Part shown: piece by piece, positions 1-64,000 of the stretch
Layout: the number at the start of each line of letters is the position of its first letter
Numbering within the stretch: the first letter of the stretch is position 1
Source of the DNA: Halarcobacter sp.
GTDB taxonomy: Bacteria > Campylobacterota > Campylobacteria > Campylobacterales > Arcobacteraceae
NCBI RefSeq assembly: GCF_963675975.1
Contig: NZ_OY780939.1
Location: forward strand, 992,001 to 1,056,000
Length of the DNA stretch: 64,000 bases
Direction: 5' to 3'
Notes under the pieces: model-generated
Told to the model about the DNA's origin: nothing
Seen by the model: only the letters and a program-made list of their open reading frames with translations
Database searches by the model: none
Made by a program: the position numbers and the translations under genes

Positions 1-906
1 AATGGATTACATTCTATATATTATGCTGATGGCGCAGTTAATACTTGGAAAGGTATGCAAGAGCTAATCTCTGAAGCAAAATCTGGTAAAAAATTAAAAG
101 CTTTATACACTCACCCAAATACTCCAATAAAATGTGGTGGAGCTCCAAAGAAAATTATGTATCTTACAAATGCAAGACTAAATGAAGCAGGTGTTAGAGA
201 TAACGTGGATATGTGGTTTTATCCAAACGGTTCAAAAATGTTTGGTGTTCCAGAATATCATGAGGCAATTGTTAAACAATTTGAAGCTAGAAATATGAAC
301 TGGGAATATAAAAACAATCTTATAGAAGTTGATACAGAAAATAAAATAGCAACTTTTGAGAAAAGATGGTTTGAAAAAGGTGAATGGGATGAAGATTTAG
401 AAGAGTATGAGATGATTCCTGTAAGTAAAAAAGTTCAAAGAGAATATGATTTCATGCATGTAACACCACCAATGAGAGCACCTGATGCAGTTAAAAACTC
501 TAGTTTAGCATGGCAAAGAGGTAGTGCTTCAAAAGGTGGATGGGTTGAACTAAACAAAGAAACATTACAACATACAAGATATCCAAATGTATTTGGTATT
601 GGGGATGTTGCTGGTATTCCTATGGGAAAAACAGGAGGAAGTGCAAGAAAACAATATAAAGTTTTAGTAGAAAACTTAATTGCAGCAATGGAAGGAAAAG
701 AATTAGCAGCTAAATATGCAGGTTATACTGTGTGTCCTTTAATTACAGATATTGGAAAAGTTATGTTAGCGGAGTTTAATTGGACTAAAAAACCAACTCC
801 ATCTTTCCCTCTTGATCCTACACAAGAGAGATATATTTGGTGGTTATTAAAAGTTTATTTACTTAAACCAATGACAGTTTATGGAATGTTATCAGGTAAA
901 GCATAA
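1..906 (+). CDS. sqr: Sulfide:quinone oxidoreductase, C-terminal part (5' end outside window)
   Basis: The reading frame is open from the first base, so the gene is cut by the window edge; about 301 codons are visible. The protein is an FAD-dependent oxidoreductase that would oxidise sulfide and pass electrons to quinone at the membrane. The visible part contains the CGGAPKK motif typical of sulfide:quinone oxidoreductases, with its redox-active cysteine, an FAD-binding FGIGDVAGIPMGKTGG segment, and a late conserved cysteine in YTVCPLITDIG followed by AEF. The C-terminus is amphipathic (WWLLKVYLLKP), as expected for membrane attachment. The next genes encode c-type cytochromes and a Psr-type enzyme, which fits sulfur metabolism. 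The SQR subtype cannot be decided from this part; a related flavocytochrome c-type flavoprotein is less likely. Confidence 0.85.
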   Translation, partial: NGLHSIYYADGAVNTWKGMQELISEAKSGKKLKALYTHPNTPIKCGGAPKKIMYLTNARLNEAGVRDNVDMWFYPNGSKMFGVPEYHEAIVKQFEARNMNWEYKNNLIEVDTENKIATFEKRWFEKGEWDEDLEEYEMIPVSKKVQREYDFMHVTPPMRAPDAVKNSSLAWQRGSASKGGWVELNKETLQHTRYPNVFGIGDVAGIPMGKTGGSARKQYKVLVENLIAAMEGKELAAKYAGYTVCPLITDIGKVMLAEFNWTKKPTPSFPLDPTQERYIWWLLKVYLLKPMTVYGMLSGKA

Positions 907-917
907 GAGAGGCTATT

Positions 918-1496
918 TTGAAAAAACAATTTAAGGCAATAGCAATTTTTATTTTAATTGGTAGTTTATCTTTGATTTATGCTCAGAAATTAACTTTAGA
1001 AGGTGTAAAAAAAACAGCTTCAAAAGTTACAAAAGAGTTTGAATCTAGATTAAAAAAAGAGTTAAAAGATGCAAAAAGATCTGGTGGTACTAAAACTATG
1101 ACTGATTTTTGTATAAATGATTCTAAAAAAATTCAAAAAGAGATAAGTGAAAAGTATGGTTCAAAAATTTCTATAAAAAGAATTAGTTTAAATAATAGAA
1201 ATGATAAAGCAAAACCAGAAGAAAATGAGATAAAAATACTAGAAGCTTTTGATTTAATTCAAAAATCAGATGCCTATGAGCCAGAACAAATTGTTCAAAT
1301 AGTTGATGATAACACTTATAAAGTCTATTCACCTATTCAAATGAATAGTAGAGATTGTAAAAAATGTCATGGTTTAGATAGAAAAGTTGATAAAGAAGCT
1401 AAAAAGAGGTTCTCTGAAATTTATAAAAATGACAGAGGATATGGACATAAAAGTGGAGATATTAGAGGTGCAGTTGTAGTGACTGTCTCTAAGTAA
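918..1496 (+). CDS. Periplasmic c-type heme protein, DUF3365/Tll0287-like
   Basis: This 192-residue protein starts at a TTG with an AGAGAGG ribosome binding site just upstream, 11 bases after the SQR stop. Residues 1-22 form a signal peptide ending near YAQ. A single heme-binding CKKCH motif lies at residues 147-151, in a C-terminal region ending in a GDIRGAVVVTVS segment, which resembles the DUF3365 (Tll0287-like) heme sensor or electron-carrier family. The sequence shows a signal peptide and one heme site; the family assignment is from pattern recognition. Its place between sqr and a diheme cytochrome suggests a periplasmic electron carrier or redox sensor for the sulfur locus. Confidence 0.75.
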   Translation: MKKQFKAIAIFILIGSLSLIYAQKLTLEGVKKTASKVTKEFESRLKKELKDAKRSGGTKTMTDFCINDSKKIQKEISEKYGSKISIKRISLNNRNDKAKPEENEIKILEAFDLIQKSDAYEPEQIVQIVDDNTYKVYSPIQMNSRDCKKCHGLDRKVDKEAKKRFSEIYKNDRGYGHKSGDIRGAVVVTVSK

Positions 1497-1514
1497 TTAA
1501 AAAAAGGAATTTAA

Positions 1515-2177
1515 ATGCAAGTTAAAAAAGCAGTTTTATTAGGTTTCATAGCATGTTTCTTTGCCTTTGAAGCTACAGCAGCAGATATGAGTTATACAAA
1601 TGCTGAAATTTATACAAAAATGTGTTCTAAATGTCATGGATTAAGTGCAGAGGGAAACCCAGCTAAAAAAGGTCCAGCTTTAAATGACCAAACTGCTCAT
1701 GAACTTGAAATCAGTTTATATGATTTAAAAAGTGGAGGATTAAACCAATCTTCAGGAACTGAGCACGAAGTTATGGAACATAATATGAAAAAGATTATTG
1801 AAAAAGGTATGAATTATGAGCCAAAATCTATGGCTGAATATATCTTTACATCTTTTAATTCAGAGGCAAAATATTATAAAAAAACTACTGGAAAAACAAA
1901 TTATACTGTATCAGAAATTTATGCAGAAATGTGTTCAAAATGTCATGGTCGAAATGCAGAGGGAAATCCTGCTAAAAAAGGTCCTGCACTTAATGATAAA
2001 ACTGCACATGAAATTGAAGCAGAGTTATTAGATATTCAAAGTGGTGGATTAAACCAATCTTCAGGAACAGAGCATGAAGTAATGGAGCATAATCAAAATA
2101 AAATTGAAGAAAAAGGTATGAGTTATACTCCTAAAGAGATGGCTAAATACATAGAAGAAAACTTCTTAAAAAACTAA
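1515..2177 (+). CDS. Tandem diheme cytochrome c
   Basis: A 220-residue exported cytochrome c made of two near-identical class I-like units. Residues 1-23 are a signal peptide (cleavage near ATAAD). Heme motifs CSKCH lie at residues 37-41 and 140-144, each followed by an AEGNPAKKGPALND segment and later by GGLNQSSGTEHEVMEHN. The two units are offset by 103 residues. Methionines in KGMNY and KGMSY are candidate distal heme ligands. A ribosome binding site AAAGGAAT precedes the ATG. It should carry electrons in the periplasm, most plausibly between the sulfur enzymes here and a terminal oxidase or the cytochrome b fusion downstream; that pairing is inferred from gene order. Confidence 0.85.
   Translation: MQVKKAVLLGFIACFFAFEATAADMSYTNAEIYTKMCSKCHGLSAEGNPAKKGPALNDQTAHELEISLYDLKSGGLNQSSGTEHEVMEHNMKKIIEKGMNYEPKSMAEYIFTSFNSEAKYYKKTTGKTNYTVSEIYAEMCSKCHGRNAEGNPAKKGPALNDKTAHEIEAELLDIQSGGLNQSSGTEHEVMEHNQNKIEEKGMSYTPKEMAKYIEENFLKN
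1590..2171 (+). repeat. Intragenic tandem duplication of a cytochrome c unit
   Basis: Two copies of a roughly 270-base coding unit sit 309 bases apart inside the diheme cytochrome gene (about 1590-1862 and 1899-2171). Segments such as the codons for NPAKKGPALND and SSGTEHEVMEHN are nearly identical, while third positions differ, so the duplication is not fresh. Confidence 0.8.
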
Positions 2178-2178
2178 A

Positions 2179-2207
2179 AAAGTAAGGGTTTTACCTTTAC
2201 TTTTTAT
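2179..2207 (+). terminator. Rho-independent terminator after the diheme cytochrome gene
   Basis: A stem of 10 pairs (AAAGTAAGGG with CCTTTACTTT, one G-U pair) around a TTTTA loop is followed by further T and A-T bases. It starts right after the stop codon at 2177 and would separate the cytochrome genes from the small gene at 2219. Confidence 0.7.
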
Positions 2208-2218
2208 ATTGGATAAAA

Positions 2219-2446
2219 ATGATTAATTTAAAAAAAGAGAGTATTATCTTTTTAGTGTTATTTATATTAACATCTTTTGTATTTCATTATGCATCTTGGC
2301 TTAGCCATCCAGTGGAACATATGAATGCACTTTTTTCACATTCAATGCCTTATCATCCCTTATTATATGTATTTTTAATATATTTATTGATTGCAATTCT
2401 AAGAGGTTTTATTTTATTGATTAAAAAAATTATAGGTAAAAAGTAA
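2219..2446 (+). CDS. Small His-rich two-helix membrane protein, unknown function
   Basis: A 75-residue protein that I do not recognise. It has two hydrophobic segments (about residues 9-29 and 48-67) joined by a loop with six histidines between residues 23 and 46 (HYASWLSHPVEH, FSHSMPYHP) and a basic C-terminal tail ending KKIIGKK. The gene follows a terminator, and its start codon has only a weak ribosome binding site (GGATAAAA). The histidines could bind heme or metal, which would fit the cytochrome genes on both sides, but that is speculation. Confidence 0.6.
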   Translation: MINLKKESIIFLVLFILTSFVFHYASWLSHPVEHMNALFSHSMPYHPLLYVFLIYLLIAILRGFILLIKKIIGKK

Positions 2447-2468
2447 ACTTTTTAAAAATATATATTTA

Positions 2469-2486
2469 TGAATGAATAGTCATATG
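2469..2486. promoter_or_regulatory. Operator copy A: degenerate palindrome before the cytochrome b-DHC gene
   Basis: The 18 bases TGAATGAATAGTCATATG share TGAATAGTCAT with the better palindromes at 3678-3695 and 15758-15775. The left arm is intact and the right arm is degraded (ATATG in place of ATTCA). The site ends 10 bases before the ATG at 2497, so if functional it would most simply act by blocking transcription or initiation. Confidence 0.4.
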
Positions 2487-2496
2487 TCAGGTTAAT

Positions 2497-3630
2497 ATGA
2501 ATAATAATTATAGAACATACGTTTGGTCTTTCCTTGGTAGAATAAGTCATTGGCTTTTAGTAATAAGTTTATTTTCTTGTTTTATAACATCTTTTTATGA
2601 AGAACTTCTTACTCTTCATGTTTCAATTGGTATTGTTGTTTTTGGTATGCTTATGATGAAAATTGTATGGGGAGTAATTGGACCTAAATATGCTAGATGG
2701 AGTGATTTTAAATTTGCATTAAAAGATTTGAAGTTTTATTTTGTTGAAAAAATTAGAAATAGATATAGAACAATACAACCAGGACATAATCCAGCTTCAT
2801 CTTGGTTTGCTTTTTTAGTAACGTGGTTTGGTATTATTTGTTGTACAAGTGGATTTTTACTTTATGGAATACAAGAGGGGAATGGGATATTCTCATCTTT
2901 AAATGAAAAATATATTTCAAAAAGTGAAATATTAGACTCAACTCATATATTTTTAGCATATTTATTACTAGTTATGATATTTGCACATGTGTCTGGTGTA
3001 TTAATAGAACAGTTTTATCATAAAACAAATATGGTAATGGCAATGGTTAGTGGATATAAAAAAGCTAAGGGTGAAGATATTACTACTACTTTTAGAATGA
3101 AGTTATTAGGTTCACTGTATATTATAGGTGTATTAATTATTGCAGTATACTCTTATTGTACACCAAATAATATGTTTACTAAAAGTAAATTTGAAAAAAT
3201 CTCTTATAAAGAATTAGATTATGACTTTTATTTTGAGTGTTCAGATTGCCATAACCTGTTTCCACCTTTTTTACTACCTGCAAACTCATGGACAGAGTTA
3301 ATGAAAAATCAACATGAACATTTTGAAGAAGATTTAGAATTAGATGAAAGTTTAGTAAAAAAAATAAATTCTTATCTGGTTACTAATTCAGCAGATAAAT
3401 CAACAAAAGAATCGGCCTATAATTTAAATAGAGAAATAAATAATTCTAAACTTTATACTATAACAAAAACTAATTACTGGAAACAGATACATAAAGATAT
3501 TCCAGAAAAAATATTTGAAAATGATATAGTTGAAAAAAAATCAAATTGTGTAGCATGTCATAAAGGATTTGAACAAGGAATAATTTTTGACATAAATATT
3601 ACATATCCTCCAAAAGTTACTAAAAAGTAA
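2497..3630 (+). CDS. Cytochrome b561-like membrane domain fused to a DHC-type diheme cytochrome c domain
   Basis: A 377-residue fusion. Residues 1-220 hold about five hydrophobic helices with histidines (H18, H41, H150, H164) placed as heme b ligands, resembling the Ni,Fe-hydrogenase or thiosulfate-reductase cytochrome b family. Residues 235-377 are periplasmic and carry CSDCH at 248-252 and CVACH at 351-355. The first motif continues FPPFLLPANSW, and a HFEEDLELD segment follows, which is the pattern of the DHC (dihaem cytochrome c) family. The protein could pass electrons between the quinone pool and periplasmic carriers. An AGG lies 5 bases before the ATG. The direction of electron flow and the partner are unknown; DHC is usually a separate protein. 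Confidence 0.8.
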   Translation: MNNNYRTYVWSFLGRISHWLLVISLFSCFITSFYEELLTLHVSIGIVVFGMLMMKIVWGVIGPKYARWSDFKFALKDLKFYFVEKIRNRYRTIQPGHNPASSWFAFLVTWFGIICCTSGFLLYGIQEGNGIFSSLNEKYISKSEILDSTHIFLAYLLLVMIFAHVSGVLIEQFYHKTNMVMAMVSGYKKAKGEDITTTFRMKLLGSLYIIGVLIIAVYSYCTPNNMFTKSKFEKISYKELDYDFYFECSDCHNLFPPFLLPANSWTELMKNQHEHFEEDLELDESLVKKINSYLVTNSADKSTKESAYNLNREINNSKLYTITKTNYWKQIHKDIPEKIFENDIVEKKSNCVACHKGFEQGIIFDINITYPPKVTKK

Positions 3631-3677
3631 TAATTTTTACTTATAATTCCCTATAGAAATCATAAAAACTTATAAAA

Positions 3678-3696
3678 AGTATGAATAGTCATTCAT
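3678..3696. promoter_or_regulatory. Operator copy B upstream of psrA
   Basis: A perfect inverted repeat ATGAAT-AGTC-ATTCAT (3681-3696) inside the longer match AGTATGAATAGTCATTCA. The 20 bases AAGTATGAATAGTCATTCAT recur at the DUF3373 porin promoter with one difference. The site lies upstream of a TTAAAA -10-like element near 3725. Arms of five bases with a four-base spacer resemble Crp/Fnr-family sites; TetR- or ArgR-type recognition is also possible. Confidence 0.65.
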
Positions 3697-3777
3697 AAAT
3701 AAGTTTTTTTTATCAAATTTAATGTTAAAATTATCTTATTAATATAAAATACTAAGTAAATATTAAGAGGAGAAAAG

Positions 3778-6225
3778 ATGCAAGTTGAGATTTCAAGAAG
3801 AAAATTTCTTCAAGGTACAGTAGCACTTTCAGTTGTAGCTGCGTCAACTTCAGCTCTATCAAATACCAAATCACATGAGGATAAAAAGGTATATGGTACA
3901 ACAAAAACATCACAAAATACAAATGATGTAAAAATTGTTCCAACCCTATGTGAGATGTGTGTTAATAAATGTGCAGCCTATGCCAGAGTTGAAAACAATG
4001 TGGTTACCAAACTTGATCCAAATCCACACTTTCCTAAATCACAAAATATGTTGTGTGCTAGGGGTAATGCTGGAATTCAAGCTTTATATGATCCTGATAG
4101 AATCAAATATCCACTTATTAGAGTAGGAGAAAGAGGTGAAGGAAAATATAAAAGAGTTACTTGGGATGAGGCATATACTTATATATCAGAAAAATTAACA
4201 AAAATTTTAGATGAAGAAGAAGATAATAGATCATGTATAGGGTATTGTGCAGGTGAAGGTATGGCTGAACATACTTTTAAAACTTTTATGCAAGATAAGT
4301 TTGGTTCAACAAATTTTGTAAATCATGCTTCAATTTGCCTTCAAACTACAGCATCTGGTTATGCTTTAACAATAGGTGGATATGGACAAGCTGATTTAGA
4401 AAATGCAGAATATATTATTATGGCTGGTGCAAATAGAGCAGAAGCTATTGTAACTCCTGATACTATGGATCTATTTAAAAGAACAAAAAGAAGAGGTGCA
4501 AAACTTGTAGTTGTTGATCCTAGATTTACAAATACAGCAGCTCATGCTGATGAGTGGGTACCTATTGAAGTTGGAACTGATTTAGCATTAGTTTTAGCTA
4601 TGACTTATGTAGTAATAACTGAAGAGTTATATAACAAAAAATTTGTATCTTTAAATGTAAATGGATTTGAAGAGTATAAAAAACATATATTAGATAATAA
4701 TTATACTCCTGAATGGGCAGAACTAATTACAGGTATAAAAGTAGCGCAGATTAAAAAAATGGCAAGAGATTTTATGCATTATGCTCCTAAATCAATCTAT
4801 TATCAAGGAAGACGAACAGCTTGGAGTAAACAAGATTTCCAACTAAGACGAGCTCAAGCTATATTTACAGCCCTTGGTGGTGGTATTGATAAAGAGGGTG
4901 GAATTATATTTGGTAAAAAATTACCACTTGGAAGTCACTATGTTAATATCCCTATGTATGCAAATGCAGAAGGAAGAATAGAAAAAGATGAAGCAGCAAT
5001 TATTGGTGGTTCTGGTTCTTGGATTGCTTGGAGAAATATGGTTGAAGAGGGAAGATCTTCTTATCCTATTAGAGGAATGTTTATTTATAAACAAAATCCA
5101 ATGCTAAGTGTTCCAAATGTTAAAAAAACTAAAAAAATGTTTGAAAAAATGGATTTAATAGTTGCAATTGAAACTATGCCAAGTGATTCAGCCATGATGG
5201 CAGATGTGATTTTACCTGAGTGTACATATTTAGAAAGAGAAGATCCTGTAAAATCTTTTGGTGGAGCACAACCTTCAATTGCATTAAGACAAGCAGCTGT
5301 AAAACCAATGTGGGAATCTAAACCAGTAATAGAAATAATGCATGGTTTAGCTAAAAAAGTTTCAAAACCATTATGGGAAATTACAAAAAAATATGATGAA
5401 GATGTACAAGATGAAATTGATGGTATGTCAGCAGAAGAGATTGAAGAATATTATGAAGAGAATGGATTTAATTTAGCTGATGCATTTGAAGAATCTCAAG
5501 AAGAGATAAACAGACATATGGTTGAAAAAGTTTATGGAAAAGAGGTTTGGGAAAAACTTAGAGAAAAAGGTGTTTACTATCTAAATATGGATAAATACTT
5601 TAAAAAACTTTCTGCTAATGAATATGAATGGTATCCAAAAAAGAAAAGATTCTATTCAGTTGTAAGAGGAGAGTTTAAATCTGATGTATTCCATGATACT
5701 TGTGTGGATGAAAAAGAGTTAGCAGTACTTAAAAAGAAATTTAAAACTCCAACTGGAAAAGTTGAATGTGTTTTAGATAACTTAGCAAGAAAAGGTGTTG
5801 ATGCAATGCCAACATGGCGAAATGATATGTATACACCAACACCAAAAGATAAATTTAGATTTATTACTGGACGTCATGCGCAGTTTACCCAAAATGCAAC
5901 ATCGAATAATGCAATGTTGTTAGATTTATTACCAGAAAACTATTTATGGGTAAACAAAAGAGTAGCAACAAGTAGAGGGATTGAGTTTGGTGATGTAGTG
6001 GAAGTAGAGAGTAAAGTAGGAAAAATACAAATAAAAGCTTATCCAACAGAAAAAATTGGACCTAATACTTTATTTTTTGTACATGGATTTGGTTCTACAT
6101 CTGATAACCTATCATTGGCTAAAGGTAATGGTGCAAGTGATAATATGATTATTGATGATGTTATTGAGCCAGTGTTTGGTAGTGCAGCGATGCATGAAAC
6201 AATTGTTGATATAAGAAAGGTTTAA
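3778..6225 (+). CDS. psrA: Molybdopterin oxidoreductase catalytic subunit, polysulfide/thiosulfate reductase type
   Basis: An 815-residue exported molybdoenzyme. Arg7-Arg8 in SRRKFLQG begin a Tat signal peptide, so the protein is folded before export. C58, C61, C65 and C93 bind a [4Fe-4S] cluster, and C187 in NHASICLQ is the expected molybdenum ligand of the Psr/Phs group. The C-terminal part (GRHAQFTQNATSNN onward) is the molybdopterin-dinucleotide binding domain. An acidic stretch around residues 541-575 (DEIDGMSAEEIEEYYEE) looks like an insertion relative to compact family members. A strong AGAGGAG ribosome binding site precedes the ATG. With the next two genes it forms a PsrABC complex that reduces, or possibly oxidises, polysulfide, sulfur or thiosulfate. 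Tetrathionate or arsenate reductase is less likely by motif. Confidence 0.85.
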   Translation: MQVEISRRKFLQGTVALSVVAASTSALSNTKSHEDKKVYGTTKTSQNTNDVKIVPTLCEMCVNKCAAYARVENNVVTKLDPNPHFPKSQNMLCARGNAGIQALYDPDRIKYPLIRVGERGEGKYKRVTWDEAYTYISEKLTKILDEEEDNRSCIGYCAGEGMAEHTFKTFMQDKFGSTNFVNHASICLQTTASGYALTIGGYGQADLENAEYIIMAGANRAEAIVTPDTMDLFKRTKRRGAKLVVVDPRFTNTAAHADEWVPIEVGTDLALVLAMTYVVITEELYNKKFVSLNVNGFEEYKKHILDNNYTPEWAELITGIKVAQIKKMARDFMHYAPKSIYYQGRRTAWSKQDFQLRRAQAIFTALGGGIDKEGGIIFGKKLPLGSHYVNIPMYANAEGRIEKDEAAIIGGSGSWIAWRNMVEEGRSSYPIRGMFIYKQNPMLSVPNVKKTKKMFEKMDLIVAIETMPSDSAMMADVILPECTYLEREDPVKSFGGAQPSIALRQAAVKPMWESKPVIEIMHGLAKKVSKPLWEITKKYDEDVQDEIDGMSAEEIEEYYEENGFNLADAFEESQEEINRHMVEKVYGKEVWEKLREKGVYYLNMDKYFKKLSANEYEWYPKKKRFYSVVRGEFKSDVFHDTCVDEKELAVLKKKFKTPTGKVECVLDNLARKGVDAMPTWRNDMYTPTPKDKFRFITGRHAQFTQNATSNNAMLLDLLPENYLWVNKRVATSRGIEFGDVVEVESKVGKIQIKAYPTEKIGPNTLFFVHGFGSTSDNLSLAKGNGASDNMIIDDVIEPVFGSAAMHETIVDIRKV

Positions 6226-6227
6226 TT

Positions 6228-6791
6228 ATGGCACGATATGCAATGGCACTAGATTATAAAGATTGCATTAACTGTAAAGCATGTGAAACAGCATGTAAAG
6301 AAGAGAATGGAATTCTTTTAGGTGCGGACAGTCACAGAATTTGGGTTGGGACAAAAGAGATAGAAGGGGAGTTTCCTTTTTTAAATATTTCATCAAGTAA
6401 TTTTTTACCTAGTCAATGTCAACAATGTTCTAATGCACCTTGTCAAGAGGTTTGCCCTACAAATGCAACTTATTATGATGAACATGGCGTGGTAAGAGTT
6501 GACCCTGATAAATGTATTTTATGTAGTTACTGTATGACAGCTTGTCCTTATGATGCAAGATATGTAGATGATAGAACAACTACTATTGATAAATGTAATT
6601 TTTGTTCTGACACAAGACTTGCAAGGGGTGAAACAACAACTGCTTGTCAAGCAACTTGTCCTACAAAAGTTAGAATCTTTGGTGATTTAGATGATCCAAA
6701 TAGTGAAATATCTGAAGTTTTAAGAACAAGAGAACACTTTACACTAAAAACTCATCTAGGTACTAAACCTAAACTATTTTATTTAACATAA
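6228..6791 (+). CDS. psrB: Four-cluster [4Fe-4S] electron transfer subunit, PsrB/PhsB type
   Basis: A 187-residue ferredoxin-like protein that begins 2 bases after psrA. It contains four cysteine groups for [4Fe-4S] clusters: CINCKACETAC (C13, C16, C19, C23), CQQCSNAPCQEVC, CILCSYCMTAC, and CNFC with a later TACQATC. This is the standard layout of the DmsB/PsrB/NrfC family. It has no signal peptide of its own, so it is expected to be exported with PsrA by the Tat system. It would pass electrons between the membrane subunit and the molybdenum subunit. Confidence 0.9.
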   Translation: MARYAMALDYKDCINCKACETACKEENGILLGADSHRIWVGTKEIEGEFPFLNISSSNFLPSQCQQCSNAPCQEVCPTNATYYDEHGVVRVDPDKCILCSYCMTACPYDARYVDDRTTTIDKCNFCSDTRLARGETTTACQATCPTKVRIFGDLDDPNSEISEVLRTREHFTLKTHLGTKPKLFYLT

Positions 6792-6803
6792 GAGGGGGCT
6801 GTT

Positions 6804-7982
6804 ATGAATATAAAATCAATAATCCCAATGAGAGATGTAACTTTAAAAGAATTGTTCTCTTTTAAAATGAGTTTTAGTAATGTAACTATGGCCTTATTAA
6901 CTTTAGGATTAGTAGCATTATTTGTTGCGGGTGCAGTAACATATTTTATAGAAGGACACCATGCATATAATGTTACAAGAGAACATCCTTGGGGACTTAT
7001 AATTGGAATGTATGTATTTTTTGTTGTATCAAGTACGGGACTTTGTATTATGTCTTCAATTGGTCATGTGTTTGGTGTAAAAGAGTTTGAGATTATAGGG
7101 AAAAGAGCAATTCTTGGAGCAATACTTACAATTTGTACAGGATTTTTAGTAATTGCACTTGAAATTGGACACCCAATTAGAATGATAATTTATAATGTAT
7201 TAACACCAGGTTTTACCTCTGCAATTTGGTGGATGGGAACACTATATGGTGCATATTTAGGATTTATTATATTTGAATTTATTTTCTTAGTAAGAGAAAA
7301 TCATAAATGGTCAAAAATATTTGGTCTAGGTGGACTTTTAGTAGGACTTGCTGCACACAGTAATTTAGGTGCAGTATTTGGGTTCTTAGTTGCAAGACCA
7401 ATATCAAATGGAGTATTTTTTCCAATATATTTTATTCTTTCAGCAATGATTACAGGTTCTTATCTACTGTTTTTAATGTATGGATTTAGATATAAAATGG
7501 ATTTTCCAAAAGAGGTTGAAGCTATGTTAGTTAAACTAGCAAAAATATTAGGATTACTTTTAGCAATTTTGATGTTTTTTGAGATTTGGAGAATGTTTAC
7601 TTCGATTTATGGTGGTATGCCAGGTCGTGCAAATGTTGCAGAACATATTTTAACAAGTCCTAACTTTTTAGTTGGGGAAGTTTTACTTGGAATGGTTATA
7701 CCTTTTATTGTTATTTTAGCAAGTAAAGGGAAAAATATAAAAGGTATGGTTTGGGCTTCAATTTTAGGAATGGTAGGTATTTTCTTTATGAGATATGATT
7801 TAGTTCATGATACTCAATTAATGCCTCTGCAGTTACTAAAAATAAGAGAATATCAATTACCTCCAACGTTTATTGAATATTTTCCATCATTTGCAGAGAT
7901 AGCAATATCAATTGGTGGAATTGGTGTCTGCTTACTAATGTATTATTTTGCAGAGAAGTTTTTTAATTTAGACTATAAATAA
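6804..7982 (+). CDS. psrC: NrfD/PsrC-family quinone-interacting membrane subunit
   Basis: A 392-residue integral membrane protein with about nine hydrophobic segments, starting 12 bases after psrB behind an AGAGGGGGC ribosome binding site. Features of the NrfD/PsrC family include a long first helix, a GHP element (EIGHPIRM) and the RPISNGVFFPIYFILSAM segment. It anchors the Psr complex in the membrane and exchanges electrons with menaquinone. Its place in a psrA-psrB-psrC-rhodanese operon supports this role. Confidence 0.88.
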   Translation: MNIKSIIPMRDVTLKELFSFKMSFSNVTMALLTLGLVALFVAGAVTYFIEGHHAYNVTREHPWGLIIGMYVFFVVSSTGLCIMSSIGHVFGVKEFEIIGKRAILGAILTICTGFLVIALEIGHPIRMIIYNVLTPGFTSAIWWMGTLYGAYLGFIIFEFIFLVRENHKWSKIFGLGGLLVGLAAHSNLGAVFGFLVARPISNGVFFPIYFILSAMITGSYLLFLMYGFRYKMDFPKEVEAMLVKLAKILGLLLAILMFFEIWRMFTSIYGGMPGRANVAEHILTSPNFLVGEVLLGMVIPFIVILASKGKNIKGMVWASILGMVGIFFMRYDLVHDTQLMPLQLLKIREYQLPPTFIEYFPSFAEIAISIGGIGVCLLMYYFAEKFFNLDYK

Positions 7983-8003
7983 AATCTAAAAAAAGGATAT
8001 GAC

Positions 8004-9194
8004 ATGAAAGCGAAAATTGTTCTAAAAAGTTTAATGGTAGTTGCACTTTTAAGTGTGGGTTCTTTTGCAAATGATCCTGGAAATCTAACAAAGCCTAGTG
8101 CAAAAGTTCAATCAATGATTGATAAATTTGAACTTGAAATGGTAGATTTTGATTATGCAAAAGCAAAGGTAGCTAAGGGAACTAGAGATGGTGCAAAAGC
8201 CGTATTTGTTGATGCTAGACCAAATAAAAAATATAAAGTTGGAACAATTCCTAGTTCAATAAATATTCCTGATACAGATTATGATAAATATGTTGGACAA
8301 TTAAAAGATACACCAAAAGATAAAGAGATATTGGTATTTTGTGGTGGATGGAAGTGTGGTAAAAGTCCAAAAGTTGCTAATATGTTAAAAAAAGATGGTT
8401 TTAAAAATGTAAAACTATACCAAGCTGGGGAACCAGAGTGGGTAAAAAAAAGTTACTTAGAAGTTGATTTAGCAGTAATAAAAGCAGCTCAAGCAAACAA
8501 TAGTGCAGTTTTAATTGATGCAAGACCATATGCAAAATATTTACAAGAAACAATACCAGGGGCTATTTCAATTCCTGATACAAAAGTTGAAGAGTTAAAA
8601 GGTAGATTTCCAGTTAATCATATTGAAAAAGTTATCACTTTTTGTGGTGGATATAAATGTGTAAAATCACATGTAGTAGCAAAAAAACTTATCTCTATGG
8701 GATATAGCAATGTAAAAGTATTTGCAGGTGGAGTTCCAGAGTGGAAAAAAGCAGGACTTGCAACAACAAAAAGTGCATCAAAAGTTAAAGTTGATTCAAA
8801 ACCTAAAAAACCAGAATTTAGTAAAAATGGTGCAAAAATTGGAGTTGATGAAGGAAGTATTGATGGTGAATGGCTTTATGCGTTAATTAAAGAGGATAAA
8901 GTACCTTCATATATTCAAATTGTTGATGTAACAAGTGCTGATGAGTTTAAAGCAGGACATTTAAAAGGAGCAATTAATATCACAGCTGAAAATTTTTCTG
9001 CAAAAGAGTTAGTTGCTAAGTTTCCAAAAGATAAAACTATTGTATTTAATTGTACAGCAGGTGGAAGATCTATGGATGCATGGACAAAACTAAATGAGGC
9101 TGGAGTAGATGTATCAGAGATATTCTATTTTGATGCAAATATTGATTGTAAAGGTAATGATTGTAAAATTGAGGTTAATGAGCCTTTAGAATAA
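8004..9194 (+). CDS. Periplasmic protein with three rhodanese domains
   Basis: A 396-residue protein with a signal peptide (residues 1-22, SVGSFAND) and three rhodanese-like domains. Domain 1 (about 45-150) has its catalytic cysteine at C113 in FCGGWKCGKS, and domain 2 (about 155-250) at C214 in FCGGYKCVKS; both carry a second cysteine five residues on. Domain 3 (about 285-380) has the more usual loop C350 in NCTAGGRS. Rhodaneses carry sulfane sulfur on cysteine. Placed directly after psrC, the protein probably binds polysulfide sulfur and hands it to, or takes it from, the Psr complex, as the rhodanese Sud does for Psr in Wolinella succinogenes. That role is inferred. Confidence 0.85.
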   Translation: MKAKIVLKSLMVVALLSVGSFANDPGNLTKPSAKVQSMIDKFELEMVDFDYAKAKVAKGTRDGAKAVFVDARPNKKYKVGTIPSSINIPDTDYDKYVGQLKDTPKDKEILVFCGGWKCGKSPKVANMLKKDGFKNVKLYQAGEPEWVKKSYLEVDLAVIKAAQANNSAVLIDARPYAKYLQETIPGAISIPDTKVEELKGRFPVNHIEKVITFCGGYKCVKSHVVAKKLISMGYSNVKVFAGGVPEWKKAGLATTKSASKVKVDSKPKKPEFSKNGAKIGVDEGSIDGEWLYALIKEDKVPSYIQIVDVTSADEFKAGHLKGAINITAENFSAKELVAKFPKDKTIVFNCTAGGRSMDAWTKLNEAGVDVSEIFYFDANIDCKGNDCKIEVNEPLE

Positions 9195-9211
9195 GCTTGT
9201 AATATTAATAT

Positions 9212-9250
9212 AAATAAGGGAATATAACAATTATATTCTCTTATTTAGTC
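9212..9250. terminator. Convergent bidirectional terminator
   Basis: A long stem (9212-9227 with 9231-9246, 16 positions with one G-T pair) around a CAA loop lies between the rhodanese gene and the oppositely oriented gene at 9241-10131. The right arm overlaps the last codons of the minus-strand gene. The flanks are A/T-rich on both strands, so it can end transcription from both sides. Confidence 0.65.
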
Positions 9251-10131
9251 TTATTTTCTATAATTGATAATATATTATTTATTAGTTTATATACCTTAAT
9301 TAATGTATTGTAGTTATAGTATTCAGGTATAAGTCCATTTACAAAGTAGTTGGAATTAAAACAATTAAACTCTTGTGAAATAAAAATATAAAGATCATTT
9401 TCTATAAAAGATAAAGAGATATTTTTATCTAAGATATCAATGATATTTAAAATAGTATTTTGATAATCTTGATTATTGAATTGTCTAATTAGTAAATGTT
9501 TTTCATATTCTATTTTATGAAATCTATTATTAAATGCGTTAGAAAAACTTTTGAATGATAAAAAACTATTTTCATAGATATAAGTTTCTACGGGAAAATT
9601 AATATTACTTACTTTAATAAAAAGTCCTTTTCTATTTGTGTATGAAATAGGAGTATTAATATTTGTATTATTCAAAGAAATTGATGAAAATATAATTTCC
9701 TTGCCTTTGATTTTAGTTTTAAAAGACCAAATATTTTGAATTAATTGACTAATCACCATATATTCATATATATTGAAGAAAGTAGATTTTATTGCATCAT
9801 CTTTTAAAGTTATATAATTAAAAAAGGTTGCATCATTGTTAAATATTTTTAATATTTTAGGAAATATTTGTGTATCAATAATATCTTTATACTCATATCT
9901 AAATGTATATTTAGCAACTATAAACATTATAGAACTAGTAAATATTGAAAGTAGTAAAAAACTGATGTGTAGATTATACTTATCTATAAAAACATAGATA
10001 AGTATATTAAAAAGGATTAAAATTGAAGTGAAAACAAATAGCTTGTTTTCAGCTTTTTTTATATCTTTTTCTAATATATTTATTAGTGGTTTTATGAGAT
10101 TATTAAAATCTATTTTAAATATTTCTTCCAT
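9241..10131 (-). CDS. Membrane protein resembling the DUF3137 family
   Basis: A 296-residue protein with two hydrophobic segments near residues 30-50 and 54-75 and a long cytoplasmic C-terminal part. The segment from about residue 165 (RKGLFIKVSNINFPVET through FNNRFHKIEYEK and ENDLYIFISQEFNCF) follows the pattern of DUF3137 proteins, in which a 'GLF' strand is followed by a phenylalanine-rich core and a late 'lyi' strand. No catalytic motif is visible and the function is unknown. It stands alone between the sulfur locus and the ribosomal operon. Confidence 0.6.
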   Translation of the reverse strand: MEEIFKIDFNNLIKPLINILEKDIKKAENKLFVFTSILILFNILIYVFIDKYNLHISFLLLSIFTSSIMFIVAKYTFRYEYKDIIDTQIFPKILKIFNNDATFFNYITLKDDAIKSTFFNIYEYMVISQLIQNIWSFKTKIKGKEIIFSSISLNNTNINTPISYTNRKGLFIKVSNINFPVETYIYENSFLSFKSFSNAFNNRFHKIEYEKHLLIRQFNNQDYQNTILNIIDILDKNISLSFIENDLYIFISQEFNCFNSNYFVNGLIPEYYNYNTLIKVYKLINNILSIIENKTK

Positions 10132-10249
10132 TTTTGCTCTGATTATTAATAATTTTTTATATTATATCATATTGAGCTTAACATGAAACAATTGTTAATA
10201 AATGAAGATGAGTTTTTGGTTGTAGTAATTGTTAAATATGTTGACATAA

Positions 10250-10285
10250 AAAAAGGGCTTGAAGATTAACTTCAAACCCTTTTTC
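10250..10285 (-). terminator. Terminator of the thrS-infC-rpmI-rplT operon
   Basis: On the minus strand GGGTTTGAAG, loop TTAAT and CTTCAAGCCC form a 10-pair stem (positions 10279 down to 10255) with one G-U pair, followed by seven T. The wobble pair forms only in minus-strand RNA, which supports that direction. It lies just after the rplT stop. Confidence 0.85.
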
Positions 10286-10308
10286 TTATTATTGCAAATT
10301 TATATAAA

Positions 10309-10668
10309 TTATGCTGCTAAAGCTTCTTTTGCTTTTACTACTAATGCTGAAAATGCTTCTGCATCATTCATAGCAAAATCTGCTAAGATTTTTCTATCAA
10401 GTTCAATGTTAGCTAATTTTAAACCATTCATGAATCTTGAGTAGTTAATATCATTTAATCTACAAGCAGCATTGATTCTAACGATCCAAAGCTTTCTAAT
10501 ATCTCTTTTTTTCTGTCTTCTATCTCTGTAAGCGTATACTAAAGAGTGTTCTAATTGCTCTTTCGCTTTTCTAAAATGTTTTCTTCTACCACTAAAAAAT
10601 CCTCTAGCAGCTTTTAAAACTTTCTTATGTCTTCTTCTTCTTACTACACCAGTTTTTACTCTAGGCAT
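10309..10668 (-). CDS. rplT: 50S ribosomal protein L20
   Basis: A 119-residue, strongly basic protein of standard length with the L20 N-terminus [19 protein letters not shown] and the conserved [12 protein letters not shown] and RINAACR segments. It binds 23S rRNA early in large-subunit assembly. AAGGAAT precedes the ATG. It is the last gene of thrS-infC-rpmI-rplT and follows rpmI after about 100 bases. In other bacteria L20 represses its own operon; no specific L20-binding pseudoknot could be identified here by eye. Confidence 0.98.
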
Positions 10669-10769
10669 ATTATTCCTTTCTTTACCATATATGTTTAATA
10701 ATAGGTGTCGATTTTATAATCGAACTTGTCCACTTATACAGTGGAGGGACTATGTAATTAAATTTTTAA

Positions 10770-10967
10770 TTACGCTTGGTTTAACATCGCTTTTACTCTA
10801 GAAGCATCTGAGCTTGCGATTGTTTGTGGACCTCTAAGATTTCTTTTTCTCTTTTGAGTCTTTTTTGTTAGAATGTGACTTCTAAAAGCTGATCCTCTTT
10901 TAATAGAACCATTTTTCTTTACTTTAAATCTTTTTAAAGCACTACTAACTGATTTCATCTTTGGCAT
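10770..10967 (-). CDS. rpmI: 50S ribosomal protein L35
   Basis: A 65-residue basic protein with the L35 N-terminus [20 protein letters not shown] and the [16 protein letters not shown] segment. It is a component of the large ribosomal subunit. A strong AAAGGAACT ribosome binding site precedes the ATG. It lies between infC and rplT, the usual order. The 139-base leader from infC contains two hairpin-capable sequences (10996-11012 and 11070-11094) that could serve operon control. Confidence 0.97.
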
Positions 10968-11069
10968 CGTATAGTTCCTTTCTTATAAATTTGCATTTTC
11001 ATATTATGAAAAAGTGTGAGATTTTACTTAAAATATACTTAAATTAAGGTTAAATAGTTTTTTAGGGAG

Positions 11070-11101
11070 AGAGAAGAATATTAGATTCTTCTCTTTTTTT
11101 T
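11070..11101 (+). other. Hairpin followed by a T run between infC and rpmI, antisense to the operon
   Basis: AGAGAAGAAT, loop ATTAG, ATTCTTCTCT, then seven T on the plus strand. As read it is a terminator for plus-strand transcription, although no plus-strand gene precedes it. On the minus strand the stem follows the infC stop but is preceded by A and not followed by T, so it would not stop the operon. It may limit antisense transcription or protect mRNA ends. Confidence 0.45.
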
Positions 11102-11106
11102 GTAGG

Positions 11107-11646
11107 TTAGTTTTTAGGTTTTTCTGATTTTGGTACTACGTACATATTTACGAATCTTCCCTCTTGTTTAGGTTCAGATTCTCTTACACCATACTCTTCA
11201 ATCATTGGCCATACTCTTTCAAGAACTTCTGCTCCTGCTTCTGGATGAGCCATTTCTCTACCTTTTAAGAATACTCTACATTTTACATGGTATCCTTTTT
11301 CTAAAAACTCAATTGCGTGTTTAACTTTATAGTTAATATCATTTTCTGCAATTTTAACAGAAAATTTAACCTCTTTTACAACAATTACTTTTTGCTTTTT
11401 CTTAGCTTCTTTTTTCTTTTTCTCTTGTTGGTATCTAAATTTACCATAATCCATAATTTTTGCTACAGGAGGTTTCGCATCTGGAGCAATAAGAACTAAG
11501 TCTAATCCTAAGTCATCCGCAGTTGTTTGGGCATCTCTTGTTGAAATGATACCATAATTTGTACCATCATCGCTCATACATCTTACTTCACTTACCGTGA
11601 TATCCTCGTTCATTATTACTTCTGGTTTTTTTGCAGTCCTACTCAA
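11107..11646 (-). CDS. infC: Translation initiation factor IF-3
   Basis: A 179-residue protein of normal length. The N-domain carries [29 protein letters not shown], then a lysine-rich linker, then a C-domain with [11 protein letters not shown] and a VNMYVVPK end. It binds the 30S subunit and checks start-codon selection. The chosen start is a TTG that overlaps the thrS stop by four bases (TTGA). A non-ATG start is a known trait of infC, because IF-3 discriminates against such codons and so limits its own synthesis; the same control may operate here. An internal ATG (codon 12) is a weaker alternative. Confidence 0.96.
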
Positions 11647-13451
11647 ATTTTACTCCCTGTGTTTAATTGATTTAACATTGTTATGAACTCATCTTTACTA
11701 ATGTTAGATTGTTCTCTGTTTCTCCTATCTCTAAGTGCAATTGCTTGTTTTTCTACTTCTTCATCACCAATTACAACTATCATAGGTACTCTTTTCTTTT
11801 CAGCCATTCTGATTCTTTTATTTAAACTTTCATTCATATTAAAAATTTCAGAATCTATATCCATCTCAATAAGTTCTCTTTGTAACTCTTTTGCATACTC
11901 AACATGTGGTTCAGCAATAGGTACAAAAATAACTTGTGTTGGAGCAATTGCAAAAGGAAACTCTCCTGCACAGTGCTCAGTTAGTATACCAATAAATCTT
12001 TCAAATGAACCAAGAATTGCTCTGTGAATCATCACAGGTTGTTCTTTTTCACCTTTATCATTAATATATTCAGCTTCAAATCTACTTGGTAAGTTCATAT
12101 CTACTTGAACTGTACCACATTGCCATTTTCTACCAATAGCATCTAGAATTTTAATATCGATTTTTGGTCCATAGAAAGCTCCCCCACCTTCATCAATACC
12201 ATATTCGATTTGTTTTTCATCTAATGCATCCATTATTCCTTTGGTAGTTTTCTCCCAGAATATGTCATCACCAATAGCCTTTTCAGGTTTAGTTGAAACT
12301 TCAATCTCATATTTAAAATCAAATAGTTTCAATAATGAATCAACAAACTCTAATACCTCAAAGATTACCTCTTTAATTTGGTCTTGAGTACAGAAAATAT
12401 GTGCATCATCTTGAGTAAATTCTCTTACTCTAAATAATCCGTGCATAGCTCCACTCATTTCATGTCTATGAACTACTCCGTATTCAAAAAGTTTTTTAGG
12501 TAAGTCTTTATAAGAAACAAGATTGTTTTTAAATATTTGAATATGACCAACACAGTTCATAGGTTTGATACCATATTCTTGCTCATCAATTTCCGTAAAA
12601 TACATATTTTCTTTATAGTTTTGATAGTGACCTGAAATTTTCCACATATCTGATTTAAGCATTTCTGGACCACGAACTGGCTCATAACCTCTAACTCTAT
12701 GAGCTTTGTAAAGAATTTTTTCTAATTTCCCTCTAAGTCTTGCTCCATTTGGAAGCCATAAAGGTAAACCTGCTCCAATTTCATCATTGAATGCAAATAA
12801 TTCTAATTCTGTTCCTAATTTTCTATGGTCTCTTTTTTTAGCTTCTTCTAACATTCTTACATAGTCATTTAGTTCTTGTTTATCAAAAAATGCAATACCA
12901 TAGATTCTTGTAATCATTTCATTTTTTTCATCACCACCAAGATAAGCTCCTGCTACTCTTGTTAGTTTAAATGCTCTAATCATTCTAGTATTTGGTAAGT
13001 GAGGGCCTCTACATAAGTCTTCAAACTCACCTTGCTTATAAAGGGTTAATGTATTATCGGTAATATTTTGTAAAACAGCTTGTTTTAATTCATCATTAGC
13101 AAATTTTTCTAATATCTCTTCTCTTGTGGTTTCATATCTTTCAATAGGTAATTTTCTATTTGCAATCTCTTTCATCTTTTTTTCGATTTTTGGTAAATCT
13201 TCATCAGAGATTTTTGAATCAACCTTAAAGTCATAGTAGAATCCCTCTTTTACAACAGGTCCTACGAAAAATTTTGCTTCAGGGTACAACTCTTTGATAG
13301 CTTGTGCCATCATGTGAGCACATGAGTGTCTAAGTATTTCTAGAGACTCAGCAGAATTGTCAGCTTTAATCTCATCACCAGAGAGGTTTAAAGCTGCAGC
13401 AGTTTGAAGGTCATATATATTTCCTTCACTTAATATACCAATAGGTTCCAA
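11643..13451 (-). CDS. thrS: Threonyl-tRNA synthetase
   Basis: A 602-residue class II synthetase that charges tRNA-Thr. It shows the editing-domain motif [16 protein letters not shown] near residue 43, motif 2 around [20 protein letters not shown], the zinc/active-site region (KPMNCVGH), motif 3 with [13 protein letters not shown], and a C-terminal anticodon-binding domain. The short N-terminus without a full TGS domain is common in Campylobacterota. The start is TTG with AAAGGAAA four bases upstream. It heads the operon with infC, rpmI and rplT. I see no T-box leader upstream. Confidence 0.98.
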
Positions 13452-13558
13452 TTATTTCCTTTTTTTAATTTTTTTGTAAATTTGTACATTTTATCGCATT
13501 TGCACTTAAAAGTAATCTTAAGTACTATTTTTTTAATTAATTTTTGTTAAAATGTGTA

Positions 13559-14071
13559 ATGATTTTAAACTTATCACAAATAAAAACGGAAGCCTTATTA
13601 CTTTTTTGTAAAGATCTTATAAACTCTTATAAAGATAAGAATGATATTGAATTTAATATTGATAAAGATATTAATGAATATATAGACAAGACTACAGAAG
13701 ATATATTTAAACAATTAGAAATAGCTACTTTCGCAAATGATTATTATATTAAAAATAGAAATCATTACAGAATCAAAGCTGTACTTCAAGCATATAATTT
13801 TATAAATAAGCAAATAAGTAAAGAGCTTAATAAAAGTAAAGTTTTTAATCCTTCTATGCTTTATTTTTCTTTATTAGCTGTATGGTTTAAAGAGTTAGGT
13901 AAAGAACCAAAATCAAAACAATATATATATTTTACAATTTATCCCTATTCAAATGTATATGACAAATTGTTAATTAATATAAAAGATGAAAAATTTAAAT
14001 CAATGAATATTGCAATGTTAGAGATTGCTGAAAGTGTAGTTTTGAAATTAGATAAAGTCTCTTTTAAATAA
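13559..14071 (+). CDS. Hypothetical protein
   Basis: A 170-residue protein from the ATG at 13559. An in-frame TTG at 13544 would add five residues. No signal peptide or membrane segment is visible; the protein is mainly charged and helical with an NDYYIKNRNHYRIKAVLQAYNFINKQ segment. There is no clear ribosome binding site, but TGTTAAAAT 5-13 bases upstream looks like a -10 element, so the mRNA may be nearly leaderless. I do not recognise the family. It is divergent from thrS and convergent with the porin gene. Confidence 0.6.
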   Translation: MILNLSQIKTEALLLFCKDLINSYKDKNDIEFNIDKDINEYIDKTTEDIFKQLEIATFANDYYIKNRNHYRIKAVLQAYNFINKQISKELNKSKVFNPSMLYFSLLAVWFKELGKEPKSKQYIYFTIYPYSNVYDKLLINIKDEKFKSMNIAMLEIAESVVLKLDKVSFK

Positions 14072-14097
14072 AGAAGAGGAAAACCTCTTCTTTTATT
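14071..14097. terminator. Bidirectional terminator between convergent genes
   Basis: AAGAAGAGG, loop AAAA, CCTCTTCTT with A-rich and T-rich flanks on both sides. It separates the hypothetical gene ending at 14071 from the porin gene ending at 14097 on the other strand. Confidence 0.85.
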
Positions 14098-15695
14098 TAA
14101 AATCTGTATCTTACATAAGCTTTTATATCTTGTGCAGTTTCAACTGGGTCACTTCCCATTAATCTTGATTGTGCCATTGTCATAGGTGTACCTTCAGCAC
14201 CAAAGAATGAGTTACTTCCAGTATAGTCATAATCAATTCTTACATAACTTAACCCAAACTCAAGAGAATCAGTTATTTTTTGATTTCTATAAATCTCCCA
14301 AGCTGTACCTCTTGCAGCTATTTTACTTCCTGCATAAGTGTCCTCACCATAAGTCATTGATCTCCAGTATTTAGACCCTTTGTTCCATTCTATACCAATT
14401 CTTGCAGTATCAGGACTAATAGGACAAGGTGCATTTATTCCAATCCAAAAAGAACTACCAGTTTGAGATTCTGTTGAACCTAACATACCAAGTGCAGTTG
14501 GAGTAGTTCTTGACATAGCATAAGAAGCAAAGAATTTAGTATCATCTAAATAATCAGAAATCTCATCACCAATACCTTCCGCTTTGAACATAATTGTTGC
14601 TAAATCTATATCTCCCACATCATTAAATTGAAGTAAAGATTGTGCATTCATCATATCTGAAGGAGTTGCTGCACCTGCCATAGCTCCTTGATATGCACCA
14701 AGTTGTGGATTTGTATAACCAATTAGGTTCCAAGCATGGGCATAGTTTGTATGAACTGAATATTGACCATTATCCCATGGTACAAAAATAAATCCAAACA
14801 TATCTACATTTTCATTTAAGCTTTCATCTTCTGCATAATCAAGTCCATCCATTGAGAATCTTTGTTTAGCATTTGTTAAACCTCTACCAGCACAGAATTT
14901 AAACCACATACCTTCTACACCAGTGATTTTATCAAGATCAAATTTAGCACTTGCTCCATCAAATTCTACATTAACTGTATGAGATAAAGGAGATTTTCTA
15001 GGTTGGTTTGCTCTCATATTAATACCAAGTCCATCAGTAGATGGTCTTCTACCTACAGAAACAGTCCATGGAACATTTGAACCTAATAGAGTTTTATCTT
15101 TATATAACCAATAAGCTTCTTTAACTTTAAGCTCATTATCTAAAGCATTTTCATTTGTAACCCAGTCAAAATCAGCATAACCTGGATTTGTATTTGATTG
15201 GCTATGATTTGCTGTATCCCCAAAAGCTTTATTATATGATAATAAACCTCTAAAAAGTGTATTTTCATCTGGTTGATAAGCCATACCTAATAAAAGTCTG
15301 TTTGTCATTAGGTTGCTGTTTTTAGCTTTTGCTCCTGATGCTTTTTTATATTGGATATTGTCAACTTGAGTTCTAAAATCAACATCCCATTTTAAATTGT
15401 CTCCACCACTTTGGATTTTTGCTTTTGTTGCAGTGTTTCCAATTATGTCAACTTTTTTCTCTAATTTCTTAAATCTTGCATCACTAATAGCAACATCACC
15501 TTTCATCATTTTTTCTAATGATTCTTTATTTGCTTTTGAAGTGTTTTCTGTAGCTCCTAATTTATTTTCTAAAGCAGAAATTTGAGCTTTTAGAGCTTCT
15601 ATTTGTTTCATCATATCTTCTTGAGATATGTTTGCAGCGAAACTTGATGTGGATAACGCAGTAATGGCACTTAGTGCAACAATTGTTTTTTTCAT
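14097..15695 (-). CDS. Outer-membrane beta-barrel protein, DUF3373 family (porin-like)
   Basis: A 532-residue exported protein. Residues 1-20 are a signal peptide (STSSFAAN). Residues 25-95 form a coiled coil (EDMMKQIEALKAQISALENKLG), as in porins anchored through the periplasm. From about residue 100 there are many alternating amphipathic strands, and the last residues AYVRYRF end in phenylalanine, the usual outer-membrane insertion signal. The GRRPSTDGLGINMR segment and length fit the DUF3373 family common in Campylobacterota. It likely forms a channel for a small solute. Its promoter region has operator copy C, which it shares with psrA, so it may import or export a sulfur compound; this link is inferred. 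Confidence 0.8.
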   Translation of the reverse strand: MKKTIVALSAITALSTSSFAANISQEDMMKQIEALKAQISALENKLGATENTSKANKESLEKMMKGDVAISDARFKKLEKKVDIIGNTATKAKIQSGGDNLKWDVDFRTQVDNIQYKKASGAKAKNSNLMTNRLLLGMAYQPDENTLFRGLLSYNKAFGDTANHSQSNTNPGYADFDWVTNENALDNELKVKEAYWLYKDKTLLGSNVPWTVSVGRRPSTDGLGINMRANQPRKSPLSHTVNVEFDGASAKFDLDKITGVEGMWFKFCAGRGLTNAKQRFSMDGLDYAEDESLNENVDMFGFIFVPWDNGQYSVHTNYAHAWNLIGYTNPQLGAYQGAMAGAATPSDMMNAQSLLQFNDVGDIDLATIMFKAEGIGDEISDYLDDTKFFASYAMSRTTPTALGMLGSTESQTGSSFWIGINAPCPISPDTARIGIEWNKGSKYWRSMTYGEDTYAGSKIAARGTAWEIYRNQKITDSLEFGLSYVRIDYDYTGSNSFFGAEGTPMTMAQSRLMGSDPVETAQDIKAYVRYRF

Positions 15696-15725
15696 TTTCT
15701 ATCCTTAATGTGTAAGTTTAAATGT

Positions 15726-15731
15726 ATTATA
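15726..15731 (-). promoter_or_regulatory. -10 element of the DUF3373 porin gene
   Basis: The minus strand reads TATAAT here, about 30 bases before the ATG at 15695. Operator copy C is centred about 40 bases upstream of it. No good -35 element is visible, which is normal for Campylobacterota promoters. Confidence 0.5.
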
Positions 15732-15757
15732 TACTTTGTAAGTTTAAGCTAATATTA

Positions 15758-15776
15758 AGTATGAATAATCATTCAT
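15758..15776. promoter_or_regulatory. Operator copy C upstream of the DUF3373 porin gene
   Basis: Perfect inverted repeat ATGAAT-AATC-ATTCAT (15761-15776). With flanks it reads AAGTATGAATAATCATTCAT, identical to copy B before psrA except for one base in the spacer. The match over 20 bases is unlikely to be chance alone, although both sites lie in AT-rich DNA. Confidence 0.65.
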
Positions 15777-15837
15777 TATAATAAATAGAACTTATACTTA
15801 TAATAATTATAATGCGAAGTTTTTTGTTTAATAGACA

Positions 15838-15875
15838 TTAAAAAAGGGAAAATAGGATAATCCCATTTTCCCTTG
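15838..15875 (-). terminator. Terminator of the small cytochrome-like gene
   Basis: AAGGGAAAAT (15844-15853) pairs with ATTTTCCCTT (15865-15874) around an 11-base loop. On the minus strand it is followed by a T run. It lies just after the stop of the gene at 15898-16221. Confidence 0.75.
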
Positions 15876-15897
15876 ATTTAATTTATAAAAATTTATA

Positions 15898-16221
15898 TTA
15901 GCAAGATGGAACATTTCCTGAATCATTTGCATATTCATATGAGAAATCATAAATGTGAGGTACCCATTTATCTTTAATATCACCCTCTTTAACTTCTGGA
16001 CAAATTTTCATTAATTCTTCTTTGAATTTACCATCTGCGTTAATAGCTTCCCATTCTGCTTGAGAATGTTTTGAAGCAAACTTAGCACCATTGAAACCAC
16101 AAGCTTTTTTAAACTTTTTAATAAATAGCTTTTGACCTTTAACTGCATCTGCTGAAGCAGTAGTTGATGCAACACCTAAAATTAATGCACCTGCAAGTGC
16201 AATTTTTAATAATTTTGTCAT
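15898..16221 (-). CDS. Small periplasmic cytochrome c-like protein without a heme motif
   Basis: A 107-residue protein with a signal peptide (residues 1-24, STTASADA). The start of the mature part, DAVKGQKLFIKKFKKACGFNG, looks like the N-terminal helix of a small cytochrome c, and relatives are often labelled cytochrome C. There is however no CxxCH: the cysteines are C41, C74 and the terminal C107, with KH at 51-52. So covalent heme attachment by the usual machinery is not expected. The cysteines may form a disulfide or bind another group. AGGAG precedes the ATG. It is a single-gene unit with its own terminator; the function is unknown. Confidence 0.7.
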   Translation of the reverse strand: MTKLLKIALAGALILGVASTTASADAVKGQKLFIKKFKKACGFNGAKFASKHSQAEWEAINADGKFKEELMKICPEVKEGDIKDKWVPHIYDFSYEYANDSGNVPSC

Positions 16222-16311
16222 TATTTTATCTCCTAATTTAAATTCTGCTACAATTATAACAAATGTAAATAAAAAATATCTTATAGAATAATAAGAAAAA
16301 GTGAATTAATT

Positions 16312-17640
16312 GTGAAATATTATTTATTAAAAGAAGTAGTGACATATTTGTGTCAGAATACCCAAAAAATCAAGTTTGTAAAAAGAATTGATAACAATAC
16401 AATTATAATTGAGTTTAATAATAAAAATTACTTATACTTTGATATGACCAAGGGAAAAAGCCTAATATACAAGCGTGATGAACTATTAAAAGCAAAAAAA
16501 GATTTTAATGCACCCTTTGATGTAATTTTACAAAAAAGATTTAATAATTCGATAGTAGAAGATATACAACTATATAATGATGATAAAGTTATTAATATAA
16601 AAGTTAATTCTTCATCTTCATATAAAAGGTTAACAACAGTTTTACAATTGGAGTTTACAGGTAAACATACGAATATAATTATTTTAGATGAAAATAGAAT
16701 TGTATTAGAAGCTTTAAGACATATTGATGAGTTTGCATCTAGTAGAGTTGTTAAAGTTGGTGTAAAACTAGATGAAATACCTAAAACTAATATAGTCTTT
16801 AAAGAAGAAAAAGTTGAAGATATAGAAAAAACTTTGTATAAGATATATGAGGATTTGGAAAAAAGAGATTTAGAAAACTATAGAAAACAAAAAATTTCAC
16901 AAGTTTCAAAAAAATTAAAGAAAATTGAAAAACTTGTTTCAACATTACCTTTAAAAGAGAATTTAGAAAAAGAATCAGAACAATTATATACAAATGGAAA
17001 TCTTATATTAAATAATTTATATAATATAAAGCCTTATCAAAAAAGTTTAGTGACATACGATTTTTCAGGTAATGAAGTTGAAATTACATTAGATACTAAA
17101 ATACCAGCATCAAAATATGCTAATGAACTTTTTAAAAAAGCAAAAAGATTAAAACAAAAAGCTATAAATATTAAAATAGAAAAAGGTAACCTTGAAGAGA
17201 AAATTAGTTTTCTAAAAAGAATGATTTTAAATCTTGAAAAGGCAGTTTCAATTGATGAAATTGAGTTCTTATATCCAAAAAAGCAAAAAAATCAAACTAA
17301 AACAAAAAAGAGTCAAAACTATGAAAGTTTCTTTTTTGAAGGTTATAAAATTATGCTAGGAACTAGTGAAAGAGAGAATATTTATTTACTACAAAAAGCA
17401 AAAGCAAGTGATTTTTGGTTTCATTTAAAAGATAGACCCTCTTCTCATTTAATTGTTCAAAATAGCAAAAAAACTCTTCCTGATTCAGTAATAGAAAAAG
17501 CAGCACAAATTTGTGCCCAGTTTTCAACAGACTTTGCTGGAACATATGAAGTTGATTATACTCAAAGAAGAAATGTAAAAATACAAAATGGAGCAAATGT
17601 TCTTTATAATCCATATACCACTATTGTAGTAAAGGTATAA
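16312..17640 (+). CDS. NFACT-family RNA-binding protein, RqcH/FbpA-like
   Basis: A 442-residue protein from a GTG start. The order is NFACT-N (about 1-190; ALRHIDEFASSR near residue 140), a lysine-rich coiled-coil region (about 190-310), and an NFACT-R domain (about 340-442) with FWFHLKDRPSSHLIV. In Bacillus, RqcH binds stalled 50S-peptidyl-tRNA complexes and adds alanine tails. This protein is shorter than the roughly 570 residues of that enzyme. Where family members have an essential Asp-Arg pair, this one reads DDKV, that is Asp-Lys. It may be a divergent ribosome quality-control factor or have lost tailing activity. Older annotations call this family fibronectin-binding protein. Confidence 0.8.
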   Translation: MKYYLLKEVVTYLCQNTQKIKFVKRIDNNTIIIEFNNKNYLYFDMTKGKSLIYKRDELLKAKKDFNAPFDVILQKRFNNSIVEDIQLYNDDKVINIKVNSSSSYKRLTTVLQLEFTGKHTNIIILDENRIVLEALRHIDEFASSRVVKVGVKLDEIPKTNIVFKEEKVEDIEKTLYKIYEDLEKRDLENYRKQKISQVSKKLKKIEKLVSTLPLKENLEKESEQLYTNGNLILNNLYNIKPYQKSLVTYDFSGNEVEITLDTKIPASKYANELFKKAKRLKQKAINIKIEKGNLEEKISFLKRMILNLEKAVSIDEIEFLYPKKQKNQTKTKKSQNYESFFFEGYKIMLGTSERENIYLLQKAKASDFWFHLKDRPSSHLIVQNSKKTLPDSVIEKAAQICAQFSTDFAGTYEVDYTQRRNVKIQNGANVLYNPYTTIVVKV

Positions 17641-17668
17641 AGAAATATAAAAAAAAGCCAACATTTTG

Positions 17669-17674
17669 TATAAT
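17669..17674 (+). promoter_or_regulatory. Probable -10 element of the cdsA operon
   Basis: TATAAT lies 31 bases before the cdsA ATG, preceded by TTTTG. No clear -35 is visible. It would start the run of closely spaced genes from cdsA to cutA. Confidence 0.4.
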
Positions 17675-17705
17675 CAGTATTTACAATAAATAATTTAGGT
17701 TAAAT

Positions 17706-18464
17706 ATGAAAGAGATTATAAAATCAAGTTCTACTCGGATTAAGACAGGTCTAGCTTTATTAGCTGGTATTTTAATAATTGGATATATTGATTCATTTTT
17801 TTTAATGTGGCTTCTTTTTGGAGGACTTTTAGTTATTGCAATTAGTGAATCACAAAAATTGTATCAGATGAAAGTTGATTCAATATATTTTTATGTGGGA
17901 GTTTTATGGTTTGCTGCATATTTCTATCCAAATGCCGAAGATTTAACTTTTATTGCAGCAATTATTTTTGCCTCAATTCTAGCGTATACAAAAACTTTAG
18001 ATAAAAAAATATTCTTACCACTTTTTTATCCAACAGCTTCTTTTTTATTTTTATTAACTCTTTATGCAGAATATGGAGTAATGTCTTTATTATGGCTGCT
18101 TGTTATTGTTGCAGGAGCAGATATTGGAGCATATTTTGTTGGAAAAAGTATGGGTAAAACAAAATTTTGTGAAACAAGTCCAAATAAAACTGTTGAGGGA
18201 GTTGCAGGTGGTTTACTTGTTGCAACACTATTTGGTATTGTTTTTGCAATTGATAATATATCAATTTTTGGTTCTATTATAATCTCACTTTTAGTTGCTC
18301 TAGCTTCAGTTTTTGGAGACCTTTTTGAAAGTTATTTAAAAAGAGAAGCAGATGTAAAAGATAGTGGAAACATTTTACCAGGTCATGGTGGAATTTTAGA
18401 TAGAACAGATGGATATCTATTTGGTGGGGTTGTTATGTTGTTTATTTTAAGAGCTGTTCTGTGA
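17706..18464 (+). CDS. cdsA: Phosphatidate cytidylyltransferase
   Basis: A 252-residue membrane enzyme that makes CDP-diacylglycerol from phosphatidate and CTP, the precursor of phospholipids. It has about seven hydrophobic helices. The C-terminal family signature is present: ESYLKREADVKDSGNILPGH followed by GGILDRTDG, with the metal-binding aspartates. The ATG has a TTAGG upstream. Its stop overlaps the dxr start by four bases, so the two are translated together. Confidence 0.95.
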   Translation: MKEIIKSSSTRIKTGLALLAGILIIGYIDSFFLMWLLFGGLLVIAISESQKLYQMKVDSIYFYVGVLWFAAYFYPNAEDLTFIAAIIFASILAYTKTLDKKIFLPLFYPTASFLFLLTLYAEYGVMSLLWLLVIVAGADIGAYFVGKSMGKTKFCETSPNKTVEGVAGGLLVATLFGIVFAIDNISIFGSIIISLLVALASVFGDLFESYLKREADVKDSGNILPGHGGILDRTDGYLFGGVVMLFILRAVL

Positions 18465-19528
18465 TAGTTTTAGGATCAACTGGTTCAATAGGGGTAAATA
18501 CTCTAAATATAGCAAGAAAATTTAACTTAAATGTTGAGGTTTTAGTTGCTGGAAATAATATTGAACTTTTAAATAAACAAATTGAAGAGTTTAAACCTAA
18601 ATACGTAGTTATTGCAAATAAAGAAGATATTTCAAAAGTAAGCCACACAAATGTACAAGCAGGACAAGAGGCTATTTTACAAGTTATTGAAAATAGTGAA
18701 GCCCAAACTGTAGTAAATGCACTTGTGGGATTTCTAGGCTTAAGACCTACATTAAAAGCAATAGAGTGTGGTAAAAAAATAGCTTTAGCAAATAAAGAAT
18801 CTTTAGTTGTAGCTGGTAAATTTATAGACCAGACTAAACTAAGCCCTATAGATTCAGAACATTTTGGACTTTGGTATTTACTTCAAGATAGAAAAATCTC
18901 TTCTATGACAATTACAGCAAGTGGTGGTTCTTTTAGGGATTATCCTCTTAATGAATTATCAAAAGTATCTATAAAAGAAGCTTTAAATCATCCAAATTGG
19001 TCAATGGGAAATAAAATCACTATTGATAGTGCAACTATGACAAATAAAATGTTTGAGTTAATAGAAGCTGCATGGTTGTTTGATACTAGAAAAGTTGATG
19101 CAATTATTGAAACAAAATCTTTAATTCATGCTATGGTAAATTTTGAAGATGGTAGTACAACTGCTCACATTGCAAATGCATCAATGCAACTTCCAATAGC
19201 TTATGCAATACTTGGAAAGTGTGATGAAAATATACTTGAACCAGTAGATTTATTAAAAGTTGGAAGTTTAGAGTTTAGAGCGATTGAAGAAGAGCGATAT
19301 CCTATTTGGCAAGTTAAAGACAAAATCTTAAATAATCTTGATTTAGGTGTAGTTTTAAATGCTGCAAATGAAGTTGCAGTAGCTAAATTTTTAGATTCCA
19401 AAATAGGGTTTTTAGATATTTCAAAAATCACATTAAAAGCATTAGACAAATTTTCAGATGCAAGTGCAAACTCTATTGATGAAATTTTCAACATAGATAA
19501 AGAAGTGAGAAAATACTGTGAGTCTTGA
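18461..19528 (+). CDS. dxr: 1-deoxy-D-xylulose 5-phosphate reductoisomerase
   Basis: A 355-residue enzyme of the non-mevalonate isoprenoid pathway that converts DXP to 2-C-methyl-D-erythritol 4-phosphate with NADPH. The start is GTG and overlaps the cdsA stop. The NADPH-binding GSTGSIG is at residues 4-10. ALANKESLVVAG, the substrate-binding TASGGSFRDYP, HPNWSMGNKITIDSATMTNK and AANEVAVAKFL are all present. It is slightly short at the N-terminus, as in other Campylobacterota. It lies in the cdsA-to-cutA operon. Confidence 0.97.
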   Translation: MIVLGSTGSIGVNTLNIARKFNLNVEVLVAGNNIELLNKQIEEFKPKYVVIANKEDISKVSHTNVQAGQEAILQVIENSEAQTVVNALVGFLGLRPTLKAIECGKKIALANKESLVVAGKFIDQTKLSPIDSEHFGLWYLLQDRKISSMTITASGGSFRDYPLNELSKVSIKEALNHPNWSMGNKITIDSATMTNKMFELIEAAWLFDTRKVDAIIETKSLIHAMVNFEDGSTTAHIANASMQLPIAYAILGKCDENILEPVDLLKVGSLEFRAIEEERYPIWQVKDKILNNLDLGVVLNAANEVAVAKFLDSKIGFLDISKITLKALDKFSDASANSIDEIFNIDKEVRKYCES

Positions 19529-19796
19529 TTTATTTTTACCTTTTATAATTTTAATTTCACTTACAGTTTATTTGATTTATACAAGAAGTAAATTTGAAAA
19601 AAACATATTAACTTCTTATGAAGAGAAGTTTGAAAAATGGAAAGAAAACAGTACTTCAAATAATGAAAAAAAACAAGAGTGCAAACAATTAGTTGGATTA
19701 ATTTACAAAGAAGGGTATAATATAACAATAGAACTTTTAGACGATAGTGTATCTTCAACGATACAAAGAGGTAAGTTTAAAATAAAGGATAAATAA
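19518..19796 (+). CDS. Small single-helix membrane protein
   Basis: A 92-residue protein starting at a GTG inside the end of dxr (11-base overlap) and ending at the ATG region of the next gene. It has one N-terminal transmembrane helix (residues 4-20, LFLPFIILISLTVYLIY) and a charged cytoplasmic tail with one cysteine. I do not recognise the family. Coupling to dxr and to the next gene by overlaps supports it being translated. Confidence 0.65.
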   Translation: MSLDLFLPFIILISLTVYLIYTRSKFEKNILTSYEEKFEKWKENSTSNNEKKQECKQLVGLIYKEGYNITIELLDDSVSSTIQRGKFKIKDK

Positions 19797-20230
19797 TGTT
19801 AAAGTTTTTATTTATTTTTGTTTTATTTATTAGTTACTCTTTCTCTTTGGAATTAAAAAGAGATAGTGATCTAAATATTGTTATTGATGATACAAACAGA
19901 TTAATCTGGCAAGACAGTATTGCTGTATTAAAAGTTAAAAAAACCCATCAAGATGCTCAAGATTATTGTGAAGATTTAGTTCTTGCAAATTATGAAGACT
20001 GGAGACTTCCTACAATAAAAGAGTATCAATTAATAGTTGATAAAAACAATCAAAGAAGTTATATTAATAGGGTATTTAGATACAACATGAAAGATGGCTA
20101 TTGGGCAAGTAAAGCTCACTGGAGAACATTTTGGTTTTATGCTGATTATATGTATTTTATAAGTGGAACTCCTTATTATGATAGTAGGCATAAAATAAAA
20201 TTTGTAAGATGTATAAGAGATATTAAATAA
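19796..20230 (+). CDS. Exported DUF1566 (Lcl C-terminal-like) protein
   Basis: A 144-residue protein with a signal peptide (residues 1-17, FISYSFS). The rest matches the DUF1566 pattern: NRLIWQD, a central YEDWRLPTIKEYQLIVD, GYWAS and a C-terminal VRCIRD. This fold is related to C-type lectin-like or formylglycine-enzyme-like domains and is common in surface and periplasmic proteins of unknown role. Its ATG overlaps the stop of the previous gene. The function is unknown. Confidence 0.75.
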   Translation: MLKFLFIFVLFISYSFSLELKRDSDLNIVIDDTNRLIWQDSIAVLKVKKTHQDAQDYCEDLVLANYEDWRLPTIKEYQLIVDKNNQRSYINRVFRYNMKDGYWASKAHWRTFWFYADYMYFISGTPYYDSRHKIKFVRCIRDIK

Positions 20231-20238
20231 GAGGTTAT

Positions 20239-20796
20239 ATGAAAGAAAAAAGAGTTTTAGTATTACATGGTTTAGGTGGCAGTGATTTTCCCCATTGGCA
20301 AGCACACTTAGCAAGAGATTTAATAGAGCAAAACAGTATTGTTTCATTTCCAGCTTTACCAAACAGGGATAAGCCAAGTTTAGAAGAGTGGAAAGAGTTT
20401 GTCAAAAAAGAGATTGAACACTTTAAACCTACAATTATAGTTTGTCACTCTTTGGCAAATATCTTATGGTTTCATATTTGTGAAGAGATAGATATTCAAT
20501 TAGACAAACTAATGTTAGTTGCTCCTGTTAGGATAACTTGCCAACTTGAAGAGATAAAAGAATTTTTTCCTTATCCTATGCCAAAAGATTTAAAATCACA
20601 TGAAGTTATTATAGCTGCATCAACAAATGATCCATATATGAATGTTGAAGAAGCAATTAGATTATCAAGTAAGTTAAATGTGGGAATGAAGCTTTTAGAA
20701 GATGCAGGACATATAAATGCAGCTTCTGGATATGGAAAATTAGATTGTGCCTTGGATTGGATAAATAGAGAAGAAGAGTGTGAGGAAAATCGTTGA
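20239..20796 (+). CDS. RBBP9/YdeN-family alpha/beta hydrolase
   Basis: A 185-residue small serine hydrolase. The HGLGGSD loop at residues 11-17 is followed by HWQAHL and [14 protein letters not shown], and the nucleophile elbow is CHSLAN with the serine near residue 77. An aspartate in ASTNDPYM and a histidine in [12 protein letters not shown] complete the catalytic triad. The substrate is unknown. AGAGG lies 7 bases before the ATG, and the gene overlaps the tsaD start by four bases. Confidence 0.85.
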
Positions 20797-21791
20797 TTTT
20801 AAGTATTGAATCAAGTTGTGATGATAGTTCAATTGCAATTACAGATATAGAGACAAAAAAATTAGTCTTTCATAAAAAAATATCTCAAGAATTACAACAC
20901 AGTGTATATGGTGGTGTAGTACCTGAACTTGCTGCAAGACTCCATGTGGAAGCACTTCCAAAAATATTAGAAGAGTGTAAAGAGTATTTTCCCAAACTAA
21001 AAGCTATAGCTGTTACAAATGCTCCAGGGCTTTCAGTTACTCTTATGGAAGGTGTAACTATGGCAAAAGCATTAAGTGTTAGTTTGAATCTACCTTTAAT
21101 TGCAGTCAATCATTTAAAAGGGCATATATATTCACTTTTTATTGAAAAAGAGGAAGTGTTTCCTACAACTATTCTTTTAGTATCTGGAGGACACACTCAG
21201 ATTATAGAAGCAAATTCATTAAAAGATATGAAACTTATAGCTTCAACTATGGATGATAGTTTTGGTGAGAGTTTTGATAAAGTTGCAAAGATGATGAATC
21301 TTGGTTATCCAGGTGGTCCAATAGTTCAAGAAAAAGGTTTAAAAGGGGACGAAAATAGATTTGATTTTCCAGTACCTTTAAGACAAAGCCCAAATATTGA
21401 GTTCAGTTATAGTGGTCTTAAAAATGCTGTAAGAATGCAGATTGAAAAACTAGAAAATGAAAAACCATTAGAAGAACAAGATATTTGTGATGTATGTGCT
21501 TCATTTGAAAAAACTGCTGTTGCACATATAATGCAAAAGCTTAAAAAGCTTTTTAAAACAAAAGTTCCTAAAAACTTTGCAATAGTTGGTGGGGCTAGTG
21601 CAAATATAAGATTAAGAGGTGCTATTGAAAAATTGTGCCAAGAAAAAAGATGCAAACTTTATTTAAGTGAATTAAAATATTGTTCTGATAATGCTGCTAT
21701 GATTGGAAGAGTTGCCCTTGAACAATATAAAGTAAAAGATTTTACTACTATTGAAGAGATAGATATTCAAAGTAGGATAAAGGAGTTTTAA
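20793..21791 (+). CDS. tsaD: tRNA N6-adenosine threonylcarbamoyltransferase
   Basis: A 332-residue enzyme that transfers the threonylcarbamoyl group to A37 of ANN-decoding tRNAs. It starts at TTG (translated [13 protein letters not shown]), overlapping the hydrolase stop. The metal-binding HLKGHIYS lies near residue 110, with [20 protein letters not shown] and the late [10 protein letters not shown] also present. It needs TsaB, TsaC and TsaE, which are not in this window. Confidence 0.97.
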
Positions 21792-22117
21792 TGATTTTTG
21801 AAATGGGTGCAAATTTAGATGGGGATAATTTTGATACAAGTAAAAATGATAAAAAATCTAAAAAAACAATAAATGAGATAATCCCTAAAAATCAACATCA
21901 ATTAGTTTTTACTTTTGAAAAAAGAAAAGGTAAACCAGTTACTTTGGTTGGAAGATTTTATATTGAAGAGAAAGAGAAAAAAGAGGTTTTAAAGCTTCTT
22001 AAAAAAAGACTTGCCTGTGGTGGTTCAATCAAAGAGGAATGGATTGAGATACAAGGTGATGTAAAAGATAAAATCAAAACTATTTTAGAAGAGAAAGATT
22101 GGAAGTTTAAAAAATAA
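21791..22117 (+). CDS. SUI1/eIF1-like translation factor (YciH family)
   Basis: A 108-residue protein sharing one base with the tsaD stop. After a variable N-terminus of about 40 residues, the SUI1 fold is seen as KRKGKPVTLVGRFYIEEKEK, LLKKRLACGGSIKEEWIEIQ and GDVKDKIKTIL. Bacterial members bind the 30S subunit and may influence start selection. The name yciH is used for the E. coli homologue. Confidence 0.88.
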   Translation: MIFEMGANLDGDNFDTSKNDKKSKKTINEIIPKNQHQLVFTFEKRKGKPVTLVGRFYIEEKEKKEVLKLLKKRLACGGSIKEEWIEIQGDVKDKIKTILEEKDWKFKK

Positions 22118-22126
22118 GGAACTATT

Positions 22127-23512
22127 ATGCAAAATCTTTATTATGAAGTTGGAAGTTTAGATAAAAGGTGTTATGAAGAGTTTGCTTTAACAGAAGATAT
22201 ACTTATGGAGCATGCAGCTTCATCAATCTTGGATTTTATTGAAAATAAATTTGAACAAAACTCTTCAGTATTGATTGTTTGTGGTATGGGAAACAATGGT
22301 GCTGATGGAATAGCATTAGGAAGATTACTACATAAAAAATTTGATGTAAAACTATATATACCTTTTGAACTAAAATCACAGATGGCACAACTGCAATACA
22401 AAAGAGCAGGGCTTTTAGGTGTAAAAGTTGTAGAAGAGTTAAGTCAAAGCGATGTGATAGTTGATTGTTTATTTGGAAGTGGCTTAACAAGAGATTTAGA
22501 TACAAATATACAAAATATCATAGAAAAACTAAATAGTTATGACTCATATAAAATAGCTTGCGATATACCTACAGGAATTGACTTTAAAGGTGAAGTAACT
22601 ACTACAGCTTTTTATGCCAATACTACAATTACGATGGGAGCTTTAAAAGTCTCTTTATATTCAGATATGGCAAAAGATTATGTTGGAGAGATATTTGTAG
22701 CTAATCTTGGAGTTCAAAGGGAAGTTTATGAAAATGATACATCTGTTTATCTCCTTGATAAAGAGGATTTAAAACTTCCTTTAAGAGATAAAAAAGATTC
22801 TCATAAGGGAACTTTTGGACATCTTAATGTAGTTGCAGGGAGCAAAAAAGGTGCAGCTGTAATAGCAGCAAAAGCAGCTTTTGGTTTTGGGGCTGGATTA
22901 GTTAGTGTAATTTGCCATGAGTGTGTTGATTTACCTTATCATATTATGCAAACACATAAATTAAGTTCTAACTGTACAGCAATTGCTATAGGGATGGGAT
23001 TAGGAATCTATGAAAAAAAAGAGATAGAAGAGATTTTACAAACAAATTTACCAATAATTATTGATGCAGATTTATTTTATGAAGATATTATAAAAGTAGT
23101 ACTTAATAAAGAGGTTGTTTTAACTCCTCATCCAAAAGAGTTTTGTGCATTATTAAAAATATGTGATATAGCAGACATAGATGTAAAACAGTTGCAAAAA
23201 GATAGATTTAAATATATAAAACAGTTTAGTACAAAATATCCTAAGGTTGTAGTTCTTTTAAAAGGAGCGAATGTTTTAATATCACAAAACCAATCTATAT
23301 ATGTAAATAGCTTTGGAAGTGCAGTATTGAGTAAAGGTGGCAGTGGAGATGTTTTAAGTGGTCTAGTAGCTTCTTTATTAGCTCAAGGGTATAAACCTTT
23401 AGATGCAGCTATAAGTGCCAGTTTAGCTCATGCTATGGCTGCTCAAAACTATAGAAAGAATAATTACTCACTAATTCCATCAGATTTAGTTGAAGAGGTT
23501 AAAAAACTATGA
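22127..23512 (+). CDS. nnr: Bifunctional NAD(P)H-hydrate epimerase and ADP-dependent dehydratase
   Basis: A 461-residue fusion that repairs damaged NADH and NADPH. The N-terminal YjeF domain (about 1-205) holds the epimerase with VCGMGNNGADGIALGRLL and CDIPTGIDFKGEV. The C-terminal domain (about 220-461) is the ADP-dependent dehydratase with KGTFGHLNVVAGSKKGAA, LTPHPKEF, LLKGANVLI and the nucleotide-binding LSKGGSGDVLSG. The ATG is preceded by AAGGAAC. The gene overlaps the cutA start by four bases. Confidence 0.95.
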   Translation: MQNLYYEVGSLDKRCYEEFALTEDILMEHAASSILDFIENKFEQNSSVLIVCGMGNNGADGIALGRLLHKKFDVKLYIPFELKSQMAQLQYKRAGLLGVKVVEELSQSDVIVDCLFGSGLTRDLDTNIQNIIEKLNSYDSYKIACDIPTGIDFKGEVTTTAFYANTTITMGALKVSLYSDMAKDYVGEIFVANLGVQREVYENDTSVYLLDKEDLKLPLRDKKDSHKGTFGHLNVVAGSKKGAAVIAAKAAFGFGAGLVSVICHECVDLPYHIMQTHKLSSNCTAIAIGMGLGIYEKKEIEEILQTNLPIIIDADLFYEDIIKVVLNKEVVLTPHPKEFCALLKICDIADIDVKQLQKDRFKYIKQFSTKYPKVVVLLKGANVLISQNQSIYVNSFGSAVLSKGGSGDVLSGLVASLLAQGYKPLDAAISASLAHAMAAQNYRKNNYSLIPSDLVEEVKKL

Positions 23513-23817
23513 AAGCTATAATTATACAAACAACTTGTTCTAATAAAAAAGAAGCAAAAAATATTGCCGAAACTTTATTAGAAAAAAAACTTGCAGCTTG
23601 TTTACAGCTATCAGATATTGAGTCTTTTTATAAATGGGAAGGTGAATTTTGTAACGATACTGAAGTGCTTTTAAGTATAAAAACTAAAAAAAAGCATTTT
23701 GAAAAAATCGAAAGCATAATTAAAGAATTACATAGCTATGATGTGCCTGAAATTATCGCTATTGATATCAATAATATGAGTAAAGATTATAAAAAATTTA
23801 TAAGTGAAAACTGCTAA
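23509..23817 (+). CDS. cutA: CutA family divalent-cation tolerance protein
   Basis: A 102-residue protein of normal CutA length with TCSNKKEAKNIAETLLEKK, LAACLQL, the YKWEGEF element, EVLLSIKTKK and the late YDVPEIIAIDI. CutA forms a trimer. It was first linked to copper tolerance, but its general role is not settled. It overlaps nnr by four bases and is the last gene before a 42-base gap to thiG. Confidence 0.93.
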   Translation: MKAIIIQTTCSNKKEAKNIAETLLEKKLAACLQLSDIESFYKWEGEFCNDTEVLLSIKTKKKHFEKIESIIKELHSYDVPEIIAIDINNMSKDYKKFISENC

Positions 23818-23859
23818 GAAAGTAGCTTTTAGATTAAATATTAGGAAAGGGAAATATAA

Positions 23860-24639
23860 ATGAGTGATATACTTAAAATAGGGAAATATGAGTTTAATAG
23901 TAGACTAATAGTTGGTTCTGGTAAATATAAAGATTTTCAAACTACAAGAGAAGCAACATTAGCTTCTGAATCAGAACTTATTACAGTTGCAATTAGAAGA
24001 GTTAATATTACAAATCCAGATGAAGAGAATTTATTAGATTATTTCAAAGATACAAATGTAAAATTACTTCCAAATAGTGCAGGGTGTTTTACAGCTGAAG
24101 AAGCAATTACAACATTTAGACTTATGAGAGAAGCTACAGGAATAGATTTAATTAAATTAGAAGTTATTGGTGATGCACAAAAAACACTTTATCCAGATGT
24201 AATTGAGACTATTAAAGCTTGTGAAATATTAAAAAAAGATGGATTTACTATTATGGCTTATACTAATGATGATCCAATTATTGCAAAAAGATTAGAAGAT
24301 GCAGGAGCTGATGCTATTATGCCATTAGCTGCTCCAATTGGTTCTGGACTTGGTATTCAAAATAGATATAATGTTGCATTTATAAAAGATGCCGTAAATG
24401 TTCCAGTTATTGTTGATGCAGGTGTAGGTTGTGCTAGTGATGCAGCTATTGCTATGGAATTAGGTGCAGAAGCTGTATTAACAAATACAGCAATAGCAGG
24501 AGCACAAGATCCAATAGCTATGGCACAAGCTATGAAATATGCTGTTCAAGCAGGAAGAATTGGTTATAAAGCAGGAAGAATCCCTAAGAAACCCTATGCT
24601 ACAGCATCATCACCTGTTGATGGATTGATTCAATTTTAA
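23860..24639 (+). CDS. thiG: Thiazole synthase
   Basis: A 259-residue enzyme that forms the thiazole ring of thiamine from DXP, dehydroglycine and ThiS thiocarboxylate. It shows [26 protein letters not shown], the catalytic lysine in [17 protein letters not shown], and [15 protein letters not shown]. Its substrate DXP is shared with dxr upstream. GGAAAGGG precedes the ATG. No TPP riboswitch fits in the 42-base gap upstream. A terminator follows. Confidence 0.97.
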
Positions 24640-24645
24640 GGTGGG

Positions 24646-24678
24646 AAAAGAGAAATTTTATAAATTTTTCTCTTTTTT
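24646..24678 (+). terminator. Terminator after thiG
   Basis: AAAAGAGAAA pairs with TTTCTCTTTT around a 11-base A/T loop, ending in a T run. It separates thiG from the tRNA promoter that starts 12 bases later. Confidence 0.65.
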
Positions 24679-24689
24679 CTAAAAACCTC

Positions 24690-24718
24690 TTGACAATATA
24701 AAAAAAACATAGTATAAT
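24690..24718 (+). promoter_or_regulatory. Consensus sigma-70 promoter of the tRNA cluster
   Basis: TTGACA (24690-24695), a 17-base spacer, TATAAT (24713-24718). This is a perfect match in both hexamers and spacing, unusual for a lineage where -35 boxes are normally weak. The first tRNA begins 35 bases downstream. Confidence 0.9.
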
Positions 24719-24752
24719 TCCGTCCACTTTTTGAAAGAATAAGTATGTGTTT

Positions 24753-24830
24753 CGGGGCGTAGCGCAGTCTGGTTAGCGCACCTGGTTTGGGACCAGGGGG
24801 CCGGAGGTTCGAATCCTCTCGCCCCGACCA
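24753..24830 (+). tRNA. tRNA-Pro (anticodon TGG)
   Basis: Cloverleaf: acceptor CGGGGCG pairs with CGCCCCG, anticodon arm CCTGG-TTTGGGA-CCAGG with TGG at 24788-24790, T arm GGAGG-TTCGAAT-CCTCT, and an encoded CCA end. Confidence 0.97.
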
Positions 24831-24838
24831 TTTTAGAT

Positions 24839-24916
24839 GGTAGGTATAGCTCAGTTGGTTAGAGCATCGGGTTGTGGTTCCGAGGGCCGTGGGTTCGAAT
24901 CCCATTACTTACCCCA
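24839..24916 (+). tRNA. tRNA-His (anticodon GTG)
   Basis: Acceptor GTAGGTA (24840-24846) pairs with TACTTAC (24906-24912). The extra G at position -1 (24839) faces C73 (24913), the identity mark of tRNA-His. Anticodon GTG is at 24874-24876 in TCGGG-TTGTGGT-TCCGA. CCA is encoded. Confidence 0.97.
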
Positions 24917-24933
24917 TTTCAAAATGTATAATT

Positions 24934-25010
24934 GCGTCTGTAGCTCAGCTGGATAGAGCACACGCCTTCTAAGCGTGCGGTCAAAGGTTCGAATCCTTTC
25001 AGGCGTACCA
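24934..25010 (+). tRNA. tRNA-Arg (anticodon TCT)
   Basis: Acceptor GCGTCTG pairs with CAGGCGT, with a G-U first pair and an internal T-G pair. Anticodon TCT at 24968-24970 in CACGC-CTTCTAA-GCGTG; T arm AAAGG-TTCGAAT-CCTTT; CCA encoded. Confidence 0.97.
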
Positions 25011-25063
25011 CTTTAAGATTTTAGTTGTTTGTCAACTGAATCTTTTTTTTTGACTTTTTATGT

Positions 25064-25148
25064 GCGGATGTGGTGAAATTGGTAGACACGCCAGACTTAG
25101 GATCTGGTGCCTCACGGTGTGGAGGTTCGAGTCCTCTCATCCGCACCA
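25064..25148 (+). tRNA. tRNA-Leu (anticodon TAG)
   Basis: Acceptor GCGGATG pairs with CATCCGC. Anticodon TAG at 25098-25100 in CCAGA-CTTAGGA-TCTGG, with the long variable arm of a class II tRNA (TGCCTCACGGTGT region) and an encoded CCA. Confidence 0.97.
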
Positions 25149-25205
25149 CTTAATATGAATGTGGTTTCTTTTAAAATTTTATAAATCCATATAGATTTTT
25201 GTTAA

Positions 25206-25282
<77 letters not shown>

Positions 25283-25372
25283 AAAAGAGATCATTTTTTA
25301 CAAATATTTAGGAAAATATAAGAAAAAATTGCTTATAATTTTCATCTCAAATTAGTTTATACTAATTATTAT

Positions 25373-25449
<77 letters not shown>

Positions 25450-25474
25450 CTAAATATAAATTTTTAAATCATAA

Positions 25475-25549
25475 TGGGGTATCGCCAAGTGGTAAGGCAA
25501 CGGTTTTTGGTATCGTCATTCGCAGGTTCGAGTCCTGCTACCCCATCCA
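25475..25549 (+). tRNA. tRNA-Gln (anticodon TTG)
   Basis: Acceptor TGGGGTA pairs with TACCCCA. Anticodon TTG at 25507-25509 in ACGGT-TTTTGGT-ATCGT; T arm GCAGG-TTCGAGT-CCTGC; CCA encoded. It is the last tRNA of the cluster. Confidence 0.97.
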
Positions 25550-25650
25550 CTTTTTTACAACTCATTTCATACTCAAAAAATAGTAATAAATCATAAATAA
25601 TTTTTTTTATTAAGCTTCTGTTAATATTATTCTTGTATTATTTCAGAATA

Positions 25651-25671
25651 AATGACCGACGGTCGTTCATT
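25651..25671. promoter_or_regulatory. TetR-type operator of the efflux regulator
   Basis: A 21-base imperfect palindrome with core TGACCGACGGTCGTTCA; only one base pair of each half besides the centre breaks the symmetry. It lies 19 bases before the TTG start of the TetR gene, the expected place for self-repression. It is unlike the TGAAT-N4-ATTCA sites elsewhere in the window. Confidence 0.7.
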
Positions 25672-25689
25672 TTTAAATTAGGATATTTT

Positions 25690-26292
25690 TTGGCAATTAT
25701 AGTAGATAAAGTACAAAAAAGAAAAGATATAGCACTCTCTTGCAAAGAATTAATGATTGAAGAGGGAATAAATAATATTTCGATATCAAAACTTGCAAAA
25801 GAAGCAGGGATTAGTAAAGGCAGTTTTTATGACTATTTTACTAATAAAAATGATTTGGTATTTGAAATAATAAATTTATCCTTACTAAAACACAATACGA
25901 TTAAGGAGGAAAAACTTAATAATGCTAAAACTTCACGGGAAAAAGTAAAAATTTTTTTAGAAATATTTTATGAAGAAGAAGATGATGAATTAAGAAACCT
26001 TTATAAAGAGTTTTTATCAATCTCTTTATCTGAACCTACTAAAGATATAATTGATTATCACACTAGACATAATGAAGAGTACTATATATGGTTTAAATCT
26101 ATATTTGATGAGGGTATAGAAAAAAAAGAGTTAAAACCAGAAGCAGCAAAACTTATAAGTGGACTTTTTTTATTAGGTACTGGTGTTTTTATATCTCAGT
26201 TGACTTGTAAAGTTAGTACAAACTCAAAAAATGAAATAGATAATTATGTTGATACAATTTTTGATTTAATAGAAAATCAAGATTGTAATTGA
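25690..26292 (+). CDS. TetR/AcrR-family transcriptional regulator
   Basis: A 200-residue repressor-type protein. I chose the TTG at 25690 because AGG lies seven bases upstream and because a longer frame starting at 25633 would run through the operator. The N-terminal helix-turn-helix is typical: MIEEGINNISISKLAKEAGI then SKGSFYDYFTNKNDLVFEI. The C-terminal domain is a ligand-binding helical bundle. It precedes the TolC-adaptor-RND genes in the same direction and probably represses itself and them, being released by a pump substrate. Confidence 0.9.
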   Translation: MAIIVDKVQKRKDIALSCKELMIEEGINNISISKLAKEAGISKGSFYDYFTNKNDLVFEIINLSLLKHNTIKEEKLNNAKTSREKVKIFLEIFYEEEDDELRNLYKEFLSISLSEPTKDIIDYHTRHNEEYYIWFKSIFDEGIEKKELKPEAAKLISGLFLLGTGVFISQLTCKVSTNSKNEIDNYVDTIFDLIENQDCN

Positions 26293-26316
26293 TTAGTATA
26301 AAATATGTTATATAAT
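26289..26316 (+). promoter_or_regulatory. Possible internal promoter of the efflux genes
   Basis: TTGATT (26289-26294), a 16-base spacer and TATAAT (26311-26316), 39 bases before the ATG of the TolC-like gene. It would allow pump expression apart from the TetR promoter. No TetR operator copy is seen here. Confidence 0.4.
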
Positions 26317-26354
26317 AAAAAATAAGATTATAAAATAGATAATAAGGATTTAAA

Positions 26355-27590
26355 ATGAAAAAAAGTGTAGCTATTCTTTTAATTGTACCTTTTGCATTAT
26401 TTGGTGAAAGTTTAACACAATTAATTGAATTAACTAAAAACAATAAGATGATTGACTCTTCAAGAATTAGTATTGAAAGTACAAAAGATTCTTATAAAAG
26501 TGTTCAAAATTCATATTTGCCTCAATTTACTGTAGGTGCAAATTATCAAAGAACAAATAAAGAAACAAGTGGAGTACCACATAGCAGAAACACAATTCAA
26601 GGTAGCGTAGATTATGTTATTTATGATGGTGGTAAAAAATATAATGTATATGATTCATATGAAGCATCAATTGAACAAGGTAAAAATAGTTTAGTTAATC
26701 AAGAAAATGAGATAGCTTTACAAGTAACAGATTATTATTTTACTTATTTATCTTTAGGAGCTCAAAAAGAGGCTAAATCAAAAGAGATTGAACAATTAGA
26801 AGCACAATATACGAGATTAAAAAGATTTTTAGATGCAGGAACAACAACTGAAGATGAAGTTCAAAAAATAATTTCAAGAATTGAAACTGCAAGAGTTGAA
26901 TTACATGAGATTGAATTAAATATTCAAACTATTACACACAATCTTGAATATGTAGTAGGTAGATCTGTATCTATAGAAAAAGGTTCATCTGTTGATGAAT
27001 TTAATTCAGATAATGCTCAATTAAGAGCAGATATCAAAGCTTTAGAGTATCAATTAGAAGCACTACTAGCTGATGCAAAAGCAACTAAAAGTGGAACATT
27101 GCCAACAGTTACTGTAAATGATACATATGCTAGAAATGATTTAAATTTTAACTCAAGTACATATAGTAGCAATAGTGATGAATATAACCAAAATATTGCA
27201 TCTGTTAACTTATCATGGAAAATATTTGATTTTGGAGCTACAAGTAGAGAATATCAAGCAGCATATAAACAATATTTAGCTTTAAAATCTCAATATGAAT
27301 ATGAAAAAAATAAAGCATCAGTTGATTTAAAACTAGCAAAAAAATCTTATGAGATTGGTAAATTAAAAGTTAAATCTGCAGTTGCTGGGTTAAATGCAGC
27401 AAATAGTGCTTATGATGCTATTAAAGCAAAATTTGAAAATGGATTAGTTGATAATGTGTCATATTTAGAAGCTTTAAGTGAAAAATATGATGCAGAGAGT
27501 GCATTACAAGTTGCACAATATGATTTAGAAATTAGAAAAGCAAATATAATTTACTATAGTGGTGAAAAATTAGAGGAGTTTGTAAAATGA
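26355..27590 (+). CDS. TolC-family outer-membrane efflux protein
   Basis: A 411-residue protein with a signal peptide (residues 1-17, FALFGES). It shows the TolC/OEP layout of two repeated halves: a strand region (FTVGANYQRTN; later ASVNLSWKIFDFGATSREYQ) and long helical segments (LEAQYTRLKRFLDAGTTTED; KAKFENGLVDNVSYLEALS). It would form the outer-membrane channel of the pump encoded by the next two genes. A strong AAGGAT precedes the ATG, and the gene overlaps the adaptor gene by four bases. Confidence 0.92.
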   Translation: MKKSVAILLIVPFALFGESLTQLIELTKNNKMIDSSRISIESTKDSYKSVQNSYLPQFTVGANYQRTNKETSGVPHSRNTIQGSVDYVIYDGGKKYNVYDSYEASIEQGKNSLVNQENEIALQVTDYYFTYLSLGAQKEAKSKEIEQLEAQYTRLKRFLDAGTTTEDEVQKIISRIETARVELHEIELNIQTITHNLEYVVGRSVSIEKGSSVDEFNSDNAQLRADIKALEYQLEALLADAKATKSGTLPTVTVNDTYARNDLNFNSSTYSSNSDEYNQNIASVNLSWKIFDFGATSREYQAAYKQYLALKSQYEYEKNKASVDLKLAKKSYEIGKLKVKSAVAGLNAANSAYDAIKAKFENGLVDNVSYLEALSEKYDAESALQVAQYDLEIRKANIIYYSGEKLEEFVK

Positions 27591-28717
27591 GAAAAATTAA
27601 AGGTTTATTAGTAGTTTCTGCATTAGCATTAACTACAATTTCATCAAGTCTTTTAGCAGCTGAAGGTGCTCCAGCTGGAAAACAAATGCCAGCACCAAAA
27701 GCTGATGCGTACATTGTACCTGAAGCAAAAGATTTAAAAATTGATTTAAAATACCCAGCACAAATTAAAGCTTTAAAAAGTGCAGTAGTTTATTCTAGGG
27801 TTCTTGGAGTTTTAGAAGAATTAAGATTTGAAGAGGGTAGTCAAGTAAATAAAGGTGATTCTTTATTTAAAATAGAAGATGCTTTATATCAAGCAAAAGT
27901 TGATGCTGCTGTTGCATCAGTTAAAATGAATCAAGCAACACTTGATAATGCAACAAGAAGTTGGGAAAGAATTAAAAAACTTTATAAAAGTAAAGCTGTA
28001 ACTACTGAACAAAGAGATAATGCATTATCAACTTATGAAGAAGCTTTAGCTTCTCTTGCATTGGCAAAAGCAGAGTTAAAACAAGCACAAATAGATTTAG
28101 ATTATACAAAAGTTAAAGCTCCTATCTCAGGTATTGCAGGTATAAAAAAAGTTGATGTAGGTAACTTAGTAACATCAAATCCACCAATGGAATTAGTAAC
28201 AATTACTCAAAATGAGAAAGTTTATATTGATTTTTCTATGCCATTAAGTGATTATAAAAATGTAAAAAGTGGATTATGGGCAATTCCAGAAAATGGAAAA
28301 ATTAATGTTACAGTAAATGTAAATGACAAACCTGTAGAAGCAAAAGGTTATGTTGATTTTATAGATGTAAATATTAATAAAGATACTTCAACAGTAAAAA
28401 TGAGAGCATTAGTTGATAATGCAGATAAAAAACTTATGCCAGGTAACTTTGTAAGGGTTGCATTAGATGGAATTGTACAAAAAAATGTAATTACTATTCC
28501 TCAAAAAGCATTATTACAAAACCCATTAGGTACTGTAGTATTTATTGAAAAAGATGGTAAAGCAGCAGTTAGACCAGTTGTAATTGGAAACGAAAGTGGT
28601 GATAAATTTATTGTTGTAGGTGGTCCATTACAAAGTGGTGATAAGGTTCTTGTTAACAACTTCTTTAGAGTTAAACCTGGTAATCCTGTAGCTGTTGACA
28701 AAATAATAAACAAGTAA
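27587..28717 (+). CDS. RND efflux periplasmic adaptor (membrane fusion protein)
   Basis: A 376-residue HlyD/AcrA-type protein with a signal peptide (residues 1-24, SSSLLAAE). It has the usual order of a lipoyl half-motif (RVLGVLEELRFEEGSQVNKG), a helical hairpin (about 100-160), the second lipoyl half (YTKVKAPISGIAGIKKVDVG), a beta-barrel domain and a membrane-proximal domain with IPQKALLQNPLGTVVFIEKD. No lipoprotein cysteine is present. It bridges the inner-membrane pump and the TolC-like channel. Confidence 0.94.
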   Translation: MRKIKGLLVVSALALTTISSSLLAAEGAPAGKQMPAPKADAYIVPEAKDLKIDLKYPAQIKALKSAVVYSRVLGVLEELRFEEGSQVNKGDSLFKIEDALYQAKVDAAVASVKMNQATLDNATRSWERIKKLYKSKAVTTEQRDNALSTYEEALASLALAKAELKQAQIDLDYTKVKAPISGIAGIKKVDVGNLVTSNPPMELVTITQNEKVYIDFSMPLSDYKNVKSGLWAIPENGKINVTVNVNDKPVEAKGYVDFIDVNINKDTSTVKMRALVDNADKKLMPGNFVRVALDGIVQKNVITIPQKALLQNPLGTVVFIEKDGKAAVRPVVIGNESGDKFIVVGGPLQSGDKVLVNNFFRVKPGNPVAVDKIINK

Positions 28718-28726
28718 GGAAAATAG

Positions 28727-31700
28727 ATGTTTTCACGTTTTTTTATAAATAGACCAATATTTGCAACAGTATTGTCTATTTTAATTATATTAGCAGGGCT
28801 AATTTCCATAAATATTTTGCCTGTTAAAGAGTATCCTGCTGTAACTCCACCTCAGATTAATGTATCAGCTACATATCCTGGGGCAAATGCACAGACACTT
28901 TCTTCAACAGTAGCAACTACATTAGAAAATGCCATAAATGGTGTTGATAATATGACATATATGACATCAACTGCATCACCAAGTGGTGTATTATCTTTAA
29001 GTATTATTTTTGATGTTGGAACTGATGTTGCACAAGCAAAAGTTGATGTAAATAACAGAGTACAATTAGCATTAAGTAGTCTTCCTGAAGAGGTTCAAAG
29101 ACAAGGTATATCTGTAAGAGAAAGATCTCCTGATATGCTTAAAGTATTGGCTTTTAGATCAAAAGGTCAAGTACATGATACAACTTATATTTCAAATTAT
29201 TTAACAGTAAATGTTATTGATGATATTAAAAGAATTAAAGGTATTGGTGACGCAACAGTATTTGGTGCGAAAGATTATTCAATTAGAATTTGGATTGATC
29301 CGGAAAAATTATCATTTTATAATTTAACACCAACTGATGTTAGAACAATTATAAACAGTCAAAATAATCAATATTCAACTGGTACAGTTGGTGCAGCACC
29401 AATTGAAAATATCCAACCATTTACATATTCTATCTCAACAGAAGGTAGATTGAAAAATGTAGCTGAGTTTGAAAATATTATAGTTAGATCAAATGTTGAT
29501 GGTTCAACATTAAGATTAAAAGATATTGCAAGAATTGAATTAGGTTCAGATTCTCATAATACTAGTGCAAATTATAACAAAGAACCAATGATTCCTGTTG
29601 GTATCTTTTTATCTCCTGGTGCAAATGCACTTGAGGTATCAGCTGCATTAGATGCAAAATTATTAGAATTATCTGAGAAATTCCCAGAAGACTTAGAATA
29701 TAAAGTTCCTTATGATGCAACTCTTTTTGTTGATGAATCAATTAAAGAGGTTGTTAAAACTTTATTAGAAGCAATTGTATTTGTTGTAATTTTAATTTAT
29801 CTATTCTTAGGTAACTTTAGAGCAACTATTATCCCTGTACTTGCAATTCCTGTATCAGTTATCGGTACATTTGCGGGGCTTTATGCTGCAGGTTTTTCTA
29901 TAAACTTACTTACACTGTTTGGTATGATTCTAGCCATTGGTTTAGTAGTTGATGATGCTATTATTGTAATTGAAAATGTTGAAAGAAACTTAAGAACTAA
30001 AGCTTTAGGTGTAAAAGATGCAACAATTGAAGCAATGAAAGAGTTAACAACTCCTCTTGTAGCTATTATTCTTGTTTTATCAGCAGTATTTATTCCAGCA
30101 GCACTTACAGGTGGATTTAGTGGGGTTATGTATAAGCAGTTTGCTATTACAATTGTTATGGCAGTTGTTATTTCAGGATTCGTGGCACTTACATTAACAC
30201 CAGCACTTTGTGCAATTTTCTTAAGAAAACATGAACCAGAACCAATTTGGTTAATTAGAAAATTTAACGATTTCTTTGATTGGTCTACAACAGTATTTAT
30301 TGGTATTACAAAACAAACTATTAGATTATGGTTCTTCTCATTAGCATTATTTGCTATATTAATGGGAGCAACATATTCAATTATGAAAATGACACCTTCA
30401 GGACTTGTTCCAACAGAAGATAAAGGGGTATTATTAGTTATTGTTAATATGATGCCATCTACTTCACTAGGTGAATCTAAACAAATAGCAAATGGGATTG
30501 AAAATCAATTGTTAGATCATCCAGATATCATATCTGCTGCTGCAATTACAGGTTTAGATATCTCTTCTTTTGCTTATAAAACAGATGCAGCATTAATGTT
30601 TGCTAAGTTAAAACCTTGGGCAGAAAGACCTTTACCAAATCAAAATTCTCAAGCAATTGCAGGACAATTGATGGGTCAATTTATGATGACTAGTAAAGAA
30701 GCATTTGTTATTCCTGTTAATCCTCCTCCAATTATGGGGATGAGTACAACTGGTGGATTTGAAATGTGGATTCAAGATAGAACAGGTGGTGAGTTAAGTT
30801 TATTAAATCAATATACTCAAGAGATAGTTGCAAAAGCATCAGCTGATCCAAGATTAACATCAGTTAGAACAACTTTAAATACTAATGTTCCTCAATATAT
30901 GTTAACAGTAGATAGAGAAAAAGCTAAATCTATGGATGTAAGTATTCAAGATTTATTTAGCGTTGTTCAACAAACATTTGGAAAAGGTTATATTAATGAC
31001 TTCAATTTATATAGTAGAACTTTCCACGTAAATATCCAATCTGAATCTATGTATAGAGAAAACAGAGATGATTTTAAAAATATTTATGTTAGATCTTCTA
31101 ATAACAATTTAATTCCAGTTAGTGAATTAATTACATTAAAAAGAGAAGTTAATGCAAGTATTATTGAAAGATTCAATATGTTTAATGCATCAAAAATCAC
31201 AGGTAATCCATCAGCTGGATTTGCTTCAAGTGATGCAACTAAAGCTATTGAAGAGATTGCTAGTTCAGTACTTCCTGAAGGATATACAGTAGCTTGGTCA
31301 GGTACAACTTTCCAAGAGAAAAAACTTGAGAAAGAGGGTGATTATACAGCAGTATATGCAGCAGTATTCGTATTCTTAATTCTTGCAGCATTATATGAAA
31401 GCTGGAGTATTCCAATGGCAGTTATTATCTCTATTCCATTCTCAATATTTGGTGCAGCTTTAGCTGTATATTTAAGAGATTTAGAAGCAGATATTTATTT
31501 CCAAGTTGGTCTTATTACCTTAGTTGGTCTTTCTGCAAAAAATGCAATTTTAATTGTTGAATTTGCAATGGACAAATTAGGTCAAGGTTTAAGTTTATTT
31601 GATGCTACAATTGAAGCAGCAAGATTAAGATTTAGACCAATTGTAATGACTTCATTAGCATTTATTGTTGGTACATTACCTCTTGCATTAAGTTCAGGCG

Positions 31701-31840
31701 CAGGTAGTGCTTCTAGACATATTATTGGTACAACAGTTGTTGGTGGTATGATAGCAGCAGTTGTAATTGGGGTATTATTTATTCCATTATTTTTCTACGG
31801 TGTAGTTAGAATTAAACAAAGACTTTCAAGTAAAAAATAA
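28727..31840 (+). CDS. RND-family inner-membrane efflux transporter (AcrB/MexB type)
   Basis: A 1037-residue proton-driven transporter of normal HAE1 length. It starts MFSRFFINRPIFATVLSIL, has the first large periplasmic loop with KEYPAVTPPQINVSATYPGA, and in helix 4 the proton-relay pair in GLVVDDAIIVIENVERN. The second half repeats the topology with GLITLVGLSAKNAILIVEFA. It pumps drugs, bile salts or similar amphiphiles outwards together with the adaptor and TolC-like proteins; the actual substrate cannot be told from sequence. AAGGAA lies before the ATG, 9 bases after the adaptor stop. Confidence 0.96.
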   Translation: MFSRFFINRPIFATVLSILIILAGLISINILPVKEYPAVTPPQINVSATYPGANAQTLSSTVATTLENAINGVDNMTYMTSTASPSGVLSLSIIFDVGTDVAQAKVDVNNRVQLALSSLPEEVQRQGISVRERSPDMLKVLAFRSKGQVHDTTYISNYLTVNVIDDIKRIKGIGDATVFGAKDYSIRIWIDPEKLSFYNLTPTDVRTIINSQNNQYSTGTVGAAPIENIQPFTYSISTEGRLKNVAEFENIIVRSNVDGSTLRLKDIARIELGSDSHNTSANYNKEPMIPVGIFLSPGANALEVSAALDAKLLELSEKFPEDLEYKVPYDATLFVDESIKEVVKTLLEAIVFVVILIYLFLGNFRATIIPVLAIPVSVIGTFAGLYAAGFSINLLTLFGMILAIGLVVDDAIIVIENVERNLRTKALGVKDATIEAMKELTTPLVAIILVLSAVFIPAALTGGFSGVMYKQFAITIVMAVVISGFVALTLTPALCAIFLRKHEPEPIWLIRKFNDFFDWSTTVFIGITKQTIRLWFFSLALFAILMGATYSIMKMTPSGLVPTEDKGVLLVIVNMMPSTSLGESKQIANGIENQLLDHPDIISAAAITGLDISSFAYKTDAALMFAKLKPWAERPLPNQNSQAIAGQLMGQFMMTSKEAFVIPVNPPPIMGMSTTGGFEMWIQDRTGGELSLLNQYTQEIVAKASADPRLTSVRTTLNTNVPQYMLTVDREKAKSMDVSIQDLFSVVQQTFGKGYINDFNLYSRTFHVNIQSESMYRENRDDFKNIYVRSSNNNLIPVSELITLKREVNASIIERFNMFNASKITGNPSAGFASSDATKAIEEIASSVLPEGYTVAWSGTTFQEKKLEKEGDYTAVYAAVFVFLILAALYESWSIPMAVIISIPFSIFGAALAVYLRDLEADIYFQVGLITLVGLSAKNAILIVEFAMDKLGQGLSLFDATIEAARLRFRPIVMTSLAFIVGTLPLALSSGAGSASRHIIGTTVVGGMIAAVVIGVLFIPLFFYGVVRIKQRLSSKK

Positions 31841-31844
31841 AATT

Positions 31845-31869
31845 AAGAGGTTCTTTTGAACCTCTTATT
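31845..31869 (+). terminator. Terminator of the efflux operon
   Basis: AAGAGGTTC, loop TTTT, GAACCTCTT followed by ATTCTT. The stem is perfect but the T tract is weak. It begins 5 bases after the transporter stop. Confidence 0.65.
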
Positions 31870-31939
31870 CTTCCATTAGAATCAAAATCAAAGTAAAACT
31901 TTTAAATAATATAGTTATGTATTTTTAATATACATATAG

Positions 31940-31945
31940 TATAAT
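31940..31945 (+). promoter_or_regulatory. -10 element of the NMT1-GGDEF gene
   Basis: TATAAT 16 bases before the first ATG, in a very A/T-rich leader without a good ribosome binding site for that ATG. Confidence 0.4.
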
Positions 31946-31961
31946 CAGAAATAAAAAATAT

Positions 31962-33575
31962 ATGGAAAAATATATGAAAATATTATTTATGATAATACTT
32001 ATATTTATTAGTATAAATGCCCAAGAAATCAAAGATATTAAAGTACAATTTAGTTGGAAAAATCAATTTCAATTTGCAGGTTTCATTATTGCAAAAGAAA
32101 AAGGATTTTATAAAGATTTAGGATTAAATGTTAAATTATTAGAATTTGATCCAAATAGAAAGCAAATTGATATGATAAAAGGTGGTGAAATTGATTTTGC
32201 AGTAAATAGATCATCTATTTTAATAGATAAATCAAAAGGGCAAAATATAGTAGCATTAGGGGCTATTTTTCAGCACTCTCCACTTGTATTATTAATAAAA
32301 GATAATAAAAATATAGAAAAAATAGAACAATTAGAAAATAAAAAGGTTATGATAACTACAGATGCAAAATTTTCTGCATCAATTATAGCTATGTTAAATG
32401 CAAATGGCATTGAATTATCACAAATAAAAATTTTGAAGCATAGTTTTAATATAGAAGATTTAATTAATGATAAAACTGATGCCATGGCTTCTTATATCTC
32501 TAATGAACCAATTGTATTAGAAGAAAAAAATATTGCTTATAAAGTATTTGATCCAAAAGTATATGGTTTTGATTTTTATGATGATATTATTTACACCACA
32601 AGTTTATTTATAAAAAACAATCCAAATATAACAAAAAAATTTTATGAAGCAACAATTAGAGGATGGAATTATGCCTTTGAAAATATTCCTCAAACAGCAG
32701 AATTAATTTATGAAAAATACAATACACAAAATAAATCACTAAATAGTTTAATAAAAGAGGGAAAAATATTAAAAAACTATGCCTATGACAAACATGGTAA
32801 TATAGGAACCTTAGATAAAGATAGACTAGTTAAAATTAATGATGTGTATAGATTAATGGGATTAGTAAAAAAACAAAATAATATAGAAGAGTTTATATAT
32901 AAAGAAAATAGTGTTAAAAATAGTATAAACTTGGTTATTAGTGATAAAAATTTGTATATTTATATTCTAATATCTGTATTTGTAATATTTATAATTGTTT
33001 TATTAATAATATATTTTGTAATTAAAAAAAAGTGGTTAATTACAAGTTATGTATTTGAAAAAGAGATGAAACAAAAAACAAAACAGTTAAAAGAAGAAGT
33101 ATATATTGATGCTTTGACAAATATTAAAAATAGAAAAGCTTTTGATGAAAAACTAGCAGTAATGTTAAATGATTATAAAAGATATAAAAATATATTTTCT
33201 ATAATATATATAGATATTGATAATTTTAAAACAATAAATGATAATTATGGTCATAAAATAGGAGATGAAGTTTTGTGTAATTTTTGTAGATTAGTAGAAA
33301 CAAAACTAAGATCAAATGATTATTTTTATAGAGTGGGTGGAGAAGAGTTTATTATATTATTACCAAATACAAATATTGAAAATGGTATAAAGGTTAGTGA
33401 GAAATTGTTAGAATCTACAAAAGAAAAAATAAAAATTGAAAATAAAATATGTGTAACAATCAGTATTGGTTTATGTGAAGTTAAAGATGAAGATGATGTT
33501 TGTACTTTATATAAAAGAGTTGATAGCTTACTTTATAAATCAAAAACAGAAGGTAAAGATAGGGTATCTTATTAA
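31962..33575 (+). CDS. Diguanylate cyclase with an NMT1-type solute-binding sensor domain
   Basis: A 537-residue sensor enzyme. An alternative ATG at 31974 gives a cleaner signal peptide (MKILFMIILIFISINAQ) and has GGA upstream. Residues 25-310 match NMT1/THI5-like periplasmic binding proteins (KVQFSWKNQFQFAGF, AKEKGFYKDLGL, GGEIDFAVNRSS). A transmembrane helix lies near 328-352, and a GGDEF domain near 380-537 with the active site GGEEF at 459-463. It probably binds a small molecule in the periplasm and makes cyclic di-GMP in response. The ligand is unknown; free NMT1 proteins often bind pyrimidine-like or other nitrogenous compounds. It opens the signalling island. Confidence 0.88.
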   Translation: MEKYMKILFMIILIFISINAQEIKDIKVQFSWKNQFQFAGFIIAKEKGFYKDLGLNVKLLEFDPNRKQIDMIKGGEIDFAVNRSSILIDKSKGQNIVALGAIFQHSPLVLLIKDNKNIEKIEQLENKKVMITTDAKFSASIIAMLNANGIELSQIKILKHSFNIEDLINDKTDAMASYISNEPIVLEEKNIAYKVFDPKVYGFDFYDDIIYTTSLFIKNNPNITKKFYEATIRGWNYAFENIPQTAELIYEKYNTQNKSLNSLIKEGKILKNYAYDKHGNIGTLDKDRLVKINDVYRLMGLVKKQNNIEEFIYKENSVKNSINLVISDKNLYIYILISVFVIFIIVLLIIYFVIKKKWLITSYVFEKEMKQKTKQLKEEVYIDALTNIKNRKAFDEKLAVMLNDYKRYKNIFSIIYIDIDNFKTINDNYGHKIGDEVLCNFCRLVETKLRSNDYFYRVGGEEFIILLPNTNIENGIKVSEKLLESTKEKIKIENKICVTISIGLCEVKDEDDVCTLYKRVDSLLYKSKTEGKDRVSY

Positions 33576-33633
33576 AAGTTATAGATATTTAAAATAGAGT
33601 TGACTATAATTTAAATTATATAGGAGAATAATA

Positions 33634-36129
33634 ATGAATTTTAAGTCTAAAACTACCCTATTTTTTATAATCACTTTATTTATCTCTTTTCTCTTATTTT
33701 TTTTAGCTTATTTGTATAGTAAAAATATAATTACAGATTCTTATAAAAAACAGATTGAAACAAGTTTATTTGAAATAAATAAGTCCTTTGATTCTCTAAA
33801 AAAAGAAAAAATACCTATTTTAAATACTATTGTAAATCATAATTCAATGAAAAAGTTTATTAAAACTCAAGAAAGTGAGGACTTGGAAAAATTATTTGCA
33901 GATTTTATAAAAGCAAATCAAAAGATTTTTCAAATAAGAGTTATTGATTTAAAGGGTAATGAAGTTGTAAGAGTTACCAAAAATAATAATATAATTAAGA
34001 TCTCAAAAAATGAAGAGTTACAAGATAAGTCAAATAGATATTATGTGAAAAAATTTCTAAATTTAGAAAAAAATCAAATAGGATTTTCAAATTTAGATTT
34101 AAATATAGAAAATGGTCAAATTGAAAAACCATATAAAGCTACATTGAGAACAGGTATGCCAGTATTTAATGGAAATAAAAAAAGTTATGTAGTTACAATA
34201 AATTATATTATGAATGATTTTTTAGAAACTGTATTAAAAGGACCAAATTTTAATAAATATTTATTAGATGAAGATGGATACTTTATTATACATAAAGACA
34301 AAAATTTAAATTGGTCTAGATACTTAGATAAGCAGATAAAAGTAAATGATGTTTTTTCTATTGATTTAGAAAATAAAAAGTTGTATGACCATGAGAGTAA
34401 TATAGTTTTAAAAACAATTTATCCCTTTGATGCTAAATATTATATTTTATATGAATTAAAAAAAGATTTGAACATCATAAAGTTTATTGATAAATCAAAA
34501 CAAATTGGTATTTTACTTTTTTTTGCTGCATTATTCTTGGTTTTACCTTTTATCTTTTTACTTTATAATTATTTGATTAAATTAAAAAAAGTAAATAGAG
34601 ACTTAAAAGATTCAACAAATAAAATAGAAACTATCTTGAATAATACCTCTGATGCAATAGTAGTAATTGATAAAAAAGGGATGATTCAAGAGGTAAATAA
34701 TGCAGTTATAAAAATATTTGGTTATGAAAAGGATGAATTGTTAAATAAAAATGTAAATATTTTAATCCCAAGTCCTCACCATGAAAAACATGATGAATAT
34801 GTAAAAAATCATGATAAAGATGTACACTCAAAAATAATAAATAAAGATAGAGAACTATATGGTTTACATAAAGATGGATCTTTTGTAAATATTAGTTTAA
34901 TTGTAACAAAAGTAAAAATTAACGATGAACTATTTTTTATTGGTAATATTAAAGATTTAACTCAAGAATCCAAAAATAAAAAACTTTTTCAAAATGTATT
35001 TGATGTTTCACCTGTAGGAATTGCATTAGTTTTAGAAGATGGAAGTTTTTGGAGAATAAGTAATAAATTTTGTTCAATAGTAGGATATGAAAGAGAAGAG
35101 TTGATCAATTTGACTTTTAAAGATATAACCTATAAAGAAGACTTGGGAAAAGATATAAATTTAGTAAAAAAATTAATAAATAAAGAGATAGGTGAGTATT
35201 ATCTTGAAAAAAGATATATAAAAAAAGATGGAGAGATTGTATGGGTAAAACTTACAGTAGTTCCAGTATATGTAGATAATGATAAAACTAAATTTGATTA
35301 TTTTATTTCAACAATTGATGATATTAGTGAAATAAAAAAATTAGAAGAAGAAAAGATTAAAAAAGAGCATCTTCTGATGAATCAATCAAAATTAGCTGCA
35401 ATGGGAGAGATGACATCTGCTATTGCTCATCAATGGAGACAACCTTTAAACTCTATAGGATTTATAATACAAGATTTAATATCAGCCTATAAACACAATG
35501 AATTTGATGAAAAGTATTTATATGAAATTAAAGCAGAAGTTATGGAGCAACTAAAATATATGTCAGATACAATTGATGAATTTAGAAAATTTTTTAAGAA
35601 AGATGAACCTAAAACAGAATTTAATATTTTAAAAACTGTTTTTGATATAAACAAATTATATTTAGCACAATTAAATTCCCATAATATAAAATTGACAGTA
35701 AAAGTAGACAATAATGTAGTTAAAGATTTATCAAAAATTGATGAATTTAATAAATATATAATTGAAAATCAAGAGGGACAACTAAAACAAGTATTATTAA
35801 ATTGTGTTTCAAATGCAAAGGATGCAATATTAAATTTAAAAAATCCTTCAATAGTTGAAAAACAAATATTTGTTGAACTAAGTATAGATAAAGAAGGTAT
35901 TAATATAGCAATAAAAGATTTAGCAGGTGGTATAACAAAAGAAAATCAAAGCAGAATTTTTGAACCATATTTTAGTACTAAAAGTATGGGTACGGGATTA
36001 GGTTTATATATTTGTAAATCTATTTGTGAAAAATCATTAAATGCTAAAATAAACTATTATGAAAATAGTTTATCTTCTGAGGAAAAAGTGTATAAAGGTT
36101 CAAGTTTTGTAATTAGACTTCTTGATTAA
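33634..36129 (+). CDS. Membrane sensor histidine kinase with two PAS domains
   Basis: An 831-residue kinase. A transmembrane helix (about 7-28), a periplasmic Cache-like sensor domain (about 30-285, with FQIRVIDLKGNEVVRV and GFSNLDLN), and a second helix (about 289-312) are followed by PAS 1 (about 330-445) and PAS 2 (about 450-570; KDITYKEDLG). The H-box has H599 in IAHQWRQPLN, and a HATPase domain ends with FEPYFSTKSMGTGLGLYICK. It lacks a receiver domain, so it probably signals to a separate regulator. Its 3' end overlaps the convergent receiver-kinase gene by 17 bases. Confidence 0.9.
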   Translation: MNFKSKTTLFFIITLFISFLLFFLAYLYSKNIITDSYKKQIETSLFEINKSFDSLKKEKIPILNTIVNHNSMKKFIKTQESEDLEKLFADFIKANQKIFQIRVIDLKGNEVVRVTKNNNIIKISKNEELQDKSNRYYVKKFLNLEKNQIGFSNLDLNIENGQIEKPYKATLRTGMPVFNGNKKSYVVTINYIMNDFLETVLKGPNFNKYLLDEDGYFIIHKDKNLNWSRYLDKQIKVNDVFSIDLENKKLYDHESNIVLKTIYPFDAKYYILYELKKDLNIIKFIDKSKQIGILLFFAALFLVLPFIFLLYNYLIKLKKVNRDLKDSTNKIETILNNTSDAIVVIDKKGMIQEVNNAVIKIFGYEKDELLNKNVNILIPSPHHEKHDEYVKNHDKDVHSKIINKDRELYGLHKDGSFVNISLIVTKVKINDELFFIGNIKDLTQESKNKKLFQNVFDVSPVGIALVLEDGSFWRISNKFCSIVGYEREELINLTFKDITYKEDLGKDINLVKKLINKEIGEYYLEKRYIKKDGEIVWVKLTVVPVYVDNDKTKFDYFISTIDDISEIKKLEEEKIKKEHLLMNQSKLAAMGEMTSAIAHQWRQPLNSIGFIIQDLISAYKHNEFDEKYLYEIKAEVMEQLKYMSDTIDEFRKFFKKDEPKTEFNILKTVFDINKLYLAQLNSHNIKLTVKVDNNVVKDLSKIDEFNKYIIENQEGQLKQVLLNCVSNAKDAILNLKNPSIVEKQIFVELSIDKEGINIAIKDLAGGITKENQSRIFEPYFSTKSMGTGLGLYICKSICEKSLNAKINYYENSLSSEEKVYKGSSFVIRLLD

Positions 36130-37252
36130 TATCAAAAGGATTTAATTTTAGAATAAACTTGGCTCCCACATGCTCTTTATTGTCTACAATAAATTTTTCA
36201 TTTGAAACTTCTATAGTACCATTTAGATGACCACTTACAATTTGTTTTGACATATATAGTCCAATTCCTGTACCTTCCTCTTTTTTTGTTGTAAAGTATG
36301 GTTCAAAAACTTTTTTTATAATATTCTCAGGAATTCCTCCTGCACTATCATGTATAATTATAACTTGAGCTTCATCTTCTGAATAAATATCTATTTTAAT
36401 AATTCTATCATCATTGTCTAAATGAATTAATTCATCTATAGAGTTTTTAATAATATTTATTAATACTTGGATCAACTCATTTTGGAAACTACATAAATGA
36501 ACATCATTTTTTATATTTTTAATTATTTGGATACTATTTGTTTTACATAATGCAGAAACTAAACTTTCAACTTTATTGATAGTGTCTTTTAAATAAAAGC
36601 AAGTTTCTAACTTATTTGGTTTTAGATAGTTTTGGAAATCATTTATTGTATCTGTCATATATTTAATAGATTTTGAGATATTTTCCGTCATGTCATCTAA
36701 TACATTATCTTTATCTTGTATATATCCCATCTCTTTTTGAATTTTTAAATTTGAAGCACAAATAGAGATAGTGTTTAGTGGTTGTTTCCATTGATGTGCA
36801 ATATTCCCTAACATCTCTCCCATTGCAGCCATTTTTGATTGGATTACAAGCATTCTCTCTCTTTGTAATTGCTCTTCTGTACTTTGTAACTCTTTTTCAA
36901 AAAGTTTAAGTTCTTGTATTAAATCATCTAAATCTATTGGTTTTACAATAAAGTTTTTAACTTTTAATTTTATTGCCTCAATGAAATATTCTGGTTCACT
37001 AAATGCTGAAGCCAATATAATTGGGATTTCAATATTTTGATCTTTAAGTATTTTGTAAAGTTCTATTCCATTTATTTCAGGCATATTAATATCTGAAACG
37101 ATTATATCAGGAGCAAGTTCAGGAATTTTTTCCAGTGCCTCAACAGGATTTTTAAAGGTATAAACAGACATTATCTCTCGTTTTAAAACTCTTGCAATTT
37201 TATTTAGTAAAAACTCATCATCTTCAATTACTACTATTTTTAGATTAATCAT
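36113..37252 (-). CDS. Receiver-histidine kinase hybrid (soluble)
   Basis: A 379-residue protein without membrane segments. An N-terminal receiver domain (about 1-118) has D11, D12 and phospho-acceptor D54 in IIVSDINMPEINGIE and K104. A linker coiled coil follows, then an H-box with H153 in IAHQWKQPLN and a HATPase domain with FEPYFTTKKEEGTGIGLYMSK. This order (receiver before kinase) marks a protein that receives a phosphate from another kinase and then acts as a kinase itself. It is convergent with the upstream kinase gene and divergent from the receiver-PAS gene. Confidence 0.9.
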   Translation of the reverse strand: MINLKIVVIEDDEFLLNKIARVLKREIMSVYTFKNPVEALEKIPELAPDIIVSDINMPEINGIELYKILKDQNIEIPIILASAFSEPEYFIEAIKLKVKNFIVKPIDLDDLIQELKLFEKELQSTEEQLQRERMLVIQSKMAAMGEMLGNIAHQWKQPLNTISICASNLKIQKEMGYIQDKDNVLDDMTENISKSIKYMTDTINDFQNYLKPNKLETCFYLKDTINKVESLVSALCKTNSIQIIKNIKNDVHLCSFQNELIQVLINIIKNSIDELIHLDNDDRIIKIDIYSEDEAQVIIIHDSAGGIPENIIKKVFEPYFTTKKEEGTGIGLYMSKQIVSGHLNGTIEVSNEKFIVDNKEHVGAKFILKLNPFDINQEV

Positions 37253-37364
37253 GCCTCATCTTTATTATTTATTATTTATATTATAAAATTTTTTTATATT
37301 TTATAAAATAGTATATTTTAATTTACTTTAAGCTAATATCAAAAAAACAAATTAAGAGTGTTTT

Positions 37365-38507
37365 ATGAATGAAGAATTTCTAAAAAAAGTAACAATTTTA
37401 GTTGCAGAAGACCAAGAAAACGATGCTCAACTATTATTATCCACATTAAAAAAATATTTTAAAAAAATTTTATTGGCTAATGATGGTTTAGAAGCATTAA
37501 AAATCTATAAAGAGAATAAGGATATTGATATTATTATTTCAGATGTTGATATGCCAAAAATGAATGGAATAGAGCTATTAAAATCAATACGGTATTCTGA
37601 TTTATATATCCCTTTTATAATAATATCTGGCAAAATAGAAAATGAAATTTTAATGGATGCTATAAATCAAAATGTTAGTTCATATATTCTAAAACCTCTT
37701 GATATTAAAACTCTTTTAGAAAAAATAGATATTTTATGTGAGAAAAAATATTTTGAACATAGATTAGAAAAAAAACAAGAAGAGCTAGATAACTATCTAT
37801 CTTCTATTGAAAAAGTAGCCGTTGTATTTAAACTAAAAAGGGACGGTACAATTACATATATGAATGAATCTATGTTTGAGGTAAGTGGATATAAAAAAGA
37901 GGATTTAAACAGATTAAATTTTGATGATATTATACACCCAGATATTCCTAAAAAATATATTGAGGATACATGGGGAATTGTAAGCCAAGGAAAACTTTGG
38001 ACAGGAAATACAAAGTTTATTTCAAAGTCAAAAGAGATTTTTTATTTAAAAAATACAATTTTTAAAACCTCTAGTATTGATGATGAGTATATGACAATTG
38101 CCTTTTTAACTACAAAAGAGAATATTGAAAAAAGAGATTTTCACAAAAAAGTATTATTAAGTATAAAAGAGTTTAATCTAAAAGAATACAGATATAAAGA
38201 AGAGATAAAAGCTTTAAGAGCAGAGTTGTCAAGTATTAATTTAACTAGTTTTGAAAGCAAAATTGCAAGTATGAAACAAAAAAATAGTTCATATGAAGCA
38301 CAACTAAAAAAATATGAAAAAGAGATCGAAGATTTAAATGAAAAATATAAAGATATGCTTTTATCTAAAAAAACAGAAATTAGTAGATATGTTGATCTAA
38401 TTCAAATTGAAAAAAATAAAAATCTCAAACTTGAAGAGGAAAAACAAAAACTTGAAGAGGAAAGAAAAATTTTAAAAGAGCTAAATGAGAGATTATCTAA
38501 TAAATAG
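37365..38507 (+). CDS. Response regulator with PAS domain and C-terminal coiled coil
   Basis: A 380-residue soluble protein. The receiver domain (about 8-125) has D60 in IIISDVDMPKMNG and K104-type residues in YILKPLD. A PAS domain follows (about 140-255; KRDGTITYMNESMFEVSGY). Residues 270-380 are a long coiled coil rich in Lys and Glu (EEEKQKLEEERKILKEL). There is no DNA-binding or enzyme domain, so output is likely by protein-protein contact. It lies between the hybrid kinase and the sodium channel. Confidence 0.85.
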   Translation: MNEEFLKKVTILVAEDQENDAQLLLSTLKKYFKKILLANDGLEALKIYKENKDIDIIISDVDMPKMNGIELLKSIRYSDLYIPFIIISGKIENEILMDAINQNVSSYILKPLDIKTLLEKIDILCEKKYFEHRLEKKQEELDNYLSSIEKVAVVFKLKRDGTITYMNESMFEVSGYKKEDLNRLNFDDIIHPDIPKKYIEDTWGIVSQGKLWTGNTKFISKSKEIFYLKNTIFKTSSIDDEYMTIAFLTTKENIEKRDFHKKVLLSIKEFNLKEYRYKEEIKALRAELSSINLTSFESKIASMKQKNSSYEAQLKKYEKEIEDLNEKYKDMLLSKKTEISRYVDLIQIEKNKNLKLEEEKQKLEEERKILKELNERLSNK

Positions 38508-38529
38508 AAAATGGAATTAATCCATTTTC
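38507..38529. terminator. Small convergent terminator
   Basis: GAAAATGGA, loop ATTAA, TCCATTTTC between the receiver-PAS gene and the convergent channel gene; it overlaps both gene ends. T tracts are short on each side. Confidence 0.5.
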
Positions 38530-39320
38530 ATTTTAGAAATTAGTTGTTTTAAATCTTTAATCTCTTCTTTTAAATCTTTAATCTCATCTTGAAGAGAAAC
38601 TTCACTATTTTTTACTTCTCCTATAATGTTTTTTTCTTCATCAGCTTTTAATAAAGCCATTGCATCTACAATTACAGCCACAATAAGATTAATCATTACA
38701 AAAGTTGCAATAAAAATAAAAGGTATAAAAAATACCCAAGCGTATGGGTGAACTTCCATAATTGGTCTGGCTATTCCCATTGACCAAGATTCTAAAGTCA
38801 TAACTTGGAAAAGGGTATAAAAAGAATCTCCTAATGTACCAAACCATTGAGGAAAATTTTCACCATAAAGATTTGTAGCCATAATAGCAAAAATATAAAA
38901 AATCAAAGCCATTAATGCCATAATAGAGAGCATTCCAGGAATTACACTTAAAAGTGCAGCAACAATCTTTCTCATTTGAGGTACAACTGTTATAAGTCTA
39001 AATAGTCTGAATACTCTTAATATTCTAAATATAGCAAAACCTTCATTTGCAGGAATAAGTGAAATCACTACTATAAAAAAATCAAATAGTGACCAAGGGT
39101 CTTTAAAAAATGAGAATCTATAAACATAAATTCTTAAAACTATTTCTAGTGTAAAAATTGCAATAACCATCTTATCAAAAGTTAAAATAAATTCAGAATA
39201 ATATTTCATAACACTACTTGAAGTTTCAAGTCCCATAGTTATTCCATTAAGAATAATAATAGCAATTATAAAGTTTTGGAAATGATTTAATTCAACAAGT
39301 GCTTTAATATTTTTATACAT
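38517..39320 (-). CDS. Bacterial voltage-gated sodium channel (NavAb/NaChBac family)
   Basis: A 267-residue six-helix channel subunit that would assemble as a tetramer in the inner membrane. Helices S1-S4 form the voltage sensor: S1 with [10 protein letters not shown]3 with [12 protein letters not shown], and S4 with R99, R102, R105 and R108 every third residue. The S5-pore-S6 part has the sodium selectivity filter TLESWSM at residues 175-181, the same numbering as the structurally studied NavAb. The C-terminal heptads ([19 protein letters not shown]) are the tetramer coiled coil. AAGGGTATCA precedes the ATG. A role in motility or pH response, as known for NaChBac-type channels, is inferred. 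Confidence 0.95.
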
Positions 39321-39463
39321 TGATACCCTTAATTTTTTATGGAATTATACTAATAATAAGATTATATTTATAAGGTGATTTAGATATTTTTTATACTAAT
39401 ATAAAAAGATACTAAAAGTAAAAAGTAATACAATATCTATTTAATGAAAATAAGGATTTTATA

Positions 39464-40504
39464 ATGGAATTTCAAGAGATGCGTATAGTATCAATAGATG
39501 ACAATGAAAACAACCTTTTTTTAATTGAAGCTATATGTTTAGAGATGAATCTAAGTGTAAAAAGTTTTTCAGAACCTTTAGAAGCATTAATATATGTATT
39601 AAAAAATAAAACTGATATGATTATTGTTGATTATATGATGCCAAATTTAAATGGTTTGGATTTTATAAAAGAGTTCAGAAATCACAATAAAATTGCACCA
39701 ATCATAATGATAACAGCAGCAGGAGATGATGAAAGAGTTCATAGAGAAGCTTTTGAGTTAGGTGTAAATGATTTTTTAAGTAAACCTGTAAATAGTACAC
39801 TTTTTAAAGCAAGAGTAATAAATCTTTTAACAAATTATAAAAACCAAATTCTACTTGAAGATAGAGCAAAACTCTTACAAGAAGAGGTTGAAAAAGCGAC
39901 TAAACAATTAATAGATAGAGAACATGAAACTTTACAAATATTAGGGAAAGCAGCAGAATATAAAGATCCAGAAACTGCTTCTCATGTTGCTCGTGTATCC
40001 CATTATAGTAAATTATTAGCAAAAGAATATGGCTTAAGCAATGAGGAACAAGACTTAATATTTTATGCGGCACCTTTTCATGATTTAGGAAAAGTTGGTA
40101 TAGAAGATAGTATCTTGCTAAAACCAGGTAAATTAGATGAGGATGAGTTTAAAATTATGAAAACTCACTCACAAATTGGATATGAAATATTAAAAGAATC
40201 CCAAAGTGAATATCTCAAAGCAGGAGCTATTATTGCTTTGTCACATCATGAAAAATTTGATGGGAATGGTTACCCTAATGGTTTAAAAGGTGAAGAGATT
40301 CATATTTATGGAAGAATTGTTGCTATAGCAGATGTATTCGATGCATTAACTTCTATTAGACCATATAAAAAGGCTTGGACTCTTGAAGAGGCTATAAATT
40401 TTTTAGAAGAGGAAAAAGGTAAGCATTTTGACCCTAAAATTGTAGATATGTTTGTAAGTAACCTAAGTGAAGTTACAAAAATATATAATACTTTTCAAGA
40501 ATAA
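39464..40504 (+). CDS. Response regulator with HD-GYP phosphodiesterase domain
   Basis: A 346-residue RpfG-type regulator. The receiver domain (about 6-125) has D12, D13 and phospho-acceptor D56 in IIVDYMMPNLNG. After a linker helix, the HD-GYP domain (about 155-340) has H206-D207 in FHDLGKVGIED, HSQIGYEIL, SHHEKFDGNGYPNGL with G269-Y270-P271, and IADVFDALTS. It should hydrolyse cyclic di-GMP when phosphorylated, opposing the two GGDEF proteins in this window. Confidence 0.93.
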   Translation: MEFQEMRIVSIDDNENNLFLIEAICLEMNLSVKSFSEPLEALIYVLKNKTDMIIVDYMMPNLNGLDFIKEFRNHNKIAPIIMITAAGDDERVHREAFELGVNDFLSKPVNSTLFKARVINLLTNYKNQILLEDRAKLLQEEVEKATKQLIDREHETLQILGKAAEYKDPETASHVARVSHYSKLLAKEYGLSNEEQDLIFYAAPFHDLGKVGIEDSILLKPGKLDEDEFKIMKTHSQIGYEILKESQSEYLKAGAIIALSHHEKFDGNGYPNGLKGEEIHIYGRIVAIADVFDALTSIRPYKKAWTLEEAINFLEEEKGKHFDPKIVDMFVSNLSEVTKIYNTFQE

Positions 40505-40611
40505 AGATTTTAATAGTTTTTAAATAGTATATAATCTATTCATAGATATAAAGATATTTTTAGACTATTAGCTTATAATTTTTTAATGAAGATTTATAAA
40601 AGGTTAATCCA

Positions 40612-43600
40612 ATGTATATAAAATCTAGAGAATCACTTCTTGAAAACTACTTCGAAACAATTGAAAATATAATCTTGTCTAAACAAAATCCAATAACTGG
40701 ACTTCTCCCTGCAAGTACTGCAAAAACTACCCATGGAGATTATACTGATGCTTGGGTTAGAGATAATGTATATAGTATTCTTTGTGTTTGGGGTTTAAGC
40801 TTATCTTTTAAAAAACACAATCCTGAAGATTATAGAACATATTATTTATCACAAAGTGTTGTAAAGTTGATGAGAGGTTTACTTTTATCAATGATGAGAC
40901 AAAAAGATAAAGTTGAAAAATTTAAATATACTTTAGATCCAACCGATGCCTTACACGCAAAATATGGAACTTCCACAGGTTTACCCGTTGTGGGAGATAA
41001 TGAATGGGGACATCTTCAACTTGATGCAACTTCAATTTTTATTTTAATGCTAACTCAAATGATAGCTTCAGGAATTAAAATTATATTTACGATTGATGAG
41101 GTTAATTTTGTTCAAAATTTAGTACATTATATCAGTAGAACATATTGTACTGCTGATTTTGGTATTTGGGAGAGAGGTCATAAAATTAATACTGGTAATG
41201 CTGAGATAAATTGTAGTTCTGTAGGGATGGCAAAAGCAGCACTTGAAGCAATATCAGGATTTAACCTTTTTGGAAATACAACAAGTAAAGAAGCTGTTAT
41301 TCATGTGATTCCAAGTGATATAGCTAGATCTAGATTTACACTAAAAGAGTTATTACCAAGAGAATCTAGTTCAAAAGAAACTGATGCTGCTTTACTTAGT
41401 ATTATAGGATATCCAGCTTATGCTGTTGAAGATGAAGAGTTAGTTAAAGCAACAAAAGAGAAGATTTTAAAAAAGCTTGAGGGAAATTATGGTTGTAAAA
41501 GATTTCTTTTAGATGGTCATCAAAGTTGTTTAGAAGATAATAGTAGATTACATTACGAAAAATCAGAATTAAGAAAATTTGAAAATATTGAATCTGAGTG
41601 GCCTCTGTTTTTTACATATTTACTTATAGATTCTTTAATGAGAGGAGATTTTGATGAAGTTGAGTATTGGAATAAAAAATTAGAACCTTTATTTGTGGAA
41701 GTAGATGGACAAAAGCTTTTACCAGAATTATATTATGTGTCAAAAGATTTAATCGAAAAGGAAAGAGAAAATCCTAAGAGTCAAAAAAGAGTTCCAAATG
41801 AAAATATTCCCTTAGTTTGGGCACAAAGTTTATACCTTTTATCTAAAATGGTACAAGATAAAATATTAGATATAAATGATATTGACCCTTTAAATAGAAG
41901 AAGCAGAATAGGTCATAAAAGAAAAACTTATCCAATGGTTGCAATTTTATCAGAAAATGAAGTAGTAAAACAAAAACTACTTAATTTAGGATTTAATACA
42001 CAAACTATAGATGAATTAAAACCATTAAAGATAGTCCATGCTTCACAATTAAAATATGTACATAGTATTTTAGGAAAAAATAAAAAATTAGGTTTAACAG
42101 GGAAACCATCTTGGGTGCCACGTTCAATAACAACTGCAAGGTTACATATACTAGCCCAAGAGAATATAGTTTTTTTACCATACTACTTTAATCCAAAAGG
42201 GTTTTATTTTAATTCTGACAATAGATTATTAGTGGAACATTTTAGGGCTTCACTTACTTTCCTTTCAACTCACTGGGATCAACCAGGTCAACCTATAATC
42301 CCTTTTTTAGTAAAAGATAATATGTTAGATAGTATGCAAAAAAATGAGATATTAGATTTATTAAATGAGATACAAAGTGAAGTTTGTAATAAAATCGAGA
42401 TTAAATTAGGATTTCTACAACAATTAATTACAACTGCGGGTATTGAAAGAATAGATAATTTGCATGGCTTAAAAATAGAAGATTTGGATTTTGATTTAGA
42501 TGATAAAAATCTTTATATCTCTTCTTTATTAGAGTGTGAACTTCCTCAAAAATCAAATTCTTTCGTACAAGATTATTTTAAGTTAGAAGATAGTGCACTA
42601 ATAGAAAAATTAACTCAATATATACCATTAAGTCATAAGGTTGATATTTTATATATTTTATATGAAAGACATAGTTCAGATTTTGAAGTATATATTGAAG
42701 AAAAAGCCATCAAATTATCTTTGTTGGCACAACATTATTATCAATATGCAGTTGCTTGTGAAAACTGGTCAATTATTAGAAAAATTAGTGATATCCAAGG
42801 TTCATTTGATGAACGTTTAGAAGATGCATTATTGGAAATAATTATTAGGCAAAAAAGATTAGCAGTTGGTCGAGCTTATAGTGAAGAAGCAACAATATCT
42901 AAATCTTTGGATAATGTTTCTACTTTAAATCTGATAAATAAATTTTGTGGAAAAAATCCTGCTGAAAGAGCTTTAACCCAAGAGATTGTTTTACATTTAG
43001 GACATTTAATTAGAATAAAGCCTGAATTGTTTGAGGGTATACTAACAATGAGAAGTTGGTATTTTGTTCAATTATTAGTTAGTAATATTTGTAAAGAAAA
43101 GAATATCCCAATAGCTGATGGTTATGAATATTTAATTAGTATTCCTCCAAGCCAAATCTATAATAGTTTAATAGAAGTATTAAGTTCACTTAGTTTTAAC
43201 ATAGGCCAAATGAAAAATCAAGAGAGTCTTTTTGTCACAAGTAATAGCTCTTTTAATTTTAAATTTGAGAAAAATGATAAGATAAAAGAGAACAGAGATT
43301 GGGCAGAATATAGAAAAGAAGCGGGAATGCTTTCAAGATTATCAAAAAACTTTTATAAAGGTATTTGGTATTTATTACAACAATGTAGAGGTTTAGTAAT
43401 AGGTGATAAATATAATTTGAATAATAGAATTGATTCTGAGATAACCTATGATACAACTGCTGGAGAAAGAAGTTTTGAATTAAGACTAGAAGGATTGTTA
43501 CAAGGGATTGAAGCTGCAGATTATAGGCAGTTAAATTTGGAAGCTTTAGAATCATTATCTAAAATATTTAAAGAAAATCCAGATATTAAATTAGAAGCAG

Positions 43601-43788
43601 ATGTTATGTTAGATGTCATAATAGGTCATGCCGTCAGACTTGCTTGGATAAAAGATAATAGTCAAGATAATTATGATGAACATAGGGCACAAGCTTGGAA
43701 CTCATTTTATAAACTATCTCCAAATGAGACTGATGAATATTTTATTGAAGCCTTTATGTATCTTTTAACTCAAAATGAGGAGAATTAA
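40612..43788 (+). CDS. GH15-type (alpha/alpha)6 protein homologous to phosphorylase kinase alpha/beta subunits
   Basis: A 1058-residue protein that resembles, over its whole length, the regulatory alpha and beta subunits of animal phosphorylase b kinase. Clear shared segments are NPITGLLPAS and AWVRDNVYSILCVWGL (near 47-62), QSVVKLMRGLLLSMMRQKDK, VGDNEWGHLQLDATS, the glucoamylase-like DFGIWERG with E186, SSVGMAKAALEA, NIESEWPLFFTYLLIDS, and DIDPLNRR. The C-terminal region FYKGIWYLLQQC also fits those subunits. No kinase domain or signal peptide is present. The N-terminal domain is glycoside hydrolase family 15-like, so it may cleave or bind alpha-glucans. It overlaps the glucokinase gene by one base, which supports a role in glucan or glucose use. 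Activity is unproven. Confidence 0.88.
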   Translation: MYIKSRESLLENYFETIENIILSKQNPITGLLPASTAKTTHGDYTDAWVRDNVYSILCVWGLSLSFKKHNPEDYRTYYLSQSVVKLMRGLLLSMMRQKDKVEKFKYTLDPTDALHAKYGTSTGLPVVGDNEWGHLQLDATSIFILMLTQMIASGIKIIFTIDEVNFVQNLVHYISRTYCTADFGIWERGHKINTGNAEINCSSVGMAKAALEAISGFNLFGNTTSKEAVIHVIPSDIARSRFTLKELLPRESSSKETDAALLSIIGYPAYAVEDEELVKATKEKILKKLEGNYGCKRFLLDGHQSCLEDNSRLHYEKSELRKFENIESEWPLFFTYLLIDSLMRGDFDEVEYWNKKLEPLFVEVDGQKLLPELYYVSKDLIEKERENPKSQKRVPNENIPLVWAQSLYLLSKMVQDKILDINDIDPLNRRSRIGHKRKTYPMVAILSENEVVKQKLLNLGFNTQTIDELKPLKIVHASQLKYVHSILGKNKKLGLTGKPSWVPRSITTARLHILAQENIVFLPYYFNPKGFYFNSDNRLLVEHFRASLTFLSTHWDQPGQPIIPFLVKDNMLDSMQKNEILDLLNEIQSEVCNKIEIKLGFLQQLITTAGIERIDNLHGLKIEDLDFDLDDKNLYISSLLECELPQKSNSFVQDYFKLEDSALIEKLTQYIPLSHKVDILYILYERHSSDFEVYIEEKAIKLSLLAQHYYQYAVACENWSIIRKISDIQGSFDERLEDALLEIIIRQKRLAVGRAYSEEATISKSLDNVSTLNLINKFCGKNPAERALTQEIVLHLGHLIRIKPELFEGILTMRSWYFVQLLVSNICKEKNIPIADGYEYLISIPPSQIYNSLIEVLSSLSFNIGQMKNQESLFVTSNSSFNFKFEKNDKIKENRDWAEYRKEAGMLSRLSKNFYKGIWYLLQQCRGLVIGDKYNLNNRIDSEITYDTTAGERSFELRLEGLLQGIEAADYRQLNLEALESLSKIFKENPDIKLEADVMLDVIIGHAVRLAWIKDNSQDNYDEHRAQAWNSFYKLSPNETDEYFIEAFMYLLTQNEEN

Positions 43789-44774
43789 TGATTTTAAGTG
43801 GCGATATAGGTGGAACAAAAACAAAACTTGCTTTATACAAAATTGAAAATAATAGTTTAAATCTATATTATGAAAAACAATTCTCCAGCAAAAAATATAA
43901 TAGTTTCTTAAAGCTTTTAGAAGAGTTTGAAAAAGATGCCCCTAAATGTCAAATAGATGCAATTACTATTGGTATAGCTGGACCTATTATAGAACAAAGA
44001 TGTAGAACTACAAATCTTCCTTGGGATATTAGTGCCCAAGAGTTAAAAAAATATTTTAATACACAAAAAGTAAAATTGTTAAATGATTTAGAAGCAACAG
44101 CATACGGAATGTTATATCTAAAAGATGAAGAGTTTTATGATTTAAATCCAAGTGCAAGAGTTATAAAAGGAAATATTGCAGTAATAGCAGCTGGAACTGG
44201 ACTTGGTGAAGCAATACTTTATTTTGATGGTGATTCTTTTTCTCCAATAGGAACAGAAGGTGGACATAGTGATTTTGCACCAATAACTTCCCAACAAGAT
44301 GAACTTTTAACTTGGCTAAGAAAAAGGTACCCAGGTCATGTAAGTTATGAGCGTGTTGCTTCGGGTATGGGAATCTCTACTATTTATGAGTTTTTATATG
44401 AAAGTGGATTTGCAAAACAGCCAGAATTTATAGCTAATATGGATGAAAATGCAGATAAAAGTGCTTTAATTAGTAAAGGGGCTTTGGAATTAAATGATCC
44501 TTTATGTATGGAGACTTTAAAGCTTTTTGTAGAAATTTATGCAGCTGAAGCTGGTAACCTTGCATTAAAATCTATGTCATTGGGTGGAGTATATATTGGT
44601 GGAGGAATAGCACCTAAAATTTTACCAATTATAAAAAGTGATTACTTTTTAAATGCTTTTTTTAGTAAAGGAAGATTTGAAGAGTTATTAAGAAGAATTC
44701 CTTTAAGAGTCTCTTTAAATCCAAATACTGCATTGTTTGGTGCAACAAGATATGCATTTGATAAATTAGTTTAG
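43788..44774 (+). CDS. glk: Glucokinase
   Basis: A 328-residue ATP-dependent hexokinase of the bacterial Glk family. LSGDIGGTKTKLALY at the N-terminus is the phosphate-binding loop. TNLPWDISAQEL, LLNDLEATAYGM (catalytic aspartate), AAGTGLGEAIL, GTEGGHSDFAP (glucose contact) and GGVYIGGGIAPKIL follow. It phosphorylates glucose to glucose 6-phosphate. It shares its first base with the stop of the phosphorylase-kinase-like gene, so the two are translationally coupled. Confidence 0.93.
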   Translation: MILSGDIGGTKTKLALYKIENNSLNLYYEKQFSSKKYNSFLKLLEEFEKDAPKCQIDAITIGIAGPIIEQRCRTTNLPWDISAQELKKYFNTQKVKLLNDLEATAYGMLYLKDEEFYDLNPSARVIKGNIAVIAAGTGLGEAILYFDGDSFSPIGTEGGHSDFAPITSQQDELLTWLRKRYPGHVSYERVASGMGISTIYEFLYESGFAKQPEFIANMDENADKSALISKGALELNDPLCMETLKLFVEIYAAEAGNLALKSMSLGGVYIGGGIAPKILPIIKSDYFLNAFFSKGRFEELLRRIPLRVSLNPNTALFGATRYAFDKLV

Positions 44775-44784
44775 GCACTTATTT

Positions 44785-47550
44785 TTGAATCAACTAATTA
44801 CAAACACTTCAAGTGGTAACTTTTATAATCATATCACTTCACTTTTAGAGTCTTGTAACTCTTTTACTTTTAATGTAGCTTTTCTAAATTATTCTGGGAT
44901 TCAATTACTTTTAAATAGTTTAGAAAAGTGTAAAGAAAGAGGAGTTAAAGGGAAAATATTAACATCTACATATCTAAATTTTACAGAACCAAAAGCTTTA
45001 GGAAAACTTTTAGAATTTGATAATATTGAGCTAAAAATATTTGATTCAAGTTCTCAAGGCTTTCATTCAAAGGCTTATATATTTGAATTTGACGATGAAT
45101 ACAAAACTATAATTGGTTCTTCAAATATAACAGCAAGTGCATTTAAAACAAATATAGAGTGGAACAATCAAACAATAAATAAGAAAGAAGACATATATTT
45201 AGAAACTTTATTTAGTGAATTTAACTCTTTATGGGAAGGCTCTATTACTGTTGATAAAAACTTTATTGATTCATATTCTATTTATAAAAAAGATTTAGTA
45301 AAGAAAAGTTTTGTTTTTAATAAAGAGATAAAAGTTAATTTGATGCAAAAACAAGCTTTAGAAAAGTTGGAATTTTTTAGAAAAAATAAAGAAAATAAAG
45401 CTTTAGTTATAGCAGCAACAGGTACTGGAAAAACATATCTAGTCGCATTTGATGTAAAAGAAGTAAAACCTAAAAGGTTACTTTTTATTGTTCATAGGGA
45501 AAATATTTTAAATAAAGCAAAAGAGTGTTTTGAAACTTTAATAAGTGATGTACAAATGGGTTTACTTACAGGAAATAGTAAAGATATTTCAAAACAGTAT
45601 ATTTTTGCAACCATACAAACATTAAGTTCAAATTTTAATATTTTTAAAAAAGATGAATTTGATTATATTATTTATGATGAAGCTCACCATATAGCAAGCC
45701 CATCTTATATAAAAGTAAAAAACTATTTTGATGCAAAATTTACTTTAGGATTAACAGCAACACCCAATAGAATGGATGGAATATCTATTTATGAGCAATT
45801 TGATGATAATGTAGCTTGTGATATTAGACTTGATGAGGCTTTAGAAAATAAACTTGTTTCAACTTTTCATTATTATGGGATTAGTGATATACAAGAGTTA
45901 GATTATGAAGATATTGATATAAATGATATTAGTTCTTTATCAAAATTTTTGATGATAAATAGAAGAGTAGATTTTATTATTGAAAAAATGAATTTTTATG
46001 GATATTCAGGAAATAAAAGAAGAGTATTAGGCTTTTGTAGTTCAAAAGAACATGCTTTATATATGGCAGAAGAGTTTAACAAAAAAGGGATATCTTCTAT
46101 TGCTTTAACAAGTGATGATAGTACCCAAAAAAGAGATGAGCTTATTGATTCTTTGGAAGATGAAAATCAAAAACTTGAAGTTATATTTAGTGTGGATATT
46201 TTTAATGAAGGGATTGATATACCTTCAATAAATACTGTTTTGATGTTAAGACCTACAAATTCACCTATTGTTTTTGTCCAACAATTAGGAAGAGGAGTTA
46301 GAAAATCTAAAGATAAAGAGTTTTTAACCTTAATAGATTTTATAGGTAACCATAAAAAAAGTTTTTTAATTGCTTTAGCTTTAAGTGGTAAGAAATTTAT
46401 AGATAAAGAGAGTATAAAATTCTCTTTATTAAACAATTTTGCAAATTTAAAAAATGCTCATATAGTGTTAGATGAAATTTCAAAAAATAGAATATTAGAA
46501 CAAATAAACAAAGAGAATTTAAACAGTTTTAAATATTTAAAAGATAACTACTTAGAGTTTAAAGCAATACTTGGGAATAAAATTCCAAATATGGAAGATT
46601 TTATCAATAATGATGATTTTATAACTCCCATACCTTTTATTGGTGAATCTAAATCTTATATATCTTTTTTAAATAGAGTAGAAAAAGATAAAGTTATCCA
46701 AACAATTTGTTTAGATGAAAAATTTTTAAAAGCTGTTGCTTTTATTGATTATCATTTACCTCTAAGAAGAGTTTATGAATTTGCCATATTAAAATATTTA
46801 CTAAAAAATAAAAAAATCGATTTAAAAAAAGCAAAAGAGCTTTTAAAGAAGTATTTATTAAGTGTAAATGAAAATACTATAAAACATAGTTTTTCTTATC
46901 TAAACCATGAGTATTTTGATTCTTCTCAAGAAAAAAGATTTTTAAAACTTATTGAGAAAAAAGATTCTGAAATCTATTTAACAAAAGAGTTTGAAAATAT
47001 TCTAAAAGACCCATATAAAAAAGCCTTTATTGAAAGTTCTATAAATTATGGAATTATAACTTATGAAGAGAGTTTTTCAAATATAGATTATGGCTTGCCA
47101 TTTTTTAAATTATATGAAAAGTATAATATGTTGGAGATTGCCTTATTGGCAAACTTCAATAAAATACATAGTTCTTTTAGGGGTAGTGGATTTTTAAAGT
47201 TTAATGATGATTTCTTTTTATTTATTACCTTAGAAAAAGATAAATATTCAAAAGCTTCAAAATATGTAAATAATTTTAAATCAAATGATACTTTTAATTT
47301 TATTAGTAAACCTTCTATGTCCCAAGAAAAAGGGGATGGATATAGATTGATAAATAATAAAAAAGAGAAAGTAAACTTACATATATTTGTTAGAAAATTT
47401 TCCCATGTGGATAAAAAAGTTCAAAAATTTATTTATTTAGGTTTAGCTGATTGTGTTTCGTATAGTGGAAATAAACCAATAAATACACAACTTGTATTAC
47501 AAAAACCATTAAGTGATAAGTTGTATTATGAGTTTACTAAAATAGTTTAA
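44785..47550 (+). CDS. PLD-helicase-DUF3427 protein
   Basis: A 921-residue soluble protein from a TTG start. Residues 1-165 are a phospholipase D-like domain with H94 and K96 in FHSKAYIFEF and GSSNIT at 111-116 (one HKD-type motif). Residues 180-560 are a superfamily 2 helicase: Walker A ATGTGKT (211-217), DEAHH (298-302), LTATPNRMDG, FSVDIFNEGIDIP and QQLGRGVRKSKDK. The C-terminal 350 residues resemble DUF3427. Proteins of this layout are often thought to act on foreign nucleic acid or in repair, but the role is not settled. It begins 10 bases after glk and overlaps the convergent kinase gene by four bases. Confidence 0.85.
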   Translation: MNQLITNTSSGNFYNHITSLLESCNSFTFNVAFLNYSGIQLLLNSLEKCKERGVKGKILTSTYLNFTEPKALGKLLEFDNIELKIFDSSSQGFHSKAYIFEFDDEYKTIIGSSNITASAFKTNIEWNNQTINKKEDIYLETLFSEFNSLWEGSITVDKNFIDSYSIYKKDLVKKSFVFNKEIKVNLMQKQALEKLEFFRKNKENKALVIAATGTGKTYLVAFDVKEVKPKRLLFIVHRENILNKAKECFETLISDVQMGLLTGNSKDISKQYIFATIQTLSSNFNIFKKDEFDYIIYDEAHHIASPSYIKVKNYFDAKFTLGLTATPNRMDGISIYEQFDDNVACDIRLDEALENKLVSTFHYYGISDIQELDYEDIDINDISSLSKFLMINRRVDFIIEKMNFYGYSGNKRRVLGFCSSKEHALYMAEEFNKKGISSIALTSDDSTQKRDELIDSLEDENQKLEVIFSVDIFNEGIDIPSINTVLMLRPTNSPIVFVQQLGRGVRKSKDKEFLTLIDFIGNHKKSFLIALALSGKKFIDKESIKFSLLNNFANLKNAHIVLDEISKNRILEQINKENLNSFKYLKDNYLEFKAILGNKIPNMEDFINNDDFITPIPFIGESKSYISFLNRVEKDKVIQTICLDEKFLKAVAFIDYHLPLRRVYEFAILKYLLKNKKIDLKKAKELLKKYLLSVNENTIKHSFSYLNHEYFDSSQEKRFLKLIEKKDSEIYLTKEFENILKDPYKKAFIESSINYGIITYEESFSNIDYGLPFFKLYEKYNMLEIALLANFNKIHSSFRGSGFLKFNDDFFLFITLEKDKYSKASKYVNNFKSNDTFNFISKPSMSQEKGDGYRLINNKKEKVNLHIFVRKFSHVDKKVQKFIYLGLADCVSYSGNKPINTQLVLQKPLSDKLYYEFTKIV

Positions 47551-49328
47551 TCTTGTTTATGTAACTCAATAGTAAACATAGCTCCATTTTCACTATTTTC
47601 TACAATCAATTTTCCACCTAAATGTTTTTCTATAATTGTTTTACTCATATATAATCCAAGCCCAGTACCTTGGGATTGATGCTTTGTTGTAAAGTATGGA
47701 TCAAAAATTTTTATAAGATTTTCTTCTTCTATACCTTTTGCATTATCCTCAATAGTAATTAATATTTTATTTTCTTTTATTATTAAAGAGATTTTAATCC
47801 AACCATCTTTTATCCTTTTATGGATAATTGCATCTTTTGCATTATTTAAAATATTAATTATAACTTGTGCTAGCTCTTCAGGAATCATCCTATATTTTAT
47901 TGGAGTTTGATAATCTATACTTTTGATTAGTTTTATATGGTTGTTTTCTAAAGAGGCTTGAATAATTTTTAGACTTTCTTCAATTCTATCTTGAATAATT
48001 ACCTCTTTTTCTACTCTTTTTTCTTTTATAAAATCTCTAAATGTATCTATAGTTTTCGAAAGATACTTTGTATTATCAACTATTAAATCCATATTTTTAG
48101 GAATATCGTCTTCTTGTAACATTCCAAATTCATGATTTAGTTTTAATCCACTAGCTATGGTACTTATAGCACTTAAAGGTTGTCTCCATTGGTGGGCAAT
48201 ATTTCCAATCATTTCACCCATTTGAGCCATTTTTGCTTGTTCTAAAAGTTGTTGGTCTTTTTTTATTATCTCTTGGGTTAATTCTTTGTCTAAAATAGTT
48301 TTGATTTTCTGTTGTAAGAAGAGTAGCATTACACTTAAATATAAAAATATAAATAAAAATAATATTGTATAGTAGTTATTATTTAAAAGATTAATTGTCT
48401 CACCTTTACTAATAATTGAGATAAAACCCTCATACTTTTTTGAGATAGTATGGTAAATAGGTATTATAGTTACAATAGAATCTTTTTCATTAACAAAAAT
48501 AGATGAAGATTTTGTTTGTTGACCAAGTTCATATAGTTTTTTAGAGATTTCATAAGAGGGCTTCATATCAACTATTTTCTTTTTTGATTCATTCTTTAAA
48601 TCCTCTAATATATTTTTATTATCAACAAACCCACTAAAATGAGCATCTTTATAAATATTGGAGTTTTTTAAATAGTCTTCATCAAAATTTTCTTTTTTTA
48701 TAATAAAATTACTTAATACATCATATTGTTTCATAAGAGATTCTGTAATAGCTTCTTCACTAAAAGTTAGAGAGATTAGACCTAGATAAATATTGTTTTT
48801 AATTATTGGATAAACAAATCTATAACCTGAACCAAATTTTCCTATTTCATAACTTGAGATAGGAACTTTATGCTCTTGAACATATTTTAGTGTTTCCCTT
48901 TTTTCACTAACTTTATTACCATAATCCAGAGGGTTAACCATTTTTAGAAAAATTGTGTTATCTGGTAAAATATAATTAATACTGATAATATTTCTTTTTT
49001 TTAGAGTATTAAATCTATTTATTGTTTGTAAATATAGTTTTTGTCTTATTTGTGCTTGTTCTTTTTTACTTTTATTACTTATGTTAAAAAGCTTTTCATC
49101 TACTTTTGTAAATCTTAAAAGTCCTGTGTATATAACCTCAGATAAATCTTTATATTGAAATAAAACACTGTTATAAGCTTTAGTTTGGATATGCGTAGTT
49201 TGTTGTAAATATTTATTTTTATTATCAACTGCAAAAAAATTTAAAATCAAATAAGTTAAAATTGAAATAATAACAAATAGAAAAATATATTTAATTTTTA
49301 AATTTCTAATTACTGTTTTAGTATTTAT
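47547..49328 (-). CDS. Membrane sensor histidine kinase, probable ATA start
   Basis: The clear part is a frame from a TTG at 49250 (567 residues), but that start would cut into a transmembrane helix. Reading upstream in frame to 49328 adds 26 residues and completes it (YIFLFVIISILTYLILNFF). The only codon well placed after AAGGA (six-base gap) is ATA at 49328-49326, followed by AATACTAAAACA. So I extend the gene to ATA, giving 593 residues. It has a periplasmic sensor domain (about 40-310), a second helix, an H-box with H379 in IAHQWRQPLS, and a HATPase domain ending FDPYFTTKHQSQGTGLGLYMSK. A sequencing error or an ATG-to-ATA mutation are alternatives. Confidence 0.8.
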   Translation of the reverse strand: MNTKTVIRNLKIKYIFLFVIISILTYLILNFFAVDNKNKYLQQTTHIQTKAYNSVLFQYKDLSEVIYTGLLRFTKVDEKLFNISNKSKKEQAQIRQKLYLQTINRFNTLKKRNIISINYILPDNTIFLKMVNPLDYGNKVSEKRETLKYVQEHKVPISSYEIGKFGSGYRFVYPIIKNNIYLGLISLTFSEEAITESLMKQYDVLSNFIIKKENFDEDYLKNSNIYKDAHFSGFVDNKNILEDLKNESKKKIVDMKPSYEISKKLYELGQQTKSSSIFVNEKDSIVTIIPIYHTISKKYEGFISIISKGETINLLNNNYYTILFLFIFLYLSVMLLFLQQKIKTILDKELTQEIIKKDQQLLEQAKMAQMGEMIGNIAHQWRQPLSAISTIASGLKLNHEFGMLQEDDIPKNMDLIVDNTKYLSKTIDTFRDFIKEKRVEKEVIIQDRIEESLKIIQASLENNHIKLIKSIDYQTPIKYRMIPEELAQVIINILNNAKDAIIHKRIKDGWIKISLIIKENKILITIEDNAKGIEEENLIKIFDPYFTTKHQSQGTGLGLYMSKTIIEKHLGGKLIVENSENGAMFTIELHKQD

Positions 49329-49362
49329 ACTAAATCCTTAAAATTACGTTTGTCCCATTATA

Positions 49363-49854
49363 TCACAATTGAGCTAATACTTTTTCAAAGTCTCCTTCTA
49401 CAATTTTGTTTATTGAACAAGATAACATAAGATTTAAAGGGTAGTCAAAATCTTCAATTACCCTATCTTGTAAATCATAATATATTCCATTTTCATATTT
49501 GATTTCATTAGATTTAAATTGTTGAAGATATGAATCTTTAGTGTTTAAATAACCATAAACTTCTTTTTGTAATCCATAAGCATAACCACACTCCCACACT
49601 GTTCCACTATCAGATTCTTTTCCCCTAAAAGAGTTTAAGTTTGCAATAACTATATCACACTCTTCAATTAATTTTTTATTTGCATAAAAAATCTCTTGTG
49701 CAATTTTTTGTTTTTCTTGATTAAAATCTATTTGATTATCTAAAGGATATAAACCAATAAAACCATATTTTTTGCAAAGTTCAACATACTTTTTACCAAT
49801 TTGTATTGAATCTTTTTCAAATACATCAGGACCAGCTATATATATTTTTTTCAT
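49363..49854 (-). CDS. Nucleoside 2-deoxyribosyltransferase family protein
   Basis: A 163-residue enzyme. KIYIAGPDVFEKDS at the start, a central LIEECDIVIANLNSFRGKESDSGTV split by the catalytic region, and ECGYAYGLQKEVYGY match the deoxyribosyltransferase family, with the conserved glutamate in VWECGYA. These enzymes exchange or hydrolyse nucleobases of deoxynucleosides or their phosphates. Its start overlaps the stop of the MazG-like gene by four bases (ATGA), so the pair likely works in nucleotide salvage or cleaning. Confidence 0.9.
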   Translation of the reverse strand: MKKIYIAGPDVFEKDSIQIGKKYVELCKKYGFIGLYPLDNQIDFNQEKQKIAQEIFYANKKLIEECDIVIANLNSFRGKESDSGTVWECGYAYGLQKEVYGYLNTKDSYLQQFKSNEIKYENGIYYDLQDRVIEDFDYPLNLMLSCSINKIVEGDFEKVLAQL

Positions 49855-50198
49855 TTCTTTTTTCCATACTCAATTTTTTTGCCATTTTCATCAAACAAAG
49901 GATATTTTTTTTCATTCATTTTCATTTTTTCTAAAATTGCTTCTTCTAAATCTATATTATAAGCCATACATATTCTAGTAAGGTAAATTACAATATCAGC
50001 AATCTCTTGTTTTACATGTTCTTTTTTCTCTTCTGGTAAGTTTTTGGCTTGTTCAAAGTCTAACCATTGAAATATCTCAAGTAATTCTGAAGCTTCAACA
50101 CTCATAGCCATAGCTAAATTTTTTGGGTTGTGAAACTTATCCCAATCTCTATCTTGTGAAAACTTATTAATTATAGTTTCAATATTTTTCATATCCAT
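49851..50198 (-). CDS. MazG-like nucleotide pyrophosphohydrolase
   Basis: A 115-residue all-helical protein with the metal-binding pattern of the MazG/RS21-C6 group: SVEASELLEIFQW near residue 33 and EIADIVIYLTRIC near residue 65. It should hydrolyse non-canonical or excess (d)NTPs to monophosphates. It is first in a two-gene unit with the deoxyribosyltransferase and divergent from truD, only 59 bases away. Confidence 0.9.
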   Translation of the reverse strand: MDMKNIETIINKFSQDRDWDKFHNPKNLAMAMSVEASELLEIFQWLDFEQAKNLPEEKKEHVKQEIADIVIYLTRICMAYNIDLEEAILEKMKMNEKKYPLFDENGKKIEYGKKK

Positions 50199-50257
50199 TT
50201 TAAACCCTTGTTAGTAGTTTGAGAGTATAATACCGAAATTTAAAATAAAGAATAGAG

Positions 50258-51259
50258 ATGATAGAAAGAGTATTTGCACAAAACCATAAAACATTGGAGT
50301 TTAAATTTTTTCAAAATAGAGATGATTTTATTGTTGAAGAACAAGGAATAAAATTTAGCTCAAAGGGAAATTTTATAGTTGCAAAAATAAAAAAAACTGA
50401 TTTAGGAACTTGGGATTTAATCTCAAAATTATCAAAACAATTAAATATTTATGAAAATGAGATTGGATATGCAGGTTTAAAAGATAAAAATGCAACTACA
50501 ACTCAATATATTTCTATTCCTAAAAAATACGGAAAAGAGTTACAAAAATTTAAATCAAAAAATATTGAAATCTTAGATACAAGATTACATAATTCAAAAT
50601 TAAATATTGGAGACTTGGTAGGTAACCATTTTAAAATTAGACTTCATGAGGTTGAAGAATCAAGTTTATATCAAATAGAAAAAGTAATAAAAGAGATATC
50701 AAAATTTGGCTTGCCAAACTATTTTGGATATCAACGTTTTGGAAATGATACAAAAGAGAATTTGGAAAAAGCAAAACAGTTAATATATGGTGATTTAGTT
50801 ATAAGAGATAATAAGATTTCTAAAATGTTAATCTCCCAATATCAAAGTTATTTTTTTAATTCTTGGCTTTCAAAAAGAGTTCAATTAAGTAAAGAAGAGT
50901 TTATTTTAATGGATGGAGATGTTTTTAAAGACAATAAAAACCATAGGCTTTTTACACCTAAATCAATTACTAAAAATATTAATGAAAGTTTTTTAAAAAA
51001 AGATATTGTACCTACTGGATTATTACCTGGAAGAAAAGTTTTTAGAGCACAAGCAAAAGCAAGAGAATTAGAAGAAAAATATGATGACTTATATATACAA
51101 GAAAAAGGGTATAGAAGAGATGCATTAGTTTATCCTTCAAATATTGAAACAAAATATTTAAAAGAAGATAAACAATTTATTATAAGTTTTACACTTCCAA
51201 AAAGTTCTTATGCAACTGTTTTTATTGAAAATATAGCAAATAAAAATTTTAAAAATTAG
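50258..51259 (+). CDS. truD: tRNA pseudouridine(13) synthase
   Basis: A 333-residue TruD-family enzyme that modifies U13 of tRNA-Glu and others. FIVEEQGIKFSSKGNFIVAKIKKTDLGTWD is split by the family's N-terminal fold; the catalytic aspartate is in GYAGLKDKNATTTQ. NYFGYQRFGND and the late KSSYATVFIENI are also conserved. The ATG has AGAG about 6 bases upstream. It stands alone and is divergent from the MazG-like gene. Confidence 0.95.
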   Translation: MIERVFAQNHKTLEFKFFQNRDDFIVEEQGIKFSSKGNFIVAKIKKTDLGTWDLISKLSKQLNIYENEIGYAGLKDKNATTTQYISIPKKYGKELQKFKSKNIEILDTRLHNSKLNIGDLVGNHFKIRLHEVEESSLYQIEKVIKEISKFGLPNYFGYQRFGNDTKENLEKAKQLIYGDLVIRDNKISKMLISQYQSYFFNSWLSKRVQLSKEEFILMDGDVFKDNKNHRLFTPKSITKNINESFLKKDIVPTGLLPGRKVFRAQAKARELEEKYDDLYIQEKGYRRDALVYPSNIETKYLKEDKQFIISFTLPKSSYATVFIENIANKNFKN

Positions 51260-51344
51260 TATTTTTTTTCCTTTAATGTTATAATAAAATAAAAAGTTGT
51301 TGGCTGTTTAAATAAAATAATTTTTTATAGGGAAAATAACAATT

Positions 51345-52817
51345 ATGGGAAAAACTTCAAAAACACTTTTTTCTTTAATAGCAATATACTTATTTTTAGG
51401 GCTTTTTTTAGGCTCTTTAAGTTATAAATTTTTTATTGATGATTTTATCTCTTTAGAAGAGGGACAAAATAAAGATAATATAACCTCTTTTGCTAATATC
51501 TTAAATGAAGACTTAATAGATTTAGAAAAAATTACAAATGATTATTCAAAGTGGGATGAAACATATAGTTTTATAGAAAATAGAAATGATATATTTATCT
51601 ATGATAATTTTAGAGATGATGCTCAAACACTTGAAGACTTAGGGATTGATGCATTTTTATTTGTTGATAAAAATGATAATATAGTTTTTTCAACTTATAA
51701 TAAAAGAATCAATCTTTTTCATATTAATAAAAAAAATTTAGAAAAAGATTTATTATCTAATCTAAAAAAAATAGCTGAAGTCTCAACTTTATATATGTTT
51801 AATAATAAACTATTTTATGTAAATAAATCCAAAATATTAAGAAGTGATTTTTTAGGTAAATATAGGGGGTATATTTTATCTATAAAGCATGTTGATTTAG
51901 ATTACTTAAAACAAATCACAAGTTCAATTTTTGATAATATTATTTTAGAAAATATTGAGATGATAAAGACTGCTCCTGATATAAGCCTTGCACTTAAGCA
52001 TCTAAAAAAAGTAAAAGCTTATGTAAATATTGATGATACAAATATTGCTAATAAAATTGAACTATTTGATTATAAAAACCAATATTTAACAACTTTTATT
52101 ACCTCAAATAGAAATGCAATAATTTTACAAGGTAAAAGAACTATAAAAGTATTTAATTTTATAGGTGCAATAATTTTACTTATAGTATTTATTGTAATTT
52201 TCCAAAAACAAAAATTAATTATTGAGCAAAATGAATTATTAAATGAAAAAGTAACAAAAAGAACAAAACAACTAACAAGAGCTTATAGAAGTTTAAAAGT
52301 TAAAAATAAAGAACTTTATAAACTTGCCCACACAGATTTCTTAACAAGTATTAGAAATAGGGCTAACTTCTTTGAAAATAGTATTAGACTTCTAAAGAAA
52401 TCTAATAATGAAAATAAAAAATTTGCTGTACTTATGATTGATATAGATTATTTTAAAAAAATAAATGATACCTATGGGCATGATACTGGAGATAAAGTAC
52501 TAATAGAGTTTTGTAATATTGTTAATGAGATTATTCAAAAAGATATGATTTTTGGACGTTTAGGTGGTGAAGAATTTGCCATAACAATTTTTAACCAACA
52601 AGAGAGTAATGTATATGAACTTTCTGAGAAAATTAGAGACAAATGTGCCACAACATTAATAAAAGTAAAAGATACAGATATTAAATTTACAATCTCAATG
52701 GGTGTTGTATTTAAAGAGGATAAAAAAGAATCTATAGATGAAATACTACATAAAGCTGATGAACTTTTATATACAGCTAAAGAATCAGGAAGAAATAGAG
52801 TAGTTAGAGCAGTTTAA
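51345..52817 (+). CDS. Diguanylate cyclase with CHASE4-type sensor
   Basis: A 490-residue membrane enzyme. A helix at about 8-28, a periplasmic domain with NDYSKWDETYSFIENR (the CHASE4 pattern), a second helix near 267-285, a short coiled coil, then a GGDEF domain (about 325-490) with DIDYFKKINDTYGHDTGDKVL and the active site GGEEF at 407-411. It makes cyclic di-GMP in response to an external signal. It overlaps the convergent histidine kinase gene by four bases. Confidence 0.92.
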   Translation: MGKTSKTLFSLIAIYLFLGLFLGSLSYKFFIDDFISLEEGQNKDNITSFANILNEDLIDLEKITNDYSKWDETYSFIENRNDIFIYDNFRDDAQTLEDLGIDAFLFVDKNDNIVFSTYNKRINLFHINKKNLEKDLLSNLKKIAEVSTLYMFNNKLFYVNKSKILRSDFLGKYRGYILSIKHVDLDYLKQITSSIFDNIILENIEMIKTAPDISLALKHLKKVKAYVNIDDTNIANKIELFDYKNQYLTTFITSNRNAIILQGKRTIKVFNFIGAIILLIVFIVIFQKQKLIIEQNELLNEKVTKRTKQLTRAYRSLKVKNKELYKLAHTDFLTSIRNRANFFENSIRLLKKSNNENKKFAVLMIDIDYFKKINDTYGHDTGDKVLIEFCNIVNEIIQKDMIFGRLGGEEFAITIFNQQESNVYELSEKIRDKCATTLIKVKDTDIKFTISMGVVFKEDKKESIDEILHKADELLYTAKESGRNRVVRAV

Positions 52818-54910
52818 TTTTTATTTGGAATTACTATTTTAAATTCTGCACCAAAATACTCTTTTTCATTTACTTTAAATGAAGAGTTTTTTACAGAAAA
52901 TTTACCTTTAAAATGTCTATTTATAATCTCTTCACTCATATAAAGTCCAATACCTGTCCCTTGAGACTTATGTTTTGTGGTAAAGTATGGTTCAAAAATT
53001 TTATCAATAATCGACTCATCAATCCCTTCTGCATTGTCATGATATAATATTTCAGTATTATTTTTTAATTTGTGAATCTCTATTAAGATTTCACCTTTCT
53101 TAAAATCTTTTGCTTTAAAAACATCAATACTATTGTTTATTAGATTTAAAAATACTTGAATAAACTCATTTTTGTAACCATTAATTGTAGTTTCTACATC
53201 TCCTTCAAAACTGATTGTTATTTCATTTATATGAAGTTTTAATTTTAATATAGTCATACAATCTTTAATAGCATCAACTATTTTAAAGTCTTCAAAGTTA
53301 TTACTATGTTTAAAGAAGTTTCTAAAATCATCAATTGTATGTGATAGATAGTTTGATGATTTTATTATTATATCCACAGAATCATCAAAGAATTCATCAT
53401 CAAGAGTATCAAAATCTTTTTTTACTTTCATACCTGAAGCAGCAGTTGTAATAGTTGATAAAGGTTGTCTCCATTGATGGGCAATATTTTCTAACATCTC
53501 ACCCAAAGATGCCATTTTAGCTTGTTGATAAAATAGTTTTTGCTTTTCTTCATATTCTTTTTTTAATTTTAATTCTTTTGTTACATCTCTAACAATTGTA
53601 TAGATATACTTTTTCTCACCAATATCTATTTGCGAAGCATAAACTTCCATATCTTTTATTTCCCCAGATGCAATTTTATGTTTTACAATAAATTTATGTT
53701 CGCTGTTTTTTAGTATTTTTTCTATGATAAAGTCTTCATCTAGATTTTCTGCTTGTATATCAGATGTTTTAAAAGATGTTAGTTGTTCTTTTGTGTAACC
53801 ATAAAAATTGATTGTGGCATTATTCACATCAAAAATTTGTTTGCTATCTGGATCAATTAAAAATTTCATAGAATTTGATCCTTCAAAAACTTGTTTGTAT
53901 CTTCTACTTAAATCTTCTATCTCTTTTGTTCTTAGATTTACTTCTTTTTCTAATTGGTTTGCATATCTAGATTTATTAAAATAGTAATATGTTATAAAAA
54001 TACCAATAATAATTGAAAATGTTAAGTAGGCAATAATTTCAATAAAATTCTGTAAATTGTTTATCTCTTTTGAAAACACTTTTTCATAATCTTGGAAAGT
54101 TAATATATAAGCCATATCTTCATTTTTATAATCATCAAGTTTGTAAATAGTAATAAATTTATTATCTCTTATTTGGTATCTTTTTATATTAAGAATATCA
54201 TCTAAGTTTTTTTGAACAAAATCTAGTAGTTGATCTTTGGCATTTATATTTGCAACATAATAATCTTGAATAAATTTTTTTGTAAAAGGTTTTTTTATTT
54301 GGTTTTTATACTTTTTATCAACCAGCAGTAGAAAATCCATAGTTTCATTTTGAAATTTTTCTGCAATTGAATTAAATTTTGTAATTGTTTCTATAAAACC
54401 TTCAAACTCTCCATTTTCATAAACAGGGATTATACTTTTAAAAGTTATATCAAAAATACCAACACTAATAACACTTGTGATTTTAGGTTTTTTAATTAAC
54501 TCTATTAATTCTTTCCTTTTTGATAAGACATTATCATCTCTTTTATTAGTCCAAGTTCTATATCTACTAAAACCTTTTTTATCTACAATATGGATCCAAA
54601 GGTTTTTAAAATTGCTATTTTGTTTTATTTTTATTGAGATATCTTTTAATACTTCAAATTTTTTATAATCCAATTGTGTAAAAAGTTTATTTTTTGATGC
54701 AAATTCAGAAATAGTAAGTGCTAAGTTTAGTGTTGATTTGGCTTTGTCTTCAATAGATTGTGCAATAAGTGAATTGGTATTTTGTACTAATATCTCATAC
54801 TTATTATTCATAATAGAGTTAAATTTTTGTTTCAAAAGATAATTTATAGTAAAAAATATTGGTATTATAATGATAAGAATAAGTAATAGATATTTAAAAT
54901 TATTTTTCAT
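52814..54910 (-). CDS. Membrane sensor histidine kinase with PAS domain
   Basis: A 698-residue kinase. A first helix at about 6-26, a periplasmic Cache-like domain (KNLWIHIVDKKGFSRYRTW, FEGFIETITKFNSIA), a second helix near 288-312, and a PAS domain (about 335-445; FDVNNATINFYGYT) are followed by an H-box with H478 in IAHQWRQPLS and a HATPase domain with FEPYFTTKHKSQGTGIGLYMSE. The last region closely parallels the kinase at 47547-49328, so the two are probably paralogues. No response regulator is adjacent. Confidence 0.92.
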   Translation of the reverse strand: MKNNFKYLLLILIIIIPIFFTINYLLKQKFNSIMNNKYEILVQNTNSLIAQSIEDKAKSTLNLALTISEFASKNKLFTQLDYKKFEVLKDISIKIKQNSNFKNLWIHIVDKKGFSRYRTWTNKRDDNVLSKRKELIELIKKPKITSVISVGIFDITFKSIIPVYENGEFEGFIETITKFNSIAEKFQNETMDFLLLVDKKYKNQIKKPFTKKFIQDYYVANINAKDQLLDFVQKNLDDILNIKRYQIRDNKFITIYKLDDYKNEDMAYILTFQDYEKVFSKEINNLQNFIEIIAYLTFSIIIGIFITYYYFNKSRYANQLEKEVNLRTKEIEDLSRRYKQVFEGSNSMKFLIDPDSKQIFDVNNATINFYGYTKEQLTSFKTSDIQAENLDEDFIIEKILKNSEHKFIVKHKIASGEIKDMEVYASQIDIGEKKYIYTIVRDVTKELKLKKEYEEKQKLFYQQAKMASLGEMLENIAHQWRQPLSTITTAASGMKVKKDFDTLDDEFFDDSVDIIIKSSNYLSHTIDDFRNFFKHSNNFEDFKIVDAIKDCMTILKLKLHINEITISFEGDVETTINGYKNEFIQVFLNLINNSIDVFKAKDFKKGEILIEIHKLKNNTEILYHDNAEGIDESIIDKIFEPYFTTKHKSQGTGIGLYMSEEIINRHFKGKFSVKNSSFKVNEKEYFGAEFKIVIPNKN

Positions 54911-55054
54911 AAAATCATTCTATCTAAAAGATATTTAATAAGCTTTCTTTTTGATTATTTAAGTGGTTTTTGTTTAGAAAAAAGTTACTATTTATAACTT
55001 TTTTAAAATATTAGTATATATAATAGTATTTTTTATTGATTTGATGAGGGTATA

Positions 55055-56029
55055 TTATTTTAAAATAATATACTCATCATCATAATATATAGTATCACCT
55101 AAAGCTATAACTGATTTTTCATTGTTAAAGCTTAATTCATAAATATTATCTTCTTTAAAATCATCAGAAATATTGATTAAATATCCTTGAGATTCTAATG
55201 CGTATAATGAACTTCCATATGCTAAAGCATAAATTTTTGCAAATTTATATTTTTTTCTATTTATAATATTTAAAGAAATATCTGTTTTAATAATTTGTCC
55301 ATCAATAGTTGCAATATAAATATTATTATCATGTGTAATAATATCTCTAATACTATAATCTTTTAAATTTAAAACACCATCACCAACTGAAATTACTTTA
55401 TTAACTGTAGCTGCAACTAGGGTATCTTCAATTACATCTAAAAATATAATATTGTTAAATTGTCCATCTGCATCAACAACAATACTTTTAATAACTTGAT
55501 TATTACCTTCAGCAACTACAATGATCTTTCCGTCTAAAGTAGGGAATAAAATAATATTACTCATAAAATATGGGTTTGCAATTCTTGTATCATTTACAAA
55601 TGAGTGAGTGAAATACTCTTTTAATAAGATTTGTTCTTTATCAATATCATATAACTGAATTGAATTATCAGAGAAAATCATTGCAAGTTTATTACCTTTT
55701 AATGTAGCTGCTACAACAACTCCACCAGTTTTAATAACTTTTTTATCAAGCATAATGCTATCTTTAAAGTTTGATGTAATTACTATATCTTCACTTATAT
55801 TTAAAAAGTTATAACCCTCTTCAATTGTAAATTTAGAAACACCTCTTTTTGTAATAATCTCTCCACTATCTAAAGTAGCTCCATCTTTATTCATAGAAAT
55901 TATATCACCATTTAAACTAGCTTTTGTATTTTCATAATCCCCAACAGTATATTCTGGGTCAAAAAACTCTTTTTGAGAACAACCTGTAAAAACAAATAGT
56001 AAAGTTATTGTAAAGATTAAGTATTTCAT
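55055..56029 (-). CDS. Lipoprotein with beta-propeller repeats, BamB-like
   Basis: A 324-residue lipoprotein: signal peptide ending in the lipobox FTGCSQ with the lipidated cysteine at residue 17. The rest is repeated beta-strand units (GKIIVVAEGNNQVIKSIVVD, NIYIATIDGQIIKTD) consistent with a propeller. It lies directly after a YfgM-like gene, the same pair as yfgM-bamB in E. coli. It could therefore be the BamB part of outer-membrane protein assembly. The sequence is weakly conserved, so this rests mainly on structure and gene order. Confidence 0.65.
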   Translation of the reverse strand: MKYLIFTITLLFVFTGCSQKEFFDPEYTVGDYENTKASLNGDIISMNKDGATLDSGEIITKRGVSKFTIEEGYNFLNISEDIVITSNFKDSIMLDKKVIKTGGVVVAATLKGNKLAMIFSDNSIQLYDIDKEQILLKEYFTHSFVNDTRIANPYFMSNIILFPTLDGKIIVVAEGNNQVIKSIVVDADGQFNNIIFLDVIEDTLVAATVNKVISVGDGVLNLKDYSIRDIITHDNNIYIATIDGQIIKTDISLNIINRKKYKFAKIYALAYGSSLYALESQGYLINISDDFKEDNIYELSFNNEKSVIALGDTIYYDDEYIILK

Positions 56030-56038
56030 TGTTTACCT

Positions 56039-56620
56039 TTATTTTGTTGCTAAATAGTGTTTTAAAATATTAACTAAATCGTTAACTTTTGAATCACTTT
56101 GTATCATTTTTAAAGTATTTCTAGCTTCTTGATATTTACCATTTTCTGCTAACATTAATGCTCTATTAAAAATAGCAAACTCTTTTAATAAAAAGTCATT
56201 TTGCATTGATACTGAATTTAATTTTTCAACACTTTTTTCTTCTAATGCTTTTTGATATGCTGTTAAATCTTTTAAAAATTTAACATCTACATCAACAACT
56301 TTTCCCTCTTTTTTAGAGTTTAAATATTGTGCAATTTCATATAAATTTTTATTTTTTTCTTTTAAAATATTTAAAGCTTCACTATCTTTTGGATTGTCTA
56401 AAACTTTATTTAAAGCTATATTAGCTTCAAGCTTATTTGATTCTTGAATACTTTTTGTTACAAAAAAACCAATTACAAGTGCTATTATAATAACAACTAC
56501 AGAAATAATAACAATTTTATTTTTTTTATAAAATCTTTCAACTTTTACAAAGCTTTCAAGAAATTTTTCTTCACTACTTATTTCATCTTTAACGTAGTTT
56601 ACATTATCTTTTAAACTCAT
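56039..56620 (-). CDS. YfgM-like membrane-anchored TPR protein
   Basis: A 193-residue protein with a cytoplasmic N-terminus, one transmembrane helix (about residues 36-54, IVIISVVVIIIALVIGFFV) and a periplasmic helical region with TPR-like repeats near the end (NGKYQEARNTLKMIQ). The layout matches YfgM/DUF2133-type ancillary factors of the Sec translocon. The BamB-like gene follows after 9 bases, supporting this reading. Confidence 0.65.
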   Translation of the reverse strand: MSLKDNVNYVKDEISSEEKFLESFVKVERFYKKNKIVIISVVVIIIALVIGFFVTKSIQESNKLEANIALNKVLDNPKDSEALNILKEKNKNLYEIAQYLNSKKEGKVVDVDVKFLKDLTAYQKALEEKSVEKLNSVSMQNDFLLKEFAIFNRALMLAENGKYQEARNTLKMIQSDSKVNDLVNILKHYLATK

Positions 56621-56731
56621 TCAAAACCTTCTTAGAAAATTAGACAATATGATACTAAAAAAATTATAAAACCTTACTTTTATATAAACTTTTATATAAT
56701 ACTAGCTCTTACAATAAGCAAAAGGTATAAA

Positions 56732-58030
56732 ATGAAAAGAATTAATAAGTTTTTTTTAATAACGTCGTTTCTGCTTCTTTTATCACAAGGTTTAATGGCA
56801 AATGAAGAGGCTTCAGAAACTAGTCAAAGTAGATTTGAATCTTTGTCAAAACTTACTCAGGTAATTGGTACTGTTGAAAAATATTATGTTGATGATGTAA
56901 AGCTTGAAGAGATTGTTGATAAAGCTTTAAAGGGTCTAATGCAAGAGTTAGATGCCCATTCAACTTATCTTGATAAAAAGTCTTCAAAAGAGATGAGTAT
57001 TCAAACAACAGGAGAATTTGGTGGTTTAGGAATTACAGTTGGTATGAGAAATGGTGCTTTAACAGTAATATCTCCAATTGATGATACTCCAGCATATAAA
57101 GCAGGTATAGAAGCAGGTGATATAATTTTAAAAATTGATGATAAATCAACTTTAAATATGACTCTTGATGAAGCAGTTTCTTTAATGAGAGGTAAACCTA
57201 AAACTAAAATTGTTTTAACAGTTGTTAGAGAAGGTGAAAATAAACCCGTTAAAATTGATATTATTAGAGATATAATCAAAATTAAATCAGTATTCTCAAA
57301 AACAATTGAAAATGAAGATTTTCTTTATATTAGAGTTTCAAGTTTTGATAAAAATGTTACAAGAGTTATGAGAAATGAGATTAAAAATAGACCAAATATT
57401 AAAGGTATTATTTTAGATTTAAGAAATAACCCAGGTGGACTTTTAACTCAAGCAATTGGTGTTGTTGATCTATTTGTAAACAGTGGTGTAATTGTTTCAC
57501 AAAAGGGAAGAAATATCGAAGATGAAGAAAAATTTAATGCAAACCCAACAAATACAGTAACTAATGTTCCTGTAGTTGTACTTGTAAATGGTGGTTCTGC
57601 ATCTGCATCTGAAATTGTTAGTGGTGCTTTACAAGATCACAAAAGAGCAATTGTAGTTGGTGAAAAAACATTTGGTAAGGGTTCTGTTCAAGCAATTTTA
57701 CCAATCACACAAGATAGATCAGAAAATATTAAATTAACAGTTGCAAAATATTATTTACCAAGTGGTAGAACTATTCAAGCAACAGGAATTACACCTGATG
57801 TAATGGCTTATGCTGGTGAAGCAGTAAAAGAAAAAAATGCAGAATTTAAAATCAAAGAGGCGGACTTAAAAAAACATTTAGAAGTTGAATTAGAAAAAGA
57901 AGATGGTATAAAAATAGAGAAAAAAGAAGTTAAAAATACAAAAGTACTAACACAAGAAGATATCTCAAAAGATAATCAACTTACAGTTGGACTAGGTATT
58001 TTAAAATCGTTAATAATAGTAAATAAATAA
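56732..58030 (+). CDS. Carboxyl-terminal processing protease (S41 family, CtpA type)
   Basis: A 432-residue exported serine protease with a signal peptide (residues 1-23, GLMANEE). A PDZ domain lies at about 90-170 (GGLGITVGMRNGALTVISPI). The catalytic domain has ILDLRNNPGGLL, the nucleophile region VNGGSASASEIVSGALQDHK and the lysine in GEKTFGKGSVQ. It trims or degrades periplasmic proteins from their C-termini. It is divergent from the YfgM-BamB-like pair. Confidence 0.94.
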   Translation: MKRINKFFLITSFLLLLSQGLMANEEASETSQSRFESLSKLTQVIGTVEKYYVDDVKLEEIVDKALKGLMQELDAHSTYLDKKSSKEMSIQTTGEFGGLGITVGMRNGALTVISPIDDTPAYKAGIEAGDIILKIDDKSTLNMTLDEAVSLMRGKPKTKIVLTVVREGENKPVKIDIIRDIIKIKSVFSKTIENEDFLYIRVSSFDKNVTRVMRNEIKNRPNIKGIILDLRNNPGGLLTQAIGVVDLFVNSGVIVSQKGRNIEDEEKFNANPTNTVTNVPVVVLVNGGSASASEIVSGALQDHKRAIVVGEKTFGKGSVQAILPITQDRSENIKLTVAKYYLPSGRTIQATGITPDVMAYAGEAVKEKNAEFKIKEADLKKHLEVELEKEDGIKIEKKEVKNTKVLTQEDISKDNQLTVGLGILKSLIIVNK

Positions 58031-58058
58031 TATATGAAAGCATAAACGGAGGAAATAG

Positions 58059-59012
58059 ATGAAAATAAGTGATATTGTAGCACTTGGTCTTTGGCCAGAG
58101 TCAAAGAAAACTACAACACAAAAAGGTATTCAAGAGTTAGAAGAATTGGGTTATAACTTATATTATATTGGTAAAAATGCAGACCTTTATACTTGTCCAG
58201 GTGATGATCCAAAAATACTTTTAGTTAGAAGTGATAGATGTTCTGTTTTTGATATACCTTTAAACCTTGAGATTGAAGGAAAGGGTGTATATCAAACAGC
58301 AATTTCTAACAATGGAGCAAAATTTGCTCAAGAACAAGGGATTAAAACAGCAATTTTATCTGAAACTTTAGATGAAAGTTTAAGTGTAGCTCCAAGATGT
58401 CAGTTTATGGAATTATGTAAAGCTTTAGAAGCAGAAATTGATGGAGAAGTTGTACAGTTTGAATTTATCTTTAGAAACTATTTAACTGGTTCTTTATATG
58501 AAGCAACACAAAAAGGAAATGATCCATATGGTTTAGAGTTATCATCTGATTTAAAAGAGTGGCATAAATTTGAAACACCACTTTTTACTCCAACTACAAA
58601 GGGTGTAAAAGATATTCCTTTAAACTCTAAAAAAGTAAGAGATGTATTTCCTGAGATTATCTCTAGTTTAGAAAATCTATTTAAAGAGTTTACAAAATTT
58701 GCCGAAGATAATGGAATTGTAATTGTTGATACAAAACTTGAAGTTTTTGTTAATGCAAAAGGTGAATGGATTTTAGGTGATGAGATTTTAACTCCTGAAA
58801 GTTCAAGATTTATTACAAAAGAAAACTTTGATAAAGCAAATTATATCTCTATGGATAAACAAATTCTTAGAAACTTTGCAAAAGAGAATAACTGGAAAGA
58901 AAAAGCAAAAGACTTAAAACCTGGAGAAAAACTTGATGTTGAAGTTCCAGATTCAATTAAATCTGAAATCTTAAAAGGTTATAGTACTATCCAAGATAGT
59001 TTAAGTAAATAG
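58059..59012 (+). CDS. purC: Phosphoribosylaminoimidazole-succinocarboxamide synthase
   Basis: A 317-residue SAICAR synthase of the purine pathway, longer than the roughly 240-residue short form. YNLYYIGKNADLYTCPGDDP starts the ATP-binding part; LLVRSDRCSVFDIPLNLEIE, FEFIFRNYLTGSLYEA, and ILGDEILTPESSRFI (substrate contact) follow. A strong GGAGGA precedes the ATG. A hairpin follows the gene, then a separate promoter for purS. Confidence 0.95.
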   Translation: MKISDIVALGLWPESKKTTTQKGIQELEELGYNLYYIGKNADLYTCPGDDPKILLVRSDRCSVFDIPLNLEIEGKGVYQTAISNNGAKFAQEQGIKTAILSETLDESLSVAPRCQFMELCKALEAEIDGEVVQFEFIFRNYLTGSLYEATQKGNDPYGLELSSDLKEWHKFETPLFTPTTKGVKDIPLNSKKVRDVFPEIISSLENLFKEFTKFAEDNGIVIVDTKLEVFVNAKGEWILGDEILTPESSRFITKENFDKANYISMDKQILRNFAKENNWKEKAKDLKPGEKLDVEVPDSIKSEILKGYSTIQDSLSK

Positions 59013-59016
59013 TTTT

Positions 59017-59044
59017 AAACAAAGCAGCTTTGCTTTGTTTATAA
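59017..59044 (+). terminator. Hairpin after purC
   Basis: AAACAAAGCA, loop GCTT, TGCTTTGTTT: a perfect 10-pair stem followed by ATAAAAATT. The T tract falls within the stem, so termination may be partial. Confidence 0.55.
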
Positions 59045-59047
59045 AAA

Positions 59048-59075
59048 TTGATAATAAGAGAAAATTAGATATAAT
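59048..59075 (+). promoter_or_regulatory. Promoter of purS-purQ
   Basis: TTGATA (59048-59053), a 16-base spacer, TATAAT (59070-59075), 27 bases before the purS ATG. It allows purS onward to be transcribed apart from purC. Confidence 0.6.
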
Positions 59076-59102
59076 CGCAAAAATATAAATTGAAGGTGAT
59101 AA

Positions 59103-59348
59103 ATGAAAGCAATTGTAAATGTAGCATTAAAACAAGGTGTTTTAGATGATCAAGGTAAAGCAACTCATCATGCATTAGACACATTAGGTTTTAAAGAAGT
59201 TGTGAAAGATGTTAGAATTGGTAAACAAATTATTATGGAGTTAAACTCTTCAAGTGAAGCTGAAGCTAAAGAAGAAGTTACAAATATGTGTGAGAAACTT
59301 CTTGCAAACACTGTAATTGAAGATTACGAAATAGAAATAATAGGTTAA
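59103..59348 (+). CDS. purS: Phosphoribosylformylglycinamidine synthase subunit PurS
   Basis: An 81-residue protein of normal PurS length (KAIVNVALKQGVLDDQGKAT, then HALDTLGFKEVVKDVRIGKQ). It links PurQ and PurL in the FGAM synthase complex. AAGGTG precedes the ATG. purQ follows after 4 bases; purL is not in the window. Confidence 0.95.
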   Translation: MKAIVNVALKQGVLDDQGKATHHALDTLGFKEVVKDVRIGKQIIMELNSSSEAEAKEEVTNMCEKLLANTVIEDYEIEIIG

Positions 59349-59352
59349 TATC

Positions 59353-60024
59353 ATGAATGTAACTGTATTACAATTTCCTGGTACTAATTGTGAGTATGAT
59401 ACAAAATATGCTTTCGAAAGATTAGGATGTGATGTAACAATTGTTTGGCATAAAGATAAACAAATACCTGAAAATACTGAATTACTAGTTATTCCTGGTG
59501 GATTTTCTTATGGGGATTATTTAAGAAGTGGTGCTATTGCTAGATTTGCAAATATTATGGATTCTGTTCAAGCTTATGCTGCAAAAGGTGGAAAAGTTTT
59601 AGGTATTTGTAATGGATTTCAAATTCTTTTAGAAGCAGGTTTATTACCTGGAGCTATGAAAAGAAACAACACTTTACATTTTATCTCAAAATTTAAAAAC
59701 TTAAAAGTTATAAACAATGACAATATCTTTTTATCTAAATTAAAAAAAGATCAAGTTGTAAATATTCCTGTAGCTCACCATGATGGTAACTACTTTATTG
59801 ATGAAGCAGGATTAAAAGAGTTAGAAGAGAATAATCAAATCCTTTTAAGATATTGTGATGAGGCTGGAAATATAGAATCTCTTAATGGTTCAGTTTCTCA
59901 TATTGCAGGGATCTGTAACAAAGATAAAAATGTATTTGGTCTTATGCCTCATCCAGAAAGAGCAATGGAAGAACTATTAGGTTGTGCTGATGGTGAAGAT
60001 ATGCTAAGAGGATTCTTGAAATAG
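59353..60024 (+). CDS. purQ: Phosphoribosylformylglycinamidine synthase, glutaminase subunit PurQ
   Basis: A 223-residue class I glutamine amidotransferase. VLQFPGTNCEYDTKYAFERL, PGGFSYGDYLRSGAIA and the nucleophile cysteine in GICNGFQILLEAGLLPGA are present; the catalytic His-Glu pair is in LMPHPERAMEE. It supplies ammonia to PurL. Its last base is shared with the next start codon. Confidence 0.97.
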   Translation: MNVTVLQFPGTNCEYDTKYAFERLGCDVTIVWHKDKQIPENTELLVIPGGFSYGDYLRSGAIARFANIMDSVQAYAAKGGKVLGICNGFQILLEAGLLPGAMKRNNTLHFISKFKNLKVINNDNIFLSKLKKDQVVNIPVAHHDGNYFIDEAGLKELEENNQILLRYCDEAGNIESLNGSVSHIAGICNKDKNVFGLMPHPERAMEELLGCADGEDMLRGFLK

Positions 60025-61181
60025 TGAAAAAAATATTAATATCTCTTCTGTTATTCTCAATATATCTATTTGCAAATGAATTTACGAGTGTAGAAAATTC
60101 TGCATTTGGAGATAATACACAAGAAGAGGTCTTAATGGAAGAGCCTCAAAACTCTTTTGTTCCAAAAAATTTATATTTGTCTTATATAAATCATCCTACA
60201 CATATTTATAAAAATCAACGTTTTGAAATAAAAGTAAAAGCATTGATTACAAGAAATAATTTTGATACTATAAAAACAAATTTTGTAAATGATATTAGTA
60301 TGACACCTTTAAATGAAGGTAAACAATGGGAACAAGACCCTGAAAATCCTAACACTTTTATAAATACATTTTATTTTAAAGCTTATGAAGAAAATTTCAA
60401 GTTACCAGATATTGCTGTATCTTTATATGATGGAGAACAATTAGTTGAGACAAGAGTCTTACCTTCTATGGAGATAAGTTTTTCCCAAATTGCTAAAGGT
60501 GATGAAAAATTTACAAATGTAATTGCAAAAGATTTTAAGTTAGTTGCATCAAAATCAAAACAGTATACAAACAAAGAAGCTTTAACTATATTAGATATTG
60601 AAGCTTTTGAATCTAACCTTGAAGATTTTAATATCCAAGATATAGATGATCAAGGTTTTACATTAATTGAAGATGAATATCCCAAACAACATATTATATA
60701 TTATGTAGTTATCCCTATTCACAAAAAAGATATTACCTTTACATACTATAATACAACAATCAATAAACTACAAACAGTAAAAGTTCCAGTTGTATTTACA
60801 GAAGAGTTAGTAAGTACACAAACAGATTTAAATCCAAATAACTCAAGCTTTGAATTTTATAAAAAAGTGTTTGTAGGTGTATTAGCATTATTGTTTTTAA
60901 TTCTTTTTATTTGGAAAAGAAAATATTATATATTAGTACTGTTTTTAATCACAACAATAGTTTTCATAGTTTTTGCAATGCCAAATAAAACTGTAAGACT
61001 TAAAGCAAATAGTGTTATTTATATTTTACCAACAAAAAACTCAACAATATTTAGAAAAGTCTCTTCTGAAATGATAGTTGAAAATATGAAAAAAAGAAAT
61101 GGTTTTATAAAAGTTATGTTTAAAAGTGGAAATGAAAACTATATTGGATGGGTGAAAGAAGAAGATGTTATCAAGAATTAG
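60024..61181 (+). CDS. Membrane protein with periplasmic domain and C-terminal SH3-like domain
   Basis: A 385-residue protein from a GTG that overlaps the purQ stop (TAGTG). Residues 1-17 are a signal peptide. Residues 45-270 are beta-rich and periplasmic (KNLYLSYINHPTHIYKNQRFEI resembles the start of BatD/oxygen-tolerance-like folds). Two helices lie near 278-296 and 300-317, and residues 325-385 look like an SH3-like domain (VRLKANSVIYILP ... GWVKEEDVI). I do not recognise a named family. It is overlapped by plsC (17 bases), so it is made with the lipid gene. Confidence 0.65.
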   Translation: MKKILISLLLFSIYLFANEFTSVENSAFGDNTQEEVLMEEPQNSFVPKNLYLSYINHPTHIYKNQRFEIKVKALITRNNFDTIKTNFVNDISMTPLNEGKQWEQDPENPNTFINTFYFKAYEENFKLPDIAVSLYDGEQLVETRVLPSMEISFSQIAKGDEKFTNVIAKDFKLVASKSKQYTNKEALTILDIEAFESNLEDFNIQDIDDQGFTLIEDEYPKQHIIYYVVIPIHKKDITFTYYNTTINKLQTVKVPVVFTEELVSTQTDLNPNNSSFEFYKKVFVGVLALLFLILFIWKRKYYILVLFLITTIVFIVFAMPNKTVRLKANSVIYILPTKNSTIFRKVSSEMIVENMKKRNGFIKVMFKSGNENYIGWVKEEDVIKN

Positions 61182-61845
61182 AGGTTTTATAGTATTAATA
61201 CAATTTTCAATTACTGTAGGTATAGTAATTGTTTTAATGTATACATTTAGAAATCATACTCATAAAGTTATAAAAGGTTGGATGAAAATCCAAATGTATC
61301 TTTTAGGAATAAAGTTAGAGCAAGTTGGAAAACTAGATGAATCTTGTGATATGGTAGTTTTAAACCATCAAAGTTTGTTAGATATTATAGTTATGGAATA
61401 TATTCATCCAAGAAATTTAGCTTGGATTGCAAAAAAAGAGATTACAGATTTAGTCTTTTTTGGACATATTATTAAAGCACCAAGAATGATATCTGTAGAT
61501 AGAGAAGATAAAGCAGGTGTTATTAAACTTTTAAAAGATTGTAAAGATAGATTATCTCAAGGAAGACCAATAGCAGTTTTTCCAGAAGGTACTAGAAGTA
61601 CAGGTAAAAGAATGTTGTCATTTAAACCAGGTGCTAAAATGATTGCAAATAAATTCAACTTAAAAGTTCAACCAGCAATTATTATAAATACTAGAGAGAT
61701 ACTAGATTCTAAAAGTTTAAAACAAAAACCAGGAAAAGTAAAAGTAATCTATTTGGATCCAGTACAAGCCGATAAAAAAACAGATTGGTTTGAAAAACTA
61801 GAAGAGGATATGAATAGAGTTTTTAACGAAGAGAAAGATAGTTAA
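61165..61845 (+). CDS. plsC: 1-acyl-sn-glycerol-3-phosphate acyltransferase
   Basis: A 226-residue membrane enzyme that makes phosphatidate, the substrate of CdsA. One N-terminal helix (about 8-27), then the acyltransferase motifs NHQSLLD (catalytic His and Asp), MISVDRED, FPEGTRST and the late VQPAIIINT. The start lies inside the preceding gene, and the stop shares a base with the crcB start. Confidence 0.93.
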   Translation: MLSRIRGFIVLIQFSITVGIVIVLMYTFRNHTHKVIKGWMKIQMYLLGIKLEQVGKLDESCDMVVLNHQSLLDIIVMEYIHPRNLAWIAKKEITDLVFFGHIIKAPRMISVDREDKAGVIKLLKDCKDRLSQGRPIAVFPEGTRSTGKRMLSFKPGAKMIANKFNLKVQPAIIINTREILDSKSLKQKPGKVKVIYLDPVQADKKTDWFEKLEEDMNRVFNEEKDS

Positions 61846-62231
61846 TGGCTATCTCTTGGCAAACTCTTCTAGCAATCGGTACAGGAGGTTTCCTAGGAGC
61901 AATTGCTAGAGCATATAGCGTTCATTTTGTAAATAAACATGTACCTTTAGAGTTCCCAGTAGGAATTTTAATAGTAAATATTTTAGGAAGTTTTATAATA
62001 GGAATTCTTTTCGCAATATTCGCACACTACACATTTAATGATTCAACAAAAGCATTTTTAACAACAGGTTTTTTAGGTGCACTAACTACTTATTCAACAT
62101 TTGCTATAGAGAGCTTTTTTCTTCTACAAACTTCATTACTTTTGGGTATAACAAATATGGCATTAAATCTATTTGGAACAGTACTAGCTGCAGCTAGTGG
62201 ATATAAATTAATCTACATTTTTCTTAAGTAA
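61845..62231 (+). CDS. crcB: Fluoride channel CrcB (Fluc)
   Basis: A 128-residue four-helix membrane protein that exports fluoride as a dual-topology dimer. GGFLGAIARAYSVHF, GILIVNILGSFIIGI (with the conserved Asn), and GFLGALTTYSTFAIES are the family signature segments. It overlaps the plsC stop by one base. No fluoride riboswitch is possible, as the gene sits within an operon. Confidence 0.96.
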   Translation: MAISWQTLLAIGTGGFLGAIARAYSVHFVNKHVPLEFPVGILIVNILGSFIIGILFAIFAHYTFNDSTKAFLTTGFLGALTTYSTFAIESFFLLQTSLLLGITNMALNLFGTVLAAASGYKLIYIFLK

Positions 62232-62286
62232 AAATTTAAAAATCATCAAATTTGACACAAGTCATTTTTTTTAAGCTTCAAAAAGA

Positions 62287-62292
62287 TATAAT
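62287..62292 (+). promoter_or_regulatory. -10 element of tatA
   Basis: TATAAT 32 bases before the tatA ATG. A TTGACA is present at 62252, but the 29-base spacing is too long for it to serve as the -35 of this element. Confidence 0.45.
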
Positions 62293-62324
62293 AATTGTTA
62301 AAAATTAGAAATTAAGGATTTAAT

Positions 62325-62552
62325 ATGGGTATGCCAGGTGGTATTGAATGGGTAATTATTGCCTTAGTAGTATTACTATTATTTGGTGGTAAAAAGATTC
62401 CAGAACTTGCAAAAGGTTTAGGAAGTGGTATTAAAAACTTCAAAAAAGCTGTAAAAGAAGATGAAGAAGTAGTTTCAACAGATAAATCTGAAGAGATTGA
62501 AAAAAAAGCTGAAGTAAAAGAAGAAGAGCCAAAAGAAAACAAAACTGTATAA
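62325..62552 (+). CDS. tatA: Sec-independent translocase subunit TatA
   Basis: A 75-residue protein with one N-terminal helix ([20 protein letters not shown]), the [14 protein letters not shown] hinge and an amphipathic helix, then an acidic tail. It forms the pore of the twin-arginine system that would export the PsrA subunit in this window. AAGGAT precedes the ATG. tatB and tatC are not in the window. argS follows after 12 bases. Confidence 0.95.
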
Positions 62553-62564
62553 AAGAGAAGATAA

Positions 62565-64000
62565 TTGCAAAAAATAGTAAAAAATTATATTGAATCAGTT
62601 TTAGAAAAAGAGATTGTTTTAGAAAAACCAAAAGATATCTCTTTAGGTCATTTTGCAACTCCTGCAGCATTTTCATTAGCTAAAGAGCTTAGAAAGTCTC
62701 CTATGATAATTGCTGATGAATTAGCGGCAAAATTTGTAGATGATGAGATGTTTGAAAAAGTTGAAGCTGTAAAAGGGTTCTTAAACTTTAAGTTATCTAA
62801 CATATTTTTGGAAAAACTTTCAAAAGAAGCATTGTTAAAAAAAGAAAACTATGCTAAAAGCGATGAAAAGAAAGAATCAATCTTACTTGAATATGTAAGT
62901 GCAAATCCTACAGGACCTTTACATATTGGCCATGCTAGAGGTGCAGTTTTAGGTGATGCATTAGCCAGAGTTGGAAGACATCTTGGATATGATATTACAA
63001 CAGAATATTATGTAAATGATGCCGGTGCCCAAATGGATATGCTTGGATTATCAGTTTCACTAGCAGGACGAGATTTTATCTTAAAAGAAAATGTTGATTA
63101 TCCAGAAACATATTATAGAGGTGATTATTTAGTAGATATTGCTCAAAAGATTTTTGAAGAGTATGGAGAAGAGATTTTCCATGACGAATCAAGATTTAGA
63201 GAGATGGCTGAGATTGCTAAAAATGATGTTTTAAAAATTATCGTTAAAGATTTAAAAGATACAGGTATTGAATTTGACAATTTTGTATCAGAAGCATCAC
63301 TATATGATTCATGGCTAAAAACAAAAGAGGTATTACTTGAAAATGGTTCTTTGTATGAAAAAGAGGAAAAACTATTTTTAAAATCAACACTTCATGGAGA
63401 TGATTCAGATAGAGTTGTAGTAAGAGAAAATGGAATACCAACATATTTAGCTGGTGATATTATTTATCACAAAGATAAATTTGATAGAGGTTATGATCAT
63501 TATATAAATATTTGGGGTGCAGATCACCATGGATATATTAAAAGAGTTCATGCTGCAATAGAATTTTTAGGTGAAGATTCAAAAAAACTTGAGATTTTAC
63601 TTTCACAAATGGTTCAATTACTTAAAGGTGGTGAGCCATACAAAATGAGTAAAAGAGCAGGTAATGTAATCTTAATGAGTGATATTGTTGAGGAGATAGG
63701 ACCAGATGCCTTAAGATTTGTATTCTTAACAAAAAAAAGTGATACTCATTTAGAATTTGATCTTGATATGTTAAAAAATCAAGATAGTTCAAATCCTATC
63801 TTTTATATTAATTATGCATATGCTAGAATTAATCAAGTTTTCAAAAAAGCTGAAAAAGAGTTTTCTGATGTTTTAGATATCTCTTATGAAGGTTTAAATG
63901 ATGATTCATTAAACTTAGTTTACGAATCTTTACTTTTACCGACAGTTTTAGAAGAAGCTTTCCTTAAAAGAGATATGCAAAAGATAACTGATTATCTTTA
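62565..64000 (+). CDS. argS: Arginyl-tRNA synthetase, 3' end outside window
   Basis: About 478 codons are visible from a TTG start (AGAGAAG upstream), running off the window without a stop. It is a class I synthetase with an N-terminal additional domain (about 1-105), the HIGH motif in SANPTGPLHIGHARGAV near residue 120, GAQMDMLG after the Tyr-Val-Asn-Asp-Ala element, WGADHHGYIKRVHAA and the KMSKR loop (YKMSKRAGNVI). It charges tRNA-Arg; the TCT isoacceptor lies in the tRNA cluster of this window. Confidence 0.96.
   Translation, partial: MQKIVKNYIESVLEKEIVLEKPKDISLGHFATPAAFSLAKELRKSPMIIADELAAKFVDDEMFEKVEAVKGFLNFKLSNIFLEKLSKEALLKKENYAKSDEKKESILLEYVSANPTGPLHIGHARGAVLGDALARVGRHLGYDITTEYYVNDAGAQMDMLGLSVSLAGRDFILKENVDYPETYYRGDYLVDIAQKIFEEYGEEIFHDESRFREMAEIAKNDVLKIIVKDLKDTGIEFDNFVSEASLYDSWLKTKEVLLENGSLYEKEEKLFLKSTLHGDDSDRVVVRENGIPTYLAGDIIYHKDKFDRGYDHYINIWGADHHGYIKRVHAAIEFLGEDSKKLEILLSQMVQLLKGGEPYKMSKRAGNVILMSDIVEEIGPDALRFVFLTKKSDTHLEFDLDMLKNQDSSNPIFYINYAYARINQVFKKAEKEFSDVLDISYEGLNDDSLNLVYESLLLPTVLEEAFLKRDMQKITDYL

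What the first reader, a model, noticed from the sequence alone, without database searches (positions are those of the whole stretch)
40612..44774. Full-length bacterial homologue of eukaryotic phosphorylase kinase alpha/beta coupled to glucokinase
The 1058-residue protein shows many segments that I recognise from animal phosphorylase kinase alpha (AWVRDNVYSI, VGDNEWGHLQLDATS, DFGIWERG, SSVGMAKAALEA, DIDPLNRR), and the similarity appears to reach the C-terminal domain. No kinase catalytic subunit is nearby. The one-base overlap with glk suggests a glucan or glucose function. Arcobacteraceae are generally considered poor sugar users, so this pair is unexpected. It may show the ancestral activity of a subunit known only as regulatory in animals.
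Basis: partly seen in the sequence, partly recalled or inferred. Interest (0 to 1): 0.62.

Follow-up and report, generated by a model that had tools for sequence, protein, structure and literature searches.

The report
Kinase-less bacterial phosphorylase-kinase homologue beside glucokinase
A bacterium carries a full-length relative of the two big regulatory subunits of the animal enzyme that switches on glycogen breakdown, but without the kinase; its intact sugar-cutting site and its gene partners suggest that it frees glucose from stored glycogen, which may be what these subunits did before animals made them regulators.

Summary
ORF 40612-43788 (1058 aa) is homologous over its whole length to human phosphorylase kinase alpha and beta, C-terminal domain included, and its predicted structure superposes on both. 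Both GH15 catalytic glutamates are kept (E187, E372), as in every bacterial relative aligned: 36 of 36 and 37 of 37, then 7 of 7 further ones. Human beta has lost the second. No Ser/Thr kinase passes the Pfam cut-off in the host genome. glk overlaps by one base and follows the gene in all 8 carriers of the genus.

The pair is not unexpected here: the genome has a glycogen cluster and an Entner-Doudoroff operon. Of 16 genus genomes, exactly the 8 with both have the gene. Elsewhere glk, glycogen or Entner-Doudoroff genes flank it in 9 of 29 loci and 4 of 7 more.

Best reading: a cytosolic GH15-type glucosidase that finishes glycogen breakdown and hands glucose to glucokinase and the Entner-Doudoroff pathway. 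Activity is inferred: human alpha keeps both glutamates yet was inactive in vitro. The family is rare but already in Pfam; the function is open and testable.

The parts
40612..43788 (+). php: full-length homologue of phosphorylase kinase alpha/beta, 1058 aa, no kinase partner
40639..41901 (+). D1, GH15 (glucoamylase-like) domain, about residues 10-430; 54% identical to human PHKA
41137..41148 (+). residues 176-179 (R-x-Y-C), three positions of the human PHKB ADP pocket (R211, Y213, R214)
41170..41172 (+). codon of E187 (= human PHKA E185, one of its two catalytic Glu by the literature); E in 36 of 36 bacterial relatives with a letter there, and in 7 of 7 further ones
41326..41328 (+). codon of R239, fourth position of the PHKB ADP pocket (R274)
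41725..41727 (+). codon of E372 (= human PHKA E371; K in PHKB); E in 37 of 37 bacterial relatives and in 7 of 7 further ones
43096..43782 (+). KPBB_C domain (PF19292), residues 829-1057
43777..43782 (+). GAGGAG, ribosome-binding-like site for glk inside the end of php
   Evidence: read from the sequence
43788..44774 (+). glk, glucokinase, start overlapping the php stop by one base

Best explanation
php is a soluble, cytosolic GH15-type exo-alpha-glucosidase with the five-domain build of phosphorylase kinase alpha/beta. It releases free glucose from the short or branched glucans left when alpha-glucan phosphorylase degrades the cell's own glycogen. The glucokinase encoded right behind it turns that glucose into glucose-6-phosphate, which enters the Entner-Doudoroff (ED) route (zwf-pgl-edd-eda). 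Shown: full-length homology, kept catalytic pair, tight pairing with glk, presence of glycogen and ED genes, co-occurrence, no kinase over the cut-off. Inferred: that the site is active, the substrate, the direction of flux, co-transcription, and the cytosolic place (no signal peptide by eye; no program was run).
For: Catalytic glutamates E187/E372 are invariant in bacteria: 36/36 and 37/37, and 7/7 in genes fetched afterwards. Human PHKA keeps 130 of 148 of the D1 columns that are at least 95% conserved in bacteria, PHKB 100 of 149, with W48, R50, D129, W132 and E372 among PHKB's losses. The model's first domain matches GH15 enzymes: 5z3e Z 25.7, bacterial glucoamylase 1lf6 Z 22.5, glucodextranase 1ug9 Z 20.8. 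glk is directly downstream in 8 of 8 genus carriers, in the 4 other Campylobacterota loci and in G206 of the same phylum. Alpha-glucan phosphorylase is directly upstream in L013 and upstream of zwf-pgl-edd-eda-php-glk in L011; malQ, glgA, glgB or glgX are neighbours in other lineages. GH77 amylomaltase, another source of free glucose (recalled), is absent from 15 of 16. Of 29 php genomes elsewhere, 23 have GlgA over the cut-off and 26 a KDPG aldolase match. Precedent (passages of PMC11046441): archaea without GH77 likely finish maltodextrins with GH15 glucoamylase plus phosphorylase, and the Sulfolobus GH15 mutant's glycogen phenotype fitted a catabolic role.
Against: Human alpha keeps both glutamates but showed no activity on maltose, isomaltose or glycogen (PMC10978961). 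20 of 29 loci have no glk, ED or glycogen gene found within the flanks held, and 3 of 7 further ones have none. G005 and G014 have glycogen genes and glk but no php. Some php genomes show no KDPG aldolase match (G269, G271, G280), and G280 only a 31-bit GlgA match; several of these are metagenome bins. Parts of the active-site loops are low-confidence in the model (187-194, 297-316, 319-327 under pLDDT 50).
Confidence: 0.6

Rival explanations
1. php is a glucan- and nucleotide-sensing regulator or scaffold with no useful catalysis: it binds glycogen ends in its GH15 pocket and controls glucokinase, phosphorylase or an ED enzyme by contact, foreshadowing its role in animals.
For: Human alpha and beta are regulatory and no hydrolase activity was detected. 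D2-D5 are kept in full. Positions of the beta ADP pocket are partly kept (R176, Y178, R239). In the genus php follows the ED pathway as well as glycogen, whereas glk persists without php.
Against: Both active-site glutamates are kept in every bacterial sequence examined, whereas beta lost one along with W48, R50, D129 and W132. No fixed regulated partner: neighbours differ among lineages.
Confidence: 0.2
2. php is an active GH15 enzyme but on another alpha-glucoside (trehalose, kojibiose, nigerose, glucosylglycerate or an alpha-1,6 stub), not on glycogen-derived maltodextrin.
For: The NCBIfam trehalase TreH1 model matches residues 127-298 at E 1.4e-7, far below its cut-off (30.5 against 820 bits); glucodextranase and dextran dextrinase, alpha-1,6 enzymes, are among the structural matches. 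Human alpha is inactive on maltose, isomaltose and glycogen. The host ED operon carries a GpgS-like and a sucrose-phosphorylase-like gene.
Against: Genomic partners are glycogen genes in several lineages. G006 has an ED operon of like layout, GpgS-like and phosphorylase-like ORFs included (by eye), but no php.
Confidence: 0.15
3. php is the regulatory subunit of a bacterial protein kinase complex like PhK.
For: Full-length homology to alpha and beta. In the genus 6 of 8 php genomes have a PF00069 match over the cut-off against 2 of 8 without php, and in G007 and G002 such a gene lies about 10 and 17 kb from php on the same contig. I had first written that kinases do not follow php; mending this raised these odds from 0.03 to 0.04.
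Against: The window's genome and G008 have php but no PF00069 match over the cut-off. The kinases near php in G007 and G002 are fused to a PP2C phosphatase, and in G007 the gene is beside cyanate lyase; G006 has a frame of the same size and match without php. No C-terminal CaaX.
Confidence: 0.04

Closest known systems
Human phosphorylase kinase alpha and beta subunits (PHKA/PHKB; PDB 8jfk, 8jfl, 8z5m)
   Same: Whole length and fold: E 2.7e-198 and 3.2e-159, 785 residues at 3.6 A with alpha; both catalytic Glu of alpha; part of the ADP-pocket residues of beta.
   Different: No kinase over the cut-off in the genome, no CaaX end, one gene instead of two, paired with glk; keeps nine D1 positions conserved in bacteria that both human subunits changed (Y44, G266, H303, Q304, S328, N396, N398, L401, V402).
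GH15 glucoamylases (PF00723)
   Same: PF00723 E 5.1e-78, fold match, both catalytic carboxylates.
   Different: About 600 further C-terminal residues (D2-D5) homologous to PhK; sequence searches of the PDB with E up to 10 found no GH15 enzyme other than PhK.
Cytosolic GH15 glucoamylase of archaeal glycogen breakdown
   Same: Proposed role: finishing glycogen or maltodextrin where GH77 is absent (PMC11046441 passages).
   Different: PhK architecture and pairing with glucokinase.

Membership tests
Phosphorylase kinase alpha/beta family | GH15-like D1 followed by D2-D4 and KPBB_C (PF19292) over the whole length | tested here: met
Phosphorylase kinase alpha/beta family | Belongs to a kinase holoenzyme (gamma catalytic subunit, calmodulin) | tested here: not met
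   no PF00069 match over the cut-off in the genome; calmodulin was not searched. So it is a homologue, not a PhK subunit
Phosphorylase kinase alpha/beta family | C-terminal CaaX farnesylation motif (human alpha and beta, PMC10978961) | tested here: not met
   C terminus ...YLLTQNEEN
Phosphorylase kinase alpha/beta family | ADP pocket of beta (R211, Y213, R214, R274) | tested here: inconclusive
   window R, Y, C, R; exact RYRR in L015, L018, L021, L031, L034 and L111, L112; other residues elsewhere; three of four positions less conserved than the D1 median
GH15 | (alpha/alpha)6 GH15 domain | tested here: met
   PF00723 E 5.1e-78; 5z3e Z 25.7, 332 residues, 4.0 A
GH15 | Both catalytic glutamates | tested here: met
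   E187 and E372 aligned with PHKA E185 and E371; roles of the latter from PMC10978961
GH15 | Inverting alpha-glucosidase activity | not testable with these tools
   needs an assay
Glucokinase (glk) | Over the TIGR00749 cut-off | tested here: met
   253.4 against 225.45 bits

The most novel reading that the evidence does not exclude
The bacterial protein is an ADP/AMP-gated glucoamylase that joins in one chain the intact catalytic site now seen in human alpha and the nucleotide site now seen in human beta. The eukaryotic duplication split the two functions and bolted them to a kinase. Human alpha may be catalytically silent, despite its two glutamates, because it changed further positions conserved in bacteria (H303, Q304, S328, N396, N398, L401).
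Probability: 0.22. Interest if true: 0.8.

Novelty: new variant of a known kind. Interest (0 to 1): 0.52.

Why it matters
Phosphorylase kinase was the first protein kinase described (recalled), yet what its glucoamylase-like domains do, and above all what the intact-looking active site of alpha is for, 'still requires further investigation' (PMC10978961). A kinase-free, single-gene homologue that occurs with glycogen phosphorylase, glycogen synthase, glucokinase and the Entner-Doudoroff pathway gives a simple way to test the pre-kinase function, and suggests that the tie to glycogen breakdown is older than the tie to a kinase.

Tried and rejected
Sequence search of the PDB for an ordinary GH15 enzyme with the first domain or with the profile: only PhK and, two chance hits; GH15 membership therefore rests on Pfam and on fold. 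PHROGs: nothing at 1e-3. Plasmid collection: two weak matches (24-25%, residues 36-420) in E. coli records, no annotated feature under them, not followed. Idea that php is recently foreign: GC 0.285 against 0.274 for the window and like GC3, no sign. php remnant at the php-less glk site of G005 and G014: none (hits only at E 0.66 or worse). Idea that glk needs php: rejected, since G005 and G014 keep glk without php. Strict rule 'php only with ED': holds in the genus but not everywhere (26 of 29). Phylogeny for transfer direction: alpha and beta group together (99 SH-aLRT, but both are long branches); each alone falls near L021/L023 with weak support (for which I dropped 8 near-copies or shortened rows: L014, L022, L025, L027, L034, L036, L038, L096). 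Left open. ADP-pocket conservation as proof of nucleotide control: rejected as proof, because three of four positions are less conserved than the D1 median. Literature: ten searches of the open PMC library; in their listings I saw no paper on full-length bacterial PhK alpha/beta homologues (the largest lists, 506 and 119 papers, show only the top 15). One abstract names a 'glycogen phosphorylase kinase' in the Synechococcus WH8102 proteome (PMC6716455, one passage). Pallen 2003 was not held and Carriere 2008 was not sought; neither was read.
Full report
The observation. The ORF at 40612-43788 is 1058 aa and glk is 43788-44774, overlapping by one base as TAATG with GAGGAG just upstream. Pfam gives GH15 over residues 10-814 and the phosphorylase b kinase C-terminal domain over 829-1057, E 5.1e-78 and 7.8e-75. 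Against PDB sequences the best matches are human PHKA (2.7e-198) and PHKB (3.2e-159), in pieces from residue 10 to 983 (alpha) and 1056 (beta). The homology is not limited to the GH15 domain. A 37-sequence alignment gave an AlphaFold2 model with mean pLDDT 82.5 and pTM 0.82. Its best structural matches are PhK alpha (8jfk_A, E 2.3e-60; Z 42.9, 785 residues, 3.6 A) and PhK beta (8jfl_B, E 1.8e-58; 8z5t_B, Z 37.9). GH15 enzymes follow for the first domain: 5z3e Z 25.7, 1lf6 Z 22.5, 1ug9 Z 20.8.

Catalytic residues. PMC10978961 (abstract, passages and two sections read) names E185 and E371 as the catalytic pair of human alpha, and reports no detectable activity of the alpha-gamma-delta complex or the holoenzyme on maltose, isomaltose or glycogen. 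In an alignment of 37 bacterial proteins (window included) with human alpha and beta pieces, window E187 and E372 match these. E is present in 36 of 36 and 37 of 37 bacteria (one partial sequence has no letter at the first site), and beta has K at the second. Of 150 D1 columns conserved at 95% or more in bacteria, alpha keeps 130 of 148 with a letter and beta 100 of 149. Nine were changed in both human subunits: Y44, G266, H303, Q304, S328, N396, N398, L401, V402. That the latter explain the silence of human alpha is my inference.

Held-out check. The loci had not been in that alignment. I fetched eight of these genes whole afterwards. One, L107, appears to be the contig of L013 again (same length, same neighbours); the other seven are new. 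All seven have E at both sites and W48, R50, D51, D129 and W132; all nine positions named above are kept, but for L in place of V402 in one.

Nucleotide pocket. The ADP phosphates are held in human beta by R211, Y213, R214 and R274. The window has R, Y, C, R and alpha A, Y, K, H. Exactly RYRR occurs in L015, L018, L021, L031 and L034 (L015 and L034 are one genus), and in L111 and L112. Elsewhere residues differ: Q at the fourth site in the Alteromonadaceae, S or F at the first in Colwellia- and Cellvibrio-like sequences. Three of the four positions are less conserved than the D1 median, so this is a lead only.

Kinases. A Hanks-type kinase search (PF00069) found a match over the cut-off in 8 of 16 genus genomes, and none in the window's genome. 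Against my reading, 6 of these 8 are php genomes, and in G007 and G002 a kinase lies about 10 and 17 kb from php. Those two are kinase-PP2C fusions, and the one in G007 is next to cyanate lyase, which does not suggest a glycogen role. php without any such kinase in G000 and G008 argues that none is needed. The C terminus has no CaaX.

The host has glycogen and Entner-Doudoroff genes. In the window's own genome, at G000:C1:345000-364900 (L067), lie FBPase, a GH57 branching enzyme, a DUF4912 protein, phosphoglucomutase, alpha-glucan phosphorylase (TIGR02094, 6.2e-140), GlgA, a GalT-like protein, a second GH57 protein and a nucleotidyltransferase/PGM fusion. At G000:C1:3192000-3211000 (L068) the KDPG aldolase (PF01081) lies with Pgi (NF003016 over its cut-off) and with zwf-, pgl- and edd-like ORFs, the latter three named by likeness to L011, where Pfam confirmed them.

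Co-occurrence in the genus (16 genomes). php: 8. Phosphorylase TIGR02094: 10; GlgA over the cut-off: the same 10. KDPG aldolase: 9. Glucokinase: the same 10. php is present in exactly the 8 that have glycogen genes and KDPG aldolase. G005 and G014 have glycogen genes and glk but no aldolase and no php; G006 has the aldolase but no glycogen genes and no php; the other five have none of these. Fisher p is 0.00016 without correction for ancestry. In G005 and G014 the same site reads glk-helicase, without php or a remnant. GH77 amylomaltase is in 1 of 16. In G007 and G012 php is on the same contig as the glycogen cluster, about 13 and 17 kb from the phosphorylase gene.

Other bacteria. The one scan of genome contigs used one protein and gave 29 loci: Campylobacterota, Gammaproteobacteria, Burkholderiales and Ferrovum, one cyanobacterium, one Abditibacteriaceae bacterium. 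The family is rare: PF19292 in 3 of 249 genomes of the window's phylum, G000 included, and in 8 of 398 of the Saccharospirillum phylum, centre included; 1 of 14 controls, Synechococcus elongatus. Neighbours: L011 phosphorylase-zwf-pgl-edd-eda-php-glk; L012 zwf-pgl-edd-eda-php-glk-NTP transferase-GH57; L013 phosphorylase-php-glk; L014 php-glk next to glgB, glgA and galT-like; L015 and L034 zwf-pgl-edd-glk-eda-php-malQ; L018 php-glk; L031 glk-like, GH13-like, php, glgB, glgX; L039 glgB, glgA-php (some named by likeness only). That is 9 of 29 loci. The other 20, mostly Alteromonadales and relatives, show none of the 19 proteins searched for within at most 6 kb, except one weak 88-residue GH13-like match in L030. 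Of the seven new loci, four have such neighbours: L106 php-glk, L109 glgB-glgX-malQ-php, L111 and L112 php-glgB-glgX; L108, L110 and L113 have none. Among the nine carriers met in the even draws (G000 and the centre left out) the count is 5 of 9: G206, G254, G434, G450 and G577 with, G277, G478, G639 and G659 without. Genome-wide, 23 of the 29 have GlgA over the cut-off. Of the other six, four have a full-length match under it (262-286 bits), one a match split in two, and G280 only 31 bits. 26 of 29 have a PF01081 match; G269, G271 and G280 do not.

Tree. Campylobacterota sequences form one group (100 SH-aLRT) and the two human subunits another (99), with long human branches. With either human sequence left out, the other falls near Abditibacteriota and Cyanobacteriota with weak support. 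The bacterial proteins are therefore not alpha or beta in particular, but outside the pair. The direction of any transfer is open.

Reading. Phosphorylase alone stops at short or branched chains (recalled); a GH15 enzyme plus glucokinase would finish the job, and the Chemical Reviews passages (PMC11046441) describe such a division of labour between phosphorylase and GH15 in archaea without GH77. The gene pairing, the intact site and the co-occurrence fit this. The weak points are the inactivity of human alpha in the published assay, the many loci without such neighbours, and the shared ancestry behind the genus counts.

Novelty. Full-length bacterial members are covered by existing Pfam models, so the family is not new. 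In ten searches of the open PMC library I saw no paper on their function (listings only, the longest cut at 15 rows); most subscription papers are not in that library. What is added here is the catalytic and pocket comparison, the kinase-less genome, and the glycogen/ED/glucokinase context.

Noticed in passing
window 44785-47550 (+): 921-aa protein (PLDc_2, helicase, DUF3427) that matches a PADLOC type IV methyl-directed restriction enzyme model at 1.4e-160; a like-sized ORF follows glk in all 10 glk-bearing genus genomes (by eye).
   Followed up: partly
   Followed up: partly
L068:14750-18866 (own genome C1:3192000-3211000): Beside the ED genes: glycerate 2-kinase-like, GpgS-like glucosyl-3-phosphoglycerate synthase and sucrose-phosphorylase-like GH13 genes, all below their curated cut-offs: perhaps glucosylglycerate making and breaking.
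   Followed up: no
L067:1553-6799, L070:10-5219, L071:7843-13099: A [NiFe] hydrogenase operon (large subunit PF00374 in L067; the rest by eye) lies beside the glycogen cluster, and in G007 and G012 between it and php-glk.
   Followed up: no
L087:1348-3072 and L088:1339-3072 (G002, G007): PP2C-kinase fusion proteins, the one in L088 beside a cyanate lyase gene; a kinase frame of like size is in G006.
   Followed up: partly
L096:8416-11367 (G008): php of 983 aa whose match to the window protein skips about residues 629-708, a natural shortened form.
   Followed up: no
L023:9438-12923 (+): 1161-aa ORF directly after php in an Abditibacteriaceae bacterium, with no match in NCBIfam or Pfam at 1e-5.
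   Followed up: no
L101-L105, whole genes in L109-L113 (Pseudomonadota): Five PF19292 matches are far weaker (85-106 bits) than the other three (271-297), so the C-terminal domain has a divergent branch, though both catalytic glutamates are kept there. The TAA flagged in L105 seems to be the gene's own stop, as its ORF is 1028 aa.
   Followed up: partly
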